Assembly: GCA_902168205.1 (NCBI GenBank)
Contig: CABHOK010000003.1
Span: forward strand, 620,001 to 684,000
Reading direction: 5' to 3'
Source of the DNA: an uncultured Chitinophaga sp.
Lineage (GTDB): Bacteria > Bacteroidota > Bacteroidia > Cytophagales > Cyclobacteriaceae
Length of the DNA stretch: 64,000 bases
Below are positions 1-64,000 of the stretch, one piece after another. Under the pieces are notes generated by a model. That model saw nothing but the letters and a program-made list of their open reading frames with translations, had not been told where the DNA came from and ran no database searches. Every line of letters starts with the position of its first letter. The first letter of the stretch is position 1. A program made the position numbers and the translations under genes.

Positions 1-1
1 T

Positions 2-463
2 ATACTGGCGTACCTCTCTGGTCGTATTGACTTCAGTAGTTACCTCAACATCATGTATATACCAAACCTGGCAGAGCTGGTAATTTTCTGTACAGCGTTT
101 GTAGGAGCGTGCCTTGGTTTCCTCTGGTACAATGCATACCCGGCACAGGTGTTCATGGGGGACACCGGAAGTTTGACTCTCGGTGGTGTAATTGCTGTGC
201 TGGCGCTCGCGGTGCGTAAAGAATTGCTGATCCCTGCGCTCTGCGGAATTTTCCTCATCGAAAATCTCTCGGTAATTATACAGGTATCATACTTCAAATA
301 TACCAAGAAGAAATACGGTGAAGGCAGACGAATCTTTTTGATGTCGCCCCTGCACCACCACTATCAAAAGAAAAATATACATGAAGCGAAAATTGTAACA
401 CGCTTCTGGATTGTAGGGATACTGCTGGCGATTATAACGCTGGCAACATTGAAATTGAGATAA
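2..463 (+). CDS. mraY: MraY, phospho-MurNAc-pentapeptide transferase (C-terminal part)
   Basis: Only the last 153 or so codons are present; the gene starts before the window. MraY is the membrane enzyme that moves phospho-MurNAc-pentapeptide from UDP to undecaprenyl phosphate, giving lipid I. Visible hallmarks are the FMGDTGS loop, the histidine motif SPLHHHYQ and several hydrophobic membrane segments, ending in a short basic tail. The reading frame is open from base 2. Its TAA stop overlaps the murD ATG by one base, so the two are almost certainly cotranscribed and coupled. Family assignment is certain; only the N-terminal part is unseen. Confidence 0.97.
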
Positions 464-1815
464 TGAGCGAACGCATCGTCATATTGGGAGCAGGAGAGAG
501 CGGAACGGGAGCAGCATTGCTCGCGAAGCAGAAGGGCTTTGATGTTTTTGTATCAGACCAGGGTCAGATCAAAGACAAGTATAAAGCCGAACTGCAGCAG
601 CATGCTATTGCTTTTGAAGACGGCACGCACACGGAAGCATCTATACTCAATGCGCAGCTGGTGATTAAAAGTCCGGGTATACCGGATAAAGCGGAGATCG
701 TTAAAAAGATCAAAGCTGCCAATATACCGGTGATCGATGAGATTGAATTTGCGTCACGCTATATCAACGGGAAGATCATTGCTATAACCGGAACCAACGG
801 CAAGACTACCACTACACTGCTCACCTATCATTTACTGAAGAGTGCAGGGTATAATGTAGCACTGGCCGGCAATGTTGGTTTCAGTATGGCACGTCAGATC
901 ACCGAAAGAAGTTTTGACTGGTATGTGCTTGAAATGAGCAGCTTCCAGTTAGATGGTACCAAGAAGTTTAAGCCGGAGATCGGTATACTCTTGAATATTA
1001 CGCCTGATCACCTTGATCGGTACGAGTATACCATGCAGAAGTATATCGACTCCAAGTTCAGGCTCATTCAGCAGATGGATGCGAGCCAGCACTTTATATA
1101 CTATACCGATGACGCTGTGATAGCAACAGAGGTAGCCAGGAAAAATATACTTCCCAATCAGGTGAAAGTATCGCTGAAGAGCGATGCCAACACCAGGGCA
1201 TACTTCGATGGCGAGAAGATGCGTTTTAATCTGAAAGACAGCTTTGCCATAGCGCAATCAGAAACAACGCTGAAGGGGCCGCACAACCTGATCAATACCA
1301 TGGCGGCTGTTTCGGCTGCGTACCTCGCAGGCGTAAAACTCGAAGCCATTCGCGAGGGACTGAAGACCTTTATAAATGCACCACACCGACTTGAGTCTGT
1401 GGCGGTGATTAAAGGGGTTGAGTTTGTAAATGACTCAAAAGCAACCAATGTAGACTCGGTGGTATATGCACTGGGCAGCTATGAAAAACCGTTGATATGG
1501 ATTGCCGGTGGTGTAGATAAGGGTAACGACTATAACATTATAAAAGAAGACGTACGCAAGAAGGCACGCGCACTGATCTGTCTCGGTAAAGAGAATGACA
1601 AGCTGAAGAAAGCATTTGGCGATGTGGTTCCAGTGATACAGGAAACTCAAAGCGTGCAGGAGCTTGTGCGTATGGCCCTGGCGTTGGCAAAGGCTGGTGA
1701 TGTGGTGTTGCTCTCTCCGGCATGTGCAAGTTTTGATCTCTTTAAGAATTATGAAGATCGCGGAGATCAGTTTAGAAAAGCAGTACTGGACTTAAAGAAA
1801 GAAGCGGAGGCATAG
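463..1815 (+). CDS. murD: MurD, UDP-MurNAc-L-Ala:D-Glu ligase
   Basis: Cytoplasmic Mur ligase that adds D-glutamate to UDP-MurNAc-L-alanine using ATP. The 450-residue length is normal. The N-terminal nucleotide-binding fold begins with ILGAGESGTG, the ATP-binding loop GTNGKTTTT lies near residue 110, and the central domain has the NITPDHLDR motif. The C-terminal domain carries NDSKATN and the IAGGVDKG motif. The ATG overlaps the mraY stop, and ftsW follows after one base, so this is inside the dcw operon. Nothing unusual is seen. Confidence 0.98.
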   Translation: MSERIVILGAGESGTGAALLAKQKGFDVFVSDQGQIKDKYKAELQQHAIAFEDGTHTEASILNAQLVIKSPGIPDKAEIVKKIKAANIPVIDEIEFASRYINGKIIAITGTNGKTTTTLLTYHLLKSAGYNVALAGNVGFSMARQITERSFDWYVLEMSSFQLDGTKKFKPEIGILLNITPDHLDRYEYTMQKYIDSKFRLIQQMDASQHFIYYTDDAVIATEVARKNILPNQVKVSLKSDANTRAYFDGEKMRFNLKDSFAIAQSETTLKGPHNLINTMAAVSAAYLAGVKLEAIREGLKTFINAPHRLESVAVIKGVEFVNDSKATNVDSVVYALGSYEKPLIWIAGGVDKGNDYNIIKEDVRKKARALICLGKENDKLKKAFGDVVPVIQETQSVQELVRMALALAKAGDVVLLSPACASFDLFKNYEDRGDQFRKAVLDLKKEAEA

Positions 1816-1816
1816 T

Positions 1817-3010
1817 ATGGTTAAATTCAAAGAATGGGCTGACAAGAATCTGCAGGGTGACAAAGTTATCTGGGCAGTGGTGTTTGCATTGTCGATGATC
1901 AGTGTGCTTGTGGTATATAGTTCCATTGGTACGCTCGCCTATAAACATGCCAAGAGTCCGGAGTATCTGTTGATCAAACATACCATGACGGTGCTGGCTG
2001 GTTTAACTGCGATGTGGTTCGCCCACAAGATTGACTATAGATACTATTCGAAGATTTCCAAGTTTGCCCTGTGGATCAGTATACCGTTGCTGATATATAC
2101 TTTCACCAACGGTGTTACATTGAATGATGCTGCACGCTGGATACAAGTGCCGATCGTAGGATCATTTCAGCCTTCAGACTTTGCGAGTTTAGCGTTGATC
2201 GTGAACCTGGCGAGCATGTTGTCTAAACGCCAGCAGAATATAGATGATATCAAGGAATCATTGATTCCTATATTGTTCTGGTGCGGAATGATCTGCGGAT
2301 TGATCGCACTCACAAACTTGTCTACAGCCGTGTTGTTGCTCATCACGTGTATGTTGATCATGTTCATTGGTCGCGTGCCAACCAAATATTTAGCGATGCT
2401 GGTATTTGTTGGATTACTGTTCGGTGCACTGGCGATCAAGTTTGGTAGTCGCGGTGAGACAGCAAAGAACAGGATCACCAACTTCATCAATGGAACAGAG
2501 CTTCCATTCCAGGCCAAGCACGCGCGCATTGCCGTTGCAACGGGTGGAGTAGTGGGCAAAGGTCCGGGGAACAGCGATCAGCGAAATATACTTCCGCACC
2601 CGTACTCTGACTTTGTATATGCTATCGTGATTGAAGAGTATGGTATGCTGGGAGGTATCGTTGTATTAGCATTATATCTGTTGCTATTGCATCGGGGAAT
2701 GAAAGCGTCCTATAACAGTGAGCGAGCCTTCGGAGGTTTACTCTCGGCAGGGTTGTGTTTCGATCTCGTCTGTCAGGCCATGGTAAATATGGGGGTTGTG
2801 GTAGGGCTCGGGCCAATCACCGGACAACCTTTACCCTTAATATCAATGGGTGGTACATCCATGGTATTTACCGGCTTGTCTATTGGAATTGTATTGAGCG
2901 TGAGCCGCGGTGAACAGGATCGTGCATGGGCTGAGCAGACTGGTGAGGTAAATGAGAAAGACAAAGAAAAAGAACCGAAAAATGTGCCGGCAGCAAAAGC
3001 TGCAGCATAA
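1817..3010 (+). CDS. ftsW: FtsW, septal peptidoglycan glycosyltransferase (SEDS)
   Basis: Polytopic SEDS-family protein, 397 residues with about ten membrane segments, which polymerises lipid II at the septum with a class B PBP. The extracellular loop carries YSDFVYAIVIEEYG, including the conserved acidic residue, and the end of the membrane domain has PLPLISMGGTS. FQPSDFASL matches the family's FQPSE region with Asp in place of Glu. A charged cytoplasmic tail rich in Glu, Lys and Ala follows the last helix. It starts one base after the murD stop. Lying within the dcw cluster supports FtsW over its paralogue RodA. Confidence 0.96.
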   Translation: MVKFKEWADKNLQGDKVIWAVVFALSMISVLVVYSSIGTLAYKHAKSPEYLLIKHTMTVLAGLTAMWFAHKIDYRYYSKISKFALWISIPLLIYTFTNGVTLNDAARWIQVPIVGSFQPSDFASLALIVNLASMLSKRQQNIDDIKESLIPILFWCGMICGLIALTNLSTAVLLLITCMLIMFIGRVPTKYLAMLVFVGLLFGALAIKFGSRGETAKNRITNFINGTELPFQAKHARIAVATGGVVGKGPGNSDQRNILPHPYSDFVYAIVIEEYGMLGGIVVLALYLLLLHRGMKASYNSERAFGGLLSAGLCFDLVCQAMVNMGVVVGLGPITGQPLPLISMGGTSMVFTGLSIGIVLSVSRGEQDRAWAEQTGEVNEKDKEKEPKNVPAAKAAA

Positions 3011-3040
3011 TATATAGTATAGATAGAATAGAAATATAGC

Positions 3041-4156
3041 TTGAAGCAACAGCAACCATATAGATTAATCATTAGCGGAGGCGGTACCGGAGGACACATC
3101 TTCCCGGCCGTAGCGATTGCGAATACTTTTCGCGAGCGTTACCCCGATGCAGATATACTCTTTGTGGGTGCACAAGGCAGAATGGAAATGACACGTGTTC
3201 CGGAGGCGGGCTATAAAATCGTTGGACTTTGGATCAGCGGTTTGCAACGCAAGCTTACGTTGTCCAATCTGTTGTTCCCGATCAAGATGATCGTAAGCTA
3301 TATGAAAGCGCGCGCGATTGTAAAACAGTTCAAGCCGCATGCAGTTATCGGAACGGGTGGTTATGCCAGCGGCCCGATCATGATCGCAGCAACACGTGCT
3401 AATATACCTTCTCTTATACAAGAACAGAACTCATTCGCAGGTCTTGCCAATAAACAAGTAGCGAATAAAGTAAGCAAGGTATGTGTGGCGTATGACGGTA
3501 TGGAAAAGTATTTCCCGAAAGAGAAGATCGTATTTACCGGCAACCCGGTGCGTAAAGATATACTGAGCACAGATACAAAACGTGAGAAGGGAATAAGTCA
3601 CTTCGGTTTCAGCGGCAATGTAAAAACTCTGCTGATCATCGGGGGAAGTCTCGGGGCAAGAACGATCAACGAAAGTATACTCGCAGGTATCGGTAAACTG
3701 GGTGAAGCACAGATACAGGTGATCTGGCAAACCGGTAAAGGATATTTTGAAACTTATAAGAATCGGCTCGGCAGCTATGATACGAAGAAGATCCGCGTTC
3801 AGGATTTTGTTCGCGAGATGGACCTGGCCTATGCTGCTGCTGATGTGGTGATATCACGTTCCGGTGCACTGGCTGTATCCGAACTTTGCATCGCGAAGAA
3901 AGCATGTATACTGGTGCCGTCTCCCAATGTAGCGGAGGACCATCAGACCAAAAATGCAAAAGCATTGGCGGATAAAGATGCAGCGATACTGATTCCGGAT
4001 AAGGATGCAAACACAAGACTGGTAGATGAAGCGCTTCAGCTTTTGTTTGATGATAGCCGTGCTGAAAAACTTCGGGCTAATATTGCAAAACTTGCCAAGC
4101 CGAATGCCACGGAAGATATAATAAATGAAATAGAAAAATTAATAGCGCATACGTAA
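3041..4156 (+). CDS. murG: MurG, lipid II synthase
   Basis: Peripheral membrane glycosyltransferase that adds GlcNAc to lipid I, making lipid II. The N-terminal glycine loop SGGGTGGHIFPA, the second-domain glycine loop GGSLGARTIN and the UDP-GlcNAc region (SRSGALAVSELC) are all present, with the normal length of 371 residues. The best start is a TTG at 3041, immediately before the conserved N-terminal strand; no in-frame ATG gives a full protein. The 30-nt gap after ftsW is the only break in this part of the operon. The stop directly abuts the murC GTG. Confidence 0.97.
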   Translation: MKQQQPYRLIISGGGTGGHIFPAVAIANTFRERYPDADILFVGAQGRMEMTRVPEAGYKIVGLWISGLQRKLTLSNLLFPIKMIVSYMKARAIVKQFKPHAVIGTGGYASGPIMIAATRANIPSLIQEQNSFAGLANKQVANKVSKVCVAYDGMEKYFPKEKIVFTGNPVRKDILSTDTKREKGISHFGFSGNVKTLLIIGGSLGARTINESILAGIGKLGEAQIQVIWQTGKGYFETYKNRLGSYDTKKIRVQDFVREMDLAYAAADVVISRSGALAVSELCIAKKACILVPSPNVAEDHQTKNAKALADKDAAILIPDKDANTRLVDEALQLLFDDSRAEKLRANIAKLAKPNATEDIINEIEKLIAHT

Positions 4157-5551
4157 GTGAAGATCGAACAATACGATAATGTTTTTTTTCTCGGTATAGG
4201 TGGTATCGGCATGAGCGCCCTCGCACGGTGGTTTATGAAGAAAGGCCTGAAGGTTTCCGGCTACGATAAGACATCTACCAAGCTTACAGAAGCGTTGCAG
4301 CAGGAAGGTATGCAGATACACTTTGATGATAAAGTTGAACTGATACCAACCGAAGTGCGCGAACAAAAAGATAAAACGCTGGTAGTATTTACCCCGGCTA
4401 TTCCGAAAGACCACCAGGAGCACGCGTATCTCAAGGAGAAAGGCTATACCATTCTGAAACGCTCGGAAGTTTTAGGCCTGATCACCAAAGGATATAAAAC
4501 CATTGGTGTAGCGGGTACCCATGGCAAAACAACAACGTCATCCATGGTAGCGCACATTTTGAAATCGGCCGGTAGGGATATGGTTGGATTTTTAGGAGGT
4601 ATTACAACCAACTATAATTCGAACCTGGTCATGCAGGGCGATGTAAATCCGGATACACTGGTAGTGGTGGAAGCTGACGAGTTCGATCGTTCGTTCCTGC
4701 GGTTGTTCCCGCAGATCGCGGTGATCACCTCAGCCGATGCAGATCACCTGGATATATATGGTGATCATAACAGTCTGATCACTTCGTTTAAAGACTATAT
4801 CAAACAGATCAACAACGGAGGTTCGTTAATCATTCACGAATCAGTGGCAGAACTGCTGGCCAGTGATGTGAGCCACGTAAGTAAAAGTATATATAGCATG
4901 AGCCGGGGACAATTTTTTGCCGGCAACATTACCGCGATGAGTGGATTTTTTGAGTTCGACCTCCACGGATTTGGCAAGGTCGAGCACGTCAAGCTCGGTG
5001 TCCCTGGTTTTCATAACATTGAAAATGCAATTGCAGCTTCCATAGCAACACACTTGTGTGGTATAGATATAGCAACAATTGTAAAGGCGCTTGAAACATT
5101 TACAGGCGTAAAACGTAGGTTTGAATTTATTGTGAAAGGAAAGAAAGTTATCTATGTGGATGACTACGCACATCATCCGACAGAGATAGAAGCTTTCTTA
5201 CGTTCCATGAAATCGATGTATCCTTCGCGTAAGCTTACGGTTATATTCCAGCCGCACCTGTACTCACGCACGCGTGACTTTGCAGAAGGTTTTTCAAAGA
5301 GCCTGAGCCTGGCGGATGAATTATACCTGATGGATATATACCCGGCACGCGAACTGCCGATACCGGGTGTTGATTCCGATATGATCTTCCAGGATATAAC
5401 AAGTCCGGTGAAGTATCGCTGTAACAAAAGCGACCTGATGGAGAAATTAGGACACAGCGACCTGGATGTTATCGTAACGGTAGGAGCAGGCGATATCGAT
5501 ACATTTATTGAGCCTATAAAGGAATTGGTGCTGAGGAAGTATGAAGTTTAA
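4157..5551 (+). CDS. murC: MurC, UDP-MurNAc:L-Ala ligase
   Basis: First Mur ligase of the stem peptide, adding L-alanine to UDP-MurNAc with ATP. The N-terminal dinucleotide-like fold has GIGGIGMSALA, the P-loop GTHGKTTTS lies near residue 120, and the C-terminal domain carries YVDDYAHHPTEI and FQPHLYSRT. Length 464 is typical. The start is GTG directly after the murG stop. The 3' end overlaps ftsQ by 11 nt, which implies translational coupling. No missing residues were noticed. Confidence 0.97.
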   Translation: MKIEQYDNVFFLGIGGIGMSALARWFMKKGLKVSGYDKTSTKLTEALQQEGMQIHFDDKVELIPTEVREQKDKTLVVFTPAIPKDHQEHAYLKEKGYTILKRSEVLGLITKGYKTIGVAGTHGKTTTSSMVAHILKSAGRDMVGFLGGITTNYNSNLVMQGDVNPDTLVVVEADEFDRSFLRLFPQIAVITSADADHLDIYGDHNSLITSFKDYIKQINNGGSLIIHESVAELLASDVSHVSKSIYSMSRGQFFAGNITAMSGFFEFDLHGFGKVEHVKLGVPGFHNIENAIAASIATHLCGIDIATIVKALETFTGVKRRFEFIVKGKKVIYVDDYAHHPTEIEAFLRSMKSMYPSRKLTVIFQPHLYSRTRDFAEGFSKSLSLADELYLMDIYPARELPIPGVDSDMIFQDITSPVKYRCNKSDLMEKLGHSDLDVIVTVGAGDIDTFIEPIKELVLRKYEV

Positions 5552-6305
5552 GTTTAACCTGAAGCGTGAAGTCAAGATCGGTGCCGCTATACTTATTGTA
5601 CTGGCGATCATTGCTTTTACCGAACGCAGAAGAGGCGAGGTTTCGATAAAGGATATATCGGTAAAGATCGACAACGTTCATGAGAATCATTTCCTGGACG
5701 AAAGCGATGTAATGAAGCTGATGCAGCTGAACCAGGAAAATCTGAAAGGTGCTGAGATCACCACGGTAAACCTGAAAGAAGTTGAGAAGCGTGTAAAAGC
5801 AGAACCCTTTATAAAAGACGCGCAGTTATATAGCGACCTGAAGGGAAATGTAGTAGTGAATGTAGAGTTGCGCAGGCCGGTAGCCCGGATCGTTCGCAAC
5901 GATGGTCCGGACGGATATATAGCAGAGGATGGAAGAGTGATGCCGGTATCCGACAGATTTACGTCACGTGTAGTGCTGATCAGTGGTCCCTATATCCGTC
6001 AACTGCTGAAACAGAAAACTGTAGATGAAACGGAGGAAGGCAAGCAACTGCTGGAATTGATCAAAGCGATACGGGACGATGAGTTCTGGAGTGCACAGAT
6101 CGCTCAATTGGACATAGACAGTAAAGCACGCGTTACCATGTTCTCGCAGGTAGGTGATGAGCGCATCGAGTTCGGTAAACCCGATAACCTCGAAATGAAG
6201 TTCAAAAAGTTGAAGATATTCTATAAAGAAATTCTTCCGCGAATGGGCTGGAACAAATACAAGCGCGTGAACCTGGAGTACGAAGGGCAGATTGTAGCAG
6301 AATAG
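5541..6305 (+). CDS. ftsQ: FtsQ/DivIB, division protein with POTRA domain
   Basis: Bitopic inner-membrane division protein, 254 residues: a short basic cytoplasmic stretch, one membrane helix around residues 12-28, then a periplasmic POTRA-type domain (pattern VKRVKAEPFIKDAQ followed by LRRPVARI) and a C-terminal beta domain. FtsQ normally recruits FtsB/FtsL and the septal synthase complex. Sequence conservation in this family is low, so position between murC and ftsA, length and topology carry most of the weight. The start overlaps the murC end by 11 nt. A 90-nt leader containing a repeated element separates it from ftsA. Confidence 0.9.
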   Translation: MKFKFNLKREVKIGAAILIVLAIIAFTERRRGEVSIKDISVKIDNVHENHFLDESDVMKLMQLNQENLKGAEITTVNLKEVEKRVKAEPFIKDAQLYSDLKGNVVVNVELRRPVARIVRNDGPDGYIAEDGRVMPVSDRFTSRVVLISGPYIRQLLKQKTVDETEEGKQLLELIKAIRDDEFWSAQIAQLDIDSKARVTMFSQVGDERIEFGKPDNLEMKFKKLKIFYKEILPRMGWNKYKRVNLEYEGQIVAE

Positions 6306-6360
6306 AATTGAGACAACAAGACTGGAAACAGTATAGATCCCGAAAGGGAGATTTAAGAAG

Positions 6361-6395
6361 AAAGAAAACAACCACTATAAAAAAAGTTTACAACC
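6361..6395 (+). promoter_or_regulatory. ftsA leader, copy 1 of a duplicated 5' element
   Basis: The 17 bases at 6361-6377 recur exactly at 7776-7792 in front of ftsZ. In both copies the word AAAGTTTA follows and ends exactly 5 nt before the ATG; copy 1 has five more A/T bases between the two blocks. Identical placement relative to two start codons suggests a shared translational or regulatory leader. The function is inferred; the duplication is seen directly. Confidence 0.6.
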
Positions 6396-7715
6396 ATGGG
6401 ACAGGAAAAAATAGTAGTAGGGCTTGACATAGGCACAACCAAGATCTGTGCTATTGTTGGCCGTAAGAATGAATTCGGAAAACTCGAAGTGCTTGGCATG
6501 GGTAAAGCTGAGTCTGAGGGTGTGGTAAAGGGGATCGTTTTCAATATAGATAAGACTGTATATGCCATTGAGAAGGCGATTCGTGATGCCGGTGATCAGG
6601 CAGGGATTGATATAGGTGTGGTAAATGTAGGTATAGCTGGTCAGCACATCCGTTCATTCATACAACATGGTGGTATAACCCGTACTTCCAAGGAAGATGA
6701 AATTACTGTTGCCGATGTAGAACGCCTCACACAGGATATGTATCGCATGGTGGTTCCTCCCGGAAGTCAGATCATTCACGTAATGCCACAAGACTACATG
6801 GTTGATTATGAAGATGGTATTAAAGAACCGGTGGGTATGTCGGGTGTTCGTCTGGAAGCAGACTTCCACATCATTACAGCACAAACCAACGCGATCAATA
6901 ATATAAATAAATGTGTACGCAGAACAGGTCTGGAAATAGACGACCTGATCCTGGAACCACTGGCGTCCAGCCTGGCCGTGTTGAACGATGAGGAGAAAGA
7001 AGCCGGTGTATGTCTCATCGACATCGGTGGTGGTACTACAGATATAGCTATATTCTATGATAACATTATTCGTCACACAGCGGTGATCCCGTTTGGCGGT
7101 AACATTATCACCAATGATATCAAACAGGGATTGATGGTTCTGCCACAACAGGCAGAGCAATTGAAGACGCGCTTCGGAAAAGCTATAGCGGAAGAGGCAA
7201 GTCCAAATGAGATCGTTTCAATTCCGGGTATACGAAACCGTGCAGCCAAGGAGATCTCGGTAAAAAATCTTTCCAACATTATCGAAGCGAGAATGGAAGA
7301 GATTATCGAGATGGCGCATGCAGAGATTATAAGCTCTGGTTTTGAGAACCGGTTGGCTGGCGGAATTGTGATCACGGGTGGAGGTTCGCAGCTTGCAAAC
7401 CTCAAGCAACTGGTAGAGTATATGACCGGTATGGATACACGGATTGGATATCCGAACGAACATCTGGGCAAGAGTAAAATTGAAGCGATAAAGAGTCCTA
7501 TGTATGCTACGGCAGTAGGACTGGTGCTCGCTGGATTCCGGTCCTTGGACGAACGTGAAGACCGATACAAGGAAGCGCGCGAAGTAATAGCAGTGAAGAA
7601 TGCAGCTGCTGTGAAACCGAAGAAGCCCGTGTCATCGAAAAGTTTCTTCAACGACATCTTGAATAAGACCAAGAGTCTGTTGATCGATGATCTTGACGGA
7701 AAGAATGAATATTAA
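6396..7715 (+). CDS. ftsA: FtsA, actin-like division protein
   Basis: Actin-family ATPase that tethers FtsZ filaments to the membrane and recruits late division proteins. The N-terminal phosphate loop GLDIGTTKICAIVG, the second phosphate loop CLIDIGGGTTDIAIF and the adenosine motif VITGGGSQL are all present. Length 439 residues. The SHS2-like 1C domain follows the first motif. A basic C-terminal segment around SKSFFNDILNKTKSLL is a good candidate for the membrane-targeting amphipathic helix, followed by about ten more residues. It lies between ftsQ and ftsZ, as is standard. A leader shared with ftsZ precedes it. Confidence 0.97.
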   Translation: MGQEKIVVGLDIGTTKICAIVGRKNEFGKLEVLGMGKAESEGVVKGIVFNIDKTVYAIEKAIRDAGDQAGIDIGVVNVGIAGQHIRSFIQHGGITRTSKEDEITVADVERLTQDMYRMVVPPGSQIIHVMPQDYMVDYEDGIKEPVGMSGVRLEADFHIITAQTNAINNINKCVRRTGLEIDDLILEPLASSLAVLNDEEKEAGVCLIDIGGGTTDIAIFYDNIIRHTAVIPFGGNIITNDIKQGLMVLPQQAEQLKTRFGKAIAEEASPNEIVSIPGIRNRAAKEISVKNLSNIIEARMEEIIEMAHAEIISSGFENRLAGGIVITGGGSQLANLKQLVEYMTGMDTRIGYPNEHLGKSKIEAIKSPMYATAVGLVLAGFRSLDEREDRYKEAREVIAVKNAAAVKPKKPVSSKSFFNDILNKTKSLLIDDLDGKNEY

Positions 7716-7775
7716 AATGCGATCAGATGTAGGGCATTGAATATATAGTATATATTTTGCGCGCTGATCCGAAAA

Positions 7776-7805
7776 AAAGAAAACAACCACTAAAAGTTTA
7801 TAATC
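7776..7805 (+). promoter_or_regulatory. ftsZ leader, copy 2 of the duplicated 5' element
   Basis: Second copy of the element in front of ftsA: the 17-base block at 7776-7792 is identical, followed at once by AAAGTTTA at 7793-7800, with the ATG 5 nt later as at ftsA. Farther upstream, 7751-7759 reads TATATTTTG, a near match to the phylum's -7 element, so ftsZ may also have its own promoter in the 90-nt gap. Confidence 0.6.
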
Positions 7806-9386
7806 ATGTTTGAAACAGGATCCTACAAATTTGAAGTTCCGAAGCACAGCCAGACTCGGTCGATCATCAAGGTGATCGGTGTTGGCGGTGGCGGAAGCAA
7901 TGCTGTGAATCACATGTACAAACAAGGCATTAAAGATGTTGAGTTTATCGTGTGTAATACGGATAACCAGGCGCTGAATGGCAGCCCGGTGCCGAGTAAA
8001 CTTCAGATCGGTACCAACCTGACCGAAGGGTTGGGCTGTGGTGCAAACCCTGAAGTTGGAAAGAATGCTGCGCTTGAAAGCAAAGAGCAGATACGCGAAA
8101 TGCTGAACGGTACAAAAATGGTTTTTGTAACAGCAGGTATGGGCGGAGGTACAGGAACAGGTGCTGCTCCGGTAATCGCCAAGATCGCGAAAGATATGGA
8201 CATCCTTACCGTAGGAATTGTTACAGCTCCGTTCGGTTTCGAAGGAAAGAAAAAAACTGCGCAAGCCGAGCAGGGTATAGAAGCGCTGCGTCAGAACTGC
8301 GATACCGTACTGGTAATTTTGAATGACAAACTGCGCGAGATCTATGGTAATCTTTCGATCAACCAGGCTTTTGCACAGGCTGATAATATATTAACGACTG
8401 CTGCGAAAGGTATAGCAGAGATCATTACACTGGCAGGTTATGTAAACGTAGACTTCCAGGATGTGCGCACGGTAATGTTAAATGCCGGTGCTGCTGTTAT
8501 GGGATCTGTTGAGACACGTGGTGACAGCCGCGCGAAGAAAGCGGCTGAAGGTGCTCTAGCCTCTCCGTTGCTTGACAATCGCGACATCATGGGAGCGAAG
8601 AAAATATTGCTTTCCATTATCTCGGGTGTTGAAGCTGAGTTGCAGATGGATGAATTGTCTGAGATCACAGAGTATATACAGGAGCAGGCAGGTGAAGAAG
8701 CTGAGATGATCTTCGGTCACGGTGTTGATCCTGATCTGGGTGACAGAATCCGAGTGACTGTTATTGCTACCGGTTTTTTGTCAGATTCAAGAGTGACGCC
8801 TCCCGCTAAAAAACAGGAAGATGTAAAGAAGGTCCATGACCTCGATCGTTCACAAGGCTGGTTGTTCAACGGTAATGTTGACAGCTCGGTTAATAATTCT
8901 ATGAACGAGAAAAAGGATGTTGAACTGAAGAGCAAACAGCAGGAGCCTAAGCCTGAACGAAACGATGATAAGCCGATGGAACGTGAAGTTACATTCACAG
9001 GTCCGTTCAACAACAGAATGGATCCTCCTGCACGCACCGATGATGATGGCGAAGACAGTCTCTTTCGTGATGACGACTTTGATGTAACCTCTGTGCAGTA
9101 TGGCGACCAGGTTATCAATGATGATGGTATGATGGAGCTTCGTACTACGAAGCAACGTCTGGAGCAACAGGCGAAAGAGCGTCATGACAAGTTGAAGCAA
9201 GTGCGTAAGCCTGAAATGACGAAGGAAGAGTTCAATGAAAAGTGGTCGCTGCCGGCATACCTCCGGAGAGGTGTTAAGATGCAGGATGTGCCGCATTCAT
9301 CAGAACCTTTCATTTCGAAGTATAACCTGAATGATGATAACAACATCTTGGGTAACAACAAGTTTTTGCACGATAATGTAGATTAA
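7806..9386 (+). CDS. ftsZ: FtsZ, tubulin-like division GTPase
   Basis: Forms the cytokinetic ring. The tubulin signature GGGTGTGAAP lies near residue 113, and the T7 loop NVDFQDVRT is intact. The conserved GTPase core ends around residue 320. A long acidic, low-complexity linker follows, then the peptide LPAYLRR at about 482-488, which matches the usual C-terminal peptide binding FtsA. Here it is not terminal: about 38 further residues follow, ending NKFLHDNVD. Total 526 residues, longer than the roughly 380-400 of proteobacterial FtsZ. It is the last gene of the cluster before a terminator at 9578. Confidence 0.98.
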   Translation: MFETGSYKFEVPKHSQTRSIIKVIGVGGGGSNAVNHMYKQGIKDVEFIVCNTDNQALNGSPVPSKLQIGTNLTEGLGCGANPEVGKNAALESKEQIREMLNGTKMVFVTAGMGGGTGTGAAPVIAKIAKDMDILTVGIVTAPFGFEGKKKTAQAEQGIEALRQNCDTVLVILNDKLREIYGNLSINQAFAQADNILTTAAKGIAEIITLAGYVNVDFQDVRTVMLNAGAAVMGSVETRGDSRAKKAAEGALASPLLDNRDIMGAKKILLSIISGVEAELQMDELSEITEYIQEQAGEEAEMIFGHGVDPDLGDRIRVTVIATGFLSDSRVTPPAKKQEDVKKVHDLDRSQGWLFNGNVDSSVNNSMNEKKDVELKSKQQEPKPERNDDKPMEREVTFTGPFNNRMDPPARTDDDGEDSLFRDDDFDVTSVQYGDQVINDDGMMELRTTKQRLEQQAKERHDKLKQVRKPEMTKEEFNEKWSLPAYLRRGVKMQDVPHSSEPFISKYNLNDDNNILGNNKFLHDNVD

Positions 9387-9577
9387 GCAAGAGTACATCT
9401 ATACTAAATGTAGGTATAGGTGTCTTAGAAGATATGGCACTTCGGCACGACAGGTCATTTACTCCATTCGTAGTGGTTGTTGGTTGTAAATATTTTTTGC
9501 CGGTGTCGGGTGCCAATTTTTTAAAGTGTAGTGGCGCGAATTTTTTGTCCTGACCCGGTTGGGATCGCGCAAGGCAG
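9387..9577. other. ftsZ 3' untranslated region
   Basis: No plausible gene in this stretch. It contains short self-complementary pieces (GGCACttcgGCAC near 9435-9447; GCGCGA near 9533 facing TCGCGC near 9565) and T-runs. It may be a structured 3' UTR leading into the terminator at 9578; I cannot assign it to a known RNA family. Confidence 0.35.
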
Positions 9578-9613
9578 TGCCGGACGTTGACCACGTCCGG
9601 CATTTGTTTTTTT
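9578..9613 (+). terminator. Intrinsic terminator of the dcw cluster
   Basis: A perfect 10-bp stem (TGCCGGACGT at 9578-9587 with ACGTCCGGCA at 9593-9602), a 5-nt loop, then a T-rich tract to 9613. Placed 191 nt after ftsZ, it should end transcription of the division genes. Confidence 0.9.
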
Positions 9614-9699
9614 AGGCTGCTGGGTTCTGGCGGCTGGCTGCAAGACGTGTGCGCGTGGTTAGCGTGTATCGGATGTAATTACAGCAATGTTCAATTTTT

Positions 9700-9734
9700 T
9701 TTGTGCATAGTACATTGAAGATCAATATATTTTG
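9700..9734 (+). promoter_or_regulatory. Possible promoter of the padR operon
   Basis: TTTG at 9700-9703 and TATATTTTG at 9726-9734, 22 nt apart, approximate the Bacteroidota -33/-7 pair. The spacing is at the long end and the -7 word is one base out, so this is tentative. It sits about 35 nt before the chosen padR start. Confidence 0.35.
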
Positions 9735-9769
9735 TTTTGATACATCATAATTCTATGTATATTCGTTCT

Positions 9770-10108
9770 ATGTATTCGAAAGAACTGCTGAAAGGTACGC
9801 TCACGGCTATAATTTTGAAATTACTGGCGGATCATGAGAAAATGTACGGCTATGAAATTTCGCAGCACGTAAAGGAATTGACGGGAGGTAAGATTCATCT
9901 GAAGGATGGTTCGCTATATCCGGCCTTGCAGAAGATGACGGCCGATGGATTGCTTTCCTATAAAGAAGAGTATATAGGGAAACGCGTTCGCAAGTACTAT
10001 TTCTTAACAAAGAAAGGGCAGAAGGAAAAAATAGCTTACCTCGAAGAGCTTAGGGATTTTATTGGTACACTGAACAAGATTGTTTTTCCGCAATTGAAAT
10101 CGATATGA
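9770..10108 (+). CDS. PadR-family transcriptional regulator
   Basis: Small winged-helix regulator of 112 residues from the ATG at 9770, the start that matches the family's MYSKELLKG opening; ATG 9755 would add five residues. PadR motifs are clear: KMYGYEISQHVKEL, then KDGSLYPALQKM, and the wing region RVRKYYFLTKKG. PadR proteins are usually repressors of an adjacent operon. The last four bases overlap the start of the next gene (ATGA), a strong sign of cotranscription. TTCTATGTAT occurs twice at the start region (9751 and 9766), possibly part of an autoregulatory site; that is inference. Confidence 0.9.
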   Translation: MYSKELLKGTLTAIILKLLADHEKMYGYEISQHVKELTGGKIHLKDGSLYPALQKMTADGLLSYKEEYIGKRVRKYYFLTKKGQKEKIAYLEELRDFIGTLNKIVFPQLKSI

Positions 10109-10710
10109 CGCTGTCCGAAGAACAGGTAGAGTATATACGAAGTCGCGTGAAACATGGCGGTATAGGTATAACAGCGCTGCAGGACGATGTGCTGGATCAT
10201 TTATGTTGTGTGGTAGAGTTGAAGATGGAAGAAGATATACCGTTTGATGTAGCGCTCACGAAGGCGATACAGGAATTCGCCCCGGAGGGATTGGCAGAGA
10301 TTGAACAGGAAACGCTTTTATTGTTAAACGCTAAACTGATGAACATGAAAAAGATTATGTATGGCATCGGATTCGCCTCTACGAGCGGTATGAGTATGGG
10401 TGTTACGTTCAAACTTTTACATATGCCGGGTGGCGATCAATTGGTAACGTATGGCTTTCTGACCTTCGCACTTATTTTCTTGCCACTGGCAGTGATCAAT
10501 CATTTTAAAGTAAATCTTCAGGCTCCGTGGACAGATCGTGCCCGCATCATTCTGGGTATCTTAAGCGCACTTGCTACAGGCATGGCCGTTGTATTCAAAT
10601 TGTTTCACCTGCAATGGGCCGATGTGCTTTTACTTACGGGAGCCGGGCTGTTCAGCTTTGGTTTTCTACCATTTTTGTTTTTTACGATGTATAAGAGGTC
10701 GATATCGTGA
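10105..10710 (+). CDS. PadR-associated membrane protein with HAAS-like N-terminus
   Basis: 201 residues. The soluble N-terminal helical region (about 1-70, with LQDDVLDHLCCVVE and an acidic second half) resembles the HAAS/DUF1700-type domains often encoded after PadR regulators. About four hydrophobic helices follow, ending in a basic C-terminus. The start overlaps the padR stop in an ATGA arrangement, so the two are coupled. In such pairs the membrane protein is usually the regulated partner, but its biochemical role is unknown. Confidence is high that the gene is real, moderate for the HAAS label. Confidence 0.75.
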   Translation: MTLSEEQVEYIRSRVKHGGIGITALQDDVLDHLCCVVELKMEEDIPFDVALTKAIQEFAPEGLAEIEQETLLLLNAKLMNMKKIMYGIGFASTSGMSMGVTFKLLHMPGGDQLVTYGFLTFALIFLPLAVINHFKVNLQAPWTDRARIILGILSALATGMAVVFKLFHLQWADVLLLTGAGLFSFGFLPFLFFTMYKRSIS

Positions 10711-10774
10711 TTGTACGGGGAGAATTTTAAAAACGAAGCGTGTATATTGGAAGAACATTCTAAATACCCCACGA

Positions 10775-11968
10775 ATGAATTTCCCAAAATACTTTTCGCT
10801 GATCGTGGCAACAGTTTTTTTATTGGGTTGCAAGGAGGATGATGAAGTTGTGCCGGGCGGTGATGACGCTCGCCTCGTTCATGTGAATGTGGCTGATGCT
10901 GTGGTCATGTTCTCCGAAGAAAATCCTCAAAAACCAATTGAGGTTAAAGGACATGTATACCTTCATGAAACTTTATATAAAGTCGGAGCGACTGGATCAT
11001 TGATAGAAGCGGGGTTTACCATTGAAGGAAAATCAAAGGGTGGATTTGATACCTATGTAGTTAACGATATCGATGATCAGTACTTTTTGATTTCATTCTA
11101 CAGACGTGAGGAGTCGTACTTCATTAACAAGAAGACTGGTGAAGCGATCGAAACAAAATATATTCTTACAGATGAATTATCTTCGGAATATGCAGTCTTC
11201 CAGGATAAGTACTTTTACTATGGTGATCTTGATAACAGGGAACACGTCATCACCAGGTATTTGCGTGAAGAGGCAACCGATGATGAAATAGTAATGGATG
11301 CATTCGATAAACTATATGTTGATAGAGAAGGGGTTCTTTATTATACTTTGCAGGATGAACTGTATGCATATGTTGACGGTTGGCCCGCGAAAGTAGTTGA
11401 TAATTGCAAGTTGGTTTATAACGATGTATACGGAAATCTATATGCAGTGGCGGAAGGCGGCATAATATACTTTATAGGTGACGGCACCATAAAGGGAAAT
11501 ACATACCTTACGATGAGTATGGATGTCGGGTTCAAGCCGCAATCATCAGCTGTTGTTGGTGGTGGGGTGACATTAGGACTGTTTAAAGACGAGGAGTTTG
11601 ATTGCTACCTGTATAATTTTGAACGAAACAAAACGATGATGAAGATACGGGAGAACAGTCCAGGCTTTGAAGCAATAGCAATGGATTCCTCCGGTACCGT
11701 ATTGTCAATCTTCTTCAGCGAAAACGATCAGAGAGCTATTATGCATGTAGATGTTTCTGATTCTACCAGGACTGAAACGGTTGTGCAAACGAGTCTTGAT
11801 GAGCCAATAGAAAATATATATACCATCAATGAAGATATGGTAATACTACCCGTTTGCGAACAGGTAGGTGACATTGAATGTCTCACCTATATAAAATATA
11901 TGAAGCATGATGGTTCAGTTTATCTCTTGTCAGACAAGAAACGATATGGTACTATCATAAAGTTGTAA
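10775..11968 (+). CDS. Hypothetical lipoprotein, 397 residues
   Basis: Start chosen at ATG 10775 because it opens a lipoprotein signal (MNFPKYFSLIVATV, lipobox LLGC followed by acidic residues, which in this phylum often means surface export). The frame remains open upstream to 10571, but that part overlaps the preceding gene and looks non-coding. The mature part has many short beta-like repeats with Tyr, Asp and Gly (for example YAYVDGWPAKVV and NLYAVAEGGIIYF), suggesting a beta-propeller, though no family is recognised. Base composition is more AT-rich than its neighbours. It lies 64 nt after the PadR partner gene and may be in the same operon. Confidence 0.7.
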   Translation: MNFPKYFSLIVATVFLLGCKEDDEVVPGGDDARLVHVNVADAVVMFSEENPQKPIEVKGHVYLHETLYKVGATGSLIEAGFTIEGKSKGGFDTYVVNDIDDQYFLISFYRREESYFINKKTGEAIETKYILTDELSSEYAVFQDKYFYYGDLDNREHVITRYLREEATDDEIVMDAFDKLYVDREGVLYYTLQDELYAYVDGWPAKVVDNCKLVYNDVYGNLYAVAEGGIIYFIGDGTIKGNTYLTMSMDVGFKPQSSAVVGGGVTLGLFKDEEFDCYLYNFERNKTMMKIRENSPGFEAIAMDSSGTVLSIFFSENDQRAIMHVDVSDSTRTETVVQTSLDEPIENIYTINEDMVILPVCEQVGDIECLTYIKYMKHDGSVYLLSDKKRYGTIIKL

Positions 11969-12015
11969 GCTATATGGCCGTGTGAAGCTGCTAAGTTTCC
12001 TCGCGGTTCACAGCT

Positions 12016-12041
12016 CGCAACTAGCCTTTCAGCTAGTCGCG
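12016..12041. repeat. Hairpin overlapping the nth stop codon
   Basis: ACTAGC at 12020-12025 pairs with GCTAGT at 12032-12037, and the stem continues with CGC/GCG after one mismatch. The nth stop codon (complement at 12033-12035) lies in one arm. There is no T-run, so it is not a standard terminator. The preceding bases (11979-12015) are rich in AGCTG/CTCGC words also seen near 9616 and 30630. Confidence 0.5.
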
Positions 12042-12668
12042 CAGTTCCTTCCGCATATACTTCGAACAAATCGGACACTCCATCCACTGGTGTCCCCGGG
12101 CGGGGCAAAACTTTCTGCCGAAGTATATAAATTGTAGGTGGACTTTATTCCATTTCTCTTTTGGAATCAGTCGCTTCAGGTCGTGCTCGGTTTGCTCTAC
12201 ACTTTTACCGTTGGTTAATGCCCAGCGATAGGCAAGACGATGTATATGTGTATCAACCGGGAAGGCAGGAATACCAAACCACTGCGTCATCACAACCGAT
12301 GCTGTTTTATGTCCTACAGCCGGAAGTTCTTCGAGTGCTTCAAATGTATTAGGTACTTCACCGTTATACTTGTCGATTAATATCTGCGATAAACCATATA
12401 TACCCTTCGATTTCATAGGAGAGAGTCCGCAGGGTCTGATGATGTCACGGATTTCCTCTACCGACATCTTTACCATGTCATACGGATTATCCGCACGTTT
12501 GAAAAGAGTCGGTGTTGTTTTGTTTACGCGCTCATCGGTGCATTGAGCCGAGAGTAAAACAGATACGAGTAATGTATAGGCGTCTTTATGATGCAACGGC
12601 ACTTCCGGCTCCGGAAAGTGGTGGTCGAGTATAGCCAGAATGTCGTTTACTTTTTCAGCTTTCGTCAT
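12033..12668 (-). CDS. nth: Endonuclease III-like DNA glycosylase/AP lyase
   Basis: Base-excision repair enzyme for oxidised pyrimidines. The helix-hairpin-helix LPAVGHKTASVV contains the catalytic Lys, and FPVDTHIHR contains the catalytic Asp. Length 211 residues is standard. The C-terminus is odd: E. coli Nth holds a 4Fe-4S cluster with C-x6-C-x2-C-x5-C, but here the region reads FCPARGHQWMECPICSKY, giving only three cysteines (C-x9-C-x2-C) and no fourth before the end. The cluster is therefore probably absent or held differently. The gene lies 39 nt downstream of the NamZ-like gene on the same strand, possibly cotranscribed. Confidence 0.93.
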   Translation of the reverse strand: MTKAEKVNDILAILDHHFPEPEVPLHHKDAYTLLVSVLLSAQCTDERVNKTTPTLFKRADNPYDMVKMSVEEIRDIIRPCGLSPMKSKGIYGLSQILIDKYNGEVPNTFEALEELPAVGHKTASVVMTQWFGIPAFPVDTHIHRLAYRWALTNGKSVEQTEHDLKRLIPKEKWNKVHLQFIYFGRKFCPARGHQWMECPICSKYMRKELRD

Positions 12669-12707
12669 AGAATAATTACCGGTATAAATAACGATCGGTA
12701 TAACCGC

Positions 12708-13928
12708 TTATGGATATAACAGGTACTTCTCTCTTTTCTTTTTATATTCTTCCAAACCGGCTTTCCACGTTTCGCGTATCTGCTCTTCGGTAAGTCCGTC
12801 TTTGATCTGCTGTTTCAATTCGGTAGTACCGGCAAGTGTATCGAAGTAAGGAACAAAGAATTTTTCCTTATCCGGATAGGCTTTATAGAGTTGGATTACA
12901 TAGCTGAGATCAATTCTTCTCGCAACTGGTACATTTCGCAGATCAAGCCCGTAGCATAATTTGTTTTCGAGTGGTGGCGAAGTAGACATGCCTGGTATAC
13001 TCACCGGTGTAAATTGAAAAGGCATGTTTTTTAACTCCGGATTTCCGAGTATCTGGAACGGAATTTGTGTTCCGCGTCCTACACTGATCACAGTACCTTC
13101 AAACAAACAGATTGATGGATACAAGCGTATAGCCTGATCGTTGGGCAGGTTTGGTGACGGGCGTACCGGCAGCGAGTAATCATCCGTGTGTTTCCAGTTC
13201 TTCATCTGTATCACCTCGATGTCGCATTTAACATGATTGGTGAGCCAGCCTTCTCCGTTAATCATGTGCGCCAGCTCTCCAACGGTAAGTCCGTGTGTAA
13301 TCGGTATAGTATGCATCGCCACCAACGACTTCAGCGGATATTGGTTGATCGGCCCATCCACATACGCATTCGGGTTGGGTCTGTCGAGAATAAACATTTT
13401 TTTATGCAACTCGGCACAAGCCTCCATCATATAGTGCATGGTGCTGATATAGGTATAGAATCGTGTGCCCACATCCTGAATGTCGAACACAACTATATCT
13501 ACATTGCTGAGTTGCTCGGGTGTAGGTTTATAGTTTTTACCATAGAGCGATACTACGGGTAAACCTGTTTTGCTGTCAACACCATCTTTCACATGCTCGC
13601 CATCGGCAGCAGCACCGCGAAAGCCGTGCTCCGGACCGAAGATCTTCACGAGGTTTGCTCCGAGGCTTTTCAACGTATCGGCCAGGTGTCTTTTGCCGAC
13701 TATGGAAGTCTGATTTACCACGAGTGCTACACGCTGGTTCTGCAATTTGCTCAATAGCACATCAAGCTGCTCGGCACCCAACGCAAGCTTGCCGGGTTTC
13801 GTAGCAGGTGCAGGCTGTTCTGCAACCGGAGGCTTCTCAATGGGAGGCGGTGTGGTGGTGGTGGTTGTATTTTTAGGACTGCGACAGGCAATACTGGCCA
13901 GCAACAGAAACAACAATTTTATTCTCAT
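12708..13928 (-). CDS. DUF1343 / NamZ-like exo-beta-N-acetylmuramidase, lipoprotein
   Basis: 406 residues. The N-terminus is a lipoprotein-type signal (LLFLLLASIAC) followed by a Thr/Pro-rich linker up to about residue 45. The DUF1343 core is clear: FGPEHGFRG, VFDIQDVGTRFYTY, FILDRPNP and RPSPNLP. The founding member, B. subtilis NamZ (YbbC, GH171), removes terminal MurNAc from peptidoglycan fragments, so this protein probably acts on cell-wall turnover products in the periplasm or at the outer membrane. No MurNAc kinase or transporter is adjacent. Family assignment is firm; the substrate is inferred from it. Confidence 0.88.
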   Translation of the reverse strand: MRIKLLFLLLASIACRSPKNTTTTTTPPPIEKPPVAEQPAPATKPGKLALGAEQLDVLLSKLQNQRVALVVNQTSIVGKRHLADTLKSLGANLVKIFGPEHGFRGAAADGEHVKDGVDSKTGLPVVSLYGKNYKPTPEQLSNVDIVVFDIQDVGTRFYTYISTMHYMMEACAELHKKMFILDRPNPNAYVDGPINQYPLKSLVAMHTIPITHGLTVGELAHMINGEGWLTNHVKCDIEVIQMKNWKHTDDYSLPVRPSPNLPNDQAIRLYPSICLFEGTVISVGRGTQIPFQILGNPELKNMPFQFTPVSIPGMSTSPPLENKLCYGLDLRNVPVARRIDLSYVIQLYKAYPDKEKFFVPYFDTLAGTTELKQQIKDGLTEEQIRETWKAGLEEYKKKREKYLLYP

Positions 13929-13953
13929 ACACAGTTATTAAAAGATGATAGTC

Positions 13954-13983
13954 TTTGATGGCGGCTTTTCAAATCCTATTTTG
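13954..13983 (+). promoter_or_regulatory. Promoter of the LolC/E-like gene
   Basis: TTTG at 13954-13957, a 19-nt spacer, then TATTTTG at 13977-13983. This fits the Bacteroidota -33/-7 promoter with the usual spacing, the -7 element being one T short of TANNTTTG. The TTG start is about 35 nt further on. Confidence 0.55.
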
Positions 13984-14018
13984 CATCAATCATTGCGCTG
14001 AAAAGTTAGTAAGAAGAG

Positions 14019-15239
14019 TTGAACCTTTCGTATTTCATATCCAAAAGAATAAGCCGCGAACAAAAGCAAGGCTTCTCATCTACCATTCATCGCATCGCGA
14101 TCTTCAGTATTGGTATTGGATTAGGTGCTGCTATTATTTCGTTTCTGATTATGAAAGGTTTTCAGGAAACGGTGAAGAACAAGATATATAGTTTCAGCGG
14201 CCACCTGATGATTACACGCTTTACAATGAACAACTCCACGGACGAACAACCGATGAAGTTTCATATAGATGTATATGATCACCCGGAGCGCTATCCGAAT
14301 GTTCGCCACGTACAGGAGTTCTCACATAAAGCTGGCCTGGTAAAAACAGATGAAGAAGTATTGGGTGTAGTGATGAAAGGAGTGGGGAAAAGTTTTGACA
14401 TAAAATCATTCGGGGAAAATTTACTCGAAGGAAAATTTATAGAGTTCCCTGACTCGGGCTATGCAAACCAGGTTGTTATCAGTAAGATCATCGCCGATAA
14501 ACTTAATCTGAAAGTTGGTGATAACATCATTGTTCATTTCTTTCAGAATCCTCCACGCTTCCGAAAGCTTAAAGTGGCTGGTATCTATGAAACGAATCTC
14601 TCTGAATATTTTGATAGTAAAGTAATTATAGGAGATATACGATTGATCCAGCGATTGAATGACTGGTCCGATAGCCTCGCAGGAGGTATTGAAGTGTTTA
14701 CCAACGATGTTGAGCACATCGATGACACCGGTCTCGCTATAGGGCAAAAGATGGATTTCGATCTGAACATTGAACGTGTCAGCGATCGGTATCAGCAAGT
14801 GTTCGAGTGGCTCAACCTGTTAAGCCGTCAGGTAAATATTCTGCTTGGCATTATTCTTACAGTAGTGTGCGTCAATATGATTTCTATTGTATTGATATTA
14901 GTAATGGAGCGAACCCAGATGATTGGTATGTTGAAAGCACTGGGTGGAGGTGATAAACTGATACGCTCGATCTTTGTTTACCAAGGTGTGAGTCTTATAC
15001 TGAAAGGCCTGCTGTTAGGCAACGTAATTGGTTTGGGATTGTGTTATCTGCAATATCGGTTCAAATTCGTTAAATTGAATCCACACGATTATTATATGAG
15101 CGTTGTGCCCATTAGCTGGCATTGGGAAATCGTGGGATTATTAAACCTGACTACCTTCCTGGTCGTTACGGTGGTGCTGCTGGTACCAACGATGGTAATT
15201 ACGCGCGTAAGCCCGATAAAGGCGATTCGTTTTGATTAA
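14019..15239 (+). CDS. LolC/LolE-family ABC transporter permease
   Basis: 406 residues with the FtsX/MacB permease layout: one N-terminal helix (about 25-48, FSIGIGLGAAIISFLIM), a large periplasmic domain (50-265), then three helices, including LLGIILTVVCVNMISIVLIL and the coupling-helix region MERTQMIGMLKALG. The C-terminus has the SPIKAIRFD ending typical of this family. In Bacteroidota single LolC/E-like permeases are thought to move lipoproteins toward the outer membrane. The ATPase partner is not in this neighbourhood. The start is TTG 14019, supported by the N-terminal ISKR(I/F) pattern and a promoter upstream. Confidence 0.85.
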   Translation: MNLSYFISKRISREQKQGFSSTIHRIAIFSIGIGLGAAIISFLIMKGFQETVKNKIYSFSGHLMITRFTMNNSTDEQPMKFHIDVYDHPERYPNVRHVQEFSHKAGLVKTDEEVLGVVMKGVGKSFDIKSFGENLLEGKFIEFPDSGYANQVVISKIIADKLNLKVGDNIIVHFFQNPPRFRKLKVAGIYETNLSEYFDSKVIIGDIRLIQRLNDWSDSLAGGIEVFTNDVEHIDDTGLAIGQKMDFDLNIERVSDRYQQVFEWLNLLSRQVNILLGIILTVVCVNMISIVLILVMERTQMIGMLKALGGGDKLIRSIFVYQGVSLILKGLLLGNVIGLGLCYLQYRFKFVKLNPHDYYMSVVPISWHWEIVGLLNLTTFLVVTVVLLVPTMVITRVSPIKAIRFD

Positions 15240-15282
15240 TGTTAATCAATGTTAATAATCGTTTAAACTTCAAATAATTTCC

Positions 15283-15290
15283 TACTTTTG
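15283..15290 (+). promoter_or_regulatory. -7 promoter element TACTTTTG
   Basis: Exact TANNTTTG match 43 nt before the ATG at 15333. A weak TTTA at 15262-15265 could serve as the -33 part. Probably drives the unknown gene that follows. Confidence 0.5.
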
Positions 15291-15332
15291 TTATTGTAAG
15301 GAGCCCACCTTATACAGAAATGTTTTAATGTC

Positions 15333-15890
15333 ATGCAATTAAAATTCAAAAATCCTGTCAGGCCTGACCTGACATCAACAATCCAGAAGCGAAACCGCAG
15401 GCTTCAAGCGTTTTTTAATGCTAAAAACCTCGATGTGCGGTTGCACGGTGATGCACAGAATCCGCTCATGGTATTATGCGGATGTGTTGGTCTGTCTGCT
15501 TATGTTCACAACTTTGACTTGCGCATGTTGGACAAGCCCAACCAAGGCGAAGTAATGCGGATTTTCAAGCTGACGGAAATTGTACAAGGTACACGCGAAG
15601 ATGTTGTAGAATGGCTGCAGAAATATCCGCAAATGCCACTTTACCGCATTCAGCATGCAAACAGCAAATTGTTTTTATGTGGTTTTAACTTTGTTGATCG
15701 TGAGCAGAAGTTGGGTCGCTACCCTGTTTTTGCAAGAGAAGATTATCACATCTACAAACAACGCGAAGCTGCGGAAGACATTCTCAACATGCTAAAGGAA
15801 GATGGCTACGAAGCCGAGATCACCGAACCGGATCTGGAGTTGGTGAAGTCGCACGTAGGACCTATCACTTTCGTAGGCTTGCAGGATTAG
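15333..15890 (+). CDS. Conserved-looking protein of unknown function, 185 residues
   Basis: I do not recognise a family. It is a soluble, basic-to-neutral protein with no signal peptide or membrane segment. The N-terminal third is basic (TIQKRNRRLQAFFNAK) and is followed by a hydrophobic, Cys-containing stretch (MVLCGCVGLSAYVH), a central domain with paired aromatic/basic residues, and an acidic C-terminus. It has its own -7 element and a terminator at 15915, so it appears to be a monocistronic gene. Coding reality is supported by codon pattern, promoter and terminator; function is unknown. Confidence 0.75.
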   Translation: MQLKFKNPVRPDLTSTIQKRNRRLQAFFNAKNLDVRLHGDAQNPLMVLCGCVGLSAYVHNFDLRMLDKPNQGEVMRIFKLTEIVQGTREDVVEWLQKYPQMPLYRIQHANSKLFLCGFNFVDREQKLGRYPVFAREDYHIYKQREAAEDILNMLKEDGYEAEITEPDLELVKSHVGPITFVGLQD

Positions 15891-15914
15891 GCTTTCAAAA
15901 CACTTTAATCTTAG

Positions 15915-15948
15915 TGGTTGATCTGAAAAAGGTCAACCATTTTTTTTT
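15915..15948 (+). terminator. Intrinsic terminator
   Basis: TGGTTGATC (15915-15923) pairs with GGTCAACCA (15931-15939) with one G-T pair, followed by nine T's. It ends the 15333-15890 gene. The last bases overlap the stop codon of the convergent glycosyltransferase. Confidence 0.85.
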
Positions 15949-16699
15949 AGGGCTGTGCCGGTATATATTTCTTGAACCAGCTCTGGATCGTCATCTGTAA
16001 AACACCAAAAAATGCTTCCTTGAAAATGCCAGGCGACATTTTGGATTCTCCGCGGGTGCGATCAGTAAAAATGATAGGTACTTCTTTCAATACAAAGCCG
16101 AACTTCCAGGCTATAAATTTCATTTCGATCTGGAAAGCATACCCAACAAATCGGATCTGGTCGAGTGGTATAGTTTCCAATACTTTGCGGCTATAGCATA
16201 CAAAGCCGGCCGTGGTATCGTGCACCGGTATACTGGTGATGAGGCGCACATAACTGCTCGCAAAATAGGAGAGCAGCACGCGGCCCATAGGCCAGTTCAC
16301 TACATTGACTCCGGTAGCGTAACGCGACCCGATCGATACATCGCTTCCAAACTCAGCACACGACAGGTATAGATGTACCAGGTCTTTCGGATCGTGTGAA
16401 AAATCGGCGTCCATTTCCAATATATAGTCATAGCCGCGTTCAAGCGCAAACTTGAAACCGGTAATATAGGCTGTACCCAGGCCAAGTTTACCGGGGCGCT
16501 TCAGTAAATGTAGCTTTGTTTCGGTGGGCGTGTTGTAAGCCTCCTGGAGTTGCTCCACGATTTGCGCGGTGCCATCCGGAGAATTATCATCAACAATCAG
16601 GATGTGAAATTCCTTGGGTAATGCAAATACAGTATCAATGATCGAGCGAATATTCTCCCGTTCCTTATAGGTAGGAATTATGACAATTGCATTACTCAC
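15947..16699 (-). CDS. GT2 glycosyltransferase, polyprenol-phosphate mannosyltransferase-like
   Basis: 250-residue family 2 glycosyltransferase of the dolichol/polyprenol-monophosphate mannose synthase type. Seen motifs: IIPTYKERENI at the start, VDDNSPDGTAQIV (nucleotide binding), EMDADFSHDP (the DxD motif), and DRTRGESKM near the end, characteristic of this subgroup. There is no C-terminal membrane domain, so it would be a peripheral cytoplasmic enzyme making a polyprenyl-phosphate sugar donor for envelope glycans or protein glycosylation. The sugar is not certain from sequence. It stands alone between convergent and same-strand neighbours and has a good promoter at 16720-16749. Confidence 0.88.
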   Translation of the reverse strand: MSNAIVIIPTYKERENIRSIIDTVFALPKEFHILIVDDNSPDGTAQIVEQLQEAYNTPTETKLHLLKRPGKLGLGTAYITGFKFALERGYDYILEMDADFSHDPKDLVHLYLSCAEFGSDVSIGSRYATGVNVVNWPMGRVLLSYFASSYVRLITSIPVHDTTAGFVCYSRKVLETIPLDQIRFVGYAFQIEMKFIAWKFGFVLKEVPIIFTDRTRGESKMSPGIFKEAFFGVLQMTIQSWFKKYIPAQP

Positions 16700-16719
16700 G
16701 ACTTCCTTTTGGTTACTGG

Positions 16720-16749
16720 CAAATCTATAAAAAGTAAAAAACTAAACAA
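16720..16749 (-). promoter_or_regulatory. Promoter of the GT2 gene
   Basis: On the minus strand, TTG (complement of 16747-16749), a 19-nt spacer and TAGATTTG (complement of 16720-16727), an exact TANNTTTG match. The start codon at 16699 is about 21 nt downstream. One of the best promoter matches in the window. Confidence 0.65.
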
Positions 16750-16836
16750 TCGATTTAAGATTTACCCATAGTAAATTTAATACGCACATGCATCCTTTTA
16801 ATTTCTGTAAATACTGAATATTTCTGATTCGCAAAT

Positions 16837-16877
16837 AAAAAAACGAAAGGCCGAATGTTACTTCAGCCTTTCGTTTT
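16837..16877 (-). terminator. Terminator of sdhCAB
   Basis: AACGAAAGGC at 16842-16851 pairs perfectly with GCCTTTCGTT at 16866-16875. On the minus strand the stem is followed by a run of T's (complement of the A-run 16837-16843). It lies 26 nt past the sdhB stop. Confidence 0.9.
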
Positions 16878-16902
16878 CTATTTGATTGCAAGACTTTTCT
16901 GT

Positions 16903-17676
16903 CTAGTGTCCTTCGCCCGTTGAAACTGTTTCCTGGGAACCGAATGATGCCGCAAAGTAATCGCGGTTCATGCGGGCAATGTTGGTCAGCTTAATTTCTT
17001 TCGGACATTCAGCTTCGCAAGCTCCGATGTTGGTACAGTTACCAAAACCTTCTTCGTCCATTTGACTTACCATCGACATCGCTCTGCGGTCGCGTTCTGG
17101 TTGCCCTTGCGGTAACAAAGCCAGTTGCGAAATTTTAGCAGACACAAACAACATCGCTGAAGAGTTCGGGCAAGCCGCTACGCAGGCACCGCAGCCTATA
17201 CATGCAGCAGCATCCATTGCTTTTTCAGCATCGTCTTTATTTACAGGAAGGTTGTTGGCATCTTGTGCCTGACCTGTATTTACACTCACAAAACCTCCGG
17301 ATGCAATGATGCGGTCAAATGCATTACGATCCGTTACAAGATCTTTGATGATTGGAAATGCTTTCGATCTCCAGGGCTCTACATAGATTGTATCACCATC
17401 GTTGAACGTACGCATATATAGCTGGCATGTAGTGGCTGCATGGTGCGGGCCGTGTGCACGACCGTTGATATACATGCTGCACATACCACAGATACCTTCA
17501 CGGCAATCATGATCAAACGCAATAGGCTCTTCACCTTTACGCACCAGGTTGTCGTTCAATATGTCAATCATTTCCAGGAACGACATGTCTGCATTGACGT
17601 TATCAATGCTATAGTCTACTAACTTACCTGGCGTATTAGCATTTTTCTGGCGCCAAACCTTTAAGTTAAATTTCAT
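16903..17676 (-). CDS. sdhB: Succinate dehydrogenase/fumarate reductase iron-sulfur subunit
   Basis: 257 residues, carrying electrons from the flavin to the membrane quinone site. Cluster ligands are visible in order: the 2Fe-2S group in CREGICGMC with a later Cys in TTCQLYM, the 4Fe-4S group [13 protein letters not shown], and a third group with [16 protein letters not shown]. It is the last gene of sdhCAB, 9 nt after sdhA, and is followed by a terminator. The pairing with a single-subunit diheme-type anchor is the type B arrangement. The direction of catalysis (succinate oxidation or fumarate reduction) cannot be read from sequence; a mainly aerobic role is likely for Cytophagales. Confidence 0.96.
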
Positions 17677-17685
17677 GATCCCTTA

Positions 17686-19623
17686 TTATTTATAGCTTCT
17701 TGTTTGCATTTCAATGTTCTCGTAAACCAGAGCCTCCTTGTGAAGTACAGGATCTGAATCTACGGAAGTATGTTCCCATGCTGCTACGTAAGCGTACTTT
17801 TCGTCATCACGCTTCGCTTCGCCTTCTTCCTGGTATTCTTCACGGAAGTGACCACCGCATGATTCATTTCTGTTCAAGGCATCGACCACCATTAGCTCAC
17901 CCAGTTCAATGAAGTCGGCCACACGACCGGCTTTGTCAAACTCAGGGTTAAATTCATTCAGTGAGCCCGGAATATTTACGTTGCTCCAGAACTCCTTGCG
18001 CAAATCCTGAATCATCTTTCTCGCTTTTGTCAGACCTTCTGCAGTGCGGGCCATACCGCAGTACTCCCACATGATCTTGCCCAACTGCTTATGCAGGTCA
18101 TCAACTGTTTTCTTTCCTTTGATGCTGATGAGTTTTTCAGCACGAGCCTGAACTTCTTTCTCTGCTTCCACAAACGCAGGGTGATCAAGCGCTATAGGCT
18201 TTGTAAATATTTCCCCAGACAGATAGTTTCCTATAGTATATGGAATTACAAAGTACCCATCGGCAAGACCTTGCATCAAAGCAGAAGCACCGAGGCGGTT
18301 CGCACCGTGATCGCTGAAGTTTGCTTCACCTAAACAGTATAAACCTTTAATAGATGTCATCAGTTCATAGTCTACCCAAAGTCCACCCATCGTATAGTGA
18401 ACGGCAGGGTATATTTTCATCGGAGTCTTCAGCGGATCTTCGTTGGTGATGTTCTGATACATCGGGAACAATTCACCGTAACGAGCCTTCACTACATCTA
18501 CACCAAGGCGTTTAATAGCGTCTGCAAAATCCAGGAATACACCAAAGCCTGATGGAACAATACCGCGGCCATCATCGCATGCTTCTTTTGCTGCACGTGA
18601 GGCTATATCACGAGGACACAGGTTTCCGTAGGAAGGATATTTTCTTTCGAGGTAGTAATCGCGATCCTCCTCTCTGATGTCTTCCGGTTTCTTTTTGCCT
18701 TCGCGAATTGCTTTGGCATCTTCTCTTGTCTTCGGTACCCACACACGACCATCGTTACGCAACGATTCAGACATCAGCGTAAGCTTGGATTGATAGTCGC
18801 CGGTTACCGGTATACAAGTCGGGTGAATTTGAGTATAGCAAGGATTGGCAAAGTATGCACCCTTCTTGTGAGCTTTCCAGGCAGCCGTTACGTTGCTACC
18901 CATAGCGTTGGTAGAAAGGAAGAACACGTTACCGTATCCGCCCGTTGCCAGAATTACTGCGTGGCCAAAGTAGCGTTCCAGTTTACCGGTGATGAGGTTA
19001 CGGGCAATGATACCACGTGCCTTACCATCGATGGTAACTACTTCCACCATCTCATGGCGGTTATACATCTTTACATTTCCTAAGCCCACCTGGCGCTCCA
19101 ACGCACCGTATGCACCCAGCAACAATTGTTGTCCGGTTTGTCCGCGGGCATAGAACGTACGCGATACCTGCGCACCACCGAAAGAGCGGTTGTCAAGCAA
19201 GCCACCGTACTCACGTGCAAACGGTACACCTTGTGCTACGCACTGATCGATAATATTTCTGGATACATCAGCCAGTCGGTATACATTAGCTTCGCGTGCG
19301 CGGAAGTCGCCACCTTTTATAGTATCATAGAACAAACGGTAAACAGAGTCTCCATCGTTCTTATAGTTCTTTGCTGCGTTAATGCCACCTTGTGCTGCAA
19401 TAGAGTGCGCACGTCTTGGTGAATCCTGAAAGCAAAATGCTTTTACTTTATATCCGAGTTCTGCCAGGGTTGCTGCGGCAGATGCACCGGCAAGTCCTGT
19501 ACCTACTACTATTACTTCTACTTTACGTTTATTAGCCGGGTTAACCAGCTTTGCATGTTCTTTATAGTTACTCCACTTCTCGGCCAGCGGACCGGTTGGA
19601 ATTTTAGAATCAAGTGCAGCCAT
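17686..19623 (-). CDS. sdhA: Succinate dehydrogenase/fumarate reductase flavoprotein subunit
   Basis: 645-residue FAD-binding catalytic subunit. The N-terminal dinucleotide fold is [34 protein letters not shown] holds the His that covalently binds FAD in this family. The substrate site includes HPTCIP and the catalytic Arg region downstream, and the C-terminal helical domain has [14 protein letters not shown]. Middle gene of sdhCAB, 47 nt after sdhC. Length agrees with the Bacteroidota/type B family, longer than the E. coli SdhA of about 590. No anomalies noted. Confidence 0.96.
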
Positions 19624-19670
19624 ATCTTTTTGTTTGAGAAACTATCAATCTGTTAATCTTCCGGAATACT

Positions 19671-20342
19671 TTATTGAATCCACTTGAAGTAAATGGATAT
19701 CGGCATCATTGCGAAAATGAATGGCACCACAATAGAGAAGGCTGTGCCGACAAAAGTGATTGTCTTGTTATACTTCACGTGGTTCAGACCCAGTGACTGG
19801 AATGAACTTCTGAAACCGTGGAGCAAATGCCAGAAGAGTGAGAAACATCCAAGAAGATAGAGTACTACGATCAATGGATTCTGGAATATATCCAGCATCA
19901 TTTGATAGAGTGGTAACTCTTCACCTTCAACAAACTGATGGGTACGGTTTGGAATCCAGAAGTGCGCCGTATGCATGATGAGGAACAACAGGATGAGTGT
20001 ACCGAGTAAACCCATGCTTCTGCTATACCACTTGCTTTTCTCCGGGTGCTTTACATAGCTATATTTAACGGGACGCGCATCGCGGTTTTGTTTCCAGAGC
20101 AACAGCCCTTCGTAGATGTGCAGTAAAAATCCAATGATCAATCCGATTTCTAAAGTCCGGATAATGGTGTTTGTCCCCATAAAGTGCCCCCAGTGTGTAA
20201 AGGTGGCCCCGCCATCGTTAAAGAAAATCATCGCGTTAATGGTGCAATGAATTACCAGGAAACTGATCAGAAATAACCCGGTGAGCGCCATTACGAATTT
20301 CTTACCGAGTGAACTCGTAAGAATTTTGGTGAACCAATTCAT
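19671..20342 (-). CDS. sdhC: Succinate dehydrogenase cytochrome b subunit (type B anchor)
   Basis: 223-residue membrane anchor with five hydrophobic helices and several helix histidines (VIHCTINAM, THWGHFMG, LLHIYEGLL, HTAHFW, LFWHLLHGF) that can ligate two hemes, as in Bacillus and Wolinella type B enzymes. It passes electrons to the quinone. First gene of the sdhCAB operon. A predicted 36-residue membrane protein lies 115 nt upstream on the same strand. No convincing -7 element was found in the intervening sequence. Confidence 0.93.
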   Translation of the reverse strand: MNWFTKILTSSLGKKFVMALTGLFLISFLVIHCTINAMIFFNDGGATFTHWGHFMGTNTIIRTLEIGLIIGFLLHIYEGLLLWKQNRDARPVKYSYVKHPEKSKWYSRSMGLLGTLILLFLIMHTAHFWIPNRTHQFVEGEELPLYQMMLDIFQNPLIVVLYLLGCFSLFWHLLHGFRSSFQSLGLNHVKYNKTITFVGTAFSIVVPFIFAMMPISIYFKWIQ

Positions 20343-20457
20343 AGTTAATTGTGCCTTGTAGAATTTTTGCGAAAAATAGTTCTCAAAGCCTATTTCACCA
20401 AAGACAAGTATACTTTATAAAAATTCTAAATAGAGAACAATTACAGGGGTGTCATTG

Positions 20458-20568
20458 TTACAGGAGCAGCTCGAACAAAAGTATAATGAGTGCAATAACA
20501 ACCACTGCCAGGAGCAGAAACCATTCTTTGCGAGCAAAACGAGCAATAAGCTTCCATAAGTCTTTCAT
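20458..20568 (-). CDS. Predicted 36-residue single-pass membrane protein
   Basis: A short open frame with an ATG at 20568 (minus): MKDLWKLIARFARKEW, then a continuous hydrophobic helix FLLLAVVVIALIILLF, then ELLL and stop. The layout, a short amphipathic basic/aromatic N-terminus and one helix, resembles the DUF5989-type small proteins of Bacteroidota that begin with a KDLW/KELW pattern. It has the same orientation as sdhC and lies 115 nt upstream. The regular topology in an otherwise empty 484-nt gap argues that it is coding. Function unknown. Confidence 0.55.
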   Translation of the reverse strand: MKDLWKLIARFARKEWFLLLAVVVIALIILLFELLL

Positions 20569-20789
20569 AGACCGTTAAATATGTTGCGACATGTGCCAAC
20601 AATCAGGCCTGAAAAATTAAACTTCTGAAAAACAGGTTGTTGAATATATTCACAGATAAGGAAGCTTGAAATTTTTGATTCATTCCTGCATTAAAATTCC
20701 CAATACTGGATGCTGCTGATACGAAAAATGTAAAGGAATATTCTCGTCAAGAAGAAACTTTTGAGCACGAAAAAGTACTTCTTAAAAAG
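20569..20789. other. Intergenic, no gene seen
   Basis: The gap between the small membrane ORF (minus) and dnaE (plus). I see AT-rich sequence and a loose inverted pair (CCAACAATC near 20597 with GGTTGTTG near 20635) but no gene or RNA. The dnaE promoter element follows at 20790. Confidence 0.4.
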
Positions 20790-20797
20790 TAACTTTG
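20790..20797 (+). promoter_or_regulatory. -7 promoter element of dnaE
   Basis: TAACTTTG, an exact TANNTTTG match 29 nt before the dnaE ATG. A TTTG at 20760-20763 is 26 nt upstream, longer than the usual spacing, so the -33 part is uncertain. Confidence 0.5.
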
Positions 20798-20826
20798 TGC
20801 TAAAACCACTAATCGGATAATCGCTG

Positions 20827-23800
20827 ATGTATTTAATCTTTGATACGGAAACCACGGGTATTCCGCATAATAAGACCGCACCTATAACTGACCTCGACAA
20901 CTGGCCCAGGCTCGTGCAGCTAGCCTGGCAACTTCACGATAGCAACGGTAAACTCATCTCCAACCACAATTATATAGTTAAGCCCGAAGGATTTGATATA
21001 CCCTATAAGGCTGAGCAGATACACGGAGTTTCTACGAAACGCGCCCTGGCAGAAGGACACGATCTTTTTACCGTACTCAGTACATTTATACAGGATCTTT
21101 CGAAAACATCTTTACTGGTCGGACACAATATTGAATTCGATATCAATATTATAGGCGCCGAGTTTATTCGGAAGAGCCTGGCGCCCGAACAATTTACCAA
21201 CCTCGACAGAATTGATACCGGTATAGCTTCGACAGAGTTTTGTCAATTGACCGGAGGTATAGGGGGGCGTTTAAAGATGCCGCGCCTCATCGAGCTGCAC
21301 CAAAAACTTTTTGGTAAAGACTTTGGCGATGCGCACGATGCTGCCTACGATGTTGCTGCAACGGCACGATGCTATTTCGGCTTGATCAAGCAAAAAGTAG
21401 TAAAGCCTTTTGATGATACACCGTTTGATGCTATCGTATATGAAGAACCTAATCTTGATGCAGCAAACTTTGCCAAGAAAGAGAAACGGAAAGATGCTTC
21501 ATACTCGCTAAAGGATGAACCGGTTGTATTAACCGATAAACCTTTTGTACACCTGCATGCACATTCGCAATACTCCGTACTGCAGGCAACGCCCGATATA
21601 AAATCCATGGTGGCAAAAGCCAAGGCGTTGAATATGCCAGCGGTTGCACTTACTGATTTGGGTAATATGTATGGTGCGTTCAAGTTTGTGCGCGAAGCAT
21701 TAAACCACGAATTGAAACCTATAGTAGGTTGCGAGTTCTATATAGCAGAGGAACGTAAGAAGTTAAAGTTTACAAAAGATAATCCAGACAAGCGCTATAA
21801 CCAGGTGTTGATAGCCAAGAATAAAGATGGTTATCACAACCTGGCCAAGCTTAGCTCATACGGTTTCATTGAAGGATTGTATGGTATATTTCCGCGTATT
21901 GATAAAGCGCTGGTCGAAGAGTATAAAAATAATCTGATCGCTATCACGGGTGGCCTCTCCAGCGAAGTGCCGCACCTTATTTTGAACGTTGGTGAGAAGC
22001 AAGCTGAAGAAGCTTTCAAGTGGTGGCACAATCTGTTTGGCGAAGATTTCTATGTAGAGTTAAACCGACATGGTATACCGGAAGAAGATCACGTGAATGA
22101 AGTACTGCTTCGCTTTGCAGAGAAGCATGGTGTAAAATATTTTGCAGCCAACGAATCATACTACCTCGATAAAGAAGAAGCCAATGCCCACGATGTATTG
22201 TTGTGTATAAAGGAAGGTGAATTCAAATCGACACCGATCGGGTATGGTCGTGGGCATCGGTATGGTTTAGCGAATACAGAGTATTACTTCAAGTCGCAGG
22301 ATGAAATGAAATCCATTTTCCGCGATTTACCACAAGCGATCGAAACAATCAGTGAGATACTCGATAAGATCGAAAGCTATAAACTCGATCGTAACGTACT
22401 GCTTCCGAAGTTCGATATACCGAAAGAGTTTAACACCGAAGATGAATACCTGCGCCACCTCACGTACGAAGGTGCGCGGAAGAAATACGAAGAGATTACA
22501 CCAAATATACAGGAGCGTCTTGACTTCGAATTGGAAACCATTCAGAAGACAGGGTATCCTGGTTACTTCCTCATTGTACAAGACTTTACCTCGAAGGCGC
22601 GTGAGATGGGTGTATCCGTAGGGCCTGGTCGTGGTTCTGCTGCAGGTTCTGCGGTAGCGTATTGCATCGGTATAACTAACGTAGATCCGATCAAGTACGA
22701 TTTGCTGTTCGAGCGTTTTCTTAACCCGGACCGTGTATCACTCCCTGATATTGATATTGACTTTGATGATGAAGGTCGCGATCGTGTATTGAAATATGTA
22801 ATTGATAAATATGGCAAGACACAGGTAGCGCAAATCATTACCTACGGTACGATGGCTGCAAAGTCATCCATACGGGATTGCGCGCGTGTAATGGAACTCC
22901 CATTGGCAGATTCGAACTTGCTCGCGAAGATGATTCCGGAGAAACCGGGAACAACACTCGATGCTGCCTTTGAAGAAGTAAAAGAACTGGCCGATATAAA
23001 GAAGGGTACAGACTTGCGTGCCGATGTACTCAAGCAAGCTGTCGTGTTGGAAGGTTCTGTAAGAAGCACCGGTACACACGCCTGCGGTGTAATTATTACG
23101 CCGGATGATCTGACCAAGTTCGTACCGATGTCTGTTGCGAAAGACTCTGACATGCTGGTAACACAGTTCGATAACAGTGTGGTAGAGAGTGCGGGGTTGT
23201 TGAAAATGGACTTCCTCGGGTTAACAACGCTGTCGGTAATTAACACCGCGGTGCGTAACGTGAAGAAGAGCCGCGGTATAACCATAGTAGTAGATGATAT
23301 ACCCCTGGATGATGCCAAGACCTATCAACTCTTTCAGCGAGGCGAAACAGCTGGAACGTTCCAGTTTGAAAGTTTAGGGATGCAGAAATATCTGCGTCAG
23401 CTAAAGCCCGATAAATTTGAAGATCTCATCGCCATGAACGCCCTGTATCGTCCGGGCCCAATGGAATATATACCTGCCTTCGTAAATCGTAAACATGGTC
23501 GCGAACCGATCAAGTATGATTTACCGGAGATGGAAGAGTTCCTTGCCGAGACCTATGGTATCACAGTGTACCAGGAGCAGGTAATGTTGTTGTCGCAGAA
23601 GCTTGCCGGTTTCAGTAAAGGTGATGCCGATGTGCTTCGTAAAGCGATGGGTAAAAAGCAGAAGGCTGTCCTCGACAAGATGAAAGATAAGTTCATCAAA
23701 GGATGTGCTGAACGCGGACATGCCAAGGAGATATGTGAGAAGATATGGACCGACTGGGAGGCGTTTGCGCAGTATGCGTTTAATAAATCGCACTCTACGT

Positions 23801-25017
23801 GTTATTCACTTGTTGCATATCACACCGCATACCTCAAAGCAAATTACCCGGCAGAGTATATGGCCGCTGTATTAACACACTCCCAGAGCAACCTCGAGAG
23901 TGTTACGTTCCATATTGAAGAGTGCCGAAGCCTGGGTATAAAAGTATTAGGACCACACGTTAATGAATCCGGTGTATTCTTCGAAGTAAATAAGGATGGC
24001 GAGATCCGCTTTGGACTCGGTGCTATTAAAGGTGCCGGTGAAGCAGCCGTAGAAGCGATCATCCAGGAACGTGATGCACGCGGACCGTTCGAAGATATAT
24101 TTGAGTTTGCCAAGCGTATGAACCAGCGCTCGGTAAATAAAAAGACATTTGAGTGTCTTGCGCTCTCCGGTGCATTTGATTGCTTCCAGGGTATACATCG
24201 CAGACAGTATGTATTTGCCAAAGATGGAGATATAAACCTGTTGGAGAAGTCGATTAAGTACGCGGCCAAAACACAACAGGAAGAGCAGAGTGCCCAGGCA
24301 AGTTTATTCGGAGGAAGTTCAGGCACAGTAATGCCTAAACCGAAAATAGAATATGTTGAACCGTTTAGTGAAATTGAAAAACTTAATCTCGAAAAAGAAG
24401 TGGTGGGTATATATATATCCGGTCACCCGCTTGATAACTTCAAGTTTGAGATGGAGAAGTTCTGTACCGTAACCTGCAGTCAGCTAGGAGAACTTGATCC
24501 GATGCTGGGGAGGGAACTGAAATTAGGTGGTATAGTTTCAGGGGTAGAGCACCGCACTACCAAAACGGGTAAGCCCTTTGGTAAATTTACCATGGAAGAC
24601 TATAACGGTAACTATACCTTTACCCTGTTTGGAGAAGACTACCTGAAGTTTAAAAACTTTATGAACACCGGCTGGTTCCTGTTCATAGAAGGTGCCGTGG
24701 TGAAGAACACCTGGGGACAGCAAAATATAGAGTTCAAGATCAGGAATATAGATTTGCTGAACGAGATAGGGGTGAAGCGAAGCAAGGGGGTTCAATTGAA
24801 AATAAACGCACGGGAAATAACCAAAGACCTGATTGGCAAGATAGAAGATGTGTGCATGGAGTTTTCCGGAAACACACCGTTGTACATGAAGATCCGCGAT
24901 GACCAGGAGAATATTTATCTCGATGTAATGTCGAGGAGGTTCCGGGTTAACCCGATCAACGATATGGTTAAAAAGATGGAGAAGGCAGGGGAACTTGAGG
25001 TGGAAGTGGTGTTTTAA
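20827..25017 (+). CDS. dnaE: DNA polymerase III alpha subunit with fused DnaQ-like exonuclease
   Basis: 1396-residue replicative polymerase. Residues 1-190 are a DEDD 3'-5' exonuclease: DTETTG (Exo I), HNIEFDINII (Exo II) and HDAAYDVAATA (Exo III), all acidic and His ligands present, so proofreading should be active. After a linker comes the PHP domain from about residue 240 (FVHLHAHSQYS), then the polymerase core with PDIDIDFDD near 640. A clamp-binding motif QASLF is at about 1157-1161, and an OB-fold near 1225-1310. The PHP site is degraded: TDLGN where TDHGN is usual, and ANESYYL where TNDVHYL is usual. It is not PolC, because the exonuclease is N-terminal rather than inserted in PHP. Monocistronic with its own promoter. 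Confidence 0.97.
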   Translation: MYLIFDTETTGIPHNKTAPITDLDNWPRLVQLAWQLHDSNGKLISNHNYIVKPEGFDIPYKAEQIHGVSTKRALAEGHDLFTVLSTFIQDLSKTSLLVGHNIEFDINIIGAEFIRKSLAPEQFTNLDRIDTGIASTEFCQLTGGIGGRLKMPRLIELHQKLFGKDFGDAHDAAYDVAATARCYFGLIKQKVVKPFDDTPFDAIVYEEPNLDAANFAKKEKRKDASYSLKDEPVVLTDKPFVHLHAHSQYSVLQATPDIKSMVAKAKALNMPAVALTDLGNMYGAFKFVREALNHELKPIVGCEFYIAEERKKLKFTKDNPDKRYNQVLIAKNKDGYHNLAKLSSYGFIEGLYGIFPRIDKALVEEYKNNLIAITGGLSSEVPHLILNVGEKQAEEAFKWWHNLFGEDFYVELNRHGIPEEDHVNEVLLRFAEKHGVKYFAANESYYLDKEEANAHDVLLCIKEGEFKSTPIGYGRGHRYGLANTEYYFKSQDEMKSIFRDLPQAIETISEILDKIESYKLDRNVLLPKFDIPKEFNTEDEYLRHLTYEGARKKYEEITPNIQERLDFELETIQKTGYPGYFLIVQDFTSKAREMGVSVGPGRGSAAGSAVAYCIGITNVDPIKYDLLFERFLNPDRVSLPDIDIDFDDEGRDRVLKYVIDKYGKTQVAQIITYGTMAAKSSIRDCARVMELPLADSNLLAKMIPEKPGTTLDAAFEEVKELADIKKGTDLRADVLKQAVVLEGSVRSTGTHACGVIITPDDLTKFVPMSVAKDSDMLVTQFDNSVVESAGLLKMDFLGLTTLSVINTAVRNVKKSRGITIVVDDIPLDDAKTYQLFQRGETAGTFQFESLGMQKYLRQLKPDKFEDLIAMNALYRPGPMEYIPAFVNRKHGREPIKYDLPEMEEFLAETYGITVYQEQVMLLSQKLAGFSKGDADVLRKAMGKKQKAVLDKMKDKFIKGCAERGHAKEICEKIWTDWEAFAQYAFNKSHSTCYSLVAYHTAYLKANYPAEYMAAVLTHSQSNLESVTFHIEECRSLGIKVLGPHVNESGVFFEVNKDGEIRFGLGAIKGAGEAAVEAIIQERDARGPFEDIFEFAKRMNQRSVNKKTFECLALSGAFDCFQGIHRRQYVFAKDGDINLLEKSIKYAAKTQQEEQSAQASLFGGSSGTVMPKPKIEYVEPFSEIEKLNLEKEVVGIYISGHPLDNFKFEMEKFCTVTCSQLGELDPMLGRELKLGGIVSGVEHRTTKTGKPFGKFTMEDYNGNYTFTLFGEDYLKFKNFMNTGWFLFIEGAVVKNTWGQQNIEFKIRNIDLLNEIGVKRSKGVQLKINAREITKDLIGKIEDVCMEFSGNTPLYMKIRDDQENIYLDVMSRRFRVNPINDMVKKMEKAGELEVEVVF

Positions 25018-25031
25018 CGTATGCGGTACCC

Positions 25032-25059
25032 GCCTTTGCGAACTTGTATACGCAAAGGC
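25032..25059. repeat. Perfect inverted repeat after dnaE
   Basis: GCCTTTGCG (25032-25040) and CGCAAAGGC (25051-25059) are perfectly complementary around a 10-nt loop, 14 nt after the dnaE stop. No T-run follows, so it is not a standard terminator. CCTTTGCG occurs again at 25084-25091, inside the trxA promoter region. Confidence 0.6.
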
Positions 25060-25081
25060 TGGAACCTTGAACTAATAAGAT

Positions 25082-25089
25082 TACCTTTG
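25082..25089 (+). promoter_or_regulatory. -7 promoter element of trxA
   Basis: TACCTTTG, an exact TANNTTTG match, 58 nt before the thioredoxin ATG. No good TTTG is found at the -33 position. Confidence 0.5.
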
Positions 25090-25147
25090 CGTTTGGCTAT
25101 TAACCACGGTAATAAAAGAATTAAAAATTTAAACTTTATAAACTAAA

Positions 25148-25471
25148 ATGGGAAAAGCAATTGAACTCACAGATGCTAATTTCGATTCGATCATCAACTC
25201 CGATAAGCCTGTCCTGGTAGATTTCTGGGCAGAGTGGTGTGGCCCTTGTAAAATGATCGGTCCGGTTGTGGAAGAACTCGCTGGCGATTATGACGGCAAA
25301 GCTGTTATCGGCAAGCTGAATGTTGACGAAAATCCCAATGTTACGGCACGTTTCGGTGTTCGCAGCATCCCTACACTGCTGGTATTTAAAGGAGGACAGA
25401 TCGTTGACAAACAAGTTGGTGCTGTACCTAAATCTGTATTGGCGCAGAAACTTGCTGCTCAGGTAGCTTAA
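25148..25471 (+). CDS. trxA: Thioredoxin
   Basis: 107-residue cytoplasmic disulfide reductase. The active site WCGPC has its cysteines at about residues 31 and 34; the cis-proline motif SIPTLLVFKGG and the Asp in VDFWAEWCGPC are present. There is no signal peptide. It is a single gene with its own -7 element and a strong terminator. Textbook length and motifs; it probably supplies ribonucleotide reductase and peroxiredoxins. Confidence 0.97.
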   Translation: MGKAIELTDANFDSIINSDKPVLVDFWAEWCGPCKMIGPVVEELAGDYDGKAVIGKLNVDENPNVTARFGVRSIPTLLVFKGGQIVDKQVGAVPKSVLAQKLAAQVA

Positions 25472-25497
25472 TTATATACAGTACTATATATACAAAT

Positions 25498-25533
25498 GCC
25501 AGTGAGATGTCATGTCGCACTGGCTTTTTTTTT
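25498..25533 (+). terminator. Terminator of trxA
   Basis: GCCAGTG (25498-25504) pairs with CACTGGC (25518-25524), followed by nine T's. Confidence 0.88.
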
Positions 25534-25590
25534 GGAGAAAGTATAGTATATATACCGAAAGCAAATTTCTTCCGGTATATAGTATAGTTA

Positions 25591-26976
25591 TTATTTATCG
25601 GTGCGGAAGCTTGGCACGGGCAGGCCTTCTTTGCTGAACAAATTAGGCATAGACGCATTGCTCCACCCAAAGCGAACCGCTACAGGAACCTTAACTTCTT
25701 TTGCCGATACAACTACGGTACTGCCTTCTATCGTTGCTTTGGCAGGATAGAATTTCCGGTCAGCTCCGGCAATCTGGAACTCGGTAAGTTCTTTGCCTTT
25801 GGCCATCAACCCGCCCGTTGCGTGATCGAACGTAATGCGAATCTTCCCTTTTTCAACTTTGTGCGATTTGTATATAGGACTTTGGTATGCTATACCTTTC
25901 TTGCCATAGGTATCTGCCAGCGCTACGTTAGCCAGGCGTTCGCCTACAGGTTTTTTATACTGCGGGTGTATATCTTTTACGTTGTCCACCAGGTCGGAAA
26001 TTACCACCATACCCGACTTCGGTATCTGCAACATCTCAACCTGCTGTTCGCGAATCAACACACCGCTATCGCCACCATATTCGGTATAAGGAGCAATCTG
26101 CACATAGTAAAATGGGAACTCATTCAGGAAAACTCTACGCCATTCACCCACCAATGTTTCCATCAGGTGTTTATAGGTCTCCGGGGCTGACGTGTTGCTT
26201 TCGCCCTGATACCATAACGCACCGGCTATACGAAACGGAATGATGGGGTGAATCATAGAATTATATACTACTCCGGGATTGGACGGGCACCATGGACGAT
26301 CGTCAATCTGTTTGGCTGCAGAAGCTTTTAACGCTGGGTCGGCGAGTATACGGCCTTCGGGTACCCATGTCTCAGCCGGTGTGCCGCCCCAGCTGGCGTT
26401 GATCAAACCGATCGGTACATTCAGGTCCTGGTTCAGTTTCTTGCCAAAGAAATAGGCAACCGCGCTGAAGTAACGTGCAGTTTCTGCGTTGCATACTTTC
26501 CATTGTCCTTCGCCATGCACTTGGGGAAAAGACGCGGCTGATTTATGGATTTGAAAGAGGCGTATGTTCGGATCGTTCACCTGTGGCAGAACTTGTTTAC
26601 CATCGCCCGATGTTTCCATACCCCACTCCATATTCGATTGTCCGGAGCAAAGCCATACCTCACCAATCATCACATCCTGTATAATCCGCTTTTCTCCCCA
26701 CGCGTTACTGATCGTTATGGTATAGGGACCACCGGCAGGCGGAGTATATAACGTTGTGCTCCAGTAAGTGGTGTTATCAGCTTTGGTACGAATGGTGGTT
26801 GTATCCCAGCTAACTTTAATAGTGATCTCTTGCGAGGGATGAGCCCATCCCCATATAGGCGTAGGTGATTGCTGCTGCAATACCATGTGGTCGTCAAATA
26901 AACTGGGGAGCCTAAGCTGGCCATACGAAACCGAAACTACTGCGAGGCTAAGCAGTAAAAAGAAAATCCTCTTCAT
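25591..26976 (-). CDS. Secreted sialate O-acetylesterase-like SGNH esterase
   Basis: 461 residues from ATG 26976; the frame opens earlier at a GTG, but ATG starts a clean signal peptide (MKRIFFLLLSLAVVSVSYGQ). The SGNH catalytic blocks of the sialate O-acetylesterase/DUF303 family are present: LCSGQSNMEW with the nucleophilic Ser, NASWGGTPAETW, LWYQGESNT, and DIHPQYK with the catalytic Asp/His pair. A beta-rich N-terminal domain (LFDDHMVLQ) and a C-terminal beta domain flank it. Such enzymes remove acetyl groups from sialic acids or plant polysaccharides; the substrate is not evident because no glycan-use genes are nearby. Periplasmic or secreted. Confidence 0.9.
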   Translation of the reverse strand: MKRIFFLLLSLAVVSVSYGQLRLPSLFDDHMVLQQQSPTPIWGWAHPSQEITIKVSWDTTTIRTKADNTTYWSTTLYTPPAGGPYTITISNAWGEKRIIQDVMIGEVWLCSGQSNMEWGMETSGDGKQVLPQVNDPNIRLFQIHKSAASFPQVHGEGQWKVCNAETARYFSAVAYFFGKKLNQDLNVPIGLINASWGGTPAETWVPEGRILADPALKASAAKQIDDRPWCPSNPGVVYNSMIHPIIPFRIAGALWYQGESNTSAPETYKHLMETLVGEWRRVFLNEFPFYYVQIAPYTEYGGDSGVLIREQQVEMLQIPKSGMVVISDLVDNVKDIHPQYKKPVGERLANVALADTYGKKGIAYQSPIYKSHKVEKGKIRITFDHATGGLMAKGKELTEFQIAGADRKFYPAKATIEGSTVVVSAKEVKVPVAVRFGWSNASMPNLFSKEGLPVPSFRTDK

Positions 26977-27041
26977 GATGTTGTTTGTTTTGCGCACCGA
27001 AAGTATCTAAAAGACGTCAGATGCTAAAACGAAATATACTC

Positions 27042-27524
27042 TTAGAAAATTTTCTTCAGGCGTTCAACTATTTCCAAAACAGCCGGACAAACCAATGTAT
27101 TCTTGTAGGTGAGCTCCATAATCTGCACCATCTTTTTGCGATCCGTATGCGGATATTCACGACAAGCCTTTGGCCGGTCTTCATATACCAGGCAGTAATT
27201 GTCGGCATCCAGAAAAGGACAGGGCGATGATTTCAATACGTAATCCTTGTCTTCGTCAATGCGCAGATATTTCTCAACAAAGTCTCCCGGCTTCATGCGC
27301 AACGACTTTGCTACACGCTCAATATCGTTCTGGTAAAAAATAGGACTCGTGGTCTTGCAGCAATTGGCGCAGGTAAGGCAATCAATCTCTTCAAAAACTT
27401 CTTCGTGGGTGGTATGAAATACATCGTCCACTTTGCGCGGATCTTTTTTCTTTATACCCTGCAAAAACTTTTTGTTCTCACTGCTTCGCTGCTGCGCACT
27501 ATTTCTGAAACGCTCTAAATCCAT
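27042..27524 (-). CDS. YkgJ-family cysteine cluster protein
   Basis: 160 residues from ATG 27524; the longer frame upstream overlaps the kinase gene. Eight or more cysteines are arranged as in the YkgJ/FliB family: DCLTCANCC, then SSPCPFLDADNYCLVY, then RPKACREYPH and a last LVCP. These probably bind zinc or an iron-sulfur centre. The N-terminal 40 residues are basic and helical. It lies 8 nt downstream of the histidine kinase gene on the same strand, so the two are cotranscribed, though no functional link is known. The role of this family is poorly understood. Confidence 0.85.
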   Translation of the reverse strand: MDLERFRNSAQQRSSENKKFLQGIKKKDPRKVDDVFHTTHEEVFEEIDCLTCANCCKTTSPIFYQNDIERVAKSLRMKPGDFVEKYLRIDEDKDYVLKSSPCPFLDADNYCLVYEDRPKACREYPHTDRKKMVQIMELTYKNTLVCPAVLEIVERLKKIF

Positions 27525-27532
27525 GTACAAAA

Positions 27533-29788
27533 TTAAGCATCCACTGTATTGATAGCTACAATGGGAAACCGAAGTGTAAAGGTAGCGCCTTTTCCCCATT
27601 CACTCTCTACTGAAATTTCGCCTCGCGATTTTGTTACCAGTGCCTTTACAATGGACAGTCCTAAGCCGGTAGAGCCTTCACCCGCAGTAGGGCGTGCAGA
27701 AAGCTTTTTGAATTTTTTGAACAGATGCGGAAGATCATTCGGATGAAAGCCTGGACCCTGATCCTGTATGGCGATTGTAAAATTTTTGGTATCAGATGTT
27801 ACGGTTATAAATATACTCTTGCCGATGGGAGAGAACTTGATGGAATTCGTTAAGAGGTTATCGAGTATACGCACCAGGCAAACCGGATCCATGGTAAGAT
27901 ATTCTCCCGGTTCAATCTGATAGCTGCATTGCAATGTAAGCTGTTTTTGTTTTAACGGAACGCTATAGTTGCTGATAGCTTCTTCTATAAAATTACGCAC
28001 GTCAATTTCTTCTACACGCACCTCCTGGTTCGGATCTTCGATTTTGTTGATCTCCATCAAATCGCGTATCAACGCGTTGCCATCATCGCATACGCCACGC
28101 ATGCGGCCGAGTAAATCTTTCTGCTCATCGTTCAACGGACCGGTAAGTTCGATAACGCTGGCAAGTCCAACCACTTTGCTTAACGGACTGCGCAGGTCGT
28201 GTGCCACTACCCCGATCATACCATCTTTTTCAAGATGCAGATCTTCGAGACTTTCATTTTTAGCAGCGAGTATCTGGTTTTGTTGTTCAATCTTTTCCAG
28301 TAACGCCTGCATCTCTTCGTTGGCCTTGGAGATCTCTTCCTTCTGAAGCATGAGCAGCGTACTGGTTTTTGTTTTATGTCGCAGCCAGTAGAGCATGCCG
28401 CTTACTACCAGCATAAATATACCTATAGCGGTGATGAGTAATTTTCTGTCGTTGGTATGTCGAAGTTCATCCAGTTTTTTAGCATCGTTCAGGCGCTGTA
28501 TCTCTTTGTCTTTTTTCTCGGCCTCATAGAGTCCACGAACAACCGCTACCTGCTGACTTTTGCGTTGATCGAATAAACTGTCTTTTAAAAACGCATAGCG
28601 CTTATACGATACATACGCATCTTTATAGTTACCGCGTGCAGAGTCCAGTCTTGAACGAACCAGGTAATTTTTTTCGAGCCAGCCTTTTGTTCCGAGCTTG
28701 TCGGTAACATCCTTCCATTGAGCCAGGTAACTTTCAGCTTCGTTAAAACGATGCTGCGCTATATATAGCTGACTCAGTCCACTGGTAGGATTTATGGTGA
28801 GCTCCTGGTCCTGAATTTCATTGGCGATCTGAAGTGCACGCATATAGTTCTTCTCTGCCTGCGCAGTTTTGTTCTGGGCACGGTATATATCTCCCAGAAA
28901 GCAAAGTGTAAATACGAGACCTCTGCGTTCGTTAATTTCTTGCTGAACCAGTAATGCTTTATCGAGATACTCCTGGGCTTCGGTATAGCGCTTTAATACA
29001 GTAAGTATACCGCCTACATTGGTGTTGGCAAATGCAATGGTGGCTTTGTTTTTGGAGCGTTGCATGTGCTCGAGGTAGCGCTTGTAATAATGCAAGGCTT
29101 CGTTCGGTTGTTCGAGTTGCTGGTATACTACGCCAATGTTGTTAAGCGTAGAGCCAATAAGCCGGTCGCTGTGAATGGCTTCGCTGATCTTGAGCGATTG
29201 GAAATAATAGTCCAGTGCAATTTCGTAACTGCCGCGATAGTAGTAATTTATACCCATGCTGTTGAGTACGGATGCTAGTCCTTCCTGCTCAGAAGTCGTT
29301 TTGAAAAGATCGACCGATATAGTATAATTTCGAAGCGCTTCATCGTAATCAGATTGCAACTCGTATGCCTGGCCGATAAAGTTATGCGTGCGTGCAAGAC
29401 CAACGGTGTACCCGATTGTTTCAAAAATTTGTTTCGCGTGACTAAATTCCAATAGCGCACTATCGTATTCACTCTTGCGTATATAGGCATACCCCGACAC
29501 GAGCCATGCACTACCCACCCCTTTTGTAAAATCGAGTTGCTCGGCCAGCAGTCTTGCTTCTTTCGCTTTTTGTAAAGAAGGTTGAAACGAACCGGCACGG
29601 TATAACTCACGCGCGAGGTCGATCAGTAAATTAACACGCGTAGTATCGGCAGGAGCATGTAGCAGGATTGCTTTTAAACTATCAGTTTTCGGTTGTTGTG
29701 CCTGCGTGTGCAGCAAACCGACGGATAAAACAAAGATTAAAAGTGCTGTGAAAGATGGCAGAACTTGCCCGACTCTTAGAATTCTCAT
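27533..29788 (-). CDS. TPR-containing sensor histidine kinase
   Basis: 751 residues. Signal peptide (about 1-30), then roughly nine tetratricopeptide repeats in the periplasm (residues 50-400, with repeated GxxxxxxGxxY...A patterns), one membrane helix near 450 (LLITAIGIFMLVVSGMLYWL), a coiled-coil stretch, a HisKA domain with GVVAHDLRSP (phospho-accepting His about 530), and an HATPase domain with LDNLLTNSIKFSP, DQGPGF and GLGLSIVKAL. No receiver domain is attached and no response regulator is adjacent, so the partner is elsewhere. TPR-periplasmic kinases of this layout are common in Bacteroidota. It is followed by the YkgJ gene after 8 nt. Confidence 0.93.
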   Translation of the reverse strand: MRILRVGQVLPSFTALLIFVLSVGLLHTQAQQPKTDSLKAILLHAPADTTRVNLLIDLARELYRAGSFQPSLQKAKEARLLAEQLDFTKGVGSAWLVSGYAYIRKSEYDSALLEFSHAKQIFETIGYTVGLARTHNFIGQAYELQSDYDEALRNYTISVDLFKTTSEQEGLASVLNSMGINYYYRGSYEIALDYYFQSLKISEAIHSDRLIGSTLNNIGVVYQQLEQPNEALHYYKRYLEHMQRSKNKATIAFANTNVGGILTVLKRYTEAQEYLDKALLVQQEINERRGLVFTLCFLGDIYRAQNKTAQAEKNYMRALQIANEIQDQELTINPTSGLSQLYIAQHRFNEAESYLAQWKDVTDKLGTKGWLEKNYLVRSRLDSARGNYKDAYVSYKRYAFLKDSLFDQRKSQQVAVVRGLYEAEKKDKEIQRLNDAKKLDELRHTNDRKLLITAIGIFMLVVSGMLYWLRHKTKTSTLLMLQKEEISKANEEMQALLEKIEQQNQILAAKNESLEDLHLEKDGMIGVVAHDLRSPLSKVVGLASVIELTGPLNDEQKDLLGRMRGVCDDGNALIRDLMEINKIEDPNQEVRVEEIDVRNFIEEAISNYSVPLKQKQLTLQCSYQIEPGEYLTMDPVCLVRILDNLLTNSIKFSPIGKSIFITVTSDTKNFTIAIQDQGPGFHPNDLPHLFKKFKKLSARPTAGEGSTGLGLSIVKALVTKSRGEISVESEWGKGATFTLRFPIVAINTVDA

Positions 29789-29941
29789 GCTCCTCAGGGA
29801 CCTTCTTGAAATTAGAACGAAAAATACACGGTGACGAAAATTTTTACGCTTTCAAAAAGCTTACTTCCTTACACGGACAAAACGATTGAATGTTTTGTGT
29901 TTTAATCGCGATTTACGGTTATCGGTGTATTTTTACGGAGT

Positions 29942-30526
29942 ATGAATACCTCATCTTTTATTACGAACATCAAGAAAACGGTTAACCTGAACGAGGAGGA
30001 AGAAAAATACATTGAATCTGTTTTTGTACCACTGCGCGTGAAACAGGGAGAGTTTGTAGAGCATAGCGGTGAGATTACACGATACTTTATTTATGTACAG
30101 TCAGGTTGCCTGATGACGTACTTTACCGATAGAGATGCCTTTGATCACGTTGCTCAATTTGCAACCGCTGGCTGGTGGACAGGCGATTTACACAGCATCA
30201 CTAAAGGTGTTCCCTCCATCTATAGCACACGCGCGCTTGCAGACTCTGAAGTCTTATTATTACCAAAGAATAGTCAGGAAGAATTATTGAACAAGTATCC
30301 ACAGATGGAGCGATACTTCCGCATATTATACCAGAACGCACTCGTTACGCACCTGCATCGCATCATACAAGGCCACGCAGCCGCAGCCGATGAACGCTAT
30401 ATATCCTTTCGCGAAAAATATCCATCCCTCGAACAATACGTACCATTGAAGTATATAGCATCCTATCTGGGCATCACACCCGAGTTCCTCAGCAAGATCC
30501 GGAGGAGGTTGATGGAGAACAGGTGA
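29942..30526 (+). CDS. Crp/Fnr-family transcriptional regulator
   Basis: 194 residues: an N-terminal cyclic-nucleotide-binding-type beta roll (VPLRVKQGEFVEHSGEIT and SEVLLLPKNSQEELL) and a C-terminal helix-turn-helix (LKYIASYLGITPEFLSKIRRRL). The Arg/Glu phosphate-binding pattern of true cAMP receptors is not evident, so the ligand is unclear. It is divergent from the kinase gene and upstream of yceI. The two 18-bp repeats between this gene and yceI are plausible targets of this or another regulator; that is inference only. Confidence 0.88.
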   Translation: MNTSSFITNIKKTVNLNEEEEKYIESVFVPLRVKQGEFVEHSGEITRYFIYVQSGCLMTYFTDRDAFDHVAQFATAGWWTGDLHSITKGVPSIYSTRALADSEVLLLPKNSQEELLNKYPQMERYFRILYQNALVTHLHRIIQGHAAAADERYISFREKYPSLEQYVPLKYIASYLGITPEFLSKIRRRLMENR

Positions 30527-30652
30527 GATTATTCGTTAATCGTTAACTGTTAATGGTTGTCAACTCAGGCAAGTATATATTTACCCGTCACCAAACGCGC
30601 CCAGTCCCACACTTCACACATCTAGCAGCTGGAAGCTGGCAGCCTGCAACTA

Positions 30653-30702
30653 TTTCTTAACCTAGTTCAAGATACTTTCCCTTCTTTCTTAACCTAGTTC
30701 AA
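30653..30702 (+). promoter_or_regulatory. Tandem 18-bp operator-like repeats upstream of yceI
   Basis: TTTCTTAACCTAGTTCAA occurs exactly at 30653-30670 and 30685-30702, 32 nt apart (about three helix turns). Each copy contains TTAAC-3 nt-GTTCAA, a partial palindrome. The second copy ends 23 nt before the -7 element, so it covers the -33 region, as expected for an activator site. Confidence 0.65.
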
Positions 30703-30725
30703 CCCGTGCAGACCGGTGCGTGCTG

Positions 30726-30733
30726 TAGATTTG
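30726..30733 (+). promoter_or_regulatory. -7 promoter element of yceI
   Basis: TAGATTTG, an exact TANNTTTG match 36 nt before the ATG. There is no TTTG at -33; instead the second 18-bp repeat occupies that place, which fits activator-dependent transcription. Confidence 0.55.
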
Positions 30734-30769
30734 TATCATCAATTACAAATAATACAAACCGAAAATAAC

Positions 30770-31297
30770 ATGGCAACAACAAAATGGGCTATTGATACAA
30801 CGCATAGCGAAGTACAATTCAAGGTGAAACACCTGGTGATTTCAACCGTAACCGGATCATTTAAAAAATTCTCGGGTGAAGTGTCCAGCGAAAGCGAAGA
30901 CTTCAACAACGCAGCTGTTACACTTAATATTGATGTTGATAGCATTGATACAAACCAGGCAGATCGCGATGGTCACCTGAAGAGCGATGATTTCTTCTCG
31001 GCATCACAACACCCTACTATATCTTTTGCCGGTAAACTGGTAAAGAATGGTGGTGATTATAAACTGAATGGTGATCTGACGATCCGTGGTGTTAAGAAAA
31101 CAGTTTCACTGGATGTAGACTTTGGTGGTGTAGTGAAAGATCCTTGGGGAAATACAAAGGCAGGTTTCGAACTGAATGGTAAAGTTAATCGTAAGGATTT
31201 TGGTCTGACATGGAATGCTTTAACAGAAGCAGGTGGTATGGTAGTAGGAGAGGATGTTAAGCTCCAGATGAACGTTGAGCTGGCGAAAGTGGCGTAA
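30770..31297 (+). CDS. YceI-family lipid-binding protein
   Basis: 175 residues from ATG 30770 (WAIDTTHSEVQFKVKHL), with the YceI fold hallmarks SIDTNQADRDGHLKSDDFF, GDLTIRGVKKTVSLDV and KAGFELNGKVNRKDFGLTW. YceI proteins form an extended lipocalin-like barrel that binds polyisoprenoids or amphiphiles and are often induced by stress. No signal peptide is visible in the chosen start or the short upstream extension, so this copy is probably cytoplasmic. Monocistronic, with tandem operator repeats and a strong terminator. Confidence 0.93.
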   Translation: MATTKWAIDTTHSEVQFKVKHLVISTVTGSFKKFSGEVSSESEDFNNAAVTLNIDVDSIDTNQADRDGHLKSDDFFSASQHPTISFAGKLVKNGGDYKLNGDLTIRGVKKTVSLDVDFGGVVKDPWGNTKAGFELNGKVNRKDFGLTWNALTEAGGMVVGEDVKLQMNVELAKVA

Positions 31298-31327
31298 AGG
31301 GGTTACATGTTCATATTCTGTCAGCCG

Positions 31328-31355
31328 AAAGCTACCTGTTACGGGTAGCTTTTTT
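31328..31355 (+). terminator. Terminator of yceI
   Basis: AAAGCTACC (31328-31336) pairs perfectly with GGTAGCTTT (31344-31352), followed by T's. Confidence 0.9.
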
Positions 31356-31459
31356 ATTTTCATGCTATAGCTTGTAAACTTATTTGTTCCGTTCAGCAGA
31401 GTAGCAGATACGAACCCGTATCTTGGCAGTGCGTATAAGAATAGCTAACCCATACCCCT

Positions 31460-32668
31460 ATGACTGCTACTGCTACGGTAAACGGAGTTTTGGTCGAGAA
31501 ACCCCGAATATCTTCCATCGACCTTGTGCGAGGTATTATCATGATCATCATGGCGCTCGATCACACGCGTGATTTTTTTCATGCCGATGCCAACGTGTTT
31601 CAGCCTACCGATCTTACCAAGACAAACCCGATATTATTTTTTACGCGCTGGATCACACATTTCTGTGCACCAACTTTTGTATTTCTCTCGGGCACAGCCG
31701 CGCGGATCAGTCTGCAACGCAAGAGTAAGAAAGAGCTTTCCATGTTCCTGCTAACGCGCGGGCTCTGGCTTGTGATACTTGAATTTACGATTGTGCGTTT
31801 CGGTATACTGTTCAATCTATACTATGACTTTGTCATCATGCAGGTGATCTGGGTAATTGGTACTTCAATGATCGTGCTGTCGGCATTAGTCTTTCTGCCG
31901 GAAATGGTCATTGGTATACTTGGATTGATCTTTATACTTGGACACAACGCGTTTGATGCACATCCGCTGGATCCAACGGATAGCGGTTATACTATATGGG
32001 CAATCCTGCGACAAACAGGCGCTATACCACTTGATGCCAACCACCTGGTATTGGCATTTTATCCGTTAATTCCATGGCTGGGTATTATGCTTGCCGGCTA
32101 TGCTATAGGCAAATGGTATACCCGTGAGTATGATGCTACGCAAAGAAGAAAGCAATTACTTACAGCCGGTATAATAGCCGTTCTGCTGTTCATCGTACTA
32201 CGTTTTATAAATATATATGGCGACCCGGCTCCGTGGAGTACACAGAAAAATATAGTTTTTACTATTCTTAGTTTTATAAACTGCACCAAGTATCCGCCTT
32301 CGTTATTATATACATTGATGACGTTAGGACCTGTGTTGATCATCCTGTCGTGGATGGAAGGCAAAGAACTTAATTTCCTGAAGCCGGCATTGGTCTTTGG
32401 CAGAGTACCATTGTTTTATTATGTACTGCATTTCTATTTGATCCATACGATATCATTGATTTCCTACATGATCATAAATGACAAGTCGCTATCAGAAGTT
32501 GATTTTCATTTTGGCAACGCCTTCGGAGGCATCCCGACAGGCTGGGGCTATTCACTGGGCATAGTATATATAGCCTGGATCAGTGTTGTTGTGGCGCTTT
32601 ACCCTGTCTGCAAATGGTACAACCGCTACAAGAGCACGCACAGCTATACCTGGCTCAGCTACGTGTAG
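31460..32668 (+). CDS. DUF1624 / HGSNAT-like membrane protein
   Basis: 402-residue integral membrane protein with about ten helices. The DUF1624 signature at the N-terminus (RISSIDLVRGIIMIIMALDHTRDFF cut here to key words: SIDLVRG, MALDHTRDFFH) relates it to the catalytic domain of heparan-alpha-glucosaminide N-acetyltransferase, including the conserved His in DHTRDF. FVFLSGTAA and LFYYVLHFYLIH are further family words. In bacteria these proteins probably transfer acyl groups across the membrane to glycans or lipids, but substrates are not known. It is alone between the yceI terminator and the convergent argS, with a repeat-rich gap downstream. Confidence 0.85.
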   Translation: MTATATVNGVLVEKPRISSIDLVRGIIMIIMALDHTRDFFHADANVFQPTDLTKTNPILFFTRWITHFCAPTFVFLSGTAARISLQRKSKKELSMFLLTRGLWLVILEFTIVRFGILFNLYYDFVIMQVIWVIGTSMIVLSALVFLPEMVIGILGLIFILGHNAFDAHPLDPTDSGYTIWAILRQTGAIPLDANHLVLAFYPLIPWLGIMLAGYAIGKWYTREYDATQRRKQLLTAGIIAVLLFIVLRFINIYGDPAPWSTQKNIVFTILSFINCTKYPPSLLYTLMTLGPVLIILSWMEGKELNFLKPALVFGRVPLFYYVLHFYLIHTISLISYMIINDKSLSEVDFHFGNAFGGIPTGWGYSLGIVYIAWISVVVALYPVCKWYNRYKSTHSYTWLSYV

Positions 32669-32670
32669 AG

Positions 32671-32812
32671 CGATTGAAAAATTATAAGATTAAGAAGATT
32701 TTGAGATTGGAAGATTATAAGATTAAGAAGATTGAAAAATTATTAAGTATCCGTAATCTTTCAATCTTCTAATTTTTTCAATGTTGCAATTTTCTAATCT
32801 TTCAATTCGAAG
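32671..32812. repeat. Word-repeat hairpin, GATTGAAA/AAGATT family
   Basis: Convergent gap between DUF1624 and argS. The 20-base word ATTATAAGATTAAGAAGATT occurs at 32681-32700 and 32714-32733; the right half (32755-32806) is made of the complementary words AATCTTTCAATCTT and TAATTTTTTCAAT, so the region can fold into a long imperfect hairpin. It may act as a bidirectional terminator. The same words occur at 55844-55940. Confidence 0.6.
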
Positions 32813-32813
32813 T

Positions 32814-34601
32814 TTACATCCGCTCGGGTACTTCGATGCCGAGGAGTTTCATGGAGCGCTTGATGATGCGCGCTACGGTATACGATAATGCTACTCTGAA
32901 TTTCAGTTTGGATGTATTCTCTTCACTGAAGATCGGAATGCTTTGATAGAATTGGTTGTAGGCTTTCGCCAACTCAAATGCATAGTTTGCTATAATTGCC
33001 GGTGAGTAATCTTTAGCAGCCTCCCTGATTTTATTTTCGAAGGAGCTTATCAGGTATAGGGCATCGCGCTCTGCTGGTTCGAGTGTCGTTACGGCTCTCA
33101 GGTCTTGCGGATTAACGTGTATGCCCAGACTCTCCGCTTTACGCACGATAGCTTTGATACGCGCATGGGTATATTGAATGAACGGCCCGGTGAAGCCTTG
33201 TAATTGAATAGACTCATTCGGATCGAACAACATACGTTTCTTCGGATCGACTTTCAGCAGGAAGAATTTCAATGCGCCAAGACCTATCATTTCGAATAAT
33301 GCCTGTGCATCCGTTTCGCTTACGCCTTCCAGTTTGCCAAGTTCACGGGTTTGCTTTTCGGCTTCATCATGCATCTCCTGCATCAGGTCGTCAGCATCTA
33401 CTACGGTGCCTTCGCGTGATTTCATTTTGCCGGTAGGAAGATCAACCATGCCATACGACAAGTGGAAGCAACGCTTCGCCCACTCGTATCCAAGTTTATT
33501 CAGAATGAGGAACAACACTTTGAAGTGATACTCCTGCTCGTTACCAACAGTATATACTTGTCCGGATATTTTAGGGAAATCTGTAAAGCGTAATATAGCT
33601 GTGCCGATGTCCTGCGTCATATATACGGAAGTGCCATCCGCGCGGAGTAATACTTTCTGATCGAGTCCGTCAGAAGTAAGATCGACCCATACGGAGCCAT
33701 CTTCTTTCTTGAAGAATATACCTTTCTCTAATCCCTGCATCACCAACTCTTTACCGAGGAGGTACGTGTCTGATTCAAAGTATAATTTTTCAAAATCAAC
33801 GCCCATGCGTTTATAGGTAGCATCAAACCCTTCGTATACCCAGCTGTTCATCATCTTCCAGAGTTCAACTGTTTCGGTATCTTTTTGTTCCCACTTGCGC
33901 AGCATCTCGGATGCTAACACCATAATCGGTGCTTGCTTTCCTGCTTCATCTTCAGTAAGACCCTGCGCGATGAGTTCACTGGTCTGTGCCTTGTAAGTCT
34001 TATCAAAGATCACATAATACTTACCCACCAGGTGATCACCTTTTGTACCACTGCTTTGAGGTGTCTCTCCATTCCCAAAGAGTTTCCAGGCGGCCATGGA
34101 TTTGCAGATGTGTATACCGCGATCGTTAATGATCTGTACCTTGTGTACGTTATAGCCGTTCGCTTTGTAGATTTCGCTTACACTATATCCCAGGAAGTTA
34201 TTCCGTAAGTGTCCTAAGTGCAGTGGCTTGTTGGTATTCGGAGATGAATACTCGATCATGATCTCTTGTCCGTTGTAGGGTATCTGTCCGTAGTTCGGAT
34301 CAGAAGCTATAGCATGCAGTGCTTCCACCCATATACTGTCGTGCAGCGAGAGATTCAGAAATCCTTTTACAACATTATACTTGCTGATAACACCCGAATT
34401 TGCCAGGAGATATTCGCCAACCATGCGCGCAGTTTCTTCAGGACCTTTTCGCGATAGCTTGGTTAACGGGAAACATACCAGTGTATGCGTTCCTTCAAAC
34501 TCTGCGTTGGTGGCCTGTAGCTGCAGGTTCTCCACAGTTTGGTTGAATACGGCTGTAACCGCTTTCTGTATTTCAGACTGAAGTAAAAGATCGAGATTCA
34601 T
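32814..34601 (-). CDS. argS: Arginyl-tRNA synthetase
   Basis: 595-residue class I aminoacyl-tRNA synthetase charging tRNA-Arg. The HIGH-type motif is PLHLGHLRNNFLG, the KMSKS-type motif is TGKMKSREG, and the N-terminal additional domain and C-terminal anticodon-binding helices (ALSYTVARIIKRSMKLLGI) are present. It is downstream of the deoxyhypusine-synthase-like gene on the same strand but separated by a hairpin and its own -7 element, 14 nt from the ATG. Clustering with other arginine-consuming genes may be meaningful or accidental. Confidence 0.97.
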   Translation of the reverse strand: MNLDLLLQSEIQKAVTAVFNQTVENLQLQATNAEFEGTHTLVCFPLTKLSRKGPEETARMVGEYLLANSGVISKYNVVKGFLNLSLHDSIWVEALHAIASDPNYGQIPYNGQEIMIEYSSPNTNKPLHLGHLRNNFLGYSVSEIYKANGYNVHKVQIINDRGIHICKSMAAWKLFGNGETPQSSGTKGDHLVGKYYVIFDKTYKAQTSELIAQGLTEDEAGKQAPIMVLASEMLRKWEQKDTETVELWKMMNSWVYEGFDATYKRMGVDFEKLYFESDTYLLGKELVMQGLEKGIFFKKEDGSVWVDLTSDGLDQKVLLRADGTSVYMTQDIGTAILRFTDFPKISGQVYTVGNEQEYHFKVLFLILNKLGYEWAKRCFHLSYGMVDLPTGKMKSREGTVVDADDLMQEMHDEAEKQTRELGKLEGVSETDAQALFEMIGLGALKFFLLKVDPKKRMLFDPNESIQLQGFTGPFIQYTHARIKAIVRKAESLGIHVNPQDLRAVTTLEPAERDALYLISSFENKIREAAKDYSPAIIANYAFELAKAYNQFYQSIPIFSEENTSKLKFRVALSYTVARIIKRSMKLLGIEVPERM

Positions 34602-34614
34602 AGTAGACGTAAGA

Positions 34615-34660
34615 CAAAAGTAGCAAGACGTAAGACGGAGTAGTCTTGTGCCTTGCTACT
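34615..34660 (-). promoter_or_regulatory. argS promoter overlapped by a hairpin
   Basis: Minus-strand TACTTTTG (complement of 34615-34622) is an exact -7 element 14 nt before the argS start, which predicts a very short leader. It is partly inside a hairpin: AGTAGCAAG (34619-34627) pairs with CTTGCTACT (34652-34660), with an inner AAGAC/GTCTT stem. On the minus strand the hairpin is followed by a short T-run, so it may end transcription from the upstream gene. Confidence 0.5.
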
Positions 34661-34688
34661 ATATACTTTAATTTTTTAGCTTTTTATT

Positions 34689-35666
34689 TTACCACTCGAG
34701 TATATATGCAAAGATCAGCGGAGCCACAATGGTAGCATCTGATTCGATGATATATTTCGGAGTTTCAATGCTGAGTTTTCCCCAGGTAATTTTTTCGTTC
34801 GGTACGGCTCCGGAGTATGAACCGTAGCTGGTAGTAGAATCGCTGATCTGGCAGAAGTAGCTCCAGTATGGAACATTGTCGCGTTCAAGATCCTGGTGCA
34901 GCATCGGTACAACGCATATCGGGAAATCGCCCGCTATACCACCACCAATCTGGAAGAACCCTATACCTTCTGTGCCGGAATTCTTGGTATACCACTCAGC
35001 CAACCAAACCATATACTCTATACCAGACTTCATCGTAGATGCTTTCAGTTCACCGGTTACACAGTATGAAGCAAAGATGTTACCCATGGTAGAGTCTTCC
35101 CATCCAGGAACAACCATTGGTAAATTTCTTTCTGCCGCTGCGATCATCCATGAATTTTTAGGATCGATCTCGTAGTATTGTTTCAGGTCACCGCTGTTCA
35201 ATAAGCGGAACATGAATTCATGCGGGAAGAGGCGCTCGCCTTTGTCCTCAGCATCCTTCCATACCTGGTATAAATGCTTCTGTAATCTTCTGAAAGCTTC
35301 TTCTTCCGGTATACATGTATCGGTTACACGGTTCAGGTGGTTCTCTAACAAGTCCCACTCTTGCTCCGGGGTAAGATCGCGGTAGTTCGGAATTCGTCTG
35401 TAGTGCGAGTGCGCTACCAGGTTCATGATGTCTTCTTCCAGGTTAGCACCGGTACAGGAAATAATTTGCACTTTATCCTGACGGATCATTTCTGCGAAGC
35501 TGATGCCGAGTTCACCTGTACTCATTGCACCGGCTAGCGTCACCATCATTTTTTTGCCTTCGGCAAGATGCTTCTTATAACCTTTTGCGGCATCTACCAA
35601 CGCAGCCGCGTTGAAGTGCAGATAATGTTTCTCGATGAAAGAGGAAATCGGTCTGTTTTGGCTCAT
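34689..35666 (-). CDS. Deoxyhypusine synthase-family NAD-dependent aminobutyl/aminopropyl transferase
   Basis: 325 residues from ATG 35666 (the frame opens earlier at 35768 without homology). It belongs to the deoxyhypusine synthase family: MVTLAGAMSTGELG, CTGANLEEDIMN, GIGFFQIGGGIAGDFPI and DSTTSYGSYSGAVPNEKITWGK, the last holding the likely imine-forming Lys. Bacteria lack eIF5A, so bacterial homologues are thought to transfer an aminobutyl or aminopropyl group to a small amine, giving homospermidine or spermidine-like polyamines. Location near arginine decarboxylase and an arginase-family enzyme supports a polyamine role. The exact product is not established. Confidence 0.87.
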   Translation of the reverse strand: MSQNRPISSFIEKHYLHFNAAALVDAAKGYKKHLAEGKKMMVTLAGAMSTGELGISFAEMIRQDKVQIISCTGANLEEDIMNLVAHSHYRRIPNYRDLTPEQEWDLLENHLNRVTDTCIPEEEAFRRLQKHLYQVWKDAEDKGERLFPHEFMFRLLNSGDLKQYYEIDPKNSWMIAAAERNLPMVVPGWEDSTMGNIFASYCVTGELKASTMKSGIEYMVWLAEWYTKNSGTEGIGFFQIGGGIAGDFPICVVPMLHQDLERDNVPYWSYFCQISDSTTSYGSYSGAVPNEKITWGKLSIETPKYIIESDATIVAPLIFAYILEW

Positions 35667-35801
35667 GACTGTTTTTAATTCGAATTCAGGGGCGAAATTA
35701 AGAAAATCGCAGAAGTTCGCTGACTTTTTTATAGAAGCGTGTAAACTTATCGTTATGATAGAATGCAACCTGGCAGTATTTTGTGCCGACTTTATAAAGC
35801 T

Positions 35802-36443
35802 ATGATGTGCTCACGTATGAGAATCCTGTTTTGCTTGTTTGTTGGTTTTGTATATGGAAACGCAGAGGCGCAGTCGAAAGAAGAGTTTGAACTTGTAAAA
35901 AAAGATGGAACGATCTCGGTTTATGAGCGTTGGATCACCCTTCCCAACACCGACCCTCCGGTAAAAGCGCGCGAGGTTAAAGGCGAGTTTTATTTTCGAA
36001 ACACGATTTACGCAGGGCTGCACCTGATTCAGAATGAGGAAAAAATTATGCAATGGCAGGACCACGTGAGCGAGTTCAAAGTATATAAACAACGCGACAC
36101 TACTACCTGGCTTGAATATTCCTATCATGATATACCCTGGCCGGTAAGCGATCAGGATCATTTGCTGGTATATACTATGGCTGCGTCTGGCCCGGGCGTT
36201 ATAACCCTTACGTTTAAATCCAAAGTAGATGATGGAATTGCCCCGGTTCGAAAAGGTGTAACACGCATGGAGCTTTCCGGCAGTTGGAAACTCGAGCAGA
36301 TCGCTCCAGGAAAAGTAAAAGCTACCTATATAATTTCATCCAAACCCATTGGCATTCCCAAGTTTCTGACAGACCCGATTATCCGCAGTAATATTATGAC
36401 TACGATCAAGGAGTATATTGCTTTGCTGGAGGGAAAAAAATAA
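35802..36443 (+). CDS. Secreted START-domain protein
   Basis: About 213 residues from ATG 35802 (ATG 35817 also possible; both give a signal peptide ending near GNAEAQ). The mature protein looks like a START/SRPBCC lipid-binding fold, ending in PIGIPKFLTDPIIRSNI and a final amphipathic helix, the part that closes the cavity in START domains. A -7-like word TATTTTG lies at 35776. It is divergent from the DHS-like gene and convergent with the arginase-family gene. Probably periplasmic; ligand unknown. Confidence 0.8.
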   Translation: MMCSRMRILFCLFVGFVYGNAEAQSKEEFELVKKDGTISVYERWITLPNTDPPVKAREVKGEFYFRNTIYAGLHLIQNEEKIMQWQDHVSEFKVYKQRDTTTWLEYSYHDIPWPVSDQDHLLVYTMAASGPGVITLTFKSKVDDGIAPVRKGVTRMELSGSWKLEQIAPGKVKATYIISSKPIGIPKFLTDPIIRSNIMTTIKEYIALLEGKK

Positions 36444-36483
36444 AGCTGTCACTTGTATGCAACAGCTTTATCTATAATTTTTG
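36434..36483 (-). terminator. Terminator between START gene and arginase-family gene
   Basis: TAAAGCTGT (36441-36449) pairs with ACAGCTTTA (36462-36470). On the minus strand seven T's follow at once, so it is a good terminator for the arginase-family gene; on the plus strand the T-run is weaker. The START gene stop codon lies in the stem. Confidence 0.82.
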
Positions 36484-36497
36484 AAATATTAAGTAGT

Positions 36498-37460
36498 CTA
36501 CTCCGCCAGAACCGGTCTGTTTACAATAGACTTCGCGGTTGCTTCCAGAATTTCGAAGGCACTTTCGGCCATTCTGTTTTCCGTATCAAGTGTCGGATTT
36601 ACTTCTACAATTTCCCACGCGCAAACTTTCGGATCTTTGCCGAGTTCGGAGTTCAGAATTTTAGCTTCTTCAACCGTAAGTCCGTTGGGTACGGGAGTTC
36701 CGGTTCCGGTAGATACACGACTGTCGATACTATCAACATCAAATGAGACATAGATCATGTCGCAATGATCGAGCATCTCCAATGTTTTTTTTGCAATCAC
36801 GGCAGGTCCGAGTTTCTTCACATCTTCTGTCTCAATAAAATTGATGTTGTATTTGTTAAGAAGATAATTCTCAGGCTTCTCCAGGTCACGAACCGCTATA
36901 TATACAATGTCCTCCGGATATATCTTGGGTCCTGGCATACCTACACTTTTAAGTTGCTCCCAATACTCCAGTGTCTCACCGCGCGGGTCGTTCACTTTGC
37001 ATTCCAGGTTATCAATACCACACGCCATGGCGAGTGCCATACCGTGCATATTTCCCGAAGGAGTTGTAAACGGAGTGTGGATGTCGGCATGCGCGTCAAT
37101 CCAGATAACACCAAGGCGTGCTTTCGGATGTGCTTTCTTTATACCGGATATAGTTCCGTAAGAAGTGCTGTGATCGCCTGCCATGATGAGCGGGAAGAAC
37201 TCATCGAAGATGGTTTCATATACTTCCAGGCAAACACGCTCTTCCATGATCATCACACCATCAATGAACTTCGCGTAAGAATGCTTGGCACCATCGAATA
37301 GCAGCTCGTTTACATTCTCAACTTCAACGGATTCGTATTGTTTGAAAAAATCGGAATTCAGGTCTAAGCTGGCGATCTTCATCGCTTCTACCCCTAAGCT
37401 GGCACCGCGGGTTCCGGCACCGATTTCGGACTTCACTTCTATGATCTTTAGCTCTTTCAC
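36498..37460 (-). CDS. Arginase-family ureohydrolase, arginase-like
   Basis: 320-residue binuclear manganese enzyme. Metal-binding blocks are present: IMAGDHSTSYG, VIWIDAHADIHTP and SFDVDSIDS. The SGNMHGMALA word after the second block is closer to arginase (GN.HGM) than to agmatinase, so arginine to ornithine plus urea is the best guess. AGDH replaces the usual GGDH. Neighbouring arginine decarboxylase and DHS-like genes mean an amidinohydrolase acting on agmatine or a related amine cannot be excluded. It is divergent from speA, so the two may share a control region. Confidence 0.85.
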   Translation of the reverse strand: MKELKIIEVKSEIGAGTRGASLGVEAMKIASLDLNSDFFKQYESVEVENVNELLFDGAKHSYAKFIDGVMIMEERVCLEVYETIFDEFFPLIMAGDHSTSYGTISGIKKAHPKARLGVIWIDAHADIHTPFTTPSGNMHGMALAMACGIDNLECKVNDPRGETLEYWEQLKSVGMPGPKIYPEDIVYIAVRDLEKPENYLLNKYNINFIETEDVKKLGPAVIAKKTLEMLDHCDMIYVSFDVDSIDSRVSTGTGTPVPNGLTVEEAKILNSELGKDPKVCAWEIVEVNPTLDTENRMAESAFEILEATAKSIVNRPVLAE

Positions 37461-37825
37461 GACAAATAGTATTAAAGTTTTATGAATTAATGGTTAACCA
37501 GAAAAAATATAACAAAATCCCCTTCAGGATGCCTTTAGAAATCGGGCAAACCGGGCGCCTTGGCAAGCGCGATCGCGAAAAACGAACAGGGAAAATGATT
37601 AACCATGCGTTCTGTATGAGTTATTGCAAAGATGGCAAAATTATCCCAATATTGCACCCTTTGTTAGAGGACGATAATCGTTAACCGTTACTTGTAAATG
37701 GTGTGTGCCGGGTTTGGTGTGGTAAATTAAAATTGTTCACATGGCATTAACTCATTTATGTTAACGATCACGCGTTTAACAGGCATTTCAAAAAAACGAC
37801 TAACTATTAACCGATAACGGTATAA
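37461..37825. other. Divergent control region between arginase-family gene and speA
   Basis: 365 nt without a credible gene (a 64-codon frame at 37490-37684 has no family features). It holds a minus-strand TAATTTTG (complement of 37636-37643) as a possible distal -7 element and several GTTAAC/ATAACG words (37673-37690, 37801-37820) that belong to the recurring intergenic word family. No riboswitch was recognised. Confidence 0.4.
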
Positions 37826-39217
37826 ATGAAGAGCTACCGCGAGCTGATTGAACAAACCTTTGAGTTTCCTCAGAAAGAATTTAAGGTCCGCGACCATGAA
37901 CTGTTGTTTAATGATGTACCCCTGATGGATATCATCAAACAGTACGGCACGCCTCTCAAACTAACATATCTTCCGCGCATCAGCGAAAATATCCGATCGG
38001 TACAGGCCATCTTCAACAACGCACTGACTAAATTCAAATACAACGGTAAGTATACGTATTGTTACTGTACCAAGTCATCGCACTTTTCCTTCGTGCTGGA
38101 AGAAGCATTGAAGAATGAAGATGTACACGTTGAGACATCGTCTGCATTTGATATTCCGATTGTGCGTTCCCTTTATGAAAAAGGAAAAGTAACAAAAGAT
38201 ACATATATACTTTGTAATGGCTTTAAAATGCCGTTGTATACAAAATATATATCGGAACTTCTCAACGATGGTTTCCATAACTGTGTGCCGATCCTGGATG
38301 AGATGGGCGAGTTCGAGGAGTACGAGAAGAATGTGAAGAATCCATACCGCGTAGGTATTCGTGTAGCGGCCGATGAAGAACCTAAATTTGAGTTCTATAC
38401 TTCGCGTCTAGGCATCCGCTATAGCGACATCATTCCTTTCTATCGTGAGAACATTGAGAAGAGTAGCAAGGCATCGCTCAAGATGTTACACTTCTTCATC
38501 AATACCGGTATAAAAGACACGGCTTATTATTGGAGTGAACTGAGCCGCTTTGTTTTTAAATATTGCGACCTCAAAAAGATTTGCCCGACACTGGATTCTA
38601 TTGATATCGGTGGAGGCTTTCCGATTAAAACATCGCTCACGTTCCAGTACGATTATAAATATATGATTGAGCAGATCGTGGAGAACATCAAATGGATCTG
38701 CGATAAGAACAATGTTCCGGTTCCGAATATATTTACCGAGTTCGGTAGCTATACTGTAGGAGAGAGCGGAGCCGTGCTCTATAATGTAATCGACCAGAAA
38801 CTGCAGAACGATAAAGAGCTGTGGTATATGATCGATGGATCATTCATTACACACTTACCGGATGCATGGGGCTTGAACCAGAAGTATGTACTGCTGGCGA
38901 TCAACAAGTGGGACGATCCATACCATAAAGTGAATATGGGCGGACTGACTTGCGATAGTATGGATTACTATAACTCCGAAGCACACACCGGTGAAGTGTT
39001 CCTGCCGATGATTAACGATGATGAGCCGCTATATATAGGCTTCTTCCATACCGGGGCTTACCAGGAATCGCTTGGAGGTTACGGAGGTATACAACATTGC
39101 CTTGTGCCTGCACCACAACACGTACTCATCGACCGCAATGAAGATGGGGAAATAACAACTAAACTTTTCGCAGGCCAGCAAACCAGCGAGAGTATGTTGA
39201 AGTTGTTGGGGTACTGA
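37826..39217 (+). CDS. speA: Arginine decarboxylase, alanine-racemase-fold type
   Basis: 463-residue PLP-dependent decarboxylase. The PLP lysine is probably in YCYCTKSSHF (about residue 83), and SIDIGGGFPI forms the glycine loop for PLP phosphate. GIRVAADEE and FTEFGSYTVGESG are family blocks, and the catalytic Cys region is probably GGLTCDSMDYY. The shortened length compared with E. coli SpeA (about 630) fits the Bacteroidota subtype usually annotated as arginine decarboxylase. It would make agmatine, the first step toward polyamines. Ends in a strong terminator; upstream is the divergent arginase-family gene. Confidence 0.86.
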   Translation: MKSYRELIEQTFEFPQKEFKVRDHELLFNDVPLMDIIKQYGTPLKLTYLPRISENIRSVQAIFNNALTKFKYNGKYTYCYCTKSSHFSFVLEEALKNEDVHVETSSAFDIPIVRSLYEKGKVTKDTYILCNGFKMPLYTKYISELLNDGFHNCVPILDEMGEFEEYEKNVKNPYRVGIRVAADEEPKFEFYTSRLGIRYSDIIPFYRENIEKSSKASLKMLHFFINTGIKDTAYYWSELSRFVFKYCDLKKICPTLDSIDIGGGFPIKTSLTFQYDYKYMIEQIVENIKWICDKNNVPVPNIFTEFGSYTVGESGAVLYNVIDQKLQNDKELWYMIDGSFITHLPDAWGLNQKYVLLAINKWDDPYHKVNMGGLTCDSMDYYNSEAHTGEVFLPMINDDEPLYIGFFHTGAYQESLGGYGGIQHCLVPAPQHVLIDRNEDGEITTKLFAGQQTSESMLKLLGY

Positions 39218-39243
39218 TTTTAAAAAGAAGAATTTATTTAGAG

Positions 39244-39282
39244 TGACTTCAGAATCCAACGAATCTGAAGTCATTTATTTTT
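39244..39282 (+). terminator. Terminator of speA
   Basis: TGACTTCAGA (39244-39253) pairs perfectly with TCTGAAGTCA (39264-39273), then a T-rich tract. Confidence 0.9.
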
Positions 39283-39306
39283 ATGCCTAACCTGTATTAT
39301 TCTCAT

Positions 39307-40185
39307 ATGAGAACACCTGTAATTTTGTTGGCAGTTTTGTGCTTTGCTATAAACGGTCATGCCCAGTCACTTGAAAATAAACCCCAATATTTCAACAAGC
39401 ACTGGAGTCCTGTCTCGGATCCCAAAAAAGCTGTATTTTATAGAACGGTAGAGTACAAAGATTCTACAAGATTTGTTGTTCGTGATTACTTCATTTCGGG
39501 AAAAATTCAAAGAATTGCTGAATGCTCGCAAGTTGCTCCCAGGTTAATTTATGAAGGTAAAAATATTGTATACTATGAGAATGGAGCAATAAAAGAAGAG
39601 ACTAACTATCGCAACGATGAAAAGATAGGGATTTATAAATCGTACTATATGGACGGTGGTTTAGAGTTTGAGTTGTACAATACACCGGGTAGAAAAACTA
39701 AATACATAACCTATATAAATTCAGCAGGAACAACACTGTTATCAAACGGAAATGGAATGATACCTGCACGATCTGTTAGAGGCGAAAAAAGTTTTACTTT
39801 GATAGAAGACTCTGTAGCGACAGGATTAGGTAATGTTGACGAACTTGAGCAGGATACTCAGTTTTATCGTGTTGATAAAGAGGCGCAATTCAAAGGTGGC
39901 CTGGAAGCACTCGCACGATATCTGCAACTAACCGTAAAGTACCCAAGTGAAGCCAGAAGACGTGGTATACAAGGTACTGTTTTTGTGACTTTCATGGTTG
40001 ACGAGCGCGGAGCTGTCAGGGACTGGGAAGTAGTAAAAGGTCTCAGTGCTGATTGTGATGCGGCCGCCCTAAATGCAGTGGCATCGATGGACGAATGGAT
40101 TCCAGCCGAGTATAAGGGAGTGCCAGTAAAATCTCGTTTTGTTCTTCCAATAAATTTTAAACTGCCTTCCAAAGATAAACCATAA
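39307..40185 (+). CDS. Secreted protein with MORN-like repeats and TonB C-terminal domain
   Basis: 292 residues from ATG 39307, giving a signal peptide MRTPVILLAVLCFAINGHAQ; ATG 39283 lies in the preceding terminator and is less likely. The middle has YwqK/MORN-type repeats (VYYENGAIKEETNYRN, KSYYMDGGLEFELY), and residues 200-290 form a TonB C-terminal domain (YPSEARRRGIQGTVFVTF through VKSRFVLPINFKL). There is no membrane anchor, so this is not a classic TonB energy transducer; such periplasmic versions are common in Bacteroidota and of unclear role. AT-richer than neighbours. A terminator follows. Confidence 0.82.
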   Translation: MRTPVILLAVLCFAINGHAQSLENKPQYFNKHWSPVSDPKKAVFYRTVEYKDSTRFVVRDYFISGKIQRIAECSQVAPRLIYEGKNIVYYENGAIKEETNYRNDEKIGIYKSYYMDGGLEFELYNTPGRKTKYITYINSAGTTLLSNGNGMIPARSVRGEKSFTLIEDSVATGLGNVDELEQDTQFYRVDKEAQFKGGLEALARYLQLTVKYPSEARRRGIQGTVFVTFMVDERGAVRDWEVVKGLSADCDAAALNAVASMDEWIPAEYKGVPVKSRFVLPINFKLPSKDKP

Positions 40186-40225
40186 GCGCAGTATGCACGA
40201 AAACTTAGATTAAATGAAATATACC

Positions 40226-40257
40226 GAAGGCATTGTGAAAACGATGCCTTTCTTTTT
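40226..40257 (+). terminator. Terminator after TonB-domain gene
   Basis: AAGGCAT (40227-40233) pairs with ATGCCTT (40244-40250), followed by a T-rich run to 40257. Confidence 0.8.
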
Positions 40258-40375
40258 CATTGTATATATCGAGATTGTAGATAAAATTGGGTTGCCACGC
40301 TATCGTGCAGAAACGCGATTAGTTTATGGTAAAACTGAAGTATATATAGCGAACCTGGCGACCGGAATTTACATT

Positions 40376-40413
40376 GCTAACAGTGTTCCTTCGCAGGAAG
40401 GAGCACTGTTAGT
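40376..40413. repeat. Strong hairpin downstream of the DUF4412 gene
   Basis: TAACAGTG (40378-40385) pairs with CACTGTTA (40404-40411), and the inside contains CCTTC facing GAAGG. It lies just past the 3' end of the minus-strand DUF4412 gene but lacks a T-run on either strand. Function unknown; possibly transcript 3'-end protection. Confidence 0.5.
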
Positions 40414-40420
40414 ATTGCAG

Positions 40421-41260
40421 TTATCGCACACTGCCGTATGGCATATCTACTTTTTTGAAATCGGAAGGTATTGTGAATTCTGATGCTGCTAAGGATTGCT
40501 TCTTGATCTCCTTGGCTTCCATTACCATATTACCTTGCTCCATGTGCATTTCAATCTTTAGAGGTGCTCCATCGATTTTGTCATAGTATATTTTTTGCGA
40601 ACGGTTCATTTTGTTGCTGGCCATGTTTTTAAGGTCCAGTCCGGGTATATCTTTGGTAGCCCAAAGTATTTGCTGCATCTTGTGCTTCTCATCGGAATAC
40701 TCAATTATATATTTGGTACAGCTATAGCCGAGTATCTTTGTTGTCTCAGAGGTCTTTGTAACTTTTACATTTTTCTCTTGCTCGGTTTGTTCGGTATTGT
40801 GTGGCATAACAAAGTAAGTTTTATTCTGCCGGTCGAGTTGGTACGATTCATTTTTACCTTTCAGCGAAAGTACTTCGTAGTTAGACATGATACCACCTTC
40901 CATAGAGAACAGCGTGTTGCCATCTTTTACTTTTGCCGTTGAGCCCGTTGGCATCATGGATGACAGGTTGCCACTCTTCATCATTTTCATAGCAGCGTCC
41001 ATTTGCGCTTTCATTTGCGGGTTAGACTCCATCATGGCTTTAAACTGCGGGTCGTTCATCTTTTCTTCCATCTCTTTGATCTTAGCCTGGTTAGCAGGAT
41101 CGTTCATGCGCTTCTGCGCTTCTTCCATTTCAGCCTTCATTTTCGGATCGGTGATATCCATTGTGATAGCCCACTTGATGATGCCTTCAAATGACTGAGC
41201 ACGACTTTGCATGACGAGGATGATCAAGCTGAGGGTGAGGAGTACTTTTTTCATGTTCAT
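40421..41260 (-). CDS. Secreted DUF4412/GLPGLI-like protein with Met-rich insert
   Basis: 279 residues with a signal peptide (MKKVLLTLSLIILVMQSRAQ). The first strand SFEGIIKWAI and the later blocks ILGYSCTKYIIEYSD and QILWATKDIPG are typical of the DUF4412/GLPGLI group of Bacteroidota periplasmic proteins. Between them, about residues 38-95, is a charged Met-rich helical stretch with repeated MNDP and NPQMKAQM words, reminiscent of Sti1/DP-type helical modules. Function unknown. ATG 41260 is followed by a second in-frame ATG at 41254. Divergent from the EF-G2 gene. Confidence 0.8.
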   Translation of the reverse strand: MNMKKVLLTLSLIILVMQSRAQSFEGIIKWAITMDITDPKMKAEMEEAQKRMNDPANQAKIKEMEEKMNDPQFKAMMESNPQMKAQMDAAMKMMKSGNLSSMMPTGSTAKVKDGNTLFSMEGGIMSNYEVLSLKGKNESYQLDRQNKTYFVMPHNTEQTEQEKNVKVTKTSETTKILGYSCTKYIIEYSDEKHKMQQILWATKDIPGLDLKNMASNKMNRSQKIYYDKIDGAPLKIEMHMEQGNMVMEAKEIKKQSLAASEFTIPSDFKKVDMPYGSVR

Positions 41261-41270
41261 GATTTTGTTT

Positions 41271-41362
41271 CGTTAAACGTTGGTACGTGTTATACCGTTA
41301 TTCGTTACAAGATAATCATTATAGATGATGACACGATAACGATTAACGGATAACGATTAACG
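41271..41362. repeat. Word-repeat region, GTTAACG/GATAACG family
   Basis: GATAACGATTAACG is tandemly duplicated exactly (41335-41348 and 41349-41362). The left part (41271-41309) contains the complementary words CGTTAAACG and GTTATTCGTTAC, so a long imperfect hairpin is possible. It lies in the divergent gap between DUF4412 and EF-G2, so it is not simply a terminator. Confidence 0.6.
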
Positions 41363-41452
41363 CGTCCGCACTTTCATCATTCCACTTTTTGCTGTAACTT
41401 CCATCACTCTTCCCCGTCCGCTGTATTTCTTACTCCTAAAAAACACCTGCCT

Positions 41453-41545
41453 ATGAAAAACTTCATGGGGTCCGCATTCAGGGAACGTTATCAAAACGTA
41501 CAGGTATACTTACGAATTCTTCCACCTAAAATTCTACAGCCATGA
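41453..41545 (+). CDS. Candidate 30-residue upstream ORF coupled to EF-G2
   Basis: ATG at 41453 opens a 30-codon frame whose TGA (41543-41545) overlaps the EF-G2 ATG at 41542 in an ATGA arrangement. The peptide starts MKNFMGSAF and ends ILPPKILQP, with a Pro-Pro-Lys that could slow ribosomes. A frame of this length can occur by chance, so coding is tentative. If translated, it would couple EF-G2 synthesis to ribosome progress on the leader. Confidence 0.3.
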   Translation: MKNFMGSAFRERYQNVQVYLRILPPKILQP

Positions 41546-43671
41546 TGAAAGTCTATGATGAAAAGCACCTGAAGAACATTGTTCTGCTGGGGGCGCCCAA
41601 GGCCGGCAAAACCATGCTGGCCGAAGACATGATCTACGAAGCCGGCATTGTACACCGGAGAGGCTCTATTGAAGGTAAGAACACTATATCCGATTATCAT
41701 GAGATAGAACAGGAGCGAGGGAACTCGGTGTTCGCCACCACACTCCATAGCGAATGGCACGATTACAAGATCAACATCATTGATACTCCGGGCTTTGATG
41801 ATTTTATAGGTGAGATAATTTCTTCTGTGCGTGTAGCCGATACCTGTGTGATGGTGGTTAACGCACAACATGGTGTAGAAGTAGGTACGGAACTCATCTG
41901 GAATTATATAGATCGTTTTCAAAAGCCAACCATTTTTGCTGTTAATCAGGTTGATCATCCCAAAGCCGATTTCGATGCTGCACTTGTCAGTCTGCGCGAG
42001 CGTTTTGGTAGTGCCGTTACGCAAATGCAATACCCCGTAACACAAGGTGAGAGTTTTCATGGCATCATTGATCTGCTGCGTATGGTCATGTATAAATTTC
42101 CGCCCGAAGGCGGCAGGCCGCAGAAACTTCCTATACCTGCGGAAGAAAAAGAACGTGCTACCGTACTGCACAATGTACTGGTAGAAAAGGCAGCCGAGAA
42201 CGATGAGAAGCTGATGGAAAAATATTTTGAAAAGGGTACACTCGATGAAGACGAGATGCGTGAAGGACTAAAGCTGGGTATGATTCATCACGATGTATTC
42301 CCGGTGTTTGTCATGTCGGCCAAACGCAATATGGGCAGTGGCAGAATGATGGGCTTTATCGATAATGTAGCACCCTGCCCGTGCGAAGCTACACCCGAAC
42401 GTACTACCGATGGTAAAGATCTTACGTTTGATCCGGCACAACCCACTGCATTGTTTATATTCAAGTCACATATAGAGCCTAACCTGGGCAAGCTGTCTTT
42501 CTTCAAAGTTATATCAGGAGAAGTAACAACAAACTCAGAACTTATCAATAGTCAGACCGGTGCAACAGAGCGTATACATCAGCTCTTTATTATGGATGGA
42601 AAGAGTAGAACACCGGTTGATAAGTTAGTAGCCGGAGATATAGGGGCTACTCTAAAATTGAAAGATACCTTTACCAATCAAACACTTCACGCGAAAGGAT
42701 TTGATGTTACTATAGAGCCTATTGAATTTCCGGAGCCTCGTATTCGCACGGCTGTAATCGCGTTGAGTAAAAACGATGATGAGAAGATCGGTGAAGTATT
42801 GCAGAAGATACACCAGGAAGATCCAACCATTGAAGTAGCATATTCAAAAGAATTAAGACAGCTAATTGTATCCGGACAAGGTGAATTACACCTGGCGGTA
42901 TGCAAATGGTTTTTAGAGAATGTATATAAGCTTCACGTTAATTTTGAAAGTCCACGTATATCATATCGCGAAACTATTCGCAAGAGTGCAACGGCCAGTT
43001 ATCGTCATAAAAAACAGTCGGGAGGGGCAGGACAGTTTGGTGAAGTGCATCTCAAAATAGAGCCCTATATCGAAGGCATGCCCGACCCTACGGAATATAG
43101 CGTGCGTGGTAAAGAAGTGCTCGACCTGGAATGGGGCGGTAAACTTGTATTCTATAATTGTATCGTGGGTGGTGTGATTGATGCACGCTTTATACCTTCC
43201 ATACTCAAAGGCGTTATGGAGAAAATGGAAGAAGGTCCGATTACCGGATCGTATGTTCGCAATGTGCGTGTGATGGTATACGATGGTAAAATGCACCCGG
43301 TTGATTCCAATGATATATCGTTTAAGATAGCGGGCATGATGGCGTTTAAAGATGCGTTTATGAGAGCAGAGCCTCAGTTACTCGAACCGGTATATGACGT
43401 TGAGATTATGTTACCGGAAGAAGTTATGGGCGAAGTTATGGGCGACTTGCAAACCCGCAGGGCGCTCATCATGGGTATGGACAGTAAAGGGAATAACCAG
43501 GTAATAAAAGCACGCGTGCCCCTGGCGGAGCTTGATAAATACTCCACTACATTACGCTCGCTTACGCAGGGTCGTGCAAGCTTTAAACAACGCTTCGCTG
43601 ACTTTGTGCCAGTATCTTTCGAGTTACAACAGAAGCTGGCCAAGTCGTTGCAGGTATTGGAGGAAGTATAA
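41542..43671 (+). CDS. Elongation factor G paralogue (EF-G2 type)
   Basis: 709 residues with all EF-G domains: a G domain with P-loop GAPKAGKT (17-24), domain II, domain III (SGQGELHLAVCKWFLE), domain IV and a domain V ending near SLTQGRASF. Key G-domain residues differ from canonical EF-G: DTPGFDDF (81-88) has Phe85 in place of the catalytic His of DTPGH, NQVD (135-138) replaces NKxD, and switch I reads ERGNSV instead of ERGITI. In Bacteroides an EF-G2 paralogue is reported to promote translocation without GTP hydrolysis, and this copy looks similar. Single gene with a possible upstream ORF. Confidence 0.93.
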   Translation: MMKVYDEKHLKNIVLLGAPKAGKTMLAEDMIYEAGIVHRRGSIEGKNTISDYHEIEQERGNSVFATTLHSEWHDYKINIIDTPGFDDFIGEIISSVRVADTCVMVVNAQHGVEVGTELIWNYIDRFQKPTIFAVNQVDHPKADFDAALVSLRERFGSAVTQMQYPVTQGESFHGIIDLLRMVMYKFPPEGGRPQKLPIPAEEKERATVLHNVLVEKAAENDEKLMEKYFEKGTLDEDEMREGLKLGMIHHDVFPVFVMSAKRNMGSGRMMGFIDNVAPCPCEATPERTTDGKDLTFDPAQPTALFIFKSHIEPNLGKLSFFKVISGEVTTNSELINSQTGATERIHQLFIMDGKSRTPVDKLVAGDIGATLKLKDTFTNQTLHAKGFDVTIEPIEFPEPRIRTAVIALSKNDDEKIGEVLQKIHQEDPTIEVAYSKELRQLIVSGQGELHLAVCKWFLENVYKLHVNFESPRISYRETIRKSATASYRHKKQSGGAGQFGEVHLKIEPYIEGMPDPTEYSVRGKEVLDLEWGGKLVFYNCIVGGVIDARFIPSILKGVMEKMEEGPITGSYVRNVRVMVYDGKMHPVDSNDISFKIAGMMAFKDAFMRAEPQLLEPVYDVEIMLPEEVMGEVMGDLQTRRALIMGMDSKGNNQVIKARVPLAELDKYSTTLRSLTQGRASFKQRFADFVPVSFELQQKLAKSLQVLEEV

Positions 43672-43792
43672 ATATATAGTTTGGAGGATTTATCCTGCAG
43701 GTTGTGCATTCCGTAAGTCGCAATCTGCGGGATAATATTTTTTGTCGCATCTTGCAGTAGTAACAAGAGAAGCGATATAAAACGATCATCGT

Positions 43793-44290
43793 ATGCAATA
43801 TGACTGGAGTACATTTACCAAGCGCATAAGCATCAAAGCCGATGCAAAGGCTATTTATAACAGTTGGGCAACACAGCAGGGCCTGGAAGAATGGTTTCTG
43901 CGATTGGCAGCATTTGTAAAACCCGATGGTACACCGCGTGATGCACAGAGCAACGTGCAGGCTGGTGATACCTATACATGGCTATGGTTTGGTTATGGCG
44001 ATGAGACCGTAGAGTATGGAAAGGTATTGCAGGCTAACGGTATAGATTCGTTTCAATTTACATTCTCGGGCGGATGCATCGTAAATGTACATGTGAAAGA
44101 AGAACAGTACGAAACGGTATGTGTACTTACGCAGAGTAATATACCGCTTACCGAAGAAGGAAAAGTGAATTACCACCTCGGCTGTATGCAGGGCTGGACT
44201 TTCTACCTCGCTAATCTTAAATCTTTCCTGGAGGGCGGTATCGATCTTCGTAATAAAAATGATCAGTTGCACGATGTGATCAACGCCTGA
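43793..44290 (+). CDS. SRPBCC/AHSA1-family protein
   Basis: 165 residues of the activator of Hsp90 ATPase-like START superfamily: an opening strand FTKRISIKADAKAIYNSWATQQGLEEWFL, given here as key words ISIKADAKAIYNSW and GLEEWF, then WFGYGDETVEYGKV and a final long helix GWTFYLANLKSFLEGG. Cytoplasmic, no signal. In bacteria these proteins bind small hydrophobic ligands or have unknown roles. It lies 121 nt after EF-G2 on the same strand, with a near -7 word (TAATATTTTTTG near 43733), so probably a separate transcript. A shared terminator follows. Confidence 0.85.
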   Translation: MQYDWSTFTKRISIKADAKAIYNSWATQQGLEEWFLRLAAFVKPDGTPRDAQSNVQAGDTYTWLWFGYGDETVEYGKVLQANGIDSFQFTFSGGCIVNVHVKEEQYETVCVLTQSNIPLTEEGKVNYHLGCMQGWTFYLANLKSFLEGGIDLRNKNDQLHDVINA

Positions 44291-44294
44291 TGTA

Positions 44295-44330
44295 AAATAA
44301 AAAAGCCGCTCCATTGCGGAACGGCTCTTT
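44295..44330 (-). terminator. Bidirectional terminator
   Basis: AGCCG (44304-44308) pairs with CGGCT (44322-44326), extended inside by TCC/GGA. On the minus strand six T's follow, ending the CHRD-like lipoprotein gene; on the plus strand CTTTAT follows and may end the AHSA1 gene. Confidence 0.78.
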
Positions 44331-44360
44331 ATATAGCGAACTATATATCAGAAATTCACT

Positions 44361-44873
44361 CTATTCACTTTTGCATACTCCAAACGCAACGCGTCCGGAA
44401 GAAGAGGCTTTGGTTACAGCACTTCCAATGTTTCCGCCTGCCAGAATAATATCTTTACTTTCACCGGTGGCGGCCAGGTGTACTTTCATACAGGCATCCA
44501 GGGCTACCAGTTGCTGGTAGGTAATGGCAGACTCATCAGCTATTTTAGTAAGCGTTGTTTCGCTTGTACCAACACTCCCCACGACAGGATTGAGTAAAGC
44601 GTATACATCTGCTCCCGGAGCAGAGATATCGCCCAGGTGTATATGTACCGGGTGCTCCGCACTGCCCTCTGTTCCTGAAAGTGCAACAATTACCACGGTG
44701 CTGCCATCCGTCTTTTCTTTCAGTGTTACGGTTCCGTCTACATCATATTCCGAACCGGCAGTAAGTGCATAAACCGTTTCATTGCCGGTAAAATCCTTGT
44801 CGCCCGTTGTTTCGTTGTCCTGGCAGGCAACCAGACTCCCCACCAGCATAATTCCACCAATCACCTTTTTCAT
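44361..44873 (-). CDS. Lipoprotein with CHRD-like domain
   Basis: 170 residues from ATG 44873, chosen because it starts a lipoprotein signal (MKKVIGGIMLVGSLVAC, then QDNE). The mature part resembles a CHRD or Cu/Zn-SOD-like beta sandwich: VDGTVTLKEKTDGSTVV, AEHPVHIHLGDI and an end with ILAGGNIGSAV. CHRD domains are found in extracellular proteins of unknown role. Metal binding is not evident beyond the HxH motif. Probably outer-membrane attached. Confidence 0.8.
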   Translation of the reverse strand: MKKVIGGIMLVGSLVACQDNETTGDKDFTGNETVYALTAGSEYDVDGTVTLKEKTDGSTVVIVALSGTEGSAEHPVHIHLGDISAPGADVYALLNPVVGSVGTSETTLTKIADESAITYQQLVALDACMKVHLAATGESKDIILAGGNIGSAVTKASSSGRVAFGVCKSE

Positions 44874-45013
44874 ATATATCGGATTTACGATAAAGTTAAA
44901 AAAAATAGTATTCGCCAAACATTTCCGACCCCTTTCCCGTGTAGATTTGTCCGGACGAGAAATTGGCACGGATGTGGCAATAGCTCAAACGCTCAACTGC
45001 TTAAGGTTATTTT

Positions 45014-46381
45014 GTGAAACGACTTTTTACGCTACTCTTATTAATAATTTCAGCCTGTAGCCCTAAGGTGCAGCCGCCAGATCCTGAATCGTTAAAGCCA
45101 GCCTGGCTGCGTACGGAACCTTACCAGGATGGCTACTATACCGGCATTGGGCATAGTAAAAAAGACGGCTCCAACAACTATATACAGGCTGCCAAGAAGA
45201 GCGCGCTTGACGATCTGGTGTCTGATATAAAAGTAAATGTTTCAAGTACTTCAGTGCTTAGCCAGTTCGAGGCTGACAAGAAATTTACCGAACAGTATGA
45301 GCAGATCATCAAGACTACCACGGCCGATGAAATAGAAGAGTTTGAACTGGTAGATGCGTGGGAAGATGAAGCCAACTACTGGGTATACTATCGGTTGTCG
45401 ATTGCACGATACCGCCAGATAAAGGAAGAGCAAAAACGCAACGCTACATTACTCGCTACCGACTATCTTCAGAAAGCAAGACAAGCCGAGAAAGATGGAG
45501 AGCGCTTGCAATCTGTAACGTATTACTTCCAGGCCTTTCGCAGCATTGAAAAATATTTAGGGGAAGCTATTCGTGTTACGGTAGAAGGTAAAGAAGTGCT
45601 GCTTGTAAATGAAATATATGCTTCCGTTCAGAATGTGCTCGATAAGATAAACGTTCGCGTTGATCCGGCTACGATAGAATTGAATCGGAGAATAAACCAA
45701 AGCACACAAACTGTTACTGCGAAAGCCACCTATAAAGATCTGAATAAACCAGCTATAAATCTGCCGCTGTATGCAGCGTTCGAAAAAGGAGCAGGCGATG
45801 TTTTTCCAAACTATAAAACAGACGAGAAAGGACAGAGCAAAATCCTGATGAACAAGATCAGCTCGAAGGAGTTGGAACAAACTGTAGGTATAAAGGTTGA
45901 TGTAGATGTTATGAGTGGAACCAGCGGATCACCGGTATATAAACTCATTGCCGCTACCTTAAATGTGCCGCGTGCACAGGTAACGCTAAAGGTGCAACGC
46001 CCGGTTGTATTCATGACGGCCGATGAAAAGAGTTTTGGACAGAACAAGCCAAACTTCCAGATCAGCAATAAGCTCCGCAATCTCCTGGCGAATAATGGCT
46101 TTGAATTTACCGATGATAAACAGAATGCCGATCTTTGGTTTGATGTAAAGGCAGATTCTGAAAAAGGCTCAGTTACAGGCAGCATTTACGTTACGTATTT
46201 AACCAGCATCATTAAAGTAACGGCTGTTAAAGAAGGGAAGGAGATATATGCCGGAACACTGGATCGTATAAAAGGCTATGGTCTTGATTATGATAAATCC
46301 AGCATCGATGCCTATAACAAATCCATGGAGACCCTTGAAAAAGAGCGAATGAATGAATTATTGAATACTGTACTTCAATAG
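45014..46381 (+). CDS. LPP20-like lipoprotein, 455 residues
   Basis: GTG start giving a short lipoprotein signal (VKRLFTLLLLIISAC). The N-terminal domain (about 25-125) has GYYTGIGHSKKDGSNNYIQA followed by an Ala/Leu-rich helix AAKKSALDDLVSDI, which is typical of LPP20/FlgT-N-type domains. Downstream, a helical stretch and two beta-rich domains (residues 190-300 and 310-440) follow. It is upstream of a second, shorter lipoprotein with a similar helical pattern. Role unknown; probably an outer-membrane envelope component. Confidence 0.8.
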   Translation: MKRLFTLLLLIISACSPKVQPPDPESLKPAWLRTEPYQDGYYTGIGHSKKDGSNNYIQAAKKSALDDLVSDIKVNVSSTSVLSQFEADKKFTEQYEQIIKTTTADEIEEFELVDAWEDEANYWVYYRLSIARYRQIKEEQKRNATLLATDYLQKARQAEKDGERLQSVTYYFQAFRSIEKYLGEAIRVTVEGKEVLLVNEIYASVQNVLDKINVRVDPATIELNRRINQSTQTVTAKATYKDLNKPAINLPLYAAFEKGAGDVFPNYKTDEKGQSKILMNKISSKELEQTVGIKVDVDVMSGTSGSPVYKLIAATLNVPRAQVTLKVQRPVVFMTADEKSFGQNKPNFQISNKLRNLLANNGFEFTDDKQNADLWFDVKADSEKGSVTGSIYVTYLTSIIKVTAVKEGKEIYAGTLDRIKGYGLDYDKSSIDAYNKSMETLEKERMNELLNTVLQ

Positions 46382-46411
46382 TACATCGTCATCTAAAGAT
46401 TTACTTTACAA

Positions 46412-46441
46412 TTTGGTATTTGATTTGCGTACTATAACTTG
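46412..46441 (+). promoter_or_regulatory. Promoter of the second LPP20-like gene
   Basis: TTTG at 46412-46415, a 19-nt spacer and TAACTTG at 46435-46441, 20 nt before the ATG. Same spacing as the promoters at 13954 and 16749; the -7 element is one T short. Confidence 0.55.
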
Positions 46442-46461
46442 TCACTAAATTTCGATTGATT

Positions 46462-47031
46462 ATGAAGAAAATTACCTATTCTGCTTTTGTATTCCTTGCC
46501 CTGGCTGGAGCATTTGTGGTTGGCTGCAAAAGCAAAGAGAAGAAAGCTCCAACGGGCGAGAAAGAAGTTATCGTTCCTTGCTCAGGTTCTGATTATTTCA
46601 CTACGAATAAATTTTTCCGCGCCAACTCGATTGGTGAAAGCATGGACCAGGTAACGTCTAAAAAGAAAGCACTCGCCAATGCACGCGCTGAACTGGCTGC
46701 CAGTATTCAAACTACTGTAAAAGCAGTTACGGATAACTATACCAACTCTCGCGAATTGAATAACAAGGAAGAAGTGGAAGAACGCTTTGAGCAATTGAAT
46801 CGCGAGATTGTAGATCAGAAACTCACCGGTCTTAAAACGATTTGCGAAAAACTGATGAAAACAGAAGCCGGAAACTACAAAACCTATATTGCGATTGAGC
46901 TTTCAGCTGATGAGTTGGTAGCAACCTACAACGAACGCATGTCGAAAGATGAACGTCTCAAAATCGATTATGATTACGAGAAGTTCAAAGAGACTTTCGA
47001 AAAGGAAATGGAGAAACTCGGTAACAACTAA
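46462..47031 (+). CDS. LPP20-family lipoprotein, 189 residues
   Basis: ATG 46462 opens a lipoprotein signal (MKKITYSAFVFLALAGAFVVGC). The mature part has the LPP20 helix-strand pattern: FFRANSIGESMDQVTSKKKA, LANARAELAASIQTTVKAV and NYKTYIAIELSADEL, ending in a charged coiled-coil-like tail. It resembles the N-terminal domain of the upstream lipoprotein, and the two may act together. It has its own promoter and terminator. Function of the family is not established. Confidence 0.82.
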   Translation: MKKITYSAFVFLALAGAFVVGCKSKEKKAPTGEKEVIVPCSGSDYFTTNKFFRANSIGESMDQVTSKKKALANARAELAASIQTTVKAVTDNYTNSRELNNKEEVEERFEQLNREIVDQKLTGLKTICEKLMKTEAGNYKTYIAIELSADELVATYNERMSKDERLKIDYDYEKFKETFEKEMEKLGNN

Positions 47032-47056
47032 TTCCGTTATACATACGAACAAGGAG

Positions 47057-47085
47057 AGCCACCTCGAAGCAGGTGGCTTTTTTTT
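47057..47085 (+). terminator. Terminator after LPP20-like gene
   Basis: AGCCACCT (47057-47064) pairs perfectly with AGGTGGCT (47071-47078), followed by T's to 47085. Confidence 0.9.
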
Positions 47086-47143
47086 GCCCGTAACTCTGAT
47101 TTGGATTTTTATCTGTATTTTATCAGGAATTATACAAAGGCAG

Positions 47144-47548
47144 ATGGCTGGTTATTCCGCAACTCCGCTCGTAAAGAAGCTCGGCATAAAGCCTGGTTTT
47201 TGTATGTTTGTACAGAAGCAACCAGAGGGCTACTGGACGTGGCTCGAGCCATTGCCGGAACGTGTGGCGATAAGACAAACATTAACGGGAGAACTTGATT
47301 TCATTCACGTATTTGTTAAAGAGCGCAGCGTTTTTGAAAAAGAATTTGTGCGAAGCAAAAAGCATCTTAAAAAAGATGGAATGCTGTGGGTGTCGTGGCC
47401 AAAGAAATCTTCAGGAGTACAGACAGATCTTGATGAGAATATAATTCGTGCTGTAGGACTCGAAGCCGGACTGGTTGATGTTAAAGTGTGTGCTGTAGAT
47501 GATGTGTGGTCTGGATTGAAATTCGTTTTTAGAATAAAAGACCGATGA
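47144..47548 (+). CDS. DUF3052-family protein
   Basis: 134 residues from ATG 47144; upstream extension of the frame crosses the previous gene and terminator and is not coding. Family words: [16 protein letters not shown] at the start, [17 protein letters not shown] in the middle and [13 protein letters not shown] at the end, typical of DUF3052. Small cytoplasmic protein with no known activity. It overlaps the next gene by four bases (ATGA), so it is the first gene of a three-gene operon with a J-domain protein and YciH. Confidence 0.85.
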
Positions 47549-48330
47549 AGGATTATTACCAAATACTGGGCGTGCATCACTCCGCTCAGGGGGCTGATAT
47601 AAAACGTGCGTATCGCAGGCTCGCGGTTCAGTATCATCCTGATAAGAACCCTGATCCGAAAGCAGAAGCGTTGTTCAAAGAGATTGCAGAGGCATACGAT
47701 GTATTGAGCGATCCGCATAAAAAAGTTGAGTATGATCTGAAACGCCAGACTCCTTTTACCGCATTGGTAGTTCGTGAACAGGCAGAGCCCGTACACCGTG
47801 ATCCGGCTTACCGCAGAAGACGTCCACCGGTATACCACAAAAGCGAACGCCAGCGTATACTTGAGCTCATGCATACGTATTTGCCATACGTGCAATGGCT
47901 TTGCTGGGCAGGACTCGCAGTAACTATACTTTTTGCGACAGACTATATTTTACCCTATACAACCAAAACGGAAAAGATCGTGAACGGCTATAATGTACAC
48001 GGCAGAAAGGGCGGCTATAGTCACAGCGTGATGATCATGGAGTCGGGTAAGAAGATACGGATATATGGTTTTGAAGTAGGTGGCCCGTTGGACATCGGGA
48101 AAGTTATTGAGTATAGAAAGACACTGGTATACGGAACTGTGATGTCCATCAAGAATGGCGATCGCACGGTCCCGCTCGGATATGTATACGGTGCGATGGC
48201 ACTTTTTCCGGCCGTACTTTTTGCAACCGCATTAACAGGTTTGCTCAGACGCCATAACATCGAGTATTACTTCAATGCCAGTATTGTATGCGGCATTCTG
48301 CTGATCATTAATTTATACTTAATTTTGTGA
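47545..48330 (+). CDS. Membrane-anchored J-domain protein
   Basis: 261 residues. The N-terminal J-domain (1-68) is complete: [30 protein letters not shown] with the HPD motif, and [17 protein letters not shown] basic linker follows, then a helix near 115-135, a short beta domain and two helices at the C-terminus. It should recruit DnaK to the membrane and stimulate its ATPase; the client is unknown. No Gly/Phe or zinc-finger region, so it is a class C J-protein. Coupled to DUF3052 upstream and 3 nt from yciH downstream. Confidence 0.9.
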
Positions 48331-48333
48331 GCT

Positions 48334-48681
48334 ATGAGTAAAAAGAACGACTGGAAAAAGCGGGATGGCATTGTATACTCAACATCATCAGATTTTGAAT
48401 ATAGCTATCAATCGAATGAAGAATCAGAAACGCTTCCGGCACAACAACAGAACCTGAAAGTATCGCTCGATAAAAGCGGTCGTGCCGGCAAGCAGGTTAC
48501 ACTCGTTTCCGGTTTTGTAGGAAGCGCTTCCGATCTGGACACTCTCACCAAAACAATCAAGACTAAATGTGGCGTGGGTGGTTCTGCTAAAGACGGAGAG
48601 ATTCTCATCCAGGGCGATGTTCGCGATAAAGTAGTGCAGATCCTTCAGAAAGAAGGGTATAAAGCCAAGCGTGTAGGCTAG
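48334..48681 (+). CDS. yciH: YciH/SUI1-like translation factor
   Basis: 115 residues. A charged N-terminal tail (SKKNDWKKRDGIVYS) followed by the SUI1/eIF1-like fold: KSGRAGKQVTLVSGF, LTKTIKTKCGVGGSAKDGEI and LIQGDVRDKVVQIL. Bacterial YciH is thought to influence start-codon selection or stress translation. Last gene of the DUF3052-J-protein-YciH operon, starting 3 nt after the previous stop. Confidence 0.93.
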   Translation: MSKKNDWKKRDGIVYSTSSDFEYSYQSNEESETLPAQQQNLKVSLDKSGRAGKQVTLVSGFVGSASDLDTLTKTIKTKCGVGGSAKDGEILIQGDVRDKVVQILQKEGYKAKRVG

Positions 48682-48802
48682 GCAAGTCGGCCTGTCCAAT
48701 CGGCCTTTTTCATTTTACCATACTTGCTGTTTTTCCTTGAGCGGTTTGATCTTGCCGCAAAAACATATTTTATTGCCTGTAGTACCAAAACCTGAATTAT
48801 AC

Positions 48803-50479
48803 ATGAAGAACTGCTCTTCTGGCAGAGTATATCTGCTATTAAGTTTGCTATTCGTGCCCCTGTTGCTTCGTGCACAGGACGAACGCGAGCTCCCACCGGT
48901 TACACGAACGTATGCGTTTACCAACGTAAATATTATACAAGCCCCCGGCAGAAAAATTGATATGGCCACGCTTGTCATCAAAGACGGTTTGATCAAAGCT
49001 GTTGGAAAGAATATACCTATACCTGCCGAAGCTATCATTATCAAATCCGATAGTTTATATGTATATGCCGGATTCATCGATGGCTTGTCGCGCACCGGTG
49101 TTGTAAAGCCACGCGAAGAAAACCGAGATCGCGTAAAAGATCCCGGTAATCCTCCGGATGATCGTGCAGGCATTACACCACAGATCGATGTGCGTAACTA
49201 TATAAATCCTTCCGAGAAAGCGATTGAAGAATTACGCACCATCGGTTTTACAACAGCGCATGTTGTACCATACGGAGGTATGCTTCCCGGAAGCGGTGCT
49301 ATCGTGGAGCTTGCCGGTAAATCGGCTGATGATATGGTACTGTTGTCTCAATCATCATTATACTCAGAACTCACACCGGCCGAGCGCGTGTACCCGGCAA
49401 CTACCATGGCCGTAATTGCCAAGTGGCGCGAACTATATCGACAAGCGTCTCAACAGAAAACTTATGCATCGGTATATGCATCGAACCGCGCAGGTATAGA
49501 ACGTCCTGGTTCCAGTCGTTTGCTTGAGTCGTTTTACCCGGTAATTGATAAACGTATACCGGTGTTGTTCAAAGCCGAGAAAGTATGGGATATACACCGC
49601 ATTCTTACACTGCAGAAAGATTTAGGATTCCCGCTCATCATTGGTGATGTAAAGGAAGGATGGGATGTTACCGGTAAACTTAAAACATCCGGAGCAAAAG
49701 TTTTTCTGAGTCTCGATTTACCGGAAGAGAAAAAAGAGGAGAAGAAAGATGATAAAAAAGATGTTCCTAAATCCATGACCGATGCCGAGAAAGAGGCACT
49801 CGATAAACGCAAAGCAGAGTTTGCTGCAAAGTATGTAGGACAGGCACTAACCTTTCAGCAGGCCGGTATACCTTTCGGGTTCTCAACCCTGTCAGTTAAA
49901 ACAAAAGATATACAGGCGAACCTGCGCAGAATGATAAAGGCAGGTTTAACGGAAGATCAGGCACTCGCTGCATTAACAACAACACCCGCGCAGTTATTAG
50001 GATTGAGCGATCGATTAGGTTCTGTTGATGCTGGTAAGATCGCAAACCTCGTTATCAGCCGTAAGCCATACTTCGATGAGAAATCAAAAGTCAAGTATGT
50101 ATTTGTAGAAGGTATACTTTATAAGAATGAAACGCCTGAGCCAAAGAAAGATGCTAAGGTTGTAATAGAAGGTGAATGGGACATTACTTCGGAAACACCG
50201 CAGGGTAAAAGTGAATCGGTTATCACGATCAAAAAAGAAGGTGATAAATATACCGGTAAAATTTCGGGTAACCGTTTTCCGCAGGCCATCACCTTTGATG
50301 AGATCTCACTCGATGGTAACAAGCTGAAGTTTGTATTTACCATGACCGAAGGTGGTAACGCGTTTAAAATTACAGTAGATGCTGTCGTGGAAGGAACCAC
50401 CTTTAAAGGCAACGCTACCTTTGGACAGAACGAAAAGTTACCGGTAGAAGGGAAGAAGAAACCCCAGCTTAAAAATTAA
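48803..50479 (+). CDS. Secreted amidohydrolase-like protein 1, metal site degenerate
   Basis: 558 residues from ATG 48803, with a signal peptide ending LLLRAQ. The amidohydrolase beta-barrel frame is visible (NVNIIQAPGRKIDMATLVIKDG, then LGLSDRLGSVDAGKIANLVI near the end), but the HxH metal motif that should follow the first strand reads AGFIDGLSRTG with no histidines. A Lys/Glu-rich insert lies near 300-330, and a roughly 110-residue C-terminal beta domain (VIEGEWDITSETPQG onward) is extra. It is therefore a probable pseudoenzyme. First of three tandem paralogues, 13 nt before the next. Confidence 0.85.
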   Translation: MKNCSSGRVYLLLSLLFVPLLLRAQDERELPPVTRTYAFTNVNIIQAPGRKIDMATLVIKDGLIKAVGKNIPIPAEAIIIKSDSLYVYAGFIDGLSRTGVVKPREENRDRVKDPGNPPDDRAGITPQIDVRNYINPSEKAIEELRTIGFTTAHVVPYGGMLPGSGAIVELAGKSADDMVLLSQSSLYSELTPAERVYPATTMAVIAKWRELYRQASQQKTYASVYASNRAGIERPGSSRLLESFYPVIDKRIPVLFKAEKVWDIHRILTLQKDLGFPLIIGDVKEGWDVTGKLKTSGAKVFLSLDLPEEKKEEKKDDKKDVPKSMTDAEKEALDKRKAEFAAKYVGQALTFQQAGIPFGFSTLSVKTKDIQANLRRMIKAGLTEDQALAALTTTPAQLLGLSDRLGSVDAGKIANLVISRKPYFDEKSKVKYVFVEGILYKNETPEPKKDAKVVIEGEWDITSETPQGKSESVITIKKEGDKYTGKISGNRFPQAITFDEISLDGNKLKFVFTMTEGGNAFKITVDAVVEGTTFKGNATFGQNEKLPVEGKKKPQLKN

Positions 50480-50492
50480 TATACCAGCAAGA

Positions 50493-51857
50493 ATGAAAAA
50501 GATACTGTTAATTATAATGCTGGCTGTACAGGTTACACTGGCACAGGAAAGAGGAAATATACTGATCAAGAATGCAACGGTGCTCACCATAACAAAAGGC
50601 ACGCTGCAGAATACAGATGTACTTGTAAAGGATGGTAAGATCAGTCAGTTGGGGAAAAATATAGCAGCACCTGCCGGCTATAAAGTTATTGATGCAACGG
50701 GCTTGTTTGTAATGCCGGGTATCATTGATGCACACTCGCACCAGGGTATAGATGATATTAACGAAGCTACCAACCCGGTAACAGCGGAAGTCTTTGTAGG
50801 AGACGTGATCAATCCATCTGAGATATCACTGTATAGAGCATTGGCCGGTGGCGTTACAACGATACATGCCATGCACGGTTCTGCCAATGCTATAGGAGGC
50901 CAATGCGAAACGATAAAGCTCCGCTATGGAGTCAAAGATCCGGAAGGACTACGCATGGAGGGCGCACCTCGTACGATCAAATTTGCATTGGGTGAAAACC
51001 CGACACGCGTGCATGGTGGAGGTAATAACATTGTGCCGCGTACACGCATGGGCGTTGAGTTTGTGATGCGCGAAGCATTTTCGAAAGCAAAGGAATACAC
51101 CGCGGCATGGGACAGCTATACGAAATCAAAATCACAAAAAGGATTTCGTGGTGCACCGCCTGCCTATAATTATAGACTTGAGACATTGGGCGAGATCCTG
51201 AAAGGAAACATCATCATTCACTGCCACAGCTATCGCGCCGATGAAATCTATATGATGTTGAAAGTGTGCAAGGATTTCGGAATCAATAAAATTGTATTCC
51301 AGCACGTGAATGAAGGATTTAAAGTTGCGCCTGAGCTTGCAGCACAAGGTGCTATGGCATCTGTGTTTTCTGACTGGTGGTCGTATAAATTTGAAGTATA
51401 CTATTCAACGGCCTACAATGCTGCTATACTTACAAAGAACGGAGTAACAACATCGATCAATTCCGATGATGGCGAGTTGATGAGGCACCTGTACCACGAA
51501 GCTGCCAAAACACAGAAGTACGGTGCATTAACCGATGATGAAGCATTGGCGCTGATCACCATCAATCCTGCTAAACAACTTGGTATTGAAAGTCGTGTCG
51601 GCTCGATCGAAGTGGGTAAAGATGCAGATATAGCCATCTTTAAAAGTCACCCATTGTCCAGTTATACTATACCGATGGTATCCATTGTAGATGGTATCGT
51701 ACGATTTGATCGCGAGAAAGATCAGGACGACATGCGCCTCTATGTAGATCCGAAGCAGGAGATTGAGATCGCTACGTTTGAAGATCGCGATCACGAACAT
51801 GAAAGCTGCATGGAAGGAACATTCTCCGAGTTTGAAACAATCTTTAATGTTAACTAA
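50493..51857 (+). CDS. Secreted amidohydrolase 2, intact metal site
   Basis: 454 residues with signal peptide MKKILLIIMLAVQVTLAQ. Here the metal ligands are complete: GIIDAHSHQGI (HxH), NIIIHCHSYRADE, KIVFQHVNEGF and SINSDDGELMRH (the catalytic Asp), in an imidazolonepropionase-like amidohydrolase fold that ends SRVGSIEVGKDADIAIF. It should hydrolyse an amide or cyclic C-N bond in the periplasm; the substrate is not deducible. It is the only one of three tandem paralogues with a full site, so it may be the active subunit. A 10-nt gap separates it from the third gene. Confidence 0.9.
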   Translation: MKKILLIIMLAVQVTLAQERGNILIKNATVLTITKGTLQNTDVLVKDGKISQLGKNIAAPAGYKVIDATGLFVMPGIIDAHSHQGIDDINEATNPVTAEVFVGDVINPSEISLYRALAGGVTTIHAMHGSANAIGGQCETIKLRYGVKDPEGLRMEGAPRTIKFALGENPTRVHGGGNNIVPRTRMGVEFVMREAFSKAKEYTAAWDSYTKSKSQKGFRGAPPAYNYRLETLGEILKGNIIIHCHSYRADEIYMMLKVCKDFGINKIVFQHVNEGFKVAPELAAQGAMASVFSDWWSYKFEVYYSTAYNAAILTKNGVTTSINSDDGELMRHLYHEAAKTQKYGALTDDEALALITINPAKQLGIESRVGSIEVGKDADIAIFKSHPLSSYTIPMVSIVDGIVRFDREKDQDDMRLYVDPKQEIEIATFEDRDHEHESCMEGTFSEFETIFNVN

Positions 51858-51867
51858 GCACACGATT

Positions 51868-53181
51868 ATGAAACGAAAAATACATTTATACTTCAGTATA
51901 CTCGTTATACTTTTCTGTGCTGCAACGTCAGTGCTATGGGCACAGTCACCGAAGGCCGTGTTCGGAACCTTTGCTCTTACCAATGCTACCATTGAGACTG
52001 TAACGAAAGGCGTTATTCAAAACGGAACGGTTATTATCACTAATGGAAAAATTGCAGCCGTTGGTACATCGGTAACCGTACCGGCCGGTGCACAGGTTAT
52101 AGATTGTAAAGGTCTCTGGATATACCCGGGTATGATTGATAGCTTCACACAACTTGGATTGAGCGAAGTAGCATCGGATGCACGCACGCGTGATTTTGAA
52201 GAAGTAGGTGATATCATCCCGCAGGTACATGCTATTACTGCGGTGAATCCGAACTCTGCATTGATTCCGGTAACACGCATCAGCGGAGTAACAACGGTTA
52301 TTGCTGCTCCGCGCGGCAGCCTTGTATCAGGTACTGCTGCTCTGATTGATCTTCATGGTTATACACCGGATCAAATGTTTGCCGGGTTTGAAGGTGTCGT
52401 ATTACAATTCCCGGATGTAGGAAGAAGAAGTTTCTTCGATCGCAGAACGGATGACGAATTGAAGAAAGACTACGAAAAGAAATTGAACAAACTGAACGAA
52501 GCCTGGGACAGAGCAATCGAATATCACAAGATTGACTCAGCTTCAAAATCAAAAGGTATAGCATACTATCCAGAAATGGAGGCGTTGCTTCCGGTAATTC
52601 GTGGTGAACGTGCACTGATGATACAGGCTGATGCTGCGAAGGATATACTCAATGCATTGCAGTGGGTAAAAGAAAGAAAGGTCAAGAAAGTTATACTGGT
52701 GGGAGTATTGGAAGGCTGGCGTGTAGCGGCTGAAATCGCGAAAGCAAACATCCCGGTGATTACAGGTCCTATACAGGAATTGCCTTCACGTGACTACGAT
52801 CGTTATGATAAAGCGTATGCCAATGCCGGTCTGATGAAGAAGGCCGGAGTAAAGGTAGCGCTCTGTACACAGGAAGCCCGCGGTAACGTACGTAACCTTC
52901 CGTATCACGCAGCCTTTGCAGCGAGCTATGGCCTCGGGCGCGAAGAAGCATTGAAAGCAGTGACCATCGTGCCTGCAGAAATTTTTGGTGTCGCTGATCG
53001 CATCGGTTCAATCGAGGCTGGTAAAGATGCAACCTTGTTTATCAGCGATGGCGATCCATTTGAGACAAAGACAAACATTAAGCAGGTGTTTATTGATGGC
53101 TGGAAAATTCCGATGGTGAGCAGACAAACCGAGCTATACGAAGAGTTCCTGAAGCGCGAACCCGGTGTGAGTAAAAACTAA
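51868..53181 (+). CDS. Secreted amidohydrolase-like protein 3, metal site degenerate
   Basis: 437 residues from ATG 51868, with signal peptide MKRKIHLYFSILVILFCAAT up to about residue 25. The fold words are present (GLWIYPGMIDSFTQLGL, and ADRIGSIEAGKDATLFIS near the end), but the HxH motif is replaced by DSFTQ and the later His ligand positions are not obvious (ALMIQADAAKD where IHCHSY occurs in protein 2). A probable pseudoenzyme like protein 1. It ends the three-gene operon at a terminator. Confidence 0.85.
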   Translation: MKRKIHLYFSILVILFCAATSVLWAQSPKAVFGTFALTNATIETVTKGVIQNGTVIITNGKIAAVGTSVTVPAGAQVIDCKGLWIYPGMIDSFTQLGLSEVASDARTRDFEEVGDIIPQVHAITAVNPNSALIPVTRISGVTTVIAAPRGSLVSGTAALIDLHGYTPDQMFAGFEGVVLQFPDVGRRSFFDRRTDDELKKDYEKKLNKLNEAWDRAIEYHKIDSASKSKGIAYYPEMEALLPVIRGERALMIQADAAKDILNALQWVKERKVKKVILVGVLEGWRVAAEIAKANIPVITGPIQELPSRDYDRYDKAYANAGLMKKAGVKVALCTQEARGNVRNLPYHAAFAASYGLGREEALKAVTIVPAEIFGVADRIGSIEAGKDATLFISDGDPFETKTNIKQVFIDGWKIPMVSRQTELYEEFLKREPGVSKN

Positions 53182-53209
53182 CGTAAACTCAAAATAAATA
53201 GCATTGCAG

Positions 53210-53244
53210 AGGCCGTCCTGATTTTTCAGGGCGGCTTCTTTTTT
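53210..53244 (+). terminator. Terminator of amidohydrolase operon
   Basis: GCCGTCCTGA (53212-53221) pairs with TCAGGGCGGC (53226-53235) with one G-T pair, followed by a T-rich tract. Confidence 0.9.
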
Positions 53245-53258
53245 ATAACTTATGGAAT

Positions 53259-54167
53259 ATGTCATCACAGCAACGACTCATTCACTTACGCGAGCTTCGG
53301 TTGAAGAAGATCAGTATTGTGCGTGCTGTGAAAGACACGATCTTCATTTCGTTAGGAGTTCTTTCGGCTGCCTTTGGACTAAAGGGATTTTTACTGCCTA
53401 ACTCTTTTCTGGACGGTGGGGTAATGGGTATATCACTGCTTACGAATGTACTTACCGATATAGATCTGGCTTACCTGGTGGTAATTATAAATATACCGTT
53501 TATTGTTACCGGGTATAAGCAGATCTCAAAGCTCTTTGCTATAAAGACACTTGTTGCAATAACAGCACTGGCACTTTGCCTTTCGTTTGTAGAGTTTCCT
53601 TTGATTACGGATGACAAGTTGCTGATCGCTTTCTTCGGTGGTTTCTTTTTAGGATGTGGTATAGGTTTGTCAATACGGGGAGGAAGTGTAATTGATGGCA
53701 CGGAAGTGCTGGCGATCTATGTAAGTCGCAATACACCGTTAACAGTGGGCGATATAATCCTGCTATTCAACATCGCTATATTTGCCTTCGCTGCTTACCT
53801 CATCAATATTGAGACAGCGCTCTATGCAATCTTAACATACCTCATAGCCTCCAAGACTGTCGACTTTGTAGTGCATGGTATCGAAGAATATACCAGCGTG
53901 ATGATTGTATCAGAGAGGAGCGTTGAGATCAAAGATGCGATCACAGAAAAGATGGGAGGAGGGGTAACGATTCTGAAAGGAAAAAGTGGCTTCGGTAAAA
54001 CAGGACATCGTACGAAAGATCAGGATGTGATCTTCTCAGTCATTACACGACTCGAGCTTCAAAAACTGAAAACAGAAATTGCCAAGATCGATCCTGAAGC
54101 GTTCGTAGTAGAAAATAGTGTGAACGATATAAAGGGAGGCATGATCAAAAAGCGTCCGCTTGAATAA
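53259..54167 (+). CDS. YitT-family membrane protein
   Basis: 302 residues: five or six helices (FISLGVLSAAFGLKGFLLP, GGFFLGCGIGLSIRGGSV, IDGTEVLAIYVSRN are family words) and a soluble C-terminal DUF2179 domain (EEYTSVMIVSERSVEIKD, then GGGVTILKGKSGFGKTGHR). YitT proteins are widespread in Firmicutes and Bacteroidota and their function is not known. Monocistronic, with a terminator upstream and a hairpin repeat downstream. Confidence 0.92.
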   Translation: MSSQQRLIHLRELRLKKISIVRAVKDTIFISLGVLSAAFGLKGFLLPNSFLDGGVMGISLLTNVLTDIDLAYLVVIINIPFIVTGYKQISKLFAIKTLVAITALALCLSFVEFPLITDDKLLIAFFGGFFLGCGIGLSIRGGSVIDGTEVLAIYVSRNTPLTVGDIILLFNIAIFAFAAYLINIETALYAILTYLIASKTVDFVVHGIEEYTSVMIVSERSVEIKDAITEKMGGGVTILKGKSGFGKTGHRTKDQDVIFSVITRLELQKLKTEIAKIDPEAFVVENSVNDIKGGMIKKRPLE

Positions 54168-54176
54168 AAATGTTAA

Positions 54177-54252
54177 GCCCGCAGAGGGCGCAGATTTACG
54201 CAGAATATAATACATAAAACTTCTGCGTCTATCTGCGAAAATCCGCGGGCCC
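54177..54252. repeat. CGCAGA-type intergenic hairpin
   Basis: GCCCGC...CGCAGAT...ACGCAGAA on the left matches the complement of TTCTGCGT...ATCTGCG...GCGGGC on the right, with a loop near 54206-54220. The repeated CGCAGA words resemble an interspersed element common in Bacteroidota intergenic regions. It lies in a convergent gap and may stop transcription from both sides. Confidence 0.7.
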
Positions 54253-54259
54253 AAAAAGG

Positions 54260-55717
54260 TTAACGAATTACAAACGGAATTTCCACCTGTTGCTTTGAAC
54301 TGTTCACACCATATATATAGCCCCGGCCTTTATACTTCGCAAAGAACTCGCTGATCTCTTCAGGTTCCTTTACGCGTTGGCGGTTAATGGCTACAATGGT
54401 AAAATTTTCTGGTAAGCCGATCTGTTTCAGAACGCTGTTGTCTTTTATCTTAAAGACTTTTACACCGTAGCGAGTGCCTTCCAACTGCGCACCCAGACTT
54501 GAATCGGTTAATATTTTACGCTTGATGATCTCGGTCGTGCCGTTCTGGTTGATCAGCGTAAGCGATGCTGTATTGGATTTACCTTCGCGTATATAGGTAA
54601 AGGTAATTTTATCGCCCGGGTTATGATAGCTTAGCTCTTCTTCAAATTCACTCTGACTGTTAACAGTTACATCGTTGATCTTGGTAATAACGTCACCGAG
54701 TTTAAGACCAGCCTGGAAAGCCGGACCTTCACGATCGAGTTGCTCCAGCAATACACCGTTGTAATTTTTTACGTTGGTTGGCAAGTCATACTTCTTGGCA
54801 TGTTCATAGTCATACTCAACAACACTGCCTCCGAAGAAAGCTTTTTGAGACAGACCGTATTTCACAAGGTCGTTAAATACTTTCTTCGCTATATCGATCG
54901 GTATAGCAAATGCATATCCGGTATACGAACCTGTACGTGAAAGTATAGCAGAGTTTATACCTACCAATTCTCCCGTCTTGTTAACCAGCGCACCACCCGA
55001 GTTACCCGGGTTGATCGCAGCATCTGTCTGGATGAATGATTCGATCGGGAATTTATCTTCCAGTATACCAATGCGTCTTCCTTTCGCACTCACTATACCT
55101 GCCGTAACTGTAGAGGATAATGAGTACGGGTTTCCTACAGCAATAACCCATTCGCCAACCTGTACATTCTTTGAGCTTCCCAGTGTTATAGCGGGCAGGT
55201 TGTTGGCTTTGATCTTGATTACCGCGAGGTCTGTAGAAGGATCTGTTCCAACCAGTTCCGCAGGGTATACCTGCTTGTTATAGTTTACTTCGATGCGCTC
55301 GGCTGTCTCTACCACGTGGTTGTTGGTAACAATATAGCCGTCTTCGGTAAAGATCACACCGGAGCCGCTGCTTACCTGCGTACGATTACCTCCGCCACCT
55401 TCGCCAAAGAACCAGTCCCAGTACGAATAGGAAACACCTTGTGATATACTATTGATATATACCACGCTCTGTGTAGCTTTTGATGCAGCGTCACTGAAGT
55501 CAACAGCCGGTATGGATGTTACTGTTCTCGGAGCGGCACCACTGGCGCCACTTGACGATATATAGGGCACAGCCGAATCGTAACGAACGGTACTAAACTG
55601 TGTGTCAATATGCTGCTCATGGGCGAGCTCAGGTTTTACAACCAAACGGTAAAAAGTATACGATCCGCCAAAACCAGCCAAAAAGGCAAGAACGATTATC
55701 TTAATAGTATTCTTCAT
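54260..55717 (-). CDS. HtrA/DegS-like membrane-anchored serine protease with PDZ domains
   Basis: 485 residues from ATG 55717. An N-terminal membrane anchor (NTIKIIVLAFLAGFGGSYTF) rather than a cleaved signal is likely. The trypsin-like domain has all three catalytic groups: TNNHVVE (His), TDLAVIKI (Asp) and NPGNSGGAL (Ser). One clear PDZ domain follows (GVLLEQLDREGPAFQAGLKLG) and a second, weaker one (GVKVFKIKDNSVLKQIGLP). It degrades or processes misfolded envelope proteins; whether it signals like DegS is unknown. rseP is 4.6 kb away on the other strand. Confidence 0.93.
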   Translation of the reverse strand: MKNTIKIIVLAFLAGFGGSYTFYRLVVKPELAHEQHIDTQFSTVRYDSAVPYISSSGASGAAPRTVTSIPAVDFSDAASKATQSVVYINSISQGVSYSYWDWFFGEGGGGNRTQVSSGSGVIFTEDGYIVTNNHVVETAERIEVNYNKQVYPAELVGTDPSTDLAVIKIKANNLPAITLGSSKNVQVGEWVIAVGNPYSLSSTVTAGIVSAKGRRIGILEDKFPIESFIQTDAAINPGNSGGALVNKTGELVGINSAILSRTGSYTGYAFAIPIDIAKKVFNDLVKYGLSQKAFFGGSVVEYDYEHAKKYDLPTNVKNYNGVLLEQLDREGPAFQAGLKLGDVITKINDVTVNSQSEFEEELSYHNPGDKITFTYIREGKSNTASLTLINQNGTTEIIKRKILTDSSLGAQLEGTRYGVKVFKIKDNSVLKQIGLPENFTIVAINRQRVKEPEEISEFFAKYKGRGYIYGVNSSKQQVEIPFVIR

Positions 55718-55843
55718 ATAAAAAAACTTAGCATGCATTAATCATTCCAGACAGATGAAACAATCCTCTGAAAAGTTTGAAACTAATTCATTTTAACTCT
55801 AAAAAAGCAAAACAAGTTTAGATTTCAGGGCTCAATTTTAGGA

Positions 55844-55940
55844 AATTAAAAGATTGGAAGATTTGAAAAATTGAAACATTGAGAGGTTAGGACCTTTCTC
55901 AATCTTTCAATCTTAAAATCTTTCAATCTTCCAATTCTTA
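55844..55940. repeat. Word-repeat hairpin, GATTGAAA/AAGATT family
   Basis: The left half contains AAAGATTGGAAGATTTGAAAA-type words; the right half contains AATCTTTCAATCTT twice, complementary to them. This is the same word set as at 32671-32812, but here in a divergent gap between the htrA-like gene and GH3, just upstream of the GH3 promoter. Confidence 0.6.
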
Positions 55941-55941
55941 T

Positions 55942-55949
55942 TAGTTTTG
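55942..55949 (+). promoter_or_regulatory. -7 element of GH3 gene
   Basis: TAGTTTTG, an exact TANNTTTG match ending 6 nt before ATG 55955. The expected transcription start would fall at or just before the ATG, implying a leaderless or near-leaderless mRNA. Confidence 0.5.
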
Positions 55950-55954
55950 TGACC

Positions 55955-57451
55955 ATGGGAATCCGCTCTTTTCTGGCAAAACCATTTGCCGCCTATATCG
56001 CTTCGCAAACCAGACAATGGTCTATGCAACCTGGAAAATTCCAGATGCAGATATTGCAGGCACTGGTAGAACAAGGTAAGTCTACAGCGTTTGGCCGCGA
56101 TCATGATTTTGCATCGATCCGTACCTACGATGATTTTAAAAAACGTGTGCCCGTTCGCGATTACGAATTACTGAAATCATATTTCGACCGGGTAGTAAAA
56201 GGCGAGGCTGATGTACTCTGGAAAGGCAAACCGCTATATCTCGCCAAAACATCTGGTACAACATCGGGCACTAAATATATACCCATCACAAAAGATTCTG
56301 TTCCATATCACTTTAACAACTCGCGCAACGCGGTGTTAAGCTACGTGCATGAAACAGGCAACGCATCGTTTCTTGATGGTGGTCTTATATTTCTTTCGGG
56401 TAGTCCGGAACTCGATGAGAAGGCCGGTATAAAAGTAGGTCGCCTCTCCGGCATAGCGAATCACCACGTGCCTTCGTATCTGCGAACCAATCAGAAGCCA
56501 AGCTATAAAACCAATTGTATAGACGATTGGGAAGAAAAACTGGATCGTATTATCGATGAGACATTGAACGAAAACATGACGTTGATCTCGGGTATTCCGC
56601 CCTGGGCTCAGATGTACTTTGATCGCATTCAGGCACGCACCGGCAAAAAGATCAAAGATGTATTCCCGAACTTTTCGATGTTCGTATACGGTGGTGTAAA
56701 CTTTGAACCTTATCGCGCGAAGTTGTTCGACTCGATCGGTAAGAAGGTTGATTCAATTGAGACGTACCCGGCTTCGGAAGGATTTATAGCGTATCAGGAT
56801 TCGCAGGTTGAACCGGGATTATTACTGCAATTGAACAGTGGAATTTTCTACGAGTTTGTGCCGGCAGAAGAATACTTTAACGATAACCCGCGCAGGCTTA
56901 GTATTGAAGAAGTGGAGCTGGGCAAAAATTACGCACTCATCATTAACAGCAATGCAGGTTTGTGGGGATATTCCATTGGTGATACGGTAAAGTTTGTTTC
57001 CAAAAATCCGTACAGACTGATTGTCTCCGGAAGGATCAAACATTTTATCTCCGCGTTCGGTGAACACGTGATTGGCGAGGAGGTAGAGAAAGCCATGAAA
57101 TATACCATGGAGAAGTTTCCGGAAGCAGAGTTGATTGAGTTTACGGTAGCACCTAATGTTGCACCGAAAGAAGGAATGCCGCACCACCAATGGCTTGTGG
57201 AATTTTCGCGCGCGCCACGCGACCTGCAAGCTTTTTCGCTGGAGCTTGATAACCAGATGCGCAAACTGAATGTTTATTACGATGATCTTATATCGGGTAA
57301 CATTCTGCGAACGTTGATCACTACATCGCTGAAACGAAACGCATTTATAGATTACATGAAATCGCTTGGCAAACTCGGTGGACAGAATAAAGTGCCGCGC
57401 CTGTCGAACGACCGCAAAATTGCGGATGTGTTGCAGGATTATGCTGTTTAG
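55955..57451 (+). CDS. GH3-family acyl-adenylating protein
   Basis: 498 residues from ATG 55955 (a GTG six bases earlier overlaps the promoter element and is less likely). The GH3 auxin-responsive family belongs to the ANL adenylate-forming superfamily: SGTTSGTKYIPIT is the phosphate-binding motif, YPASEGFIAYQ the middle motif and YSIGDTVKFVSKNPYRLIVSGR the C-terminal-hinge region. Plant GH3 enzymes join amino acids to acyl acids; bacterial substrates are largely unknown. Monocistronic, with a possible leaderless transcript. Confidence 0.9.
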   Translation: MGIRSFLAKPFAAYIASQTRQWSMQPGKFQMQILQALVEQGKSTAFGRDHDFASIRTYDDFKKRVPVRDYELLKSYFDRVVKGEADVLWKGKPLYLAKTSGTTSGTKYIPITKDSVPYHFNNSRNAVLSYVHETGNASFLDGGLIFLSGSPELDEKAGIKVGRLSGIANHHVPSYLRTNQKPSYKTNCIDDWEEKLDRIIDETLNENMTLISGIPPWAQMYFDRIQARTGKKIKDVFPNFSMFVYGGVNFEPYRAKLFDSIGKKVDSIETYPASEGFIAYQDSQVEPGLLLQLNSGIFYEFVPAEEYFNDNPRRLSIEEVELGKNYALIINSNAGLWGYSIGDTVKFVSKNPYRLIVSGRIKHFISAFGEHVIGEEVEKAMKYTMEKFPEAELIEFTVAPNVAPKEGMPHHQWLVEFSRAPRDLQAFSLELDNQMRKLNVYYDDLISGNILRTLITTSLKRNAFIDYMKSLGKLGGQNKVPRLSNDRKIADVLQDYAV

Positions 57452-57493
57452 GACATCGGTATTCGAATGGTGAAGAGTATAAAACTAATTGCT

Positions 57494-57501
57494 TATTTTT
57501 G
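57494..57501 (+). promoter_or_regulatory. -7 promoter element upstream of dxr
   Basis: TATTTTTG, an exact TANNTTTG match, 113 nt before the dxr start. The leader between contains only an 11-codon frame and no recognised riboswitch. Confidence 0.45.
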
Positions 57502-57614
57502 TACAAACGTGCCGATACATAAACATAACAAACCGGAGCTGCATGGCTTGCCTGAACACGTTCTATGCCATCAGTTAAATCCGGAAACAATCATTCAATA
57601 ATCACCGCATAACA

Positions 57615-58778
57615 TTGGGTAAGAAAAAGAACATCGCGATACTTGGTTCCACTGGTTCTATTGGTACACAGGCATTAGAAGTTATCGCGGCACATCCGGA
57701 AGCTTTTGAAGTTGAAGTGCTCACCGCACAGAACAACGCTGCACTTTTAATTGAGCAGGCTGTAAAGTTCAAGCCCAACGCAGTGGTAATTGTTAACGAA
57801 GATCACTACACAACTGTAAAGGATGCACTGGCAAAAGAACATGTGAAAGTATATGCCGGTGAAAAGGCGTTGGCAGATATAGTACAGATGGATACCATCG
57901 ATCTGGTGCTTACGGCACTGGTGGGATACTCCGGTTTACGCCCAACCATAAAAGCAATTGAAGCCGGTAAAACTATAGCACTCGCCAATAAGGAAACGCT
58001 GGTTGTGGCGGGCGATCTGATTACGCGCCTGGCGCGAGAGAAGGGAGTAAATATATACCCGGTTGATTCAGAACACTCCGCTATCTTTCAATGTATCGTT
58101 GGCGAGTTTCATAATAAGATCGAGAAGATTATACTCACAGCTTCAGGCGGACCGTTCCGCGGAAGGAAAAAAGATGAACTGGTAGCAGTAACAAAAGCAC
58201 AGGCCCTGAAGCACCCGAACTGGAGCATGGGCGCTAAAGTTACTATCGACTCGGCTACACTCATGAATAAAGGCCTTGAGGTGATTGAAGCCAAGTGGTT
58301 GTTTGGTCTTCGTACAAACCAGGTAGAAGTAGTGGTGCATCCGCAGTCGATTATACATTCGCTGGTACAGTTTGAGGACGGATCAATTAAAGCACAGATG
58401 GGATTGCCTGATATGAAGCTTCCCATTCAGTTTGCCATGACATTTCCCGATCGTTTGAAATCAGATTTTCCTCGTTTCGATTTCAGCAATTACCCGTCAT
58501 TAACGTTTGAAAAACCGGATACGGAAACTTTTCGTAATCTTGCACTGGCGTTTGACGCGTTAACGAGAGGCGGCAACATGCCATGCGTTCTGAATGCTGC
58601 CAATGAAGTGGCTGTGGCCGGATTTTTGAAGGATTCAGTAGGATTTCTTGAAATGTCAGATATTGTTGAACGATGCCTTTCAAAAATGGATTATGTCGTA
58701 AACCCTTCGTACGAAGATTACGTGAACACTGACAAAGAGACACGCGCCCGGGCACTTGAGATGATAAAATCGGTTTAG
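57615..58778 (+). CDS. dxr: 1-deoxy-D-xylulose 5-phosphate reductoisomerase
   Basis: 387 residues from TTG 57615. Enzyme of the non-mevalonate isoprenoid pathway, converting DXP to MEP with NADPH. Motifs: ILGSTGSIGTQ (NADPH fold), ALANKETLVVAG, VDSEHSAIFQ (metal and substrate binding), TASGGPFRG and ATLMNKGLEVIEA. The downstream neighbour rseP is 71 nt away on the same strand, a common adjacency that may reflect cotranscription. Nothing unusual apart from the TTG start. Confidence 0.97.
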   Translation: MGKKKNIAILGSTGSIGTQALEVIAAHPEAFEVEVLTAQNNAALLIEQAVKFKPNAVVIVNEDHYTTVKDALAKEHVKVYAGEKALADIVQMDTIDLVLTALVGYSGLRPTIKAIEAGKTIALANKETLVVAGDLITRLAREKGVNIYPVDSEHSAIFQCIVGEFHNKIEKIILTASGGPFRGRKKDELVAVTKAQALKHPNWSMGAKVTIDSATLMNKGLEVIEAKWLFGLRTNQVEVVVHPQSIIHSLVQFEDGSIKAQMGLPDMKLPIQFAMTFPDRLKSDFPRFDFSNYPSLTFEKPDTETFRNLALAFDALTRGGNMPCVLNAANEVAVAGFLKDSVGFLEMSDIVERCLSKMDYVVNPSYEDYVNTDKETRARALEMIKSV

Positions 58779-58849
58779 CGGTCTTTACACCGAACACACA
58801 CATCACACACAAATCAAATTGAGTAACAGATAACGATAAAGGATAAAGA

Positions 58850-60187
58850 ATGGATTGGATGATTAGTTTGGCTCAGCTTCTGTTGAGCTTGTCATTTTTG
58901 GTAGCGGTGCATGAAATGGGGCACTTGTTAGCAGCAAAATATTTCGGAATGCGGGTTGAGCAGTTCTCCATTGGCTTCCCTCCAAAATTATGGTCTTTCC
59001 GGAAAGGCGAAACAGAATATGCGATCAGCGCTATACCACTGGGTGGCTATGTAAAGATCTCCGGTATGATTGATGAATCGCTCGACACGGAGACGATGAA
59101 TCAACCTCCACAGCCGTGGGAGTTTCGCTCCAAGCCGGCATGGCAGCGCCTCATCGTAATGCTGGGCGGTATAGTTGTAAACGTTATTGTAGGTATCATC
59201 ATCTTTATAGGTATAACATTCGCCTTTGGTGATACATACTTGTTGAAAGATGAGATCAATAATTTAGGTGGTATCAGTGCCGGACCAATTGGTAAACGCA
59301 TCGGCTTACAGAGTGGTGATAAGATCGTAAAAATCAATGGTCACGACTTCAAATACTTTGATGATATCGTTCGTCCGCAGACGTTACTGGCTGACAATGC
59401 ATATTATACTGTGGAGCGCAATGGTAAACTTGTTGACGTTCCTATTCCTGCAGATTTGATTCAGAAATTCAATAAGAAAGACAGTGCACTGAATTTTATT
59501 CAGTATCGTATACCTCCGATCGTAGGTAAAGTAGCAAAAGACTCCGTAGCAGATAAAGTAGGTTTGAAAGAAGGAGACCTGTTCACCGAAATCAACGGTG
59601 TGCCTTTCAAGTATATGGATGAGCTTTATACTTATATCAAGACAGAAGCCGTTAAGCACGACTCTATATCTTTTAAAGTAATACGTGATGGCAAGGAACT
59701 TACCTTCAGGGAAAGTTTCGAAGGCAGAACAGCGATAGGATTTGCTCCGATGGTAACAAAAGATTACCTGAAGAAAGCAGAAGTAACCATTGAATACGGG
59801 TTCATCGAATCTATACCGTTGGGCACAGAACGTGCCTTCCAGACGTTGAATACACAGATACGCGCATTTGGTAAAGTAATTACCGGTGTACTCTCTCCGA
59901 AGGAATCATTGTCAGGTCCGATAGGCATCATGCAAGCCTATGGTGTAGAGTGGCAGTGGGAGCGCTTCTGGTCACTCACCGGAGTTCTTTCGTTGGTGCT
60001 TGCCTTTATGAACCTGCTTCCTATACCGGCACTGGATGGTGGCCACGTGATGTTCCTTTCATATGAAATTATATCACGCAGAAAACCTTCTGATAAATTT
60101 CTGGAAGCAGCACAGAAAGTAGGTATGGTATTCCTGTTGGCGCTGATGGTGTTCATCTTTGCTAACGACATTATCAAGTTGTTCTGA
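58850..60187 (+). CDS. rseP: RseP-type site-2 metalloprotease
   Basis: 445-residue intramembrane protease. The zinc motif HEMGH is at residues 21-25 in the first helix, the third ligand is in LDGGHVMF near the C-terminus, and two PDZ domains lie between (ISAGPIGKRIGLQSGDKIVKI and VADKVGLKEGDLFTEI). In E. coli RseP cleaves anti-sigma RseA after DegS and clears signal peptides; no rseA or sigma-E gene is present here, so the substrate in this organism is open. Directly after dxr and ends at a bidirectional terminator. Confidence 0.95.
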   Translation: MDWMISLAQLLLSLSFLVAVHEMGHLLAAKYFGMRVEQFSIGFPPKLWSFRKGETEYAISAIPLGGYVKISGMIDESLDTETMNQPPQPWEFRSKPAWQRLIVMLGGIVVNVIVGIIIFIGITFAFGDTYLLKDEINNLGGISAGPIGKRIGLQSGDKIVKINGHDFKYFDDIVRPQTLLADNAYYTVERNGKLVDVPIPADLIQKFNKKDSALNFIQYRIPPIVGKVAKDSVADKVGLKEGDLFTEINGVPFKYMDELYTYIKTEAVKHDSISFKVIRDGKELTFRESFEGRTAIGFAPMVTKDYLKKAEVTIEYGFIESIPLGTERAFQTLNTQIRAFGKVITGVLSPKESLSGPIGIMQAYGVEWQWERFWSLTGVLSLVLAFMNLLPIPALDGGHVMFLSYEIISRRKPSDKFLEAAQKVGMVFLLALMVFIFANDIIKLF

Positions 60188-60209
60188 TGTAACATTCAGA
60201 TCATCACAT

Positions 60210-60252
60210 AAAAAAGAAAGGTCGCTCCGTTATAGGGCGACCTTTCTTTTTT
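60210..60252. terminator. Bidirectional terminator between rseP and the OmpA-like gene
   Basis: Perfect 16-bp stem: 60210-60225 (A6, then GAAAGGTCGC) with 60237-60252 (GCGACCTTTC then T6). Both ends supply a T-run on the relevant strand, so it serves rseP (plus) and the OmpA-like gene (minus). Confidence 0.95.
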
Positions 60253-60276
60253 ATACCTGCTGTATATAGCAGTAGC

Positions 60277-62250
60277 TTACTCTTCGGTTTTGCGTATTTC
60301 AAACTCAACGCGTCTGTTCAGTCCGCGATCCTCGTCCGTTTTCTCTTCTACAATGGGTTTCGAGCTTCCGTAGCCGTGAGCTTCAATCCGCTTGGTGTTT
60401 ATTTTATATTGATAAACGAGATATGCTTTAATCGCATCAGCACGTGCCTGTGAGAGTTTCAGGTTCGATATTTCATTGCCTTGTGAATCGGTATGGCCGG
60501 AGATACTTAATGATAATTTCGGATGATCGATCAGGAAGTTTGCAATCTTGTTCAGGTCATCGTGCATGGTAGGAAGTATATCGGCTTTACCATTTTCAAA
60601 CTCCAGCGACTTGAAAGCCATTTTACTTTCAATCGGTTCAGTCTCCAGGTTCATTTCACGATCGCCTTCCATATAGAATATCTGTTCAATGCGGAAGAAG
60701 TCATCACCCTGAATAATGAGGAGGTAGTTACGCTTGTTGATCAGGCGAAAATCGAACGAACCATCTTCGCGTAAAAACTTCGGTGCTACTTCAACACCTT
60801 TATCCAGGTCAATAACCGAAACTATACCACGGAATGGTTTCTTGGTTTCCGAATTTATAAGTGTTCCTTTTAACCGTACAATCGCTTCAGGCTGTGCTTC
60901 CATGGGAACAGGGAAGGAGTAAAGATCAAGATTGTTCAGATCATCGGCAGCCGAGCGCGCATAGTATAAACGATTCGATTCGGAATCAATCGTAAAGTAA
61001 TATTCACTACCGGGGCCATTGACCAACGGTCCTATATTTTTCGGCTCGCCCCAATTTTTACCCTGGCTGTATGATTTGTAAATATCGAAGTCACCAAAAT
61101 TCAACGGTTGTCCATTCGAACTGAAGTACAATACTTTAAACCGGTGGTGATAAAACGGACTCACTTCAAACGCGCGCGTGTTGATGATCGGTCCTATATT
61201 TTGTGCCTTCTGCCAGTTACCCTTTGCATCTTTTACAGCAAAGTATATATCTGAAAAACCAAAACCACCAATACGGTCGGAAGAGAAATATAGTGTGTCA
61301 CCAGAGTGCGAGAGAGAAGGCTGAGAATCCCATGAAGCTGTGTTGATGTTAGGACCAAGGTTACGCGGTGTGCCCCACGTGCTATCACCTTTCAGATCAG
61401 AAACAAATATATCGCAGTTACCATACGAGTCGGGTGAATTACAGCGCGCAAAGTATAAATGCTTGCCATCTTTACTCAGGCTTGCAGAGCCTTCGTTATA
61501 GCGTGTGTTCACTGTTTTGAATTCTTCCGCAAAACCCCAAACGGTATCTTGTTTTATAGTGTAGAACAGATCTTCGTTATACGTTTTGTTAAGCGGATCA
61601 ATTTTAGAATTACGCTTCGAAGTAAACAGCAATACATTGTCGATGTTACCAATGGTCGGGCCATAATCTTCCTTCTCTGAGTTTACACCATAACCCATGT
61701 TTAGTAACACGCCCTGAGGAGGACGAAGTGTATCAATCTCTTTTCGGAACGCTACCAGTTCATAGTATTGTTGCAGCGGTACATATAGATCTTTTTCGTT
61801 GCGGGTAAGCGTATCGTACTCACGTTGTACCTGCTTTTCATCTATACTTTGTTTGTAGTGTTTCAACACAAGCTTGTATAGCAGCACAGCTTCACCGGGA
61901 GGTCCTTGTTTTTCCGACAGCTTAGCAAAGTCCCAGAGTAATTGTATATCGTGCGAAAAATTATCAACGCCAAAGTTCTTCACATACGCTTTTAACTCGG
62001 TATATTCCTGTTCGTAATCACCTGTTGCAGCTAATGCTTTTATTCTACCCAACTTGGTTGCATCTTTATAGTAGCGAACCTTGTTGAGATTCGGAAAATC
62101 GAAAATGTCAGATTGGCTGTAGCTTGTCAGGCTATCATTTAGTTGTACGATTCCTCCCTTTTTGAATTTCTGTTTAGGCTTTTGAGCCAGGGAAGGAACG
62201 TGAACCAACAACCAAAAGGCTGTTAATAAGATCAAAAAGTAGGTTTTCAC
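60277..62250 (-). CDS. OmpA-family protein with PD40 repeats, PorE-like architecture
   Basis: 657 residues from GTG 62250, the start that gives a clean signal peptide (KTYFLILLTAFWLLVHVPSLAQ); TTG 62301 would add 17 residues. After a short helical TPR-like part (about 60-140) come PD40/WD40-like repeats (SLSKDGKHLYFARC, SHSGDTLYFSSDRIGGFG, KVLYFSSNGQ), a carboxypeptidase-regulatory-like beta domain near 470-540 (LKGTLINSETKKPFRGI), and a C-terminal OmpA peptidoglycan-binding domain (LSISGHTDSQGNEISNLKLS). This domain order matches PorE of the type IX secretion apparatus, but PorE is a lipoprotein and no lipobox is seen here, so the link is only suggestive. Confidence 0.85.
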   Translation of the reverse strand: MKTYFLILLTAFWLLVHVPSLAQKPKQKFKKGGIVQLNDSLTSYSQSDIFDFPNLNKVRYYKDATKLGRIKALAATGDYEQEYTELKAYVKNFGVDNFSHDIQLLWDFAKLSEKQGPPGEAVLLYKLVLKHYKQSIDEKQVQREYDTLTRNEKDLYVPLQQYYELVAFRKEIDTLRPPQGVLLNMGYGVNSEKEDYGPTIGNIDNVLLFTSKRNSKIDPLNKTYNEDLFYTIKQDTVWGFAEEFKTVNTRYNEGSASLSKDGKHLYFARCNSPDSYGNCDIFVSDLKGDSTWGTPRNLGPNINTASWDSQPSLSHSGDTLYFSSDRIGGFGFSDIYFAVKDAKGNWQKAQNIGPIINTRAFEVSPFYHHRFKVLYFSSNGQPLNFGDFDIYKSYSQGKNWGEPKNIGPLVNGPGSEYYFTIDSESNRLYYARSAADDLNNLDLYSFPVPMEAQPEAIVRLKGTLINSETKKPFRGIVSVIDLDKGVEVAPKFLREDGSFDFRLINKRNYLLIIQGDDFFRIEQIFYMEGDREMNLETEPIESKMAFKSLEFENGKADILPTMHDDLNKIANFLIDHPKLSLSISGHTDSQGNEISNLKLSQARADAIKAYLVYQYKINTKRIEAHGYGSSKPIVEEKTDEDRGLNRRVEFEIRKTEE

Positions 62251-62369
62251 AGAACCTTTGTTTGGTAAAAAATTCACGCCAGATGGATAAAGTTGATACA
62301 ATTTTACTTCTTTTACAACTCTCTTGGCATTACTATTGTCCTTTAGGCGAACCTAGTATACAACCATCG

Positions 62370-62390
62370 CTGATACGAAACGCGTGTCAG
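62370..62390. promoter_or_regulatory. Inverted repeat in the lon upstream region
   Basis: CTGATAC (62370-62376) and GTGTCAG (62384-62390) form a 7-bp inverted pair with one G-T, centred 34 nt before the lon ATG. TCAGTTTG at 62387-62394 is a 7/8 match to the -7 element. Could be an operator for heat-shock or other control of lon; not tested. Confidence 0.35.
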
Positions 62391-62413
62391 TTTGGCACCT
62401 TATAAACGAAAGC

Positions 62414-64000
62414 ATGTTCAAATCATTACCGATACAACTCGTTCAGGAAGATTCAGATGATCTTATTCAACTGATAAATCCCGAACAGGAATCTGATCTG
62501 AAGCCGGAAGATTTACCGGAAGAACTCTCGATTCTTCCTATAAAAAATACAGTACTCTTTCCGGGAGTTGTTATTCCTATAACGGTAGGAAGACAAAAAT
62601 CTATCAAGCTTGTTAAAAAAGCTTACCAGGGAAATCGCATCATTGGTGTAATCGCTCAAAAAAATTCGCAGGCTGAAGAGCCTGCTATCGAAGAATTATA
62701 CCGCACCGGTACTGTAGCAAAAATTATCAAAATGCTTGTTCTGCCGGATGGTAACACCACGATTATCATTCAGGGTAAAAATCGTTTTACCATAAAAGAG
62801 TTTGTTCAGGAAGAACCGTTCCTCACGGCACGCATTCAACTTCAACCGGAACCTGCGCTAAATGTTAACGGCAAAGAAGCCAAAGCATTGGTGCAGTCGT
62901 TGAAAGATGCAGCGTCTAAAATACTAAAGCTTAACCCTGAACTTCCGCAAGAGGCACAGGTGGCATTGGACAATATATCCAGCATGTCGTTCCTGGTACA
63001 TTTTCTTTCTTCCAACCTCAATGCCGAGGTAGGCGAGAAACAAAAGATACTGGAGACACAGAATATAATTGAGCGCGGTACACTGCTGCTGCAGTATATG
63101 TTGAAGGATGTGCAGATGTTGGAGATCAAACACGAGATTCAGAAGAAAGTACATACCGATATAGACCAGCAGCAACGCGACTACTTCCTGCGTCAGCAGA
63201 TAAAAGTATTGCAGGATGAGCTGGGTTATGATGGTCCGGATAAAGAAGTAGAAAAATTCCGCAAGCGTGCTGAAGGTAAAAAATGGTCGAAGCAGGCAGC
63301 GGATCATTTCAATCGCGAGCTCGATAAACTTTTACGCATCAACCCCATGGCAGCGGAATATCCGGTAGCGATGAACTACGTGGAGTTTATGCTCGATCTT
63401 CCTTGGGAAGATTACACGATCGATGATTTCGATCTGAAGCGCGCCAGAAAAATATTGGATCAGGATCACTTCGGTCTTGAAAAAGTAAAGACACGTATAC
63501 TCGAATATCTTGCTGTACTAAAGTTGAAGCAGGATATGAAAGGACCTATACTTTGCTTGTATGGTCCTCCCGGTGTTGGTAAAACTTCATTGGGCCGATC
63601 GATCGCGAAAGCACTGCAACGTAAGTATGTACGCATGTCGTTAGGAGGCGTGCATGATGAGGCTGAAATACGCGGACACCGCAAAACGTATGTAGGTGCT
63701 ATGCCGGGTAAAATTTTGCAGAACATCAAGAAGTCTCAATCATCCAACCCGGTATTTATACTCGATGAGATCGATAAAGTAAAATCAGATTTTCGTGGCG
63801 ACCCATCGTCTGCTTTACTCGAAGTGTTAGACCCGGAGCAGAACAATGCTTTCGGTGATAATTACCTGGAAGTAGATTACGATTTATCAAAAGTACTTTT
63901 CATTGCTACGGCCAACTCGCTTGATACCATTCATCCTGCGTTGCGCGATCGTATGGAGATCATCGAAGTAACCGGCTATACACTTGAAGAGAAAGTAGAG
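62414..64000 (+). CDS. lon: Lon protease (N-terminal 529 residues, truncated by window end)
   Basis: Begins at ATG 62414 and stays open to the window edge. The N-terminal LAN substrate-binding domain (LSILPIKNTVLFPGVVIPI), the coiled-coil part with IDQQQRDYFLRQQIKVLQDE, and most of the AAA+ module are visible: Walker A YGPPGVGKTSLGRSIAKAL, the MSLGGVHDEAEIRGHRKTYV block, Walker B PVFILDEIDKVKSDF and sensor-1 FIATANS. The Ser-Lys protease domain lies beyond the window. ATP-dependent protease for misfolded and regulatory proteins. Divergent from the OmpA-like gene. Confidence 0.97.
   Translation, partial: MFKSLPIQLVQEDSDDLIQLINPEQESDLKPEDLPEELSILPIKNTVLFPGVVIPITVGRQKSIKLVKKAYQGNRIIGVIAQKNSQAEEPAIEELYRTGTVAKIIKMLVLPDGNTTIIIQGKNRFTIKEFVQEEPFLTARIQLQPEPALNVNGKEAKALVQSLKDAASKILKLNPELPQEAQVALDNISSMSFLVHFLSSNLNAEVGEKQKILETQNIIERGTLLLQYMLKDVQMLEIKHEIQKKVHTDIDQQQRDYFLRQQIKVLQDELGYDGPDKEVEKFRKRAEGKKWSKQAADHFNRELDKLLRINPMAAEYPVAMNYVEFMLDLPWEDYTIDDFDLKRARKILDQDHFGLEKVKTRILEYLAVLKLKQDMKGPILCLYGPPGVGKTSLGRSIAKALQRKYVRMSLGGVHDEAEIRGHRKTYVGAMPGKILQNIKKSQSSNPVFILDEIDKVKSDFRGDPSSALLEVLDPEQNNAFGDNYLEVDYDLSKVLFIATANSLDTIHPALRDRMEIIEVTGYTLEEKVE

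Follow-up and report, generated by a model that had tools for sequence, protein, structure and literature searches.

The window analysed here is a 64,000-nucleotide stretch of DNA from an uncultured Chitinophaga sp., and it carries three consecutive, co-directional genes of the amidohydrolase frame, which we term P1, P2 and P3 in their order on the forward strand (Table 1). A sequence-only reading of the same DNA had described them as lying 10-13 nt apart, and the ORFs bear this out, with gaps of 13 nt between P1 and P2 and 10 nt between P2 and P3. The trio is followed by a terminator-like hairpin which has the most pairs of the eight terminator-like sites found in the region, where shuffled sequences gave a mean of 4.1. 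By eye, all three N-termini hold signal-like stretches ending in AQ, and the products are putatively secreted; a crude signal-peptide count missed P1 of the window and passed 304 of 923 control ORFs, hence it was uninformative.

Table 1. Features of the trio and its surroundings, in positions of the window
Feature	Position	Strand	Remarks
P1, amidohydrolase paralogue, predicted non-catalytic subunit	48803-50479	+	558 aa, ORF
P1 Lys/Glu/Asp-rich insert	49715-49828	+	not general among relatives
P1 C-terminal beta domain, limits approximate	50150-50476	+	strands in homologue's model
P2, amidohydrolase with complete metal site, predicted catalytic subunit	50493-51857	+	454 aa, ORF
P2 HxH (H81, H83)	50733-50741	+	ligand alignment
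P2 E168	50994-50996	+	Glu in 195/196 P2 rows, gap in the other
P2 H245, beta5 ligand	51225-51227	+	ligand alignment
P2 H271, beta6 ligand	51303-51305	+	ligand alignment
P2 D325, beta8 ligand	51465-51467	+	ligand alignment
P3, amidohydrolase paralogue, predicted non-catalytic subunit	51868-53181	+	437 aa, ORF
Terminator-like hairpin, 14 pairs and T tail	53208-53239	+	3' of P3

Family assignment and the metal site

All three proteins score above the cut-off of 25 bits for Pfam Amidohydro_1 (PF01979), with 39.6 bits for P1, 71.1 for P2 and 49.2 for P3, and the best PDB sequence match of each is 3ooq, an amidohydrolase of Thermotoga maritima (E 5.6e-21, 4.2e-63 and 8.5e-37, respectively). Similarity to 3ooq extends over the full length in sequence for P1, P2 and P3, and in fold it was seen for the P2 and P3 halves of homologues, the fold-alignment matches being P2 and P3 domains, with the fold of P1 and its beta domain outside their scope. 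In profile-profile alignments P1 and P3 each match P2 across the whole amidohydrolase part, and P1 also aligns with P3. The open-access literature search returned no publication under 3OOQ or under TM0814, which we take to be the Thermotoga maritima gene number for 3ooq. Among the NCBIfam families of named enzymes (hutI, nagA, dihydroorotase, D-hydantoinase, Xaa-Pro dipeptidase and others), all matches among the best 25 of 33, 77 and 61 families fell far below the curated cut-offs, for example 87.6 against 391. The libraries searched thus give generic amidohydrolase matches only, and an automatic reading of the locus would be three separate enzymes.

P1 carries two extra parts, a beta domain and a charged insert. 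Its C-terminal beta domain, for which there is no room in the single 396-residue chain of 3ooq, has no Pfam match and corresponds to strands at 435-523 in the AlphaFold2 model of a fused homologue; 156 of 189 relatives have it, one is ambiguous and in 32 it was not found, at least one of these absences (L042) coming from a broken frame. The stretch of the insert reaches at least 40% K/E/D in 67 of the 189 rows, the window's own included, with a median of 31%. The sequence-only reading had taken both parts as support for a structural role, and this argument fails; since the domain was not found in 32 of 189 relatives and the insert is not general, neither is required for a partnership with P2.

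Catalytic metal-dependent amidohydrolases carry an HxH motif, a His on beta5, a His on beta6 and an Asp on beta8, and we scored these as five ligand positions, with HxH counted twice. Judged by its residues, P2 has the full set and is predicted to be catalytic, whereas P1 and P3 lack it. The motifs quoted earlier are all found as claimed (DAHSHQG, HCHSY, FQHV and NSDDGE in P2, IDGLSRTG in P1 and IDSFTQLG in P3), and the ligand places are taken by L95, R97, K257/A258, D282 and T362 in P1 and by F93, Q95, Q253, G279 and Q335 in P3 (numbered from Met). E168 of P2 is a candidate further ligand or catalytic residue, and some role may likewise be supposed for H128, which, like E168, matches the ligands in constancy (195 of 196 rows, the other being a gap).

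Among the first 31 relatives, the P2 motifs are kept in 31 of 31 and HxH occurs in none of 30 P1 and none of 31 P3. Wider sets comprised 196 P2, 189 P1 and 184 P3 domains, with the two-gene loci L146-L159 left out and matches below 100 bits or 200 profile positions dropped; each holds two exact repeats and possibly further near repeats. All five ligands are present in 194 of the 196 P2 domains, and the two exceptions are one with N at the last position and L139, where HxH was lost by domain cutting and the ORF has DCHSH. P1 retains none of the five in 156 rows, one in 28 and two in 5, and P3 none in 121, one in 53 and two in 10; an HxH near the expected place was seen in a single P1 (L232) and in no P3. 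The claim that only the middle protein has a complete metal site stands, and the idea built on it is not refuted by the alignment, where no P1 or P3 exceeds two of five at the ligand positions.

One might still suppose hydrolytic activity in P1, P3 or both, relying on a different metal site or on no metal at all. The loss of ligands is uneven, with the beta5 His retained in 40 of 184 P3, and together with the rows holding two ligands and the purifying selection described below this could be read in favour of such activity. However, the beta6 position is Gly in 171 of 184 P3 and 132 of 189 P1, Cys stays at or below 40% in every column of P1 (189 rows) and P3 (184 rows), and seven of the ten former ligand positions fall in the lower half of their own protein's conservation ranking (four of five within the lowest 28% in P3, three of five below the median in P1), those staying above the low ranks being beta6, mostly Gly in both proteins, and beta8 of P1. 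We regard active P1 or P3 as very improbable.

Co-inheritance of the three genes

Our first search covered 39 genomes, the window's own included, and found P2 at E 1e-100 or better in 31, the other eight giving weak general amidohydrolase matches only. P3 is present in all of the 31 (away from P2 in three) and P1 in 30, the remaining P2 being on a 3-kb contig. Seven of the eight genomes without P2 hold neither P1 nor P3 above the cross-match level, and the eighth, G035 (88% complete), holds P3 alone.

A larger set of 247 Bacteroidota genomes was scored with chosen cut-offs of E 1e-120 for P2, 1e-80 for P3 and 1e-50 for P1, which yielded P2 in 131, P3 in 130 and P1 in 132 genomes. The P1 set equals the P2 set plus one genome with a weak P1-profile match, the P3 set has all genomes of the P2 set but one, where the stretch reads N, and no genome of the 247 has P3 without P2; Fisher's p of 1.6e-71 for this co-occurrence is overstated, because the genomes are related. 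Both P1 and P3 are therefore kept in 130 of 130 scorable P2-bearing genomes, and the trio is found in roughly every second Bacteroidota genome sampled (131/247) as well as in other phyla. Weaker P2 matches (1e-63 to 1e-77) were given by 11 further Bacteroidota genomes, and the six that were read are of a two-gene type, described below.

As for the wider reach, the best 80 of 574 confirmed stretches in a scan of named genomes have record titles from Bacteroidota groups, Balneola, Rhodothermales, Acidobacteriota groups, Gemmatimonadetes, Ignavibacteria, Eisenbacteria, Armatimonadetes, an Actinomycetota MAG and Idiomarina. P1, whole or cut, adjoins P2 in 78 of these best 80, with P2 at contig ends in the other two, and P3 adjoins P2 likewise in 78, the remaining P3 being once elsewhere in the genome and once a fragment on another contig. 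A sample of 119 genomes centred on Acidobacteriota gave P2-profile matches in 55, and canonical P2 (E 1e-150 or better) is accompanied there by P1 and P3 in 38 of 38, which together with the Bacteroidota result leaves the earlier proposal unharmed by any loss of P1 or P3 where P2 is kept. The 12 genomes with P2 at 1e-100 to 1e-150 all have P3, and ten of them lack P1, which indicates that P1 is dispensable in the wider family. Of five genomes with weaker P2, three have P3 at the cut-off used and two (G344, G402) show no P3 match at that level; the P1-profile matches of six genomes in this sample were excluded because they coincide with P3. One genome of the sample, G367, has P1 without P2, and this exception, like that of G035, may be an assembly gap.

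The main competing explanation gives P1 and P3 separate tasks in the pathway of P2, for instance as secreted binding proteins for its substrate or product, with a shared operon for co-expression. It gains from 21 genomes chosen for showing no complete P3 next to P2, in 19 of which P3 lies elsewhere in the genome (in one it is beside P2 and runs off the contig end, and one is unscorable). It also gains from P3 itself, where E99, D108, E111, R136 and R341 (numbered from the residue after Met) are near-invariant and four of the five former ligand positions drift, as would fit a new binding site, and from the two-gene versions without P1. Against it, the co-occurrence holds without linkage, and the gene fusions described below are easier to explain by contact, so that we hold separate action to be unlikely. 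For a hetero-oligomer, the unlinked P3 of several lineages speaks against a strictly operon-coupled assembly.

Function could not be read from gene neighbours, and we rejected this route. Judged by its representative, the largest cluster of flanking ORFs (117 of 164 loci) consists of antisense ORFs overlapping the trio, and the commonest real neighbour family is found at just 21 of 164 loci.

Fusions, selection and descent

The genes are kept separate in 104 of the 199 loci tallied, and in 82 of them P1 and P2 lie in one ORF, which is the commonest fusion; 79 of these ORFs have 981-1142 aa, and of the other three one runs into N and the rest are cut or broken. P2 and P3 share an ORF in L125, L127, L131, L134, L139 and L265, with P1 placed 3' of the fusion in L125, L131 and L139 and a frame break in P3 of L134, and in L262 all three are joined in a single ORF of 1377 aa. 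Gene order and fusion partner thus vary across lineages, with the set remaining constant, and P1-P2, P2-P3 and P1-P2-P3 fusions argue for a physical or functional association of the three proteins. AlphaFold2 gave a pTM of 0.75 for a natural P1-P2 fusion, and the model of a P2-P3 fusion has a pTM of 0.51, a value at which the arrangement of the two domains is not predicted; support from the models is therefore modest for P1-P2 and lacking for P2-P3.

Purifying selection acts on both P1 and P3. Against the nearest relative, at dS near 0.8, dN/dS is 0.040 for P1, 0.018 for P2 and 0.024 for P3, and where dS was computable the values for P1 and P3 range over 0.024-0.075, with dS exceeding 1 except in the nearest comparison. 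Mean conservation is 0.43 in P1 and 0.53 in P3, below the 0.63 of P2, which is what one would expect if P1 and P3 were decaying duplicates without a role. That reading is refuted by the selection and co-occurrence results, including the retention of both genes in all 130 scorable P2-bearing Bacteroidota genomes and their spread over several phyla, and we give it practically no weight.

In phylogenetic trees P1, P2 and P3 each form one clade, with SH-aLRT of 99-100 in the first tree and bootstrap 100 and SH-aLRT 98-100 in the second. The second tree splits the active rows (P2 and two-gene P2) from the inactive rows at 100/99, a division to which shared loss of constraint may have contributed. 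P1 stands beside P3 at 99 in the first tree, and its placement among the inactive rows is left unsettled by the second. The Idiomarina trio takes matching positions in the P1, P2 and P3 subtrees, as would be expected had the three genes moved together.

The two-gene relatives were found in Bacteroidota (14 of 14 loci fetched for that type, L146-L159) and in the Acidobacteriota-centred sample (L250-L253, L257-L261), and they have one active-type and one inactive-type amidohydrolase adjacent to each other and, unlike the trio, no P1. In L146-L159 the active-type member differs from P2 in having Thr at the place of E168 and Pro or Ser at that of H128. Taken together, the sequences would fit an early, single loss of the metal site and, later, a second duplication within the inactive lineage. 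A possible disulphide between C244 and C439 of P2 was also considered; both residues are present in 130 of 196 rows, neither in 33 and one alone in 18 and 15, and we left it aside: the two residues are associated, yet one often occurs by itself, and the rows share ancestry.

A candidate hetero-oligomer and its known counterparts

The ligand pattern, the co-inheritance, the fusions, the purifying selection and the split between active and inactive lineages are established here. The sequence-only reading had suggested a hetero-oligomeric enzyme or a binding complex; the co-inheritance and the fusions support this indirectly, and the complex itself is inferred. We consider it probable, on these comparative grounds, that the trio makes up one hetero-oligomeric secreted amidohydrolase in which P2 is catalytic and P1 and P3 are pseudoenzyme subunits completing or regulating the assembly. 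Such a hetero-oligomer would be periplasmic or exposed at the surface, with the three chains in direct contact and in a stoichiometry of their own. P2 would bind metal as the sole catalytic subunit, and P1 and P3, descended from a catalytic copy, would occupy the places of identical copies in an ancestral 3ooq-like homo-oligomer, where they may stabilise P2, shape or gate the mouth of the active site, or present the substrate. The likeliest target, by analogy with the related folds of amidohydrolases, dipeptidases and deaminases, would be a small amide or similar C-N bond. The order of events was likely a lone active enzyme, then an active and inactive pair, then the trio by duplication on the inactive side, and then repeated fusions.

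With somewhat more confidence than doubt, we extend this to a widespread class of secreted enzymes, each an obligate heteromer of one catalytic and two distinct pseudo-amidohydrolase subunits, which grew stepwise from lone enzyme to pair to trio and was later fused by P1-P2, P2-P3 and P1-P2-P3 joins in different lineages. If true, the class would offer a natural series for how inactive copies become indispensable subunits. By present evidence two of the three proteins are pseudoenzymes and the set is the functional unit. As two-gene, three-gene and fused lineages are all living, the way in which dependence on dead subunits evolves is directly testable.

No report of a P1-P2-P3 trio was found in a limited open-access literature search, carried out partly by title and the start of the abstract. 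Enzyme/pseudoenzyme partnerships are already known as a kind. The CRMPs, or dihydropyrimidinase-related proteins, of animals are described as Amidohydro_1 proteins that have lost the metal ligands, kept the fold and form homo- and hetero-tetramers, and in being inactive members of this family they resemble P1 and P3; they differ in being described, in the same account, as cytosolic phosphoproteins (PMC4051505). Nor are they closest to the trio in sequence, since the CRMP matches listed from the PDB cover about 40-60 N-terminal residues whereas 3ooq covers the full length, and the trio is not placed in the CRMP family. The ATCase-pDHO complex of Pseudomonas aeruginosa has an unrelated transcarbamoylase as its active partner. 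Its inactive dihydroorotase-like chain is described as necessary for the activity of that partner (PMC7053772). The trio differs from this system in that the predicted active partner is a paralogue of the same family, accompanied by two distinct inactive partners.

Occurrence in the genus and antisense ORFs

Because none of P1, P2 and P3 was found by genome search in a genome of the same genus as the window that is 99% complete (G006), the trio, which spans window 48803-53181, is not essential within the genus. Two long antisense ORFs lie over the trio, and we read them as putative by-products of codon usage.

Features of the trio and of related loci
Feature	Location	Strand
P1 C-terminal beta domain	window 50150-50476	
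P2 C244, adjoining metal ligand H245	window 51222-51224	
P2 C439, in C-terminal tail	window 51807-51809	
Long antisense ORF over trio	window 48715-49173	minus
Long antisense ORF over trio	window 51528-51992	minus
P1-P2-P3 natural single-chain fusion, 1377 aa	L262:2719-6852	minus
Amidohydrolase tandem array	L254:3173-10870	

Cysteines, the beta domain and fusions

C244 and C439 of P2, the predicted catalytic member, are each kept in about three quarters of relatives and tend to co-occur. The C-terminal beta domain of P1 has no Pfam match, and in P1-P2 fusions such as that of locus L132 it sits between the two amidohydrolase halves. The fusion of all three proteins at L262 is attractive for structure determination. 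In a single genome, the L254 array holds six related amidohydrolase domains in five ORFs, among them a P2+P3-type fusion.

A second family, of two genes

Bacteroidota also carry a two-gene family (L146-L159), in which an amidohydrolase of active type, resembling 3ooq of Thermotoga maritima, adjoins an inactive-type paralogue, a pair present in all 14 loci fetched. Its active-type member retains the HxH, H, H and D, with Thr at the place of the near-invariant E168 of P2.
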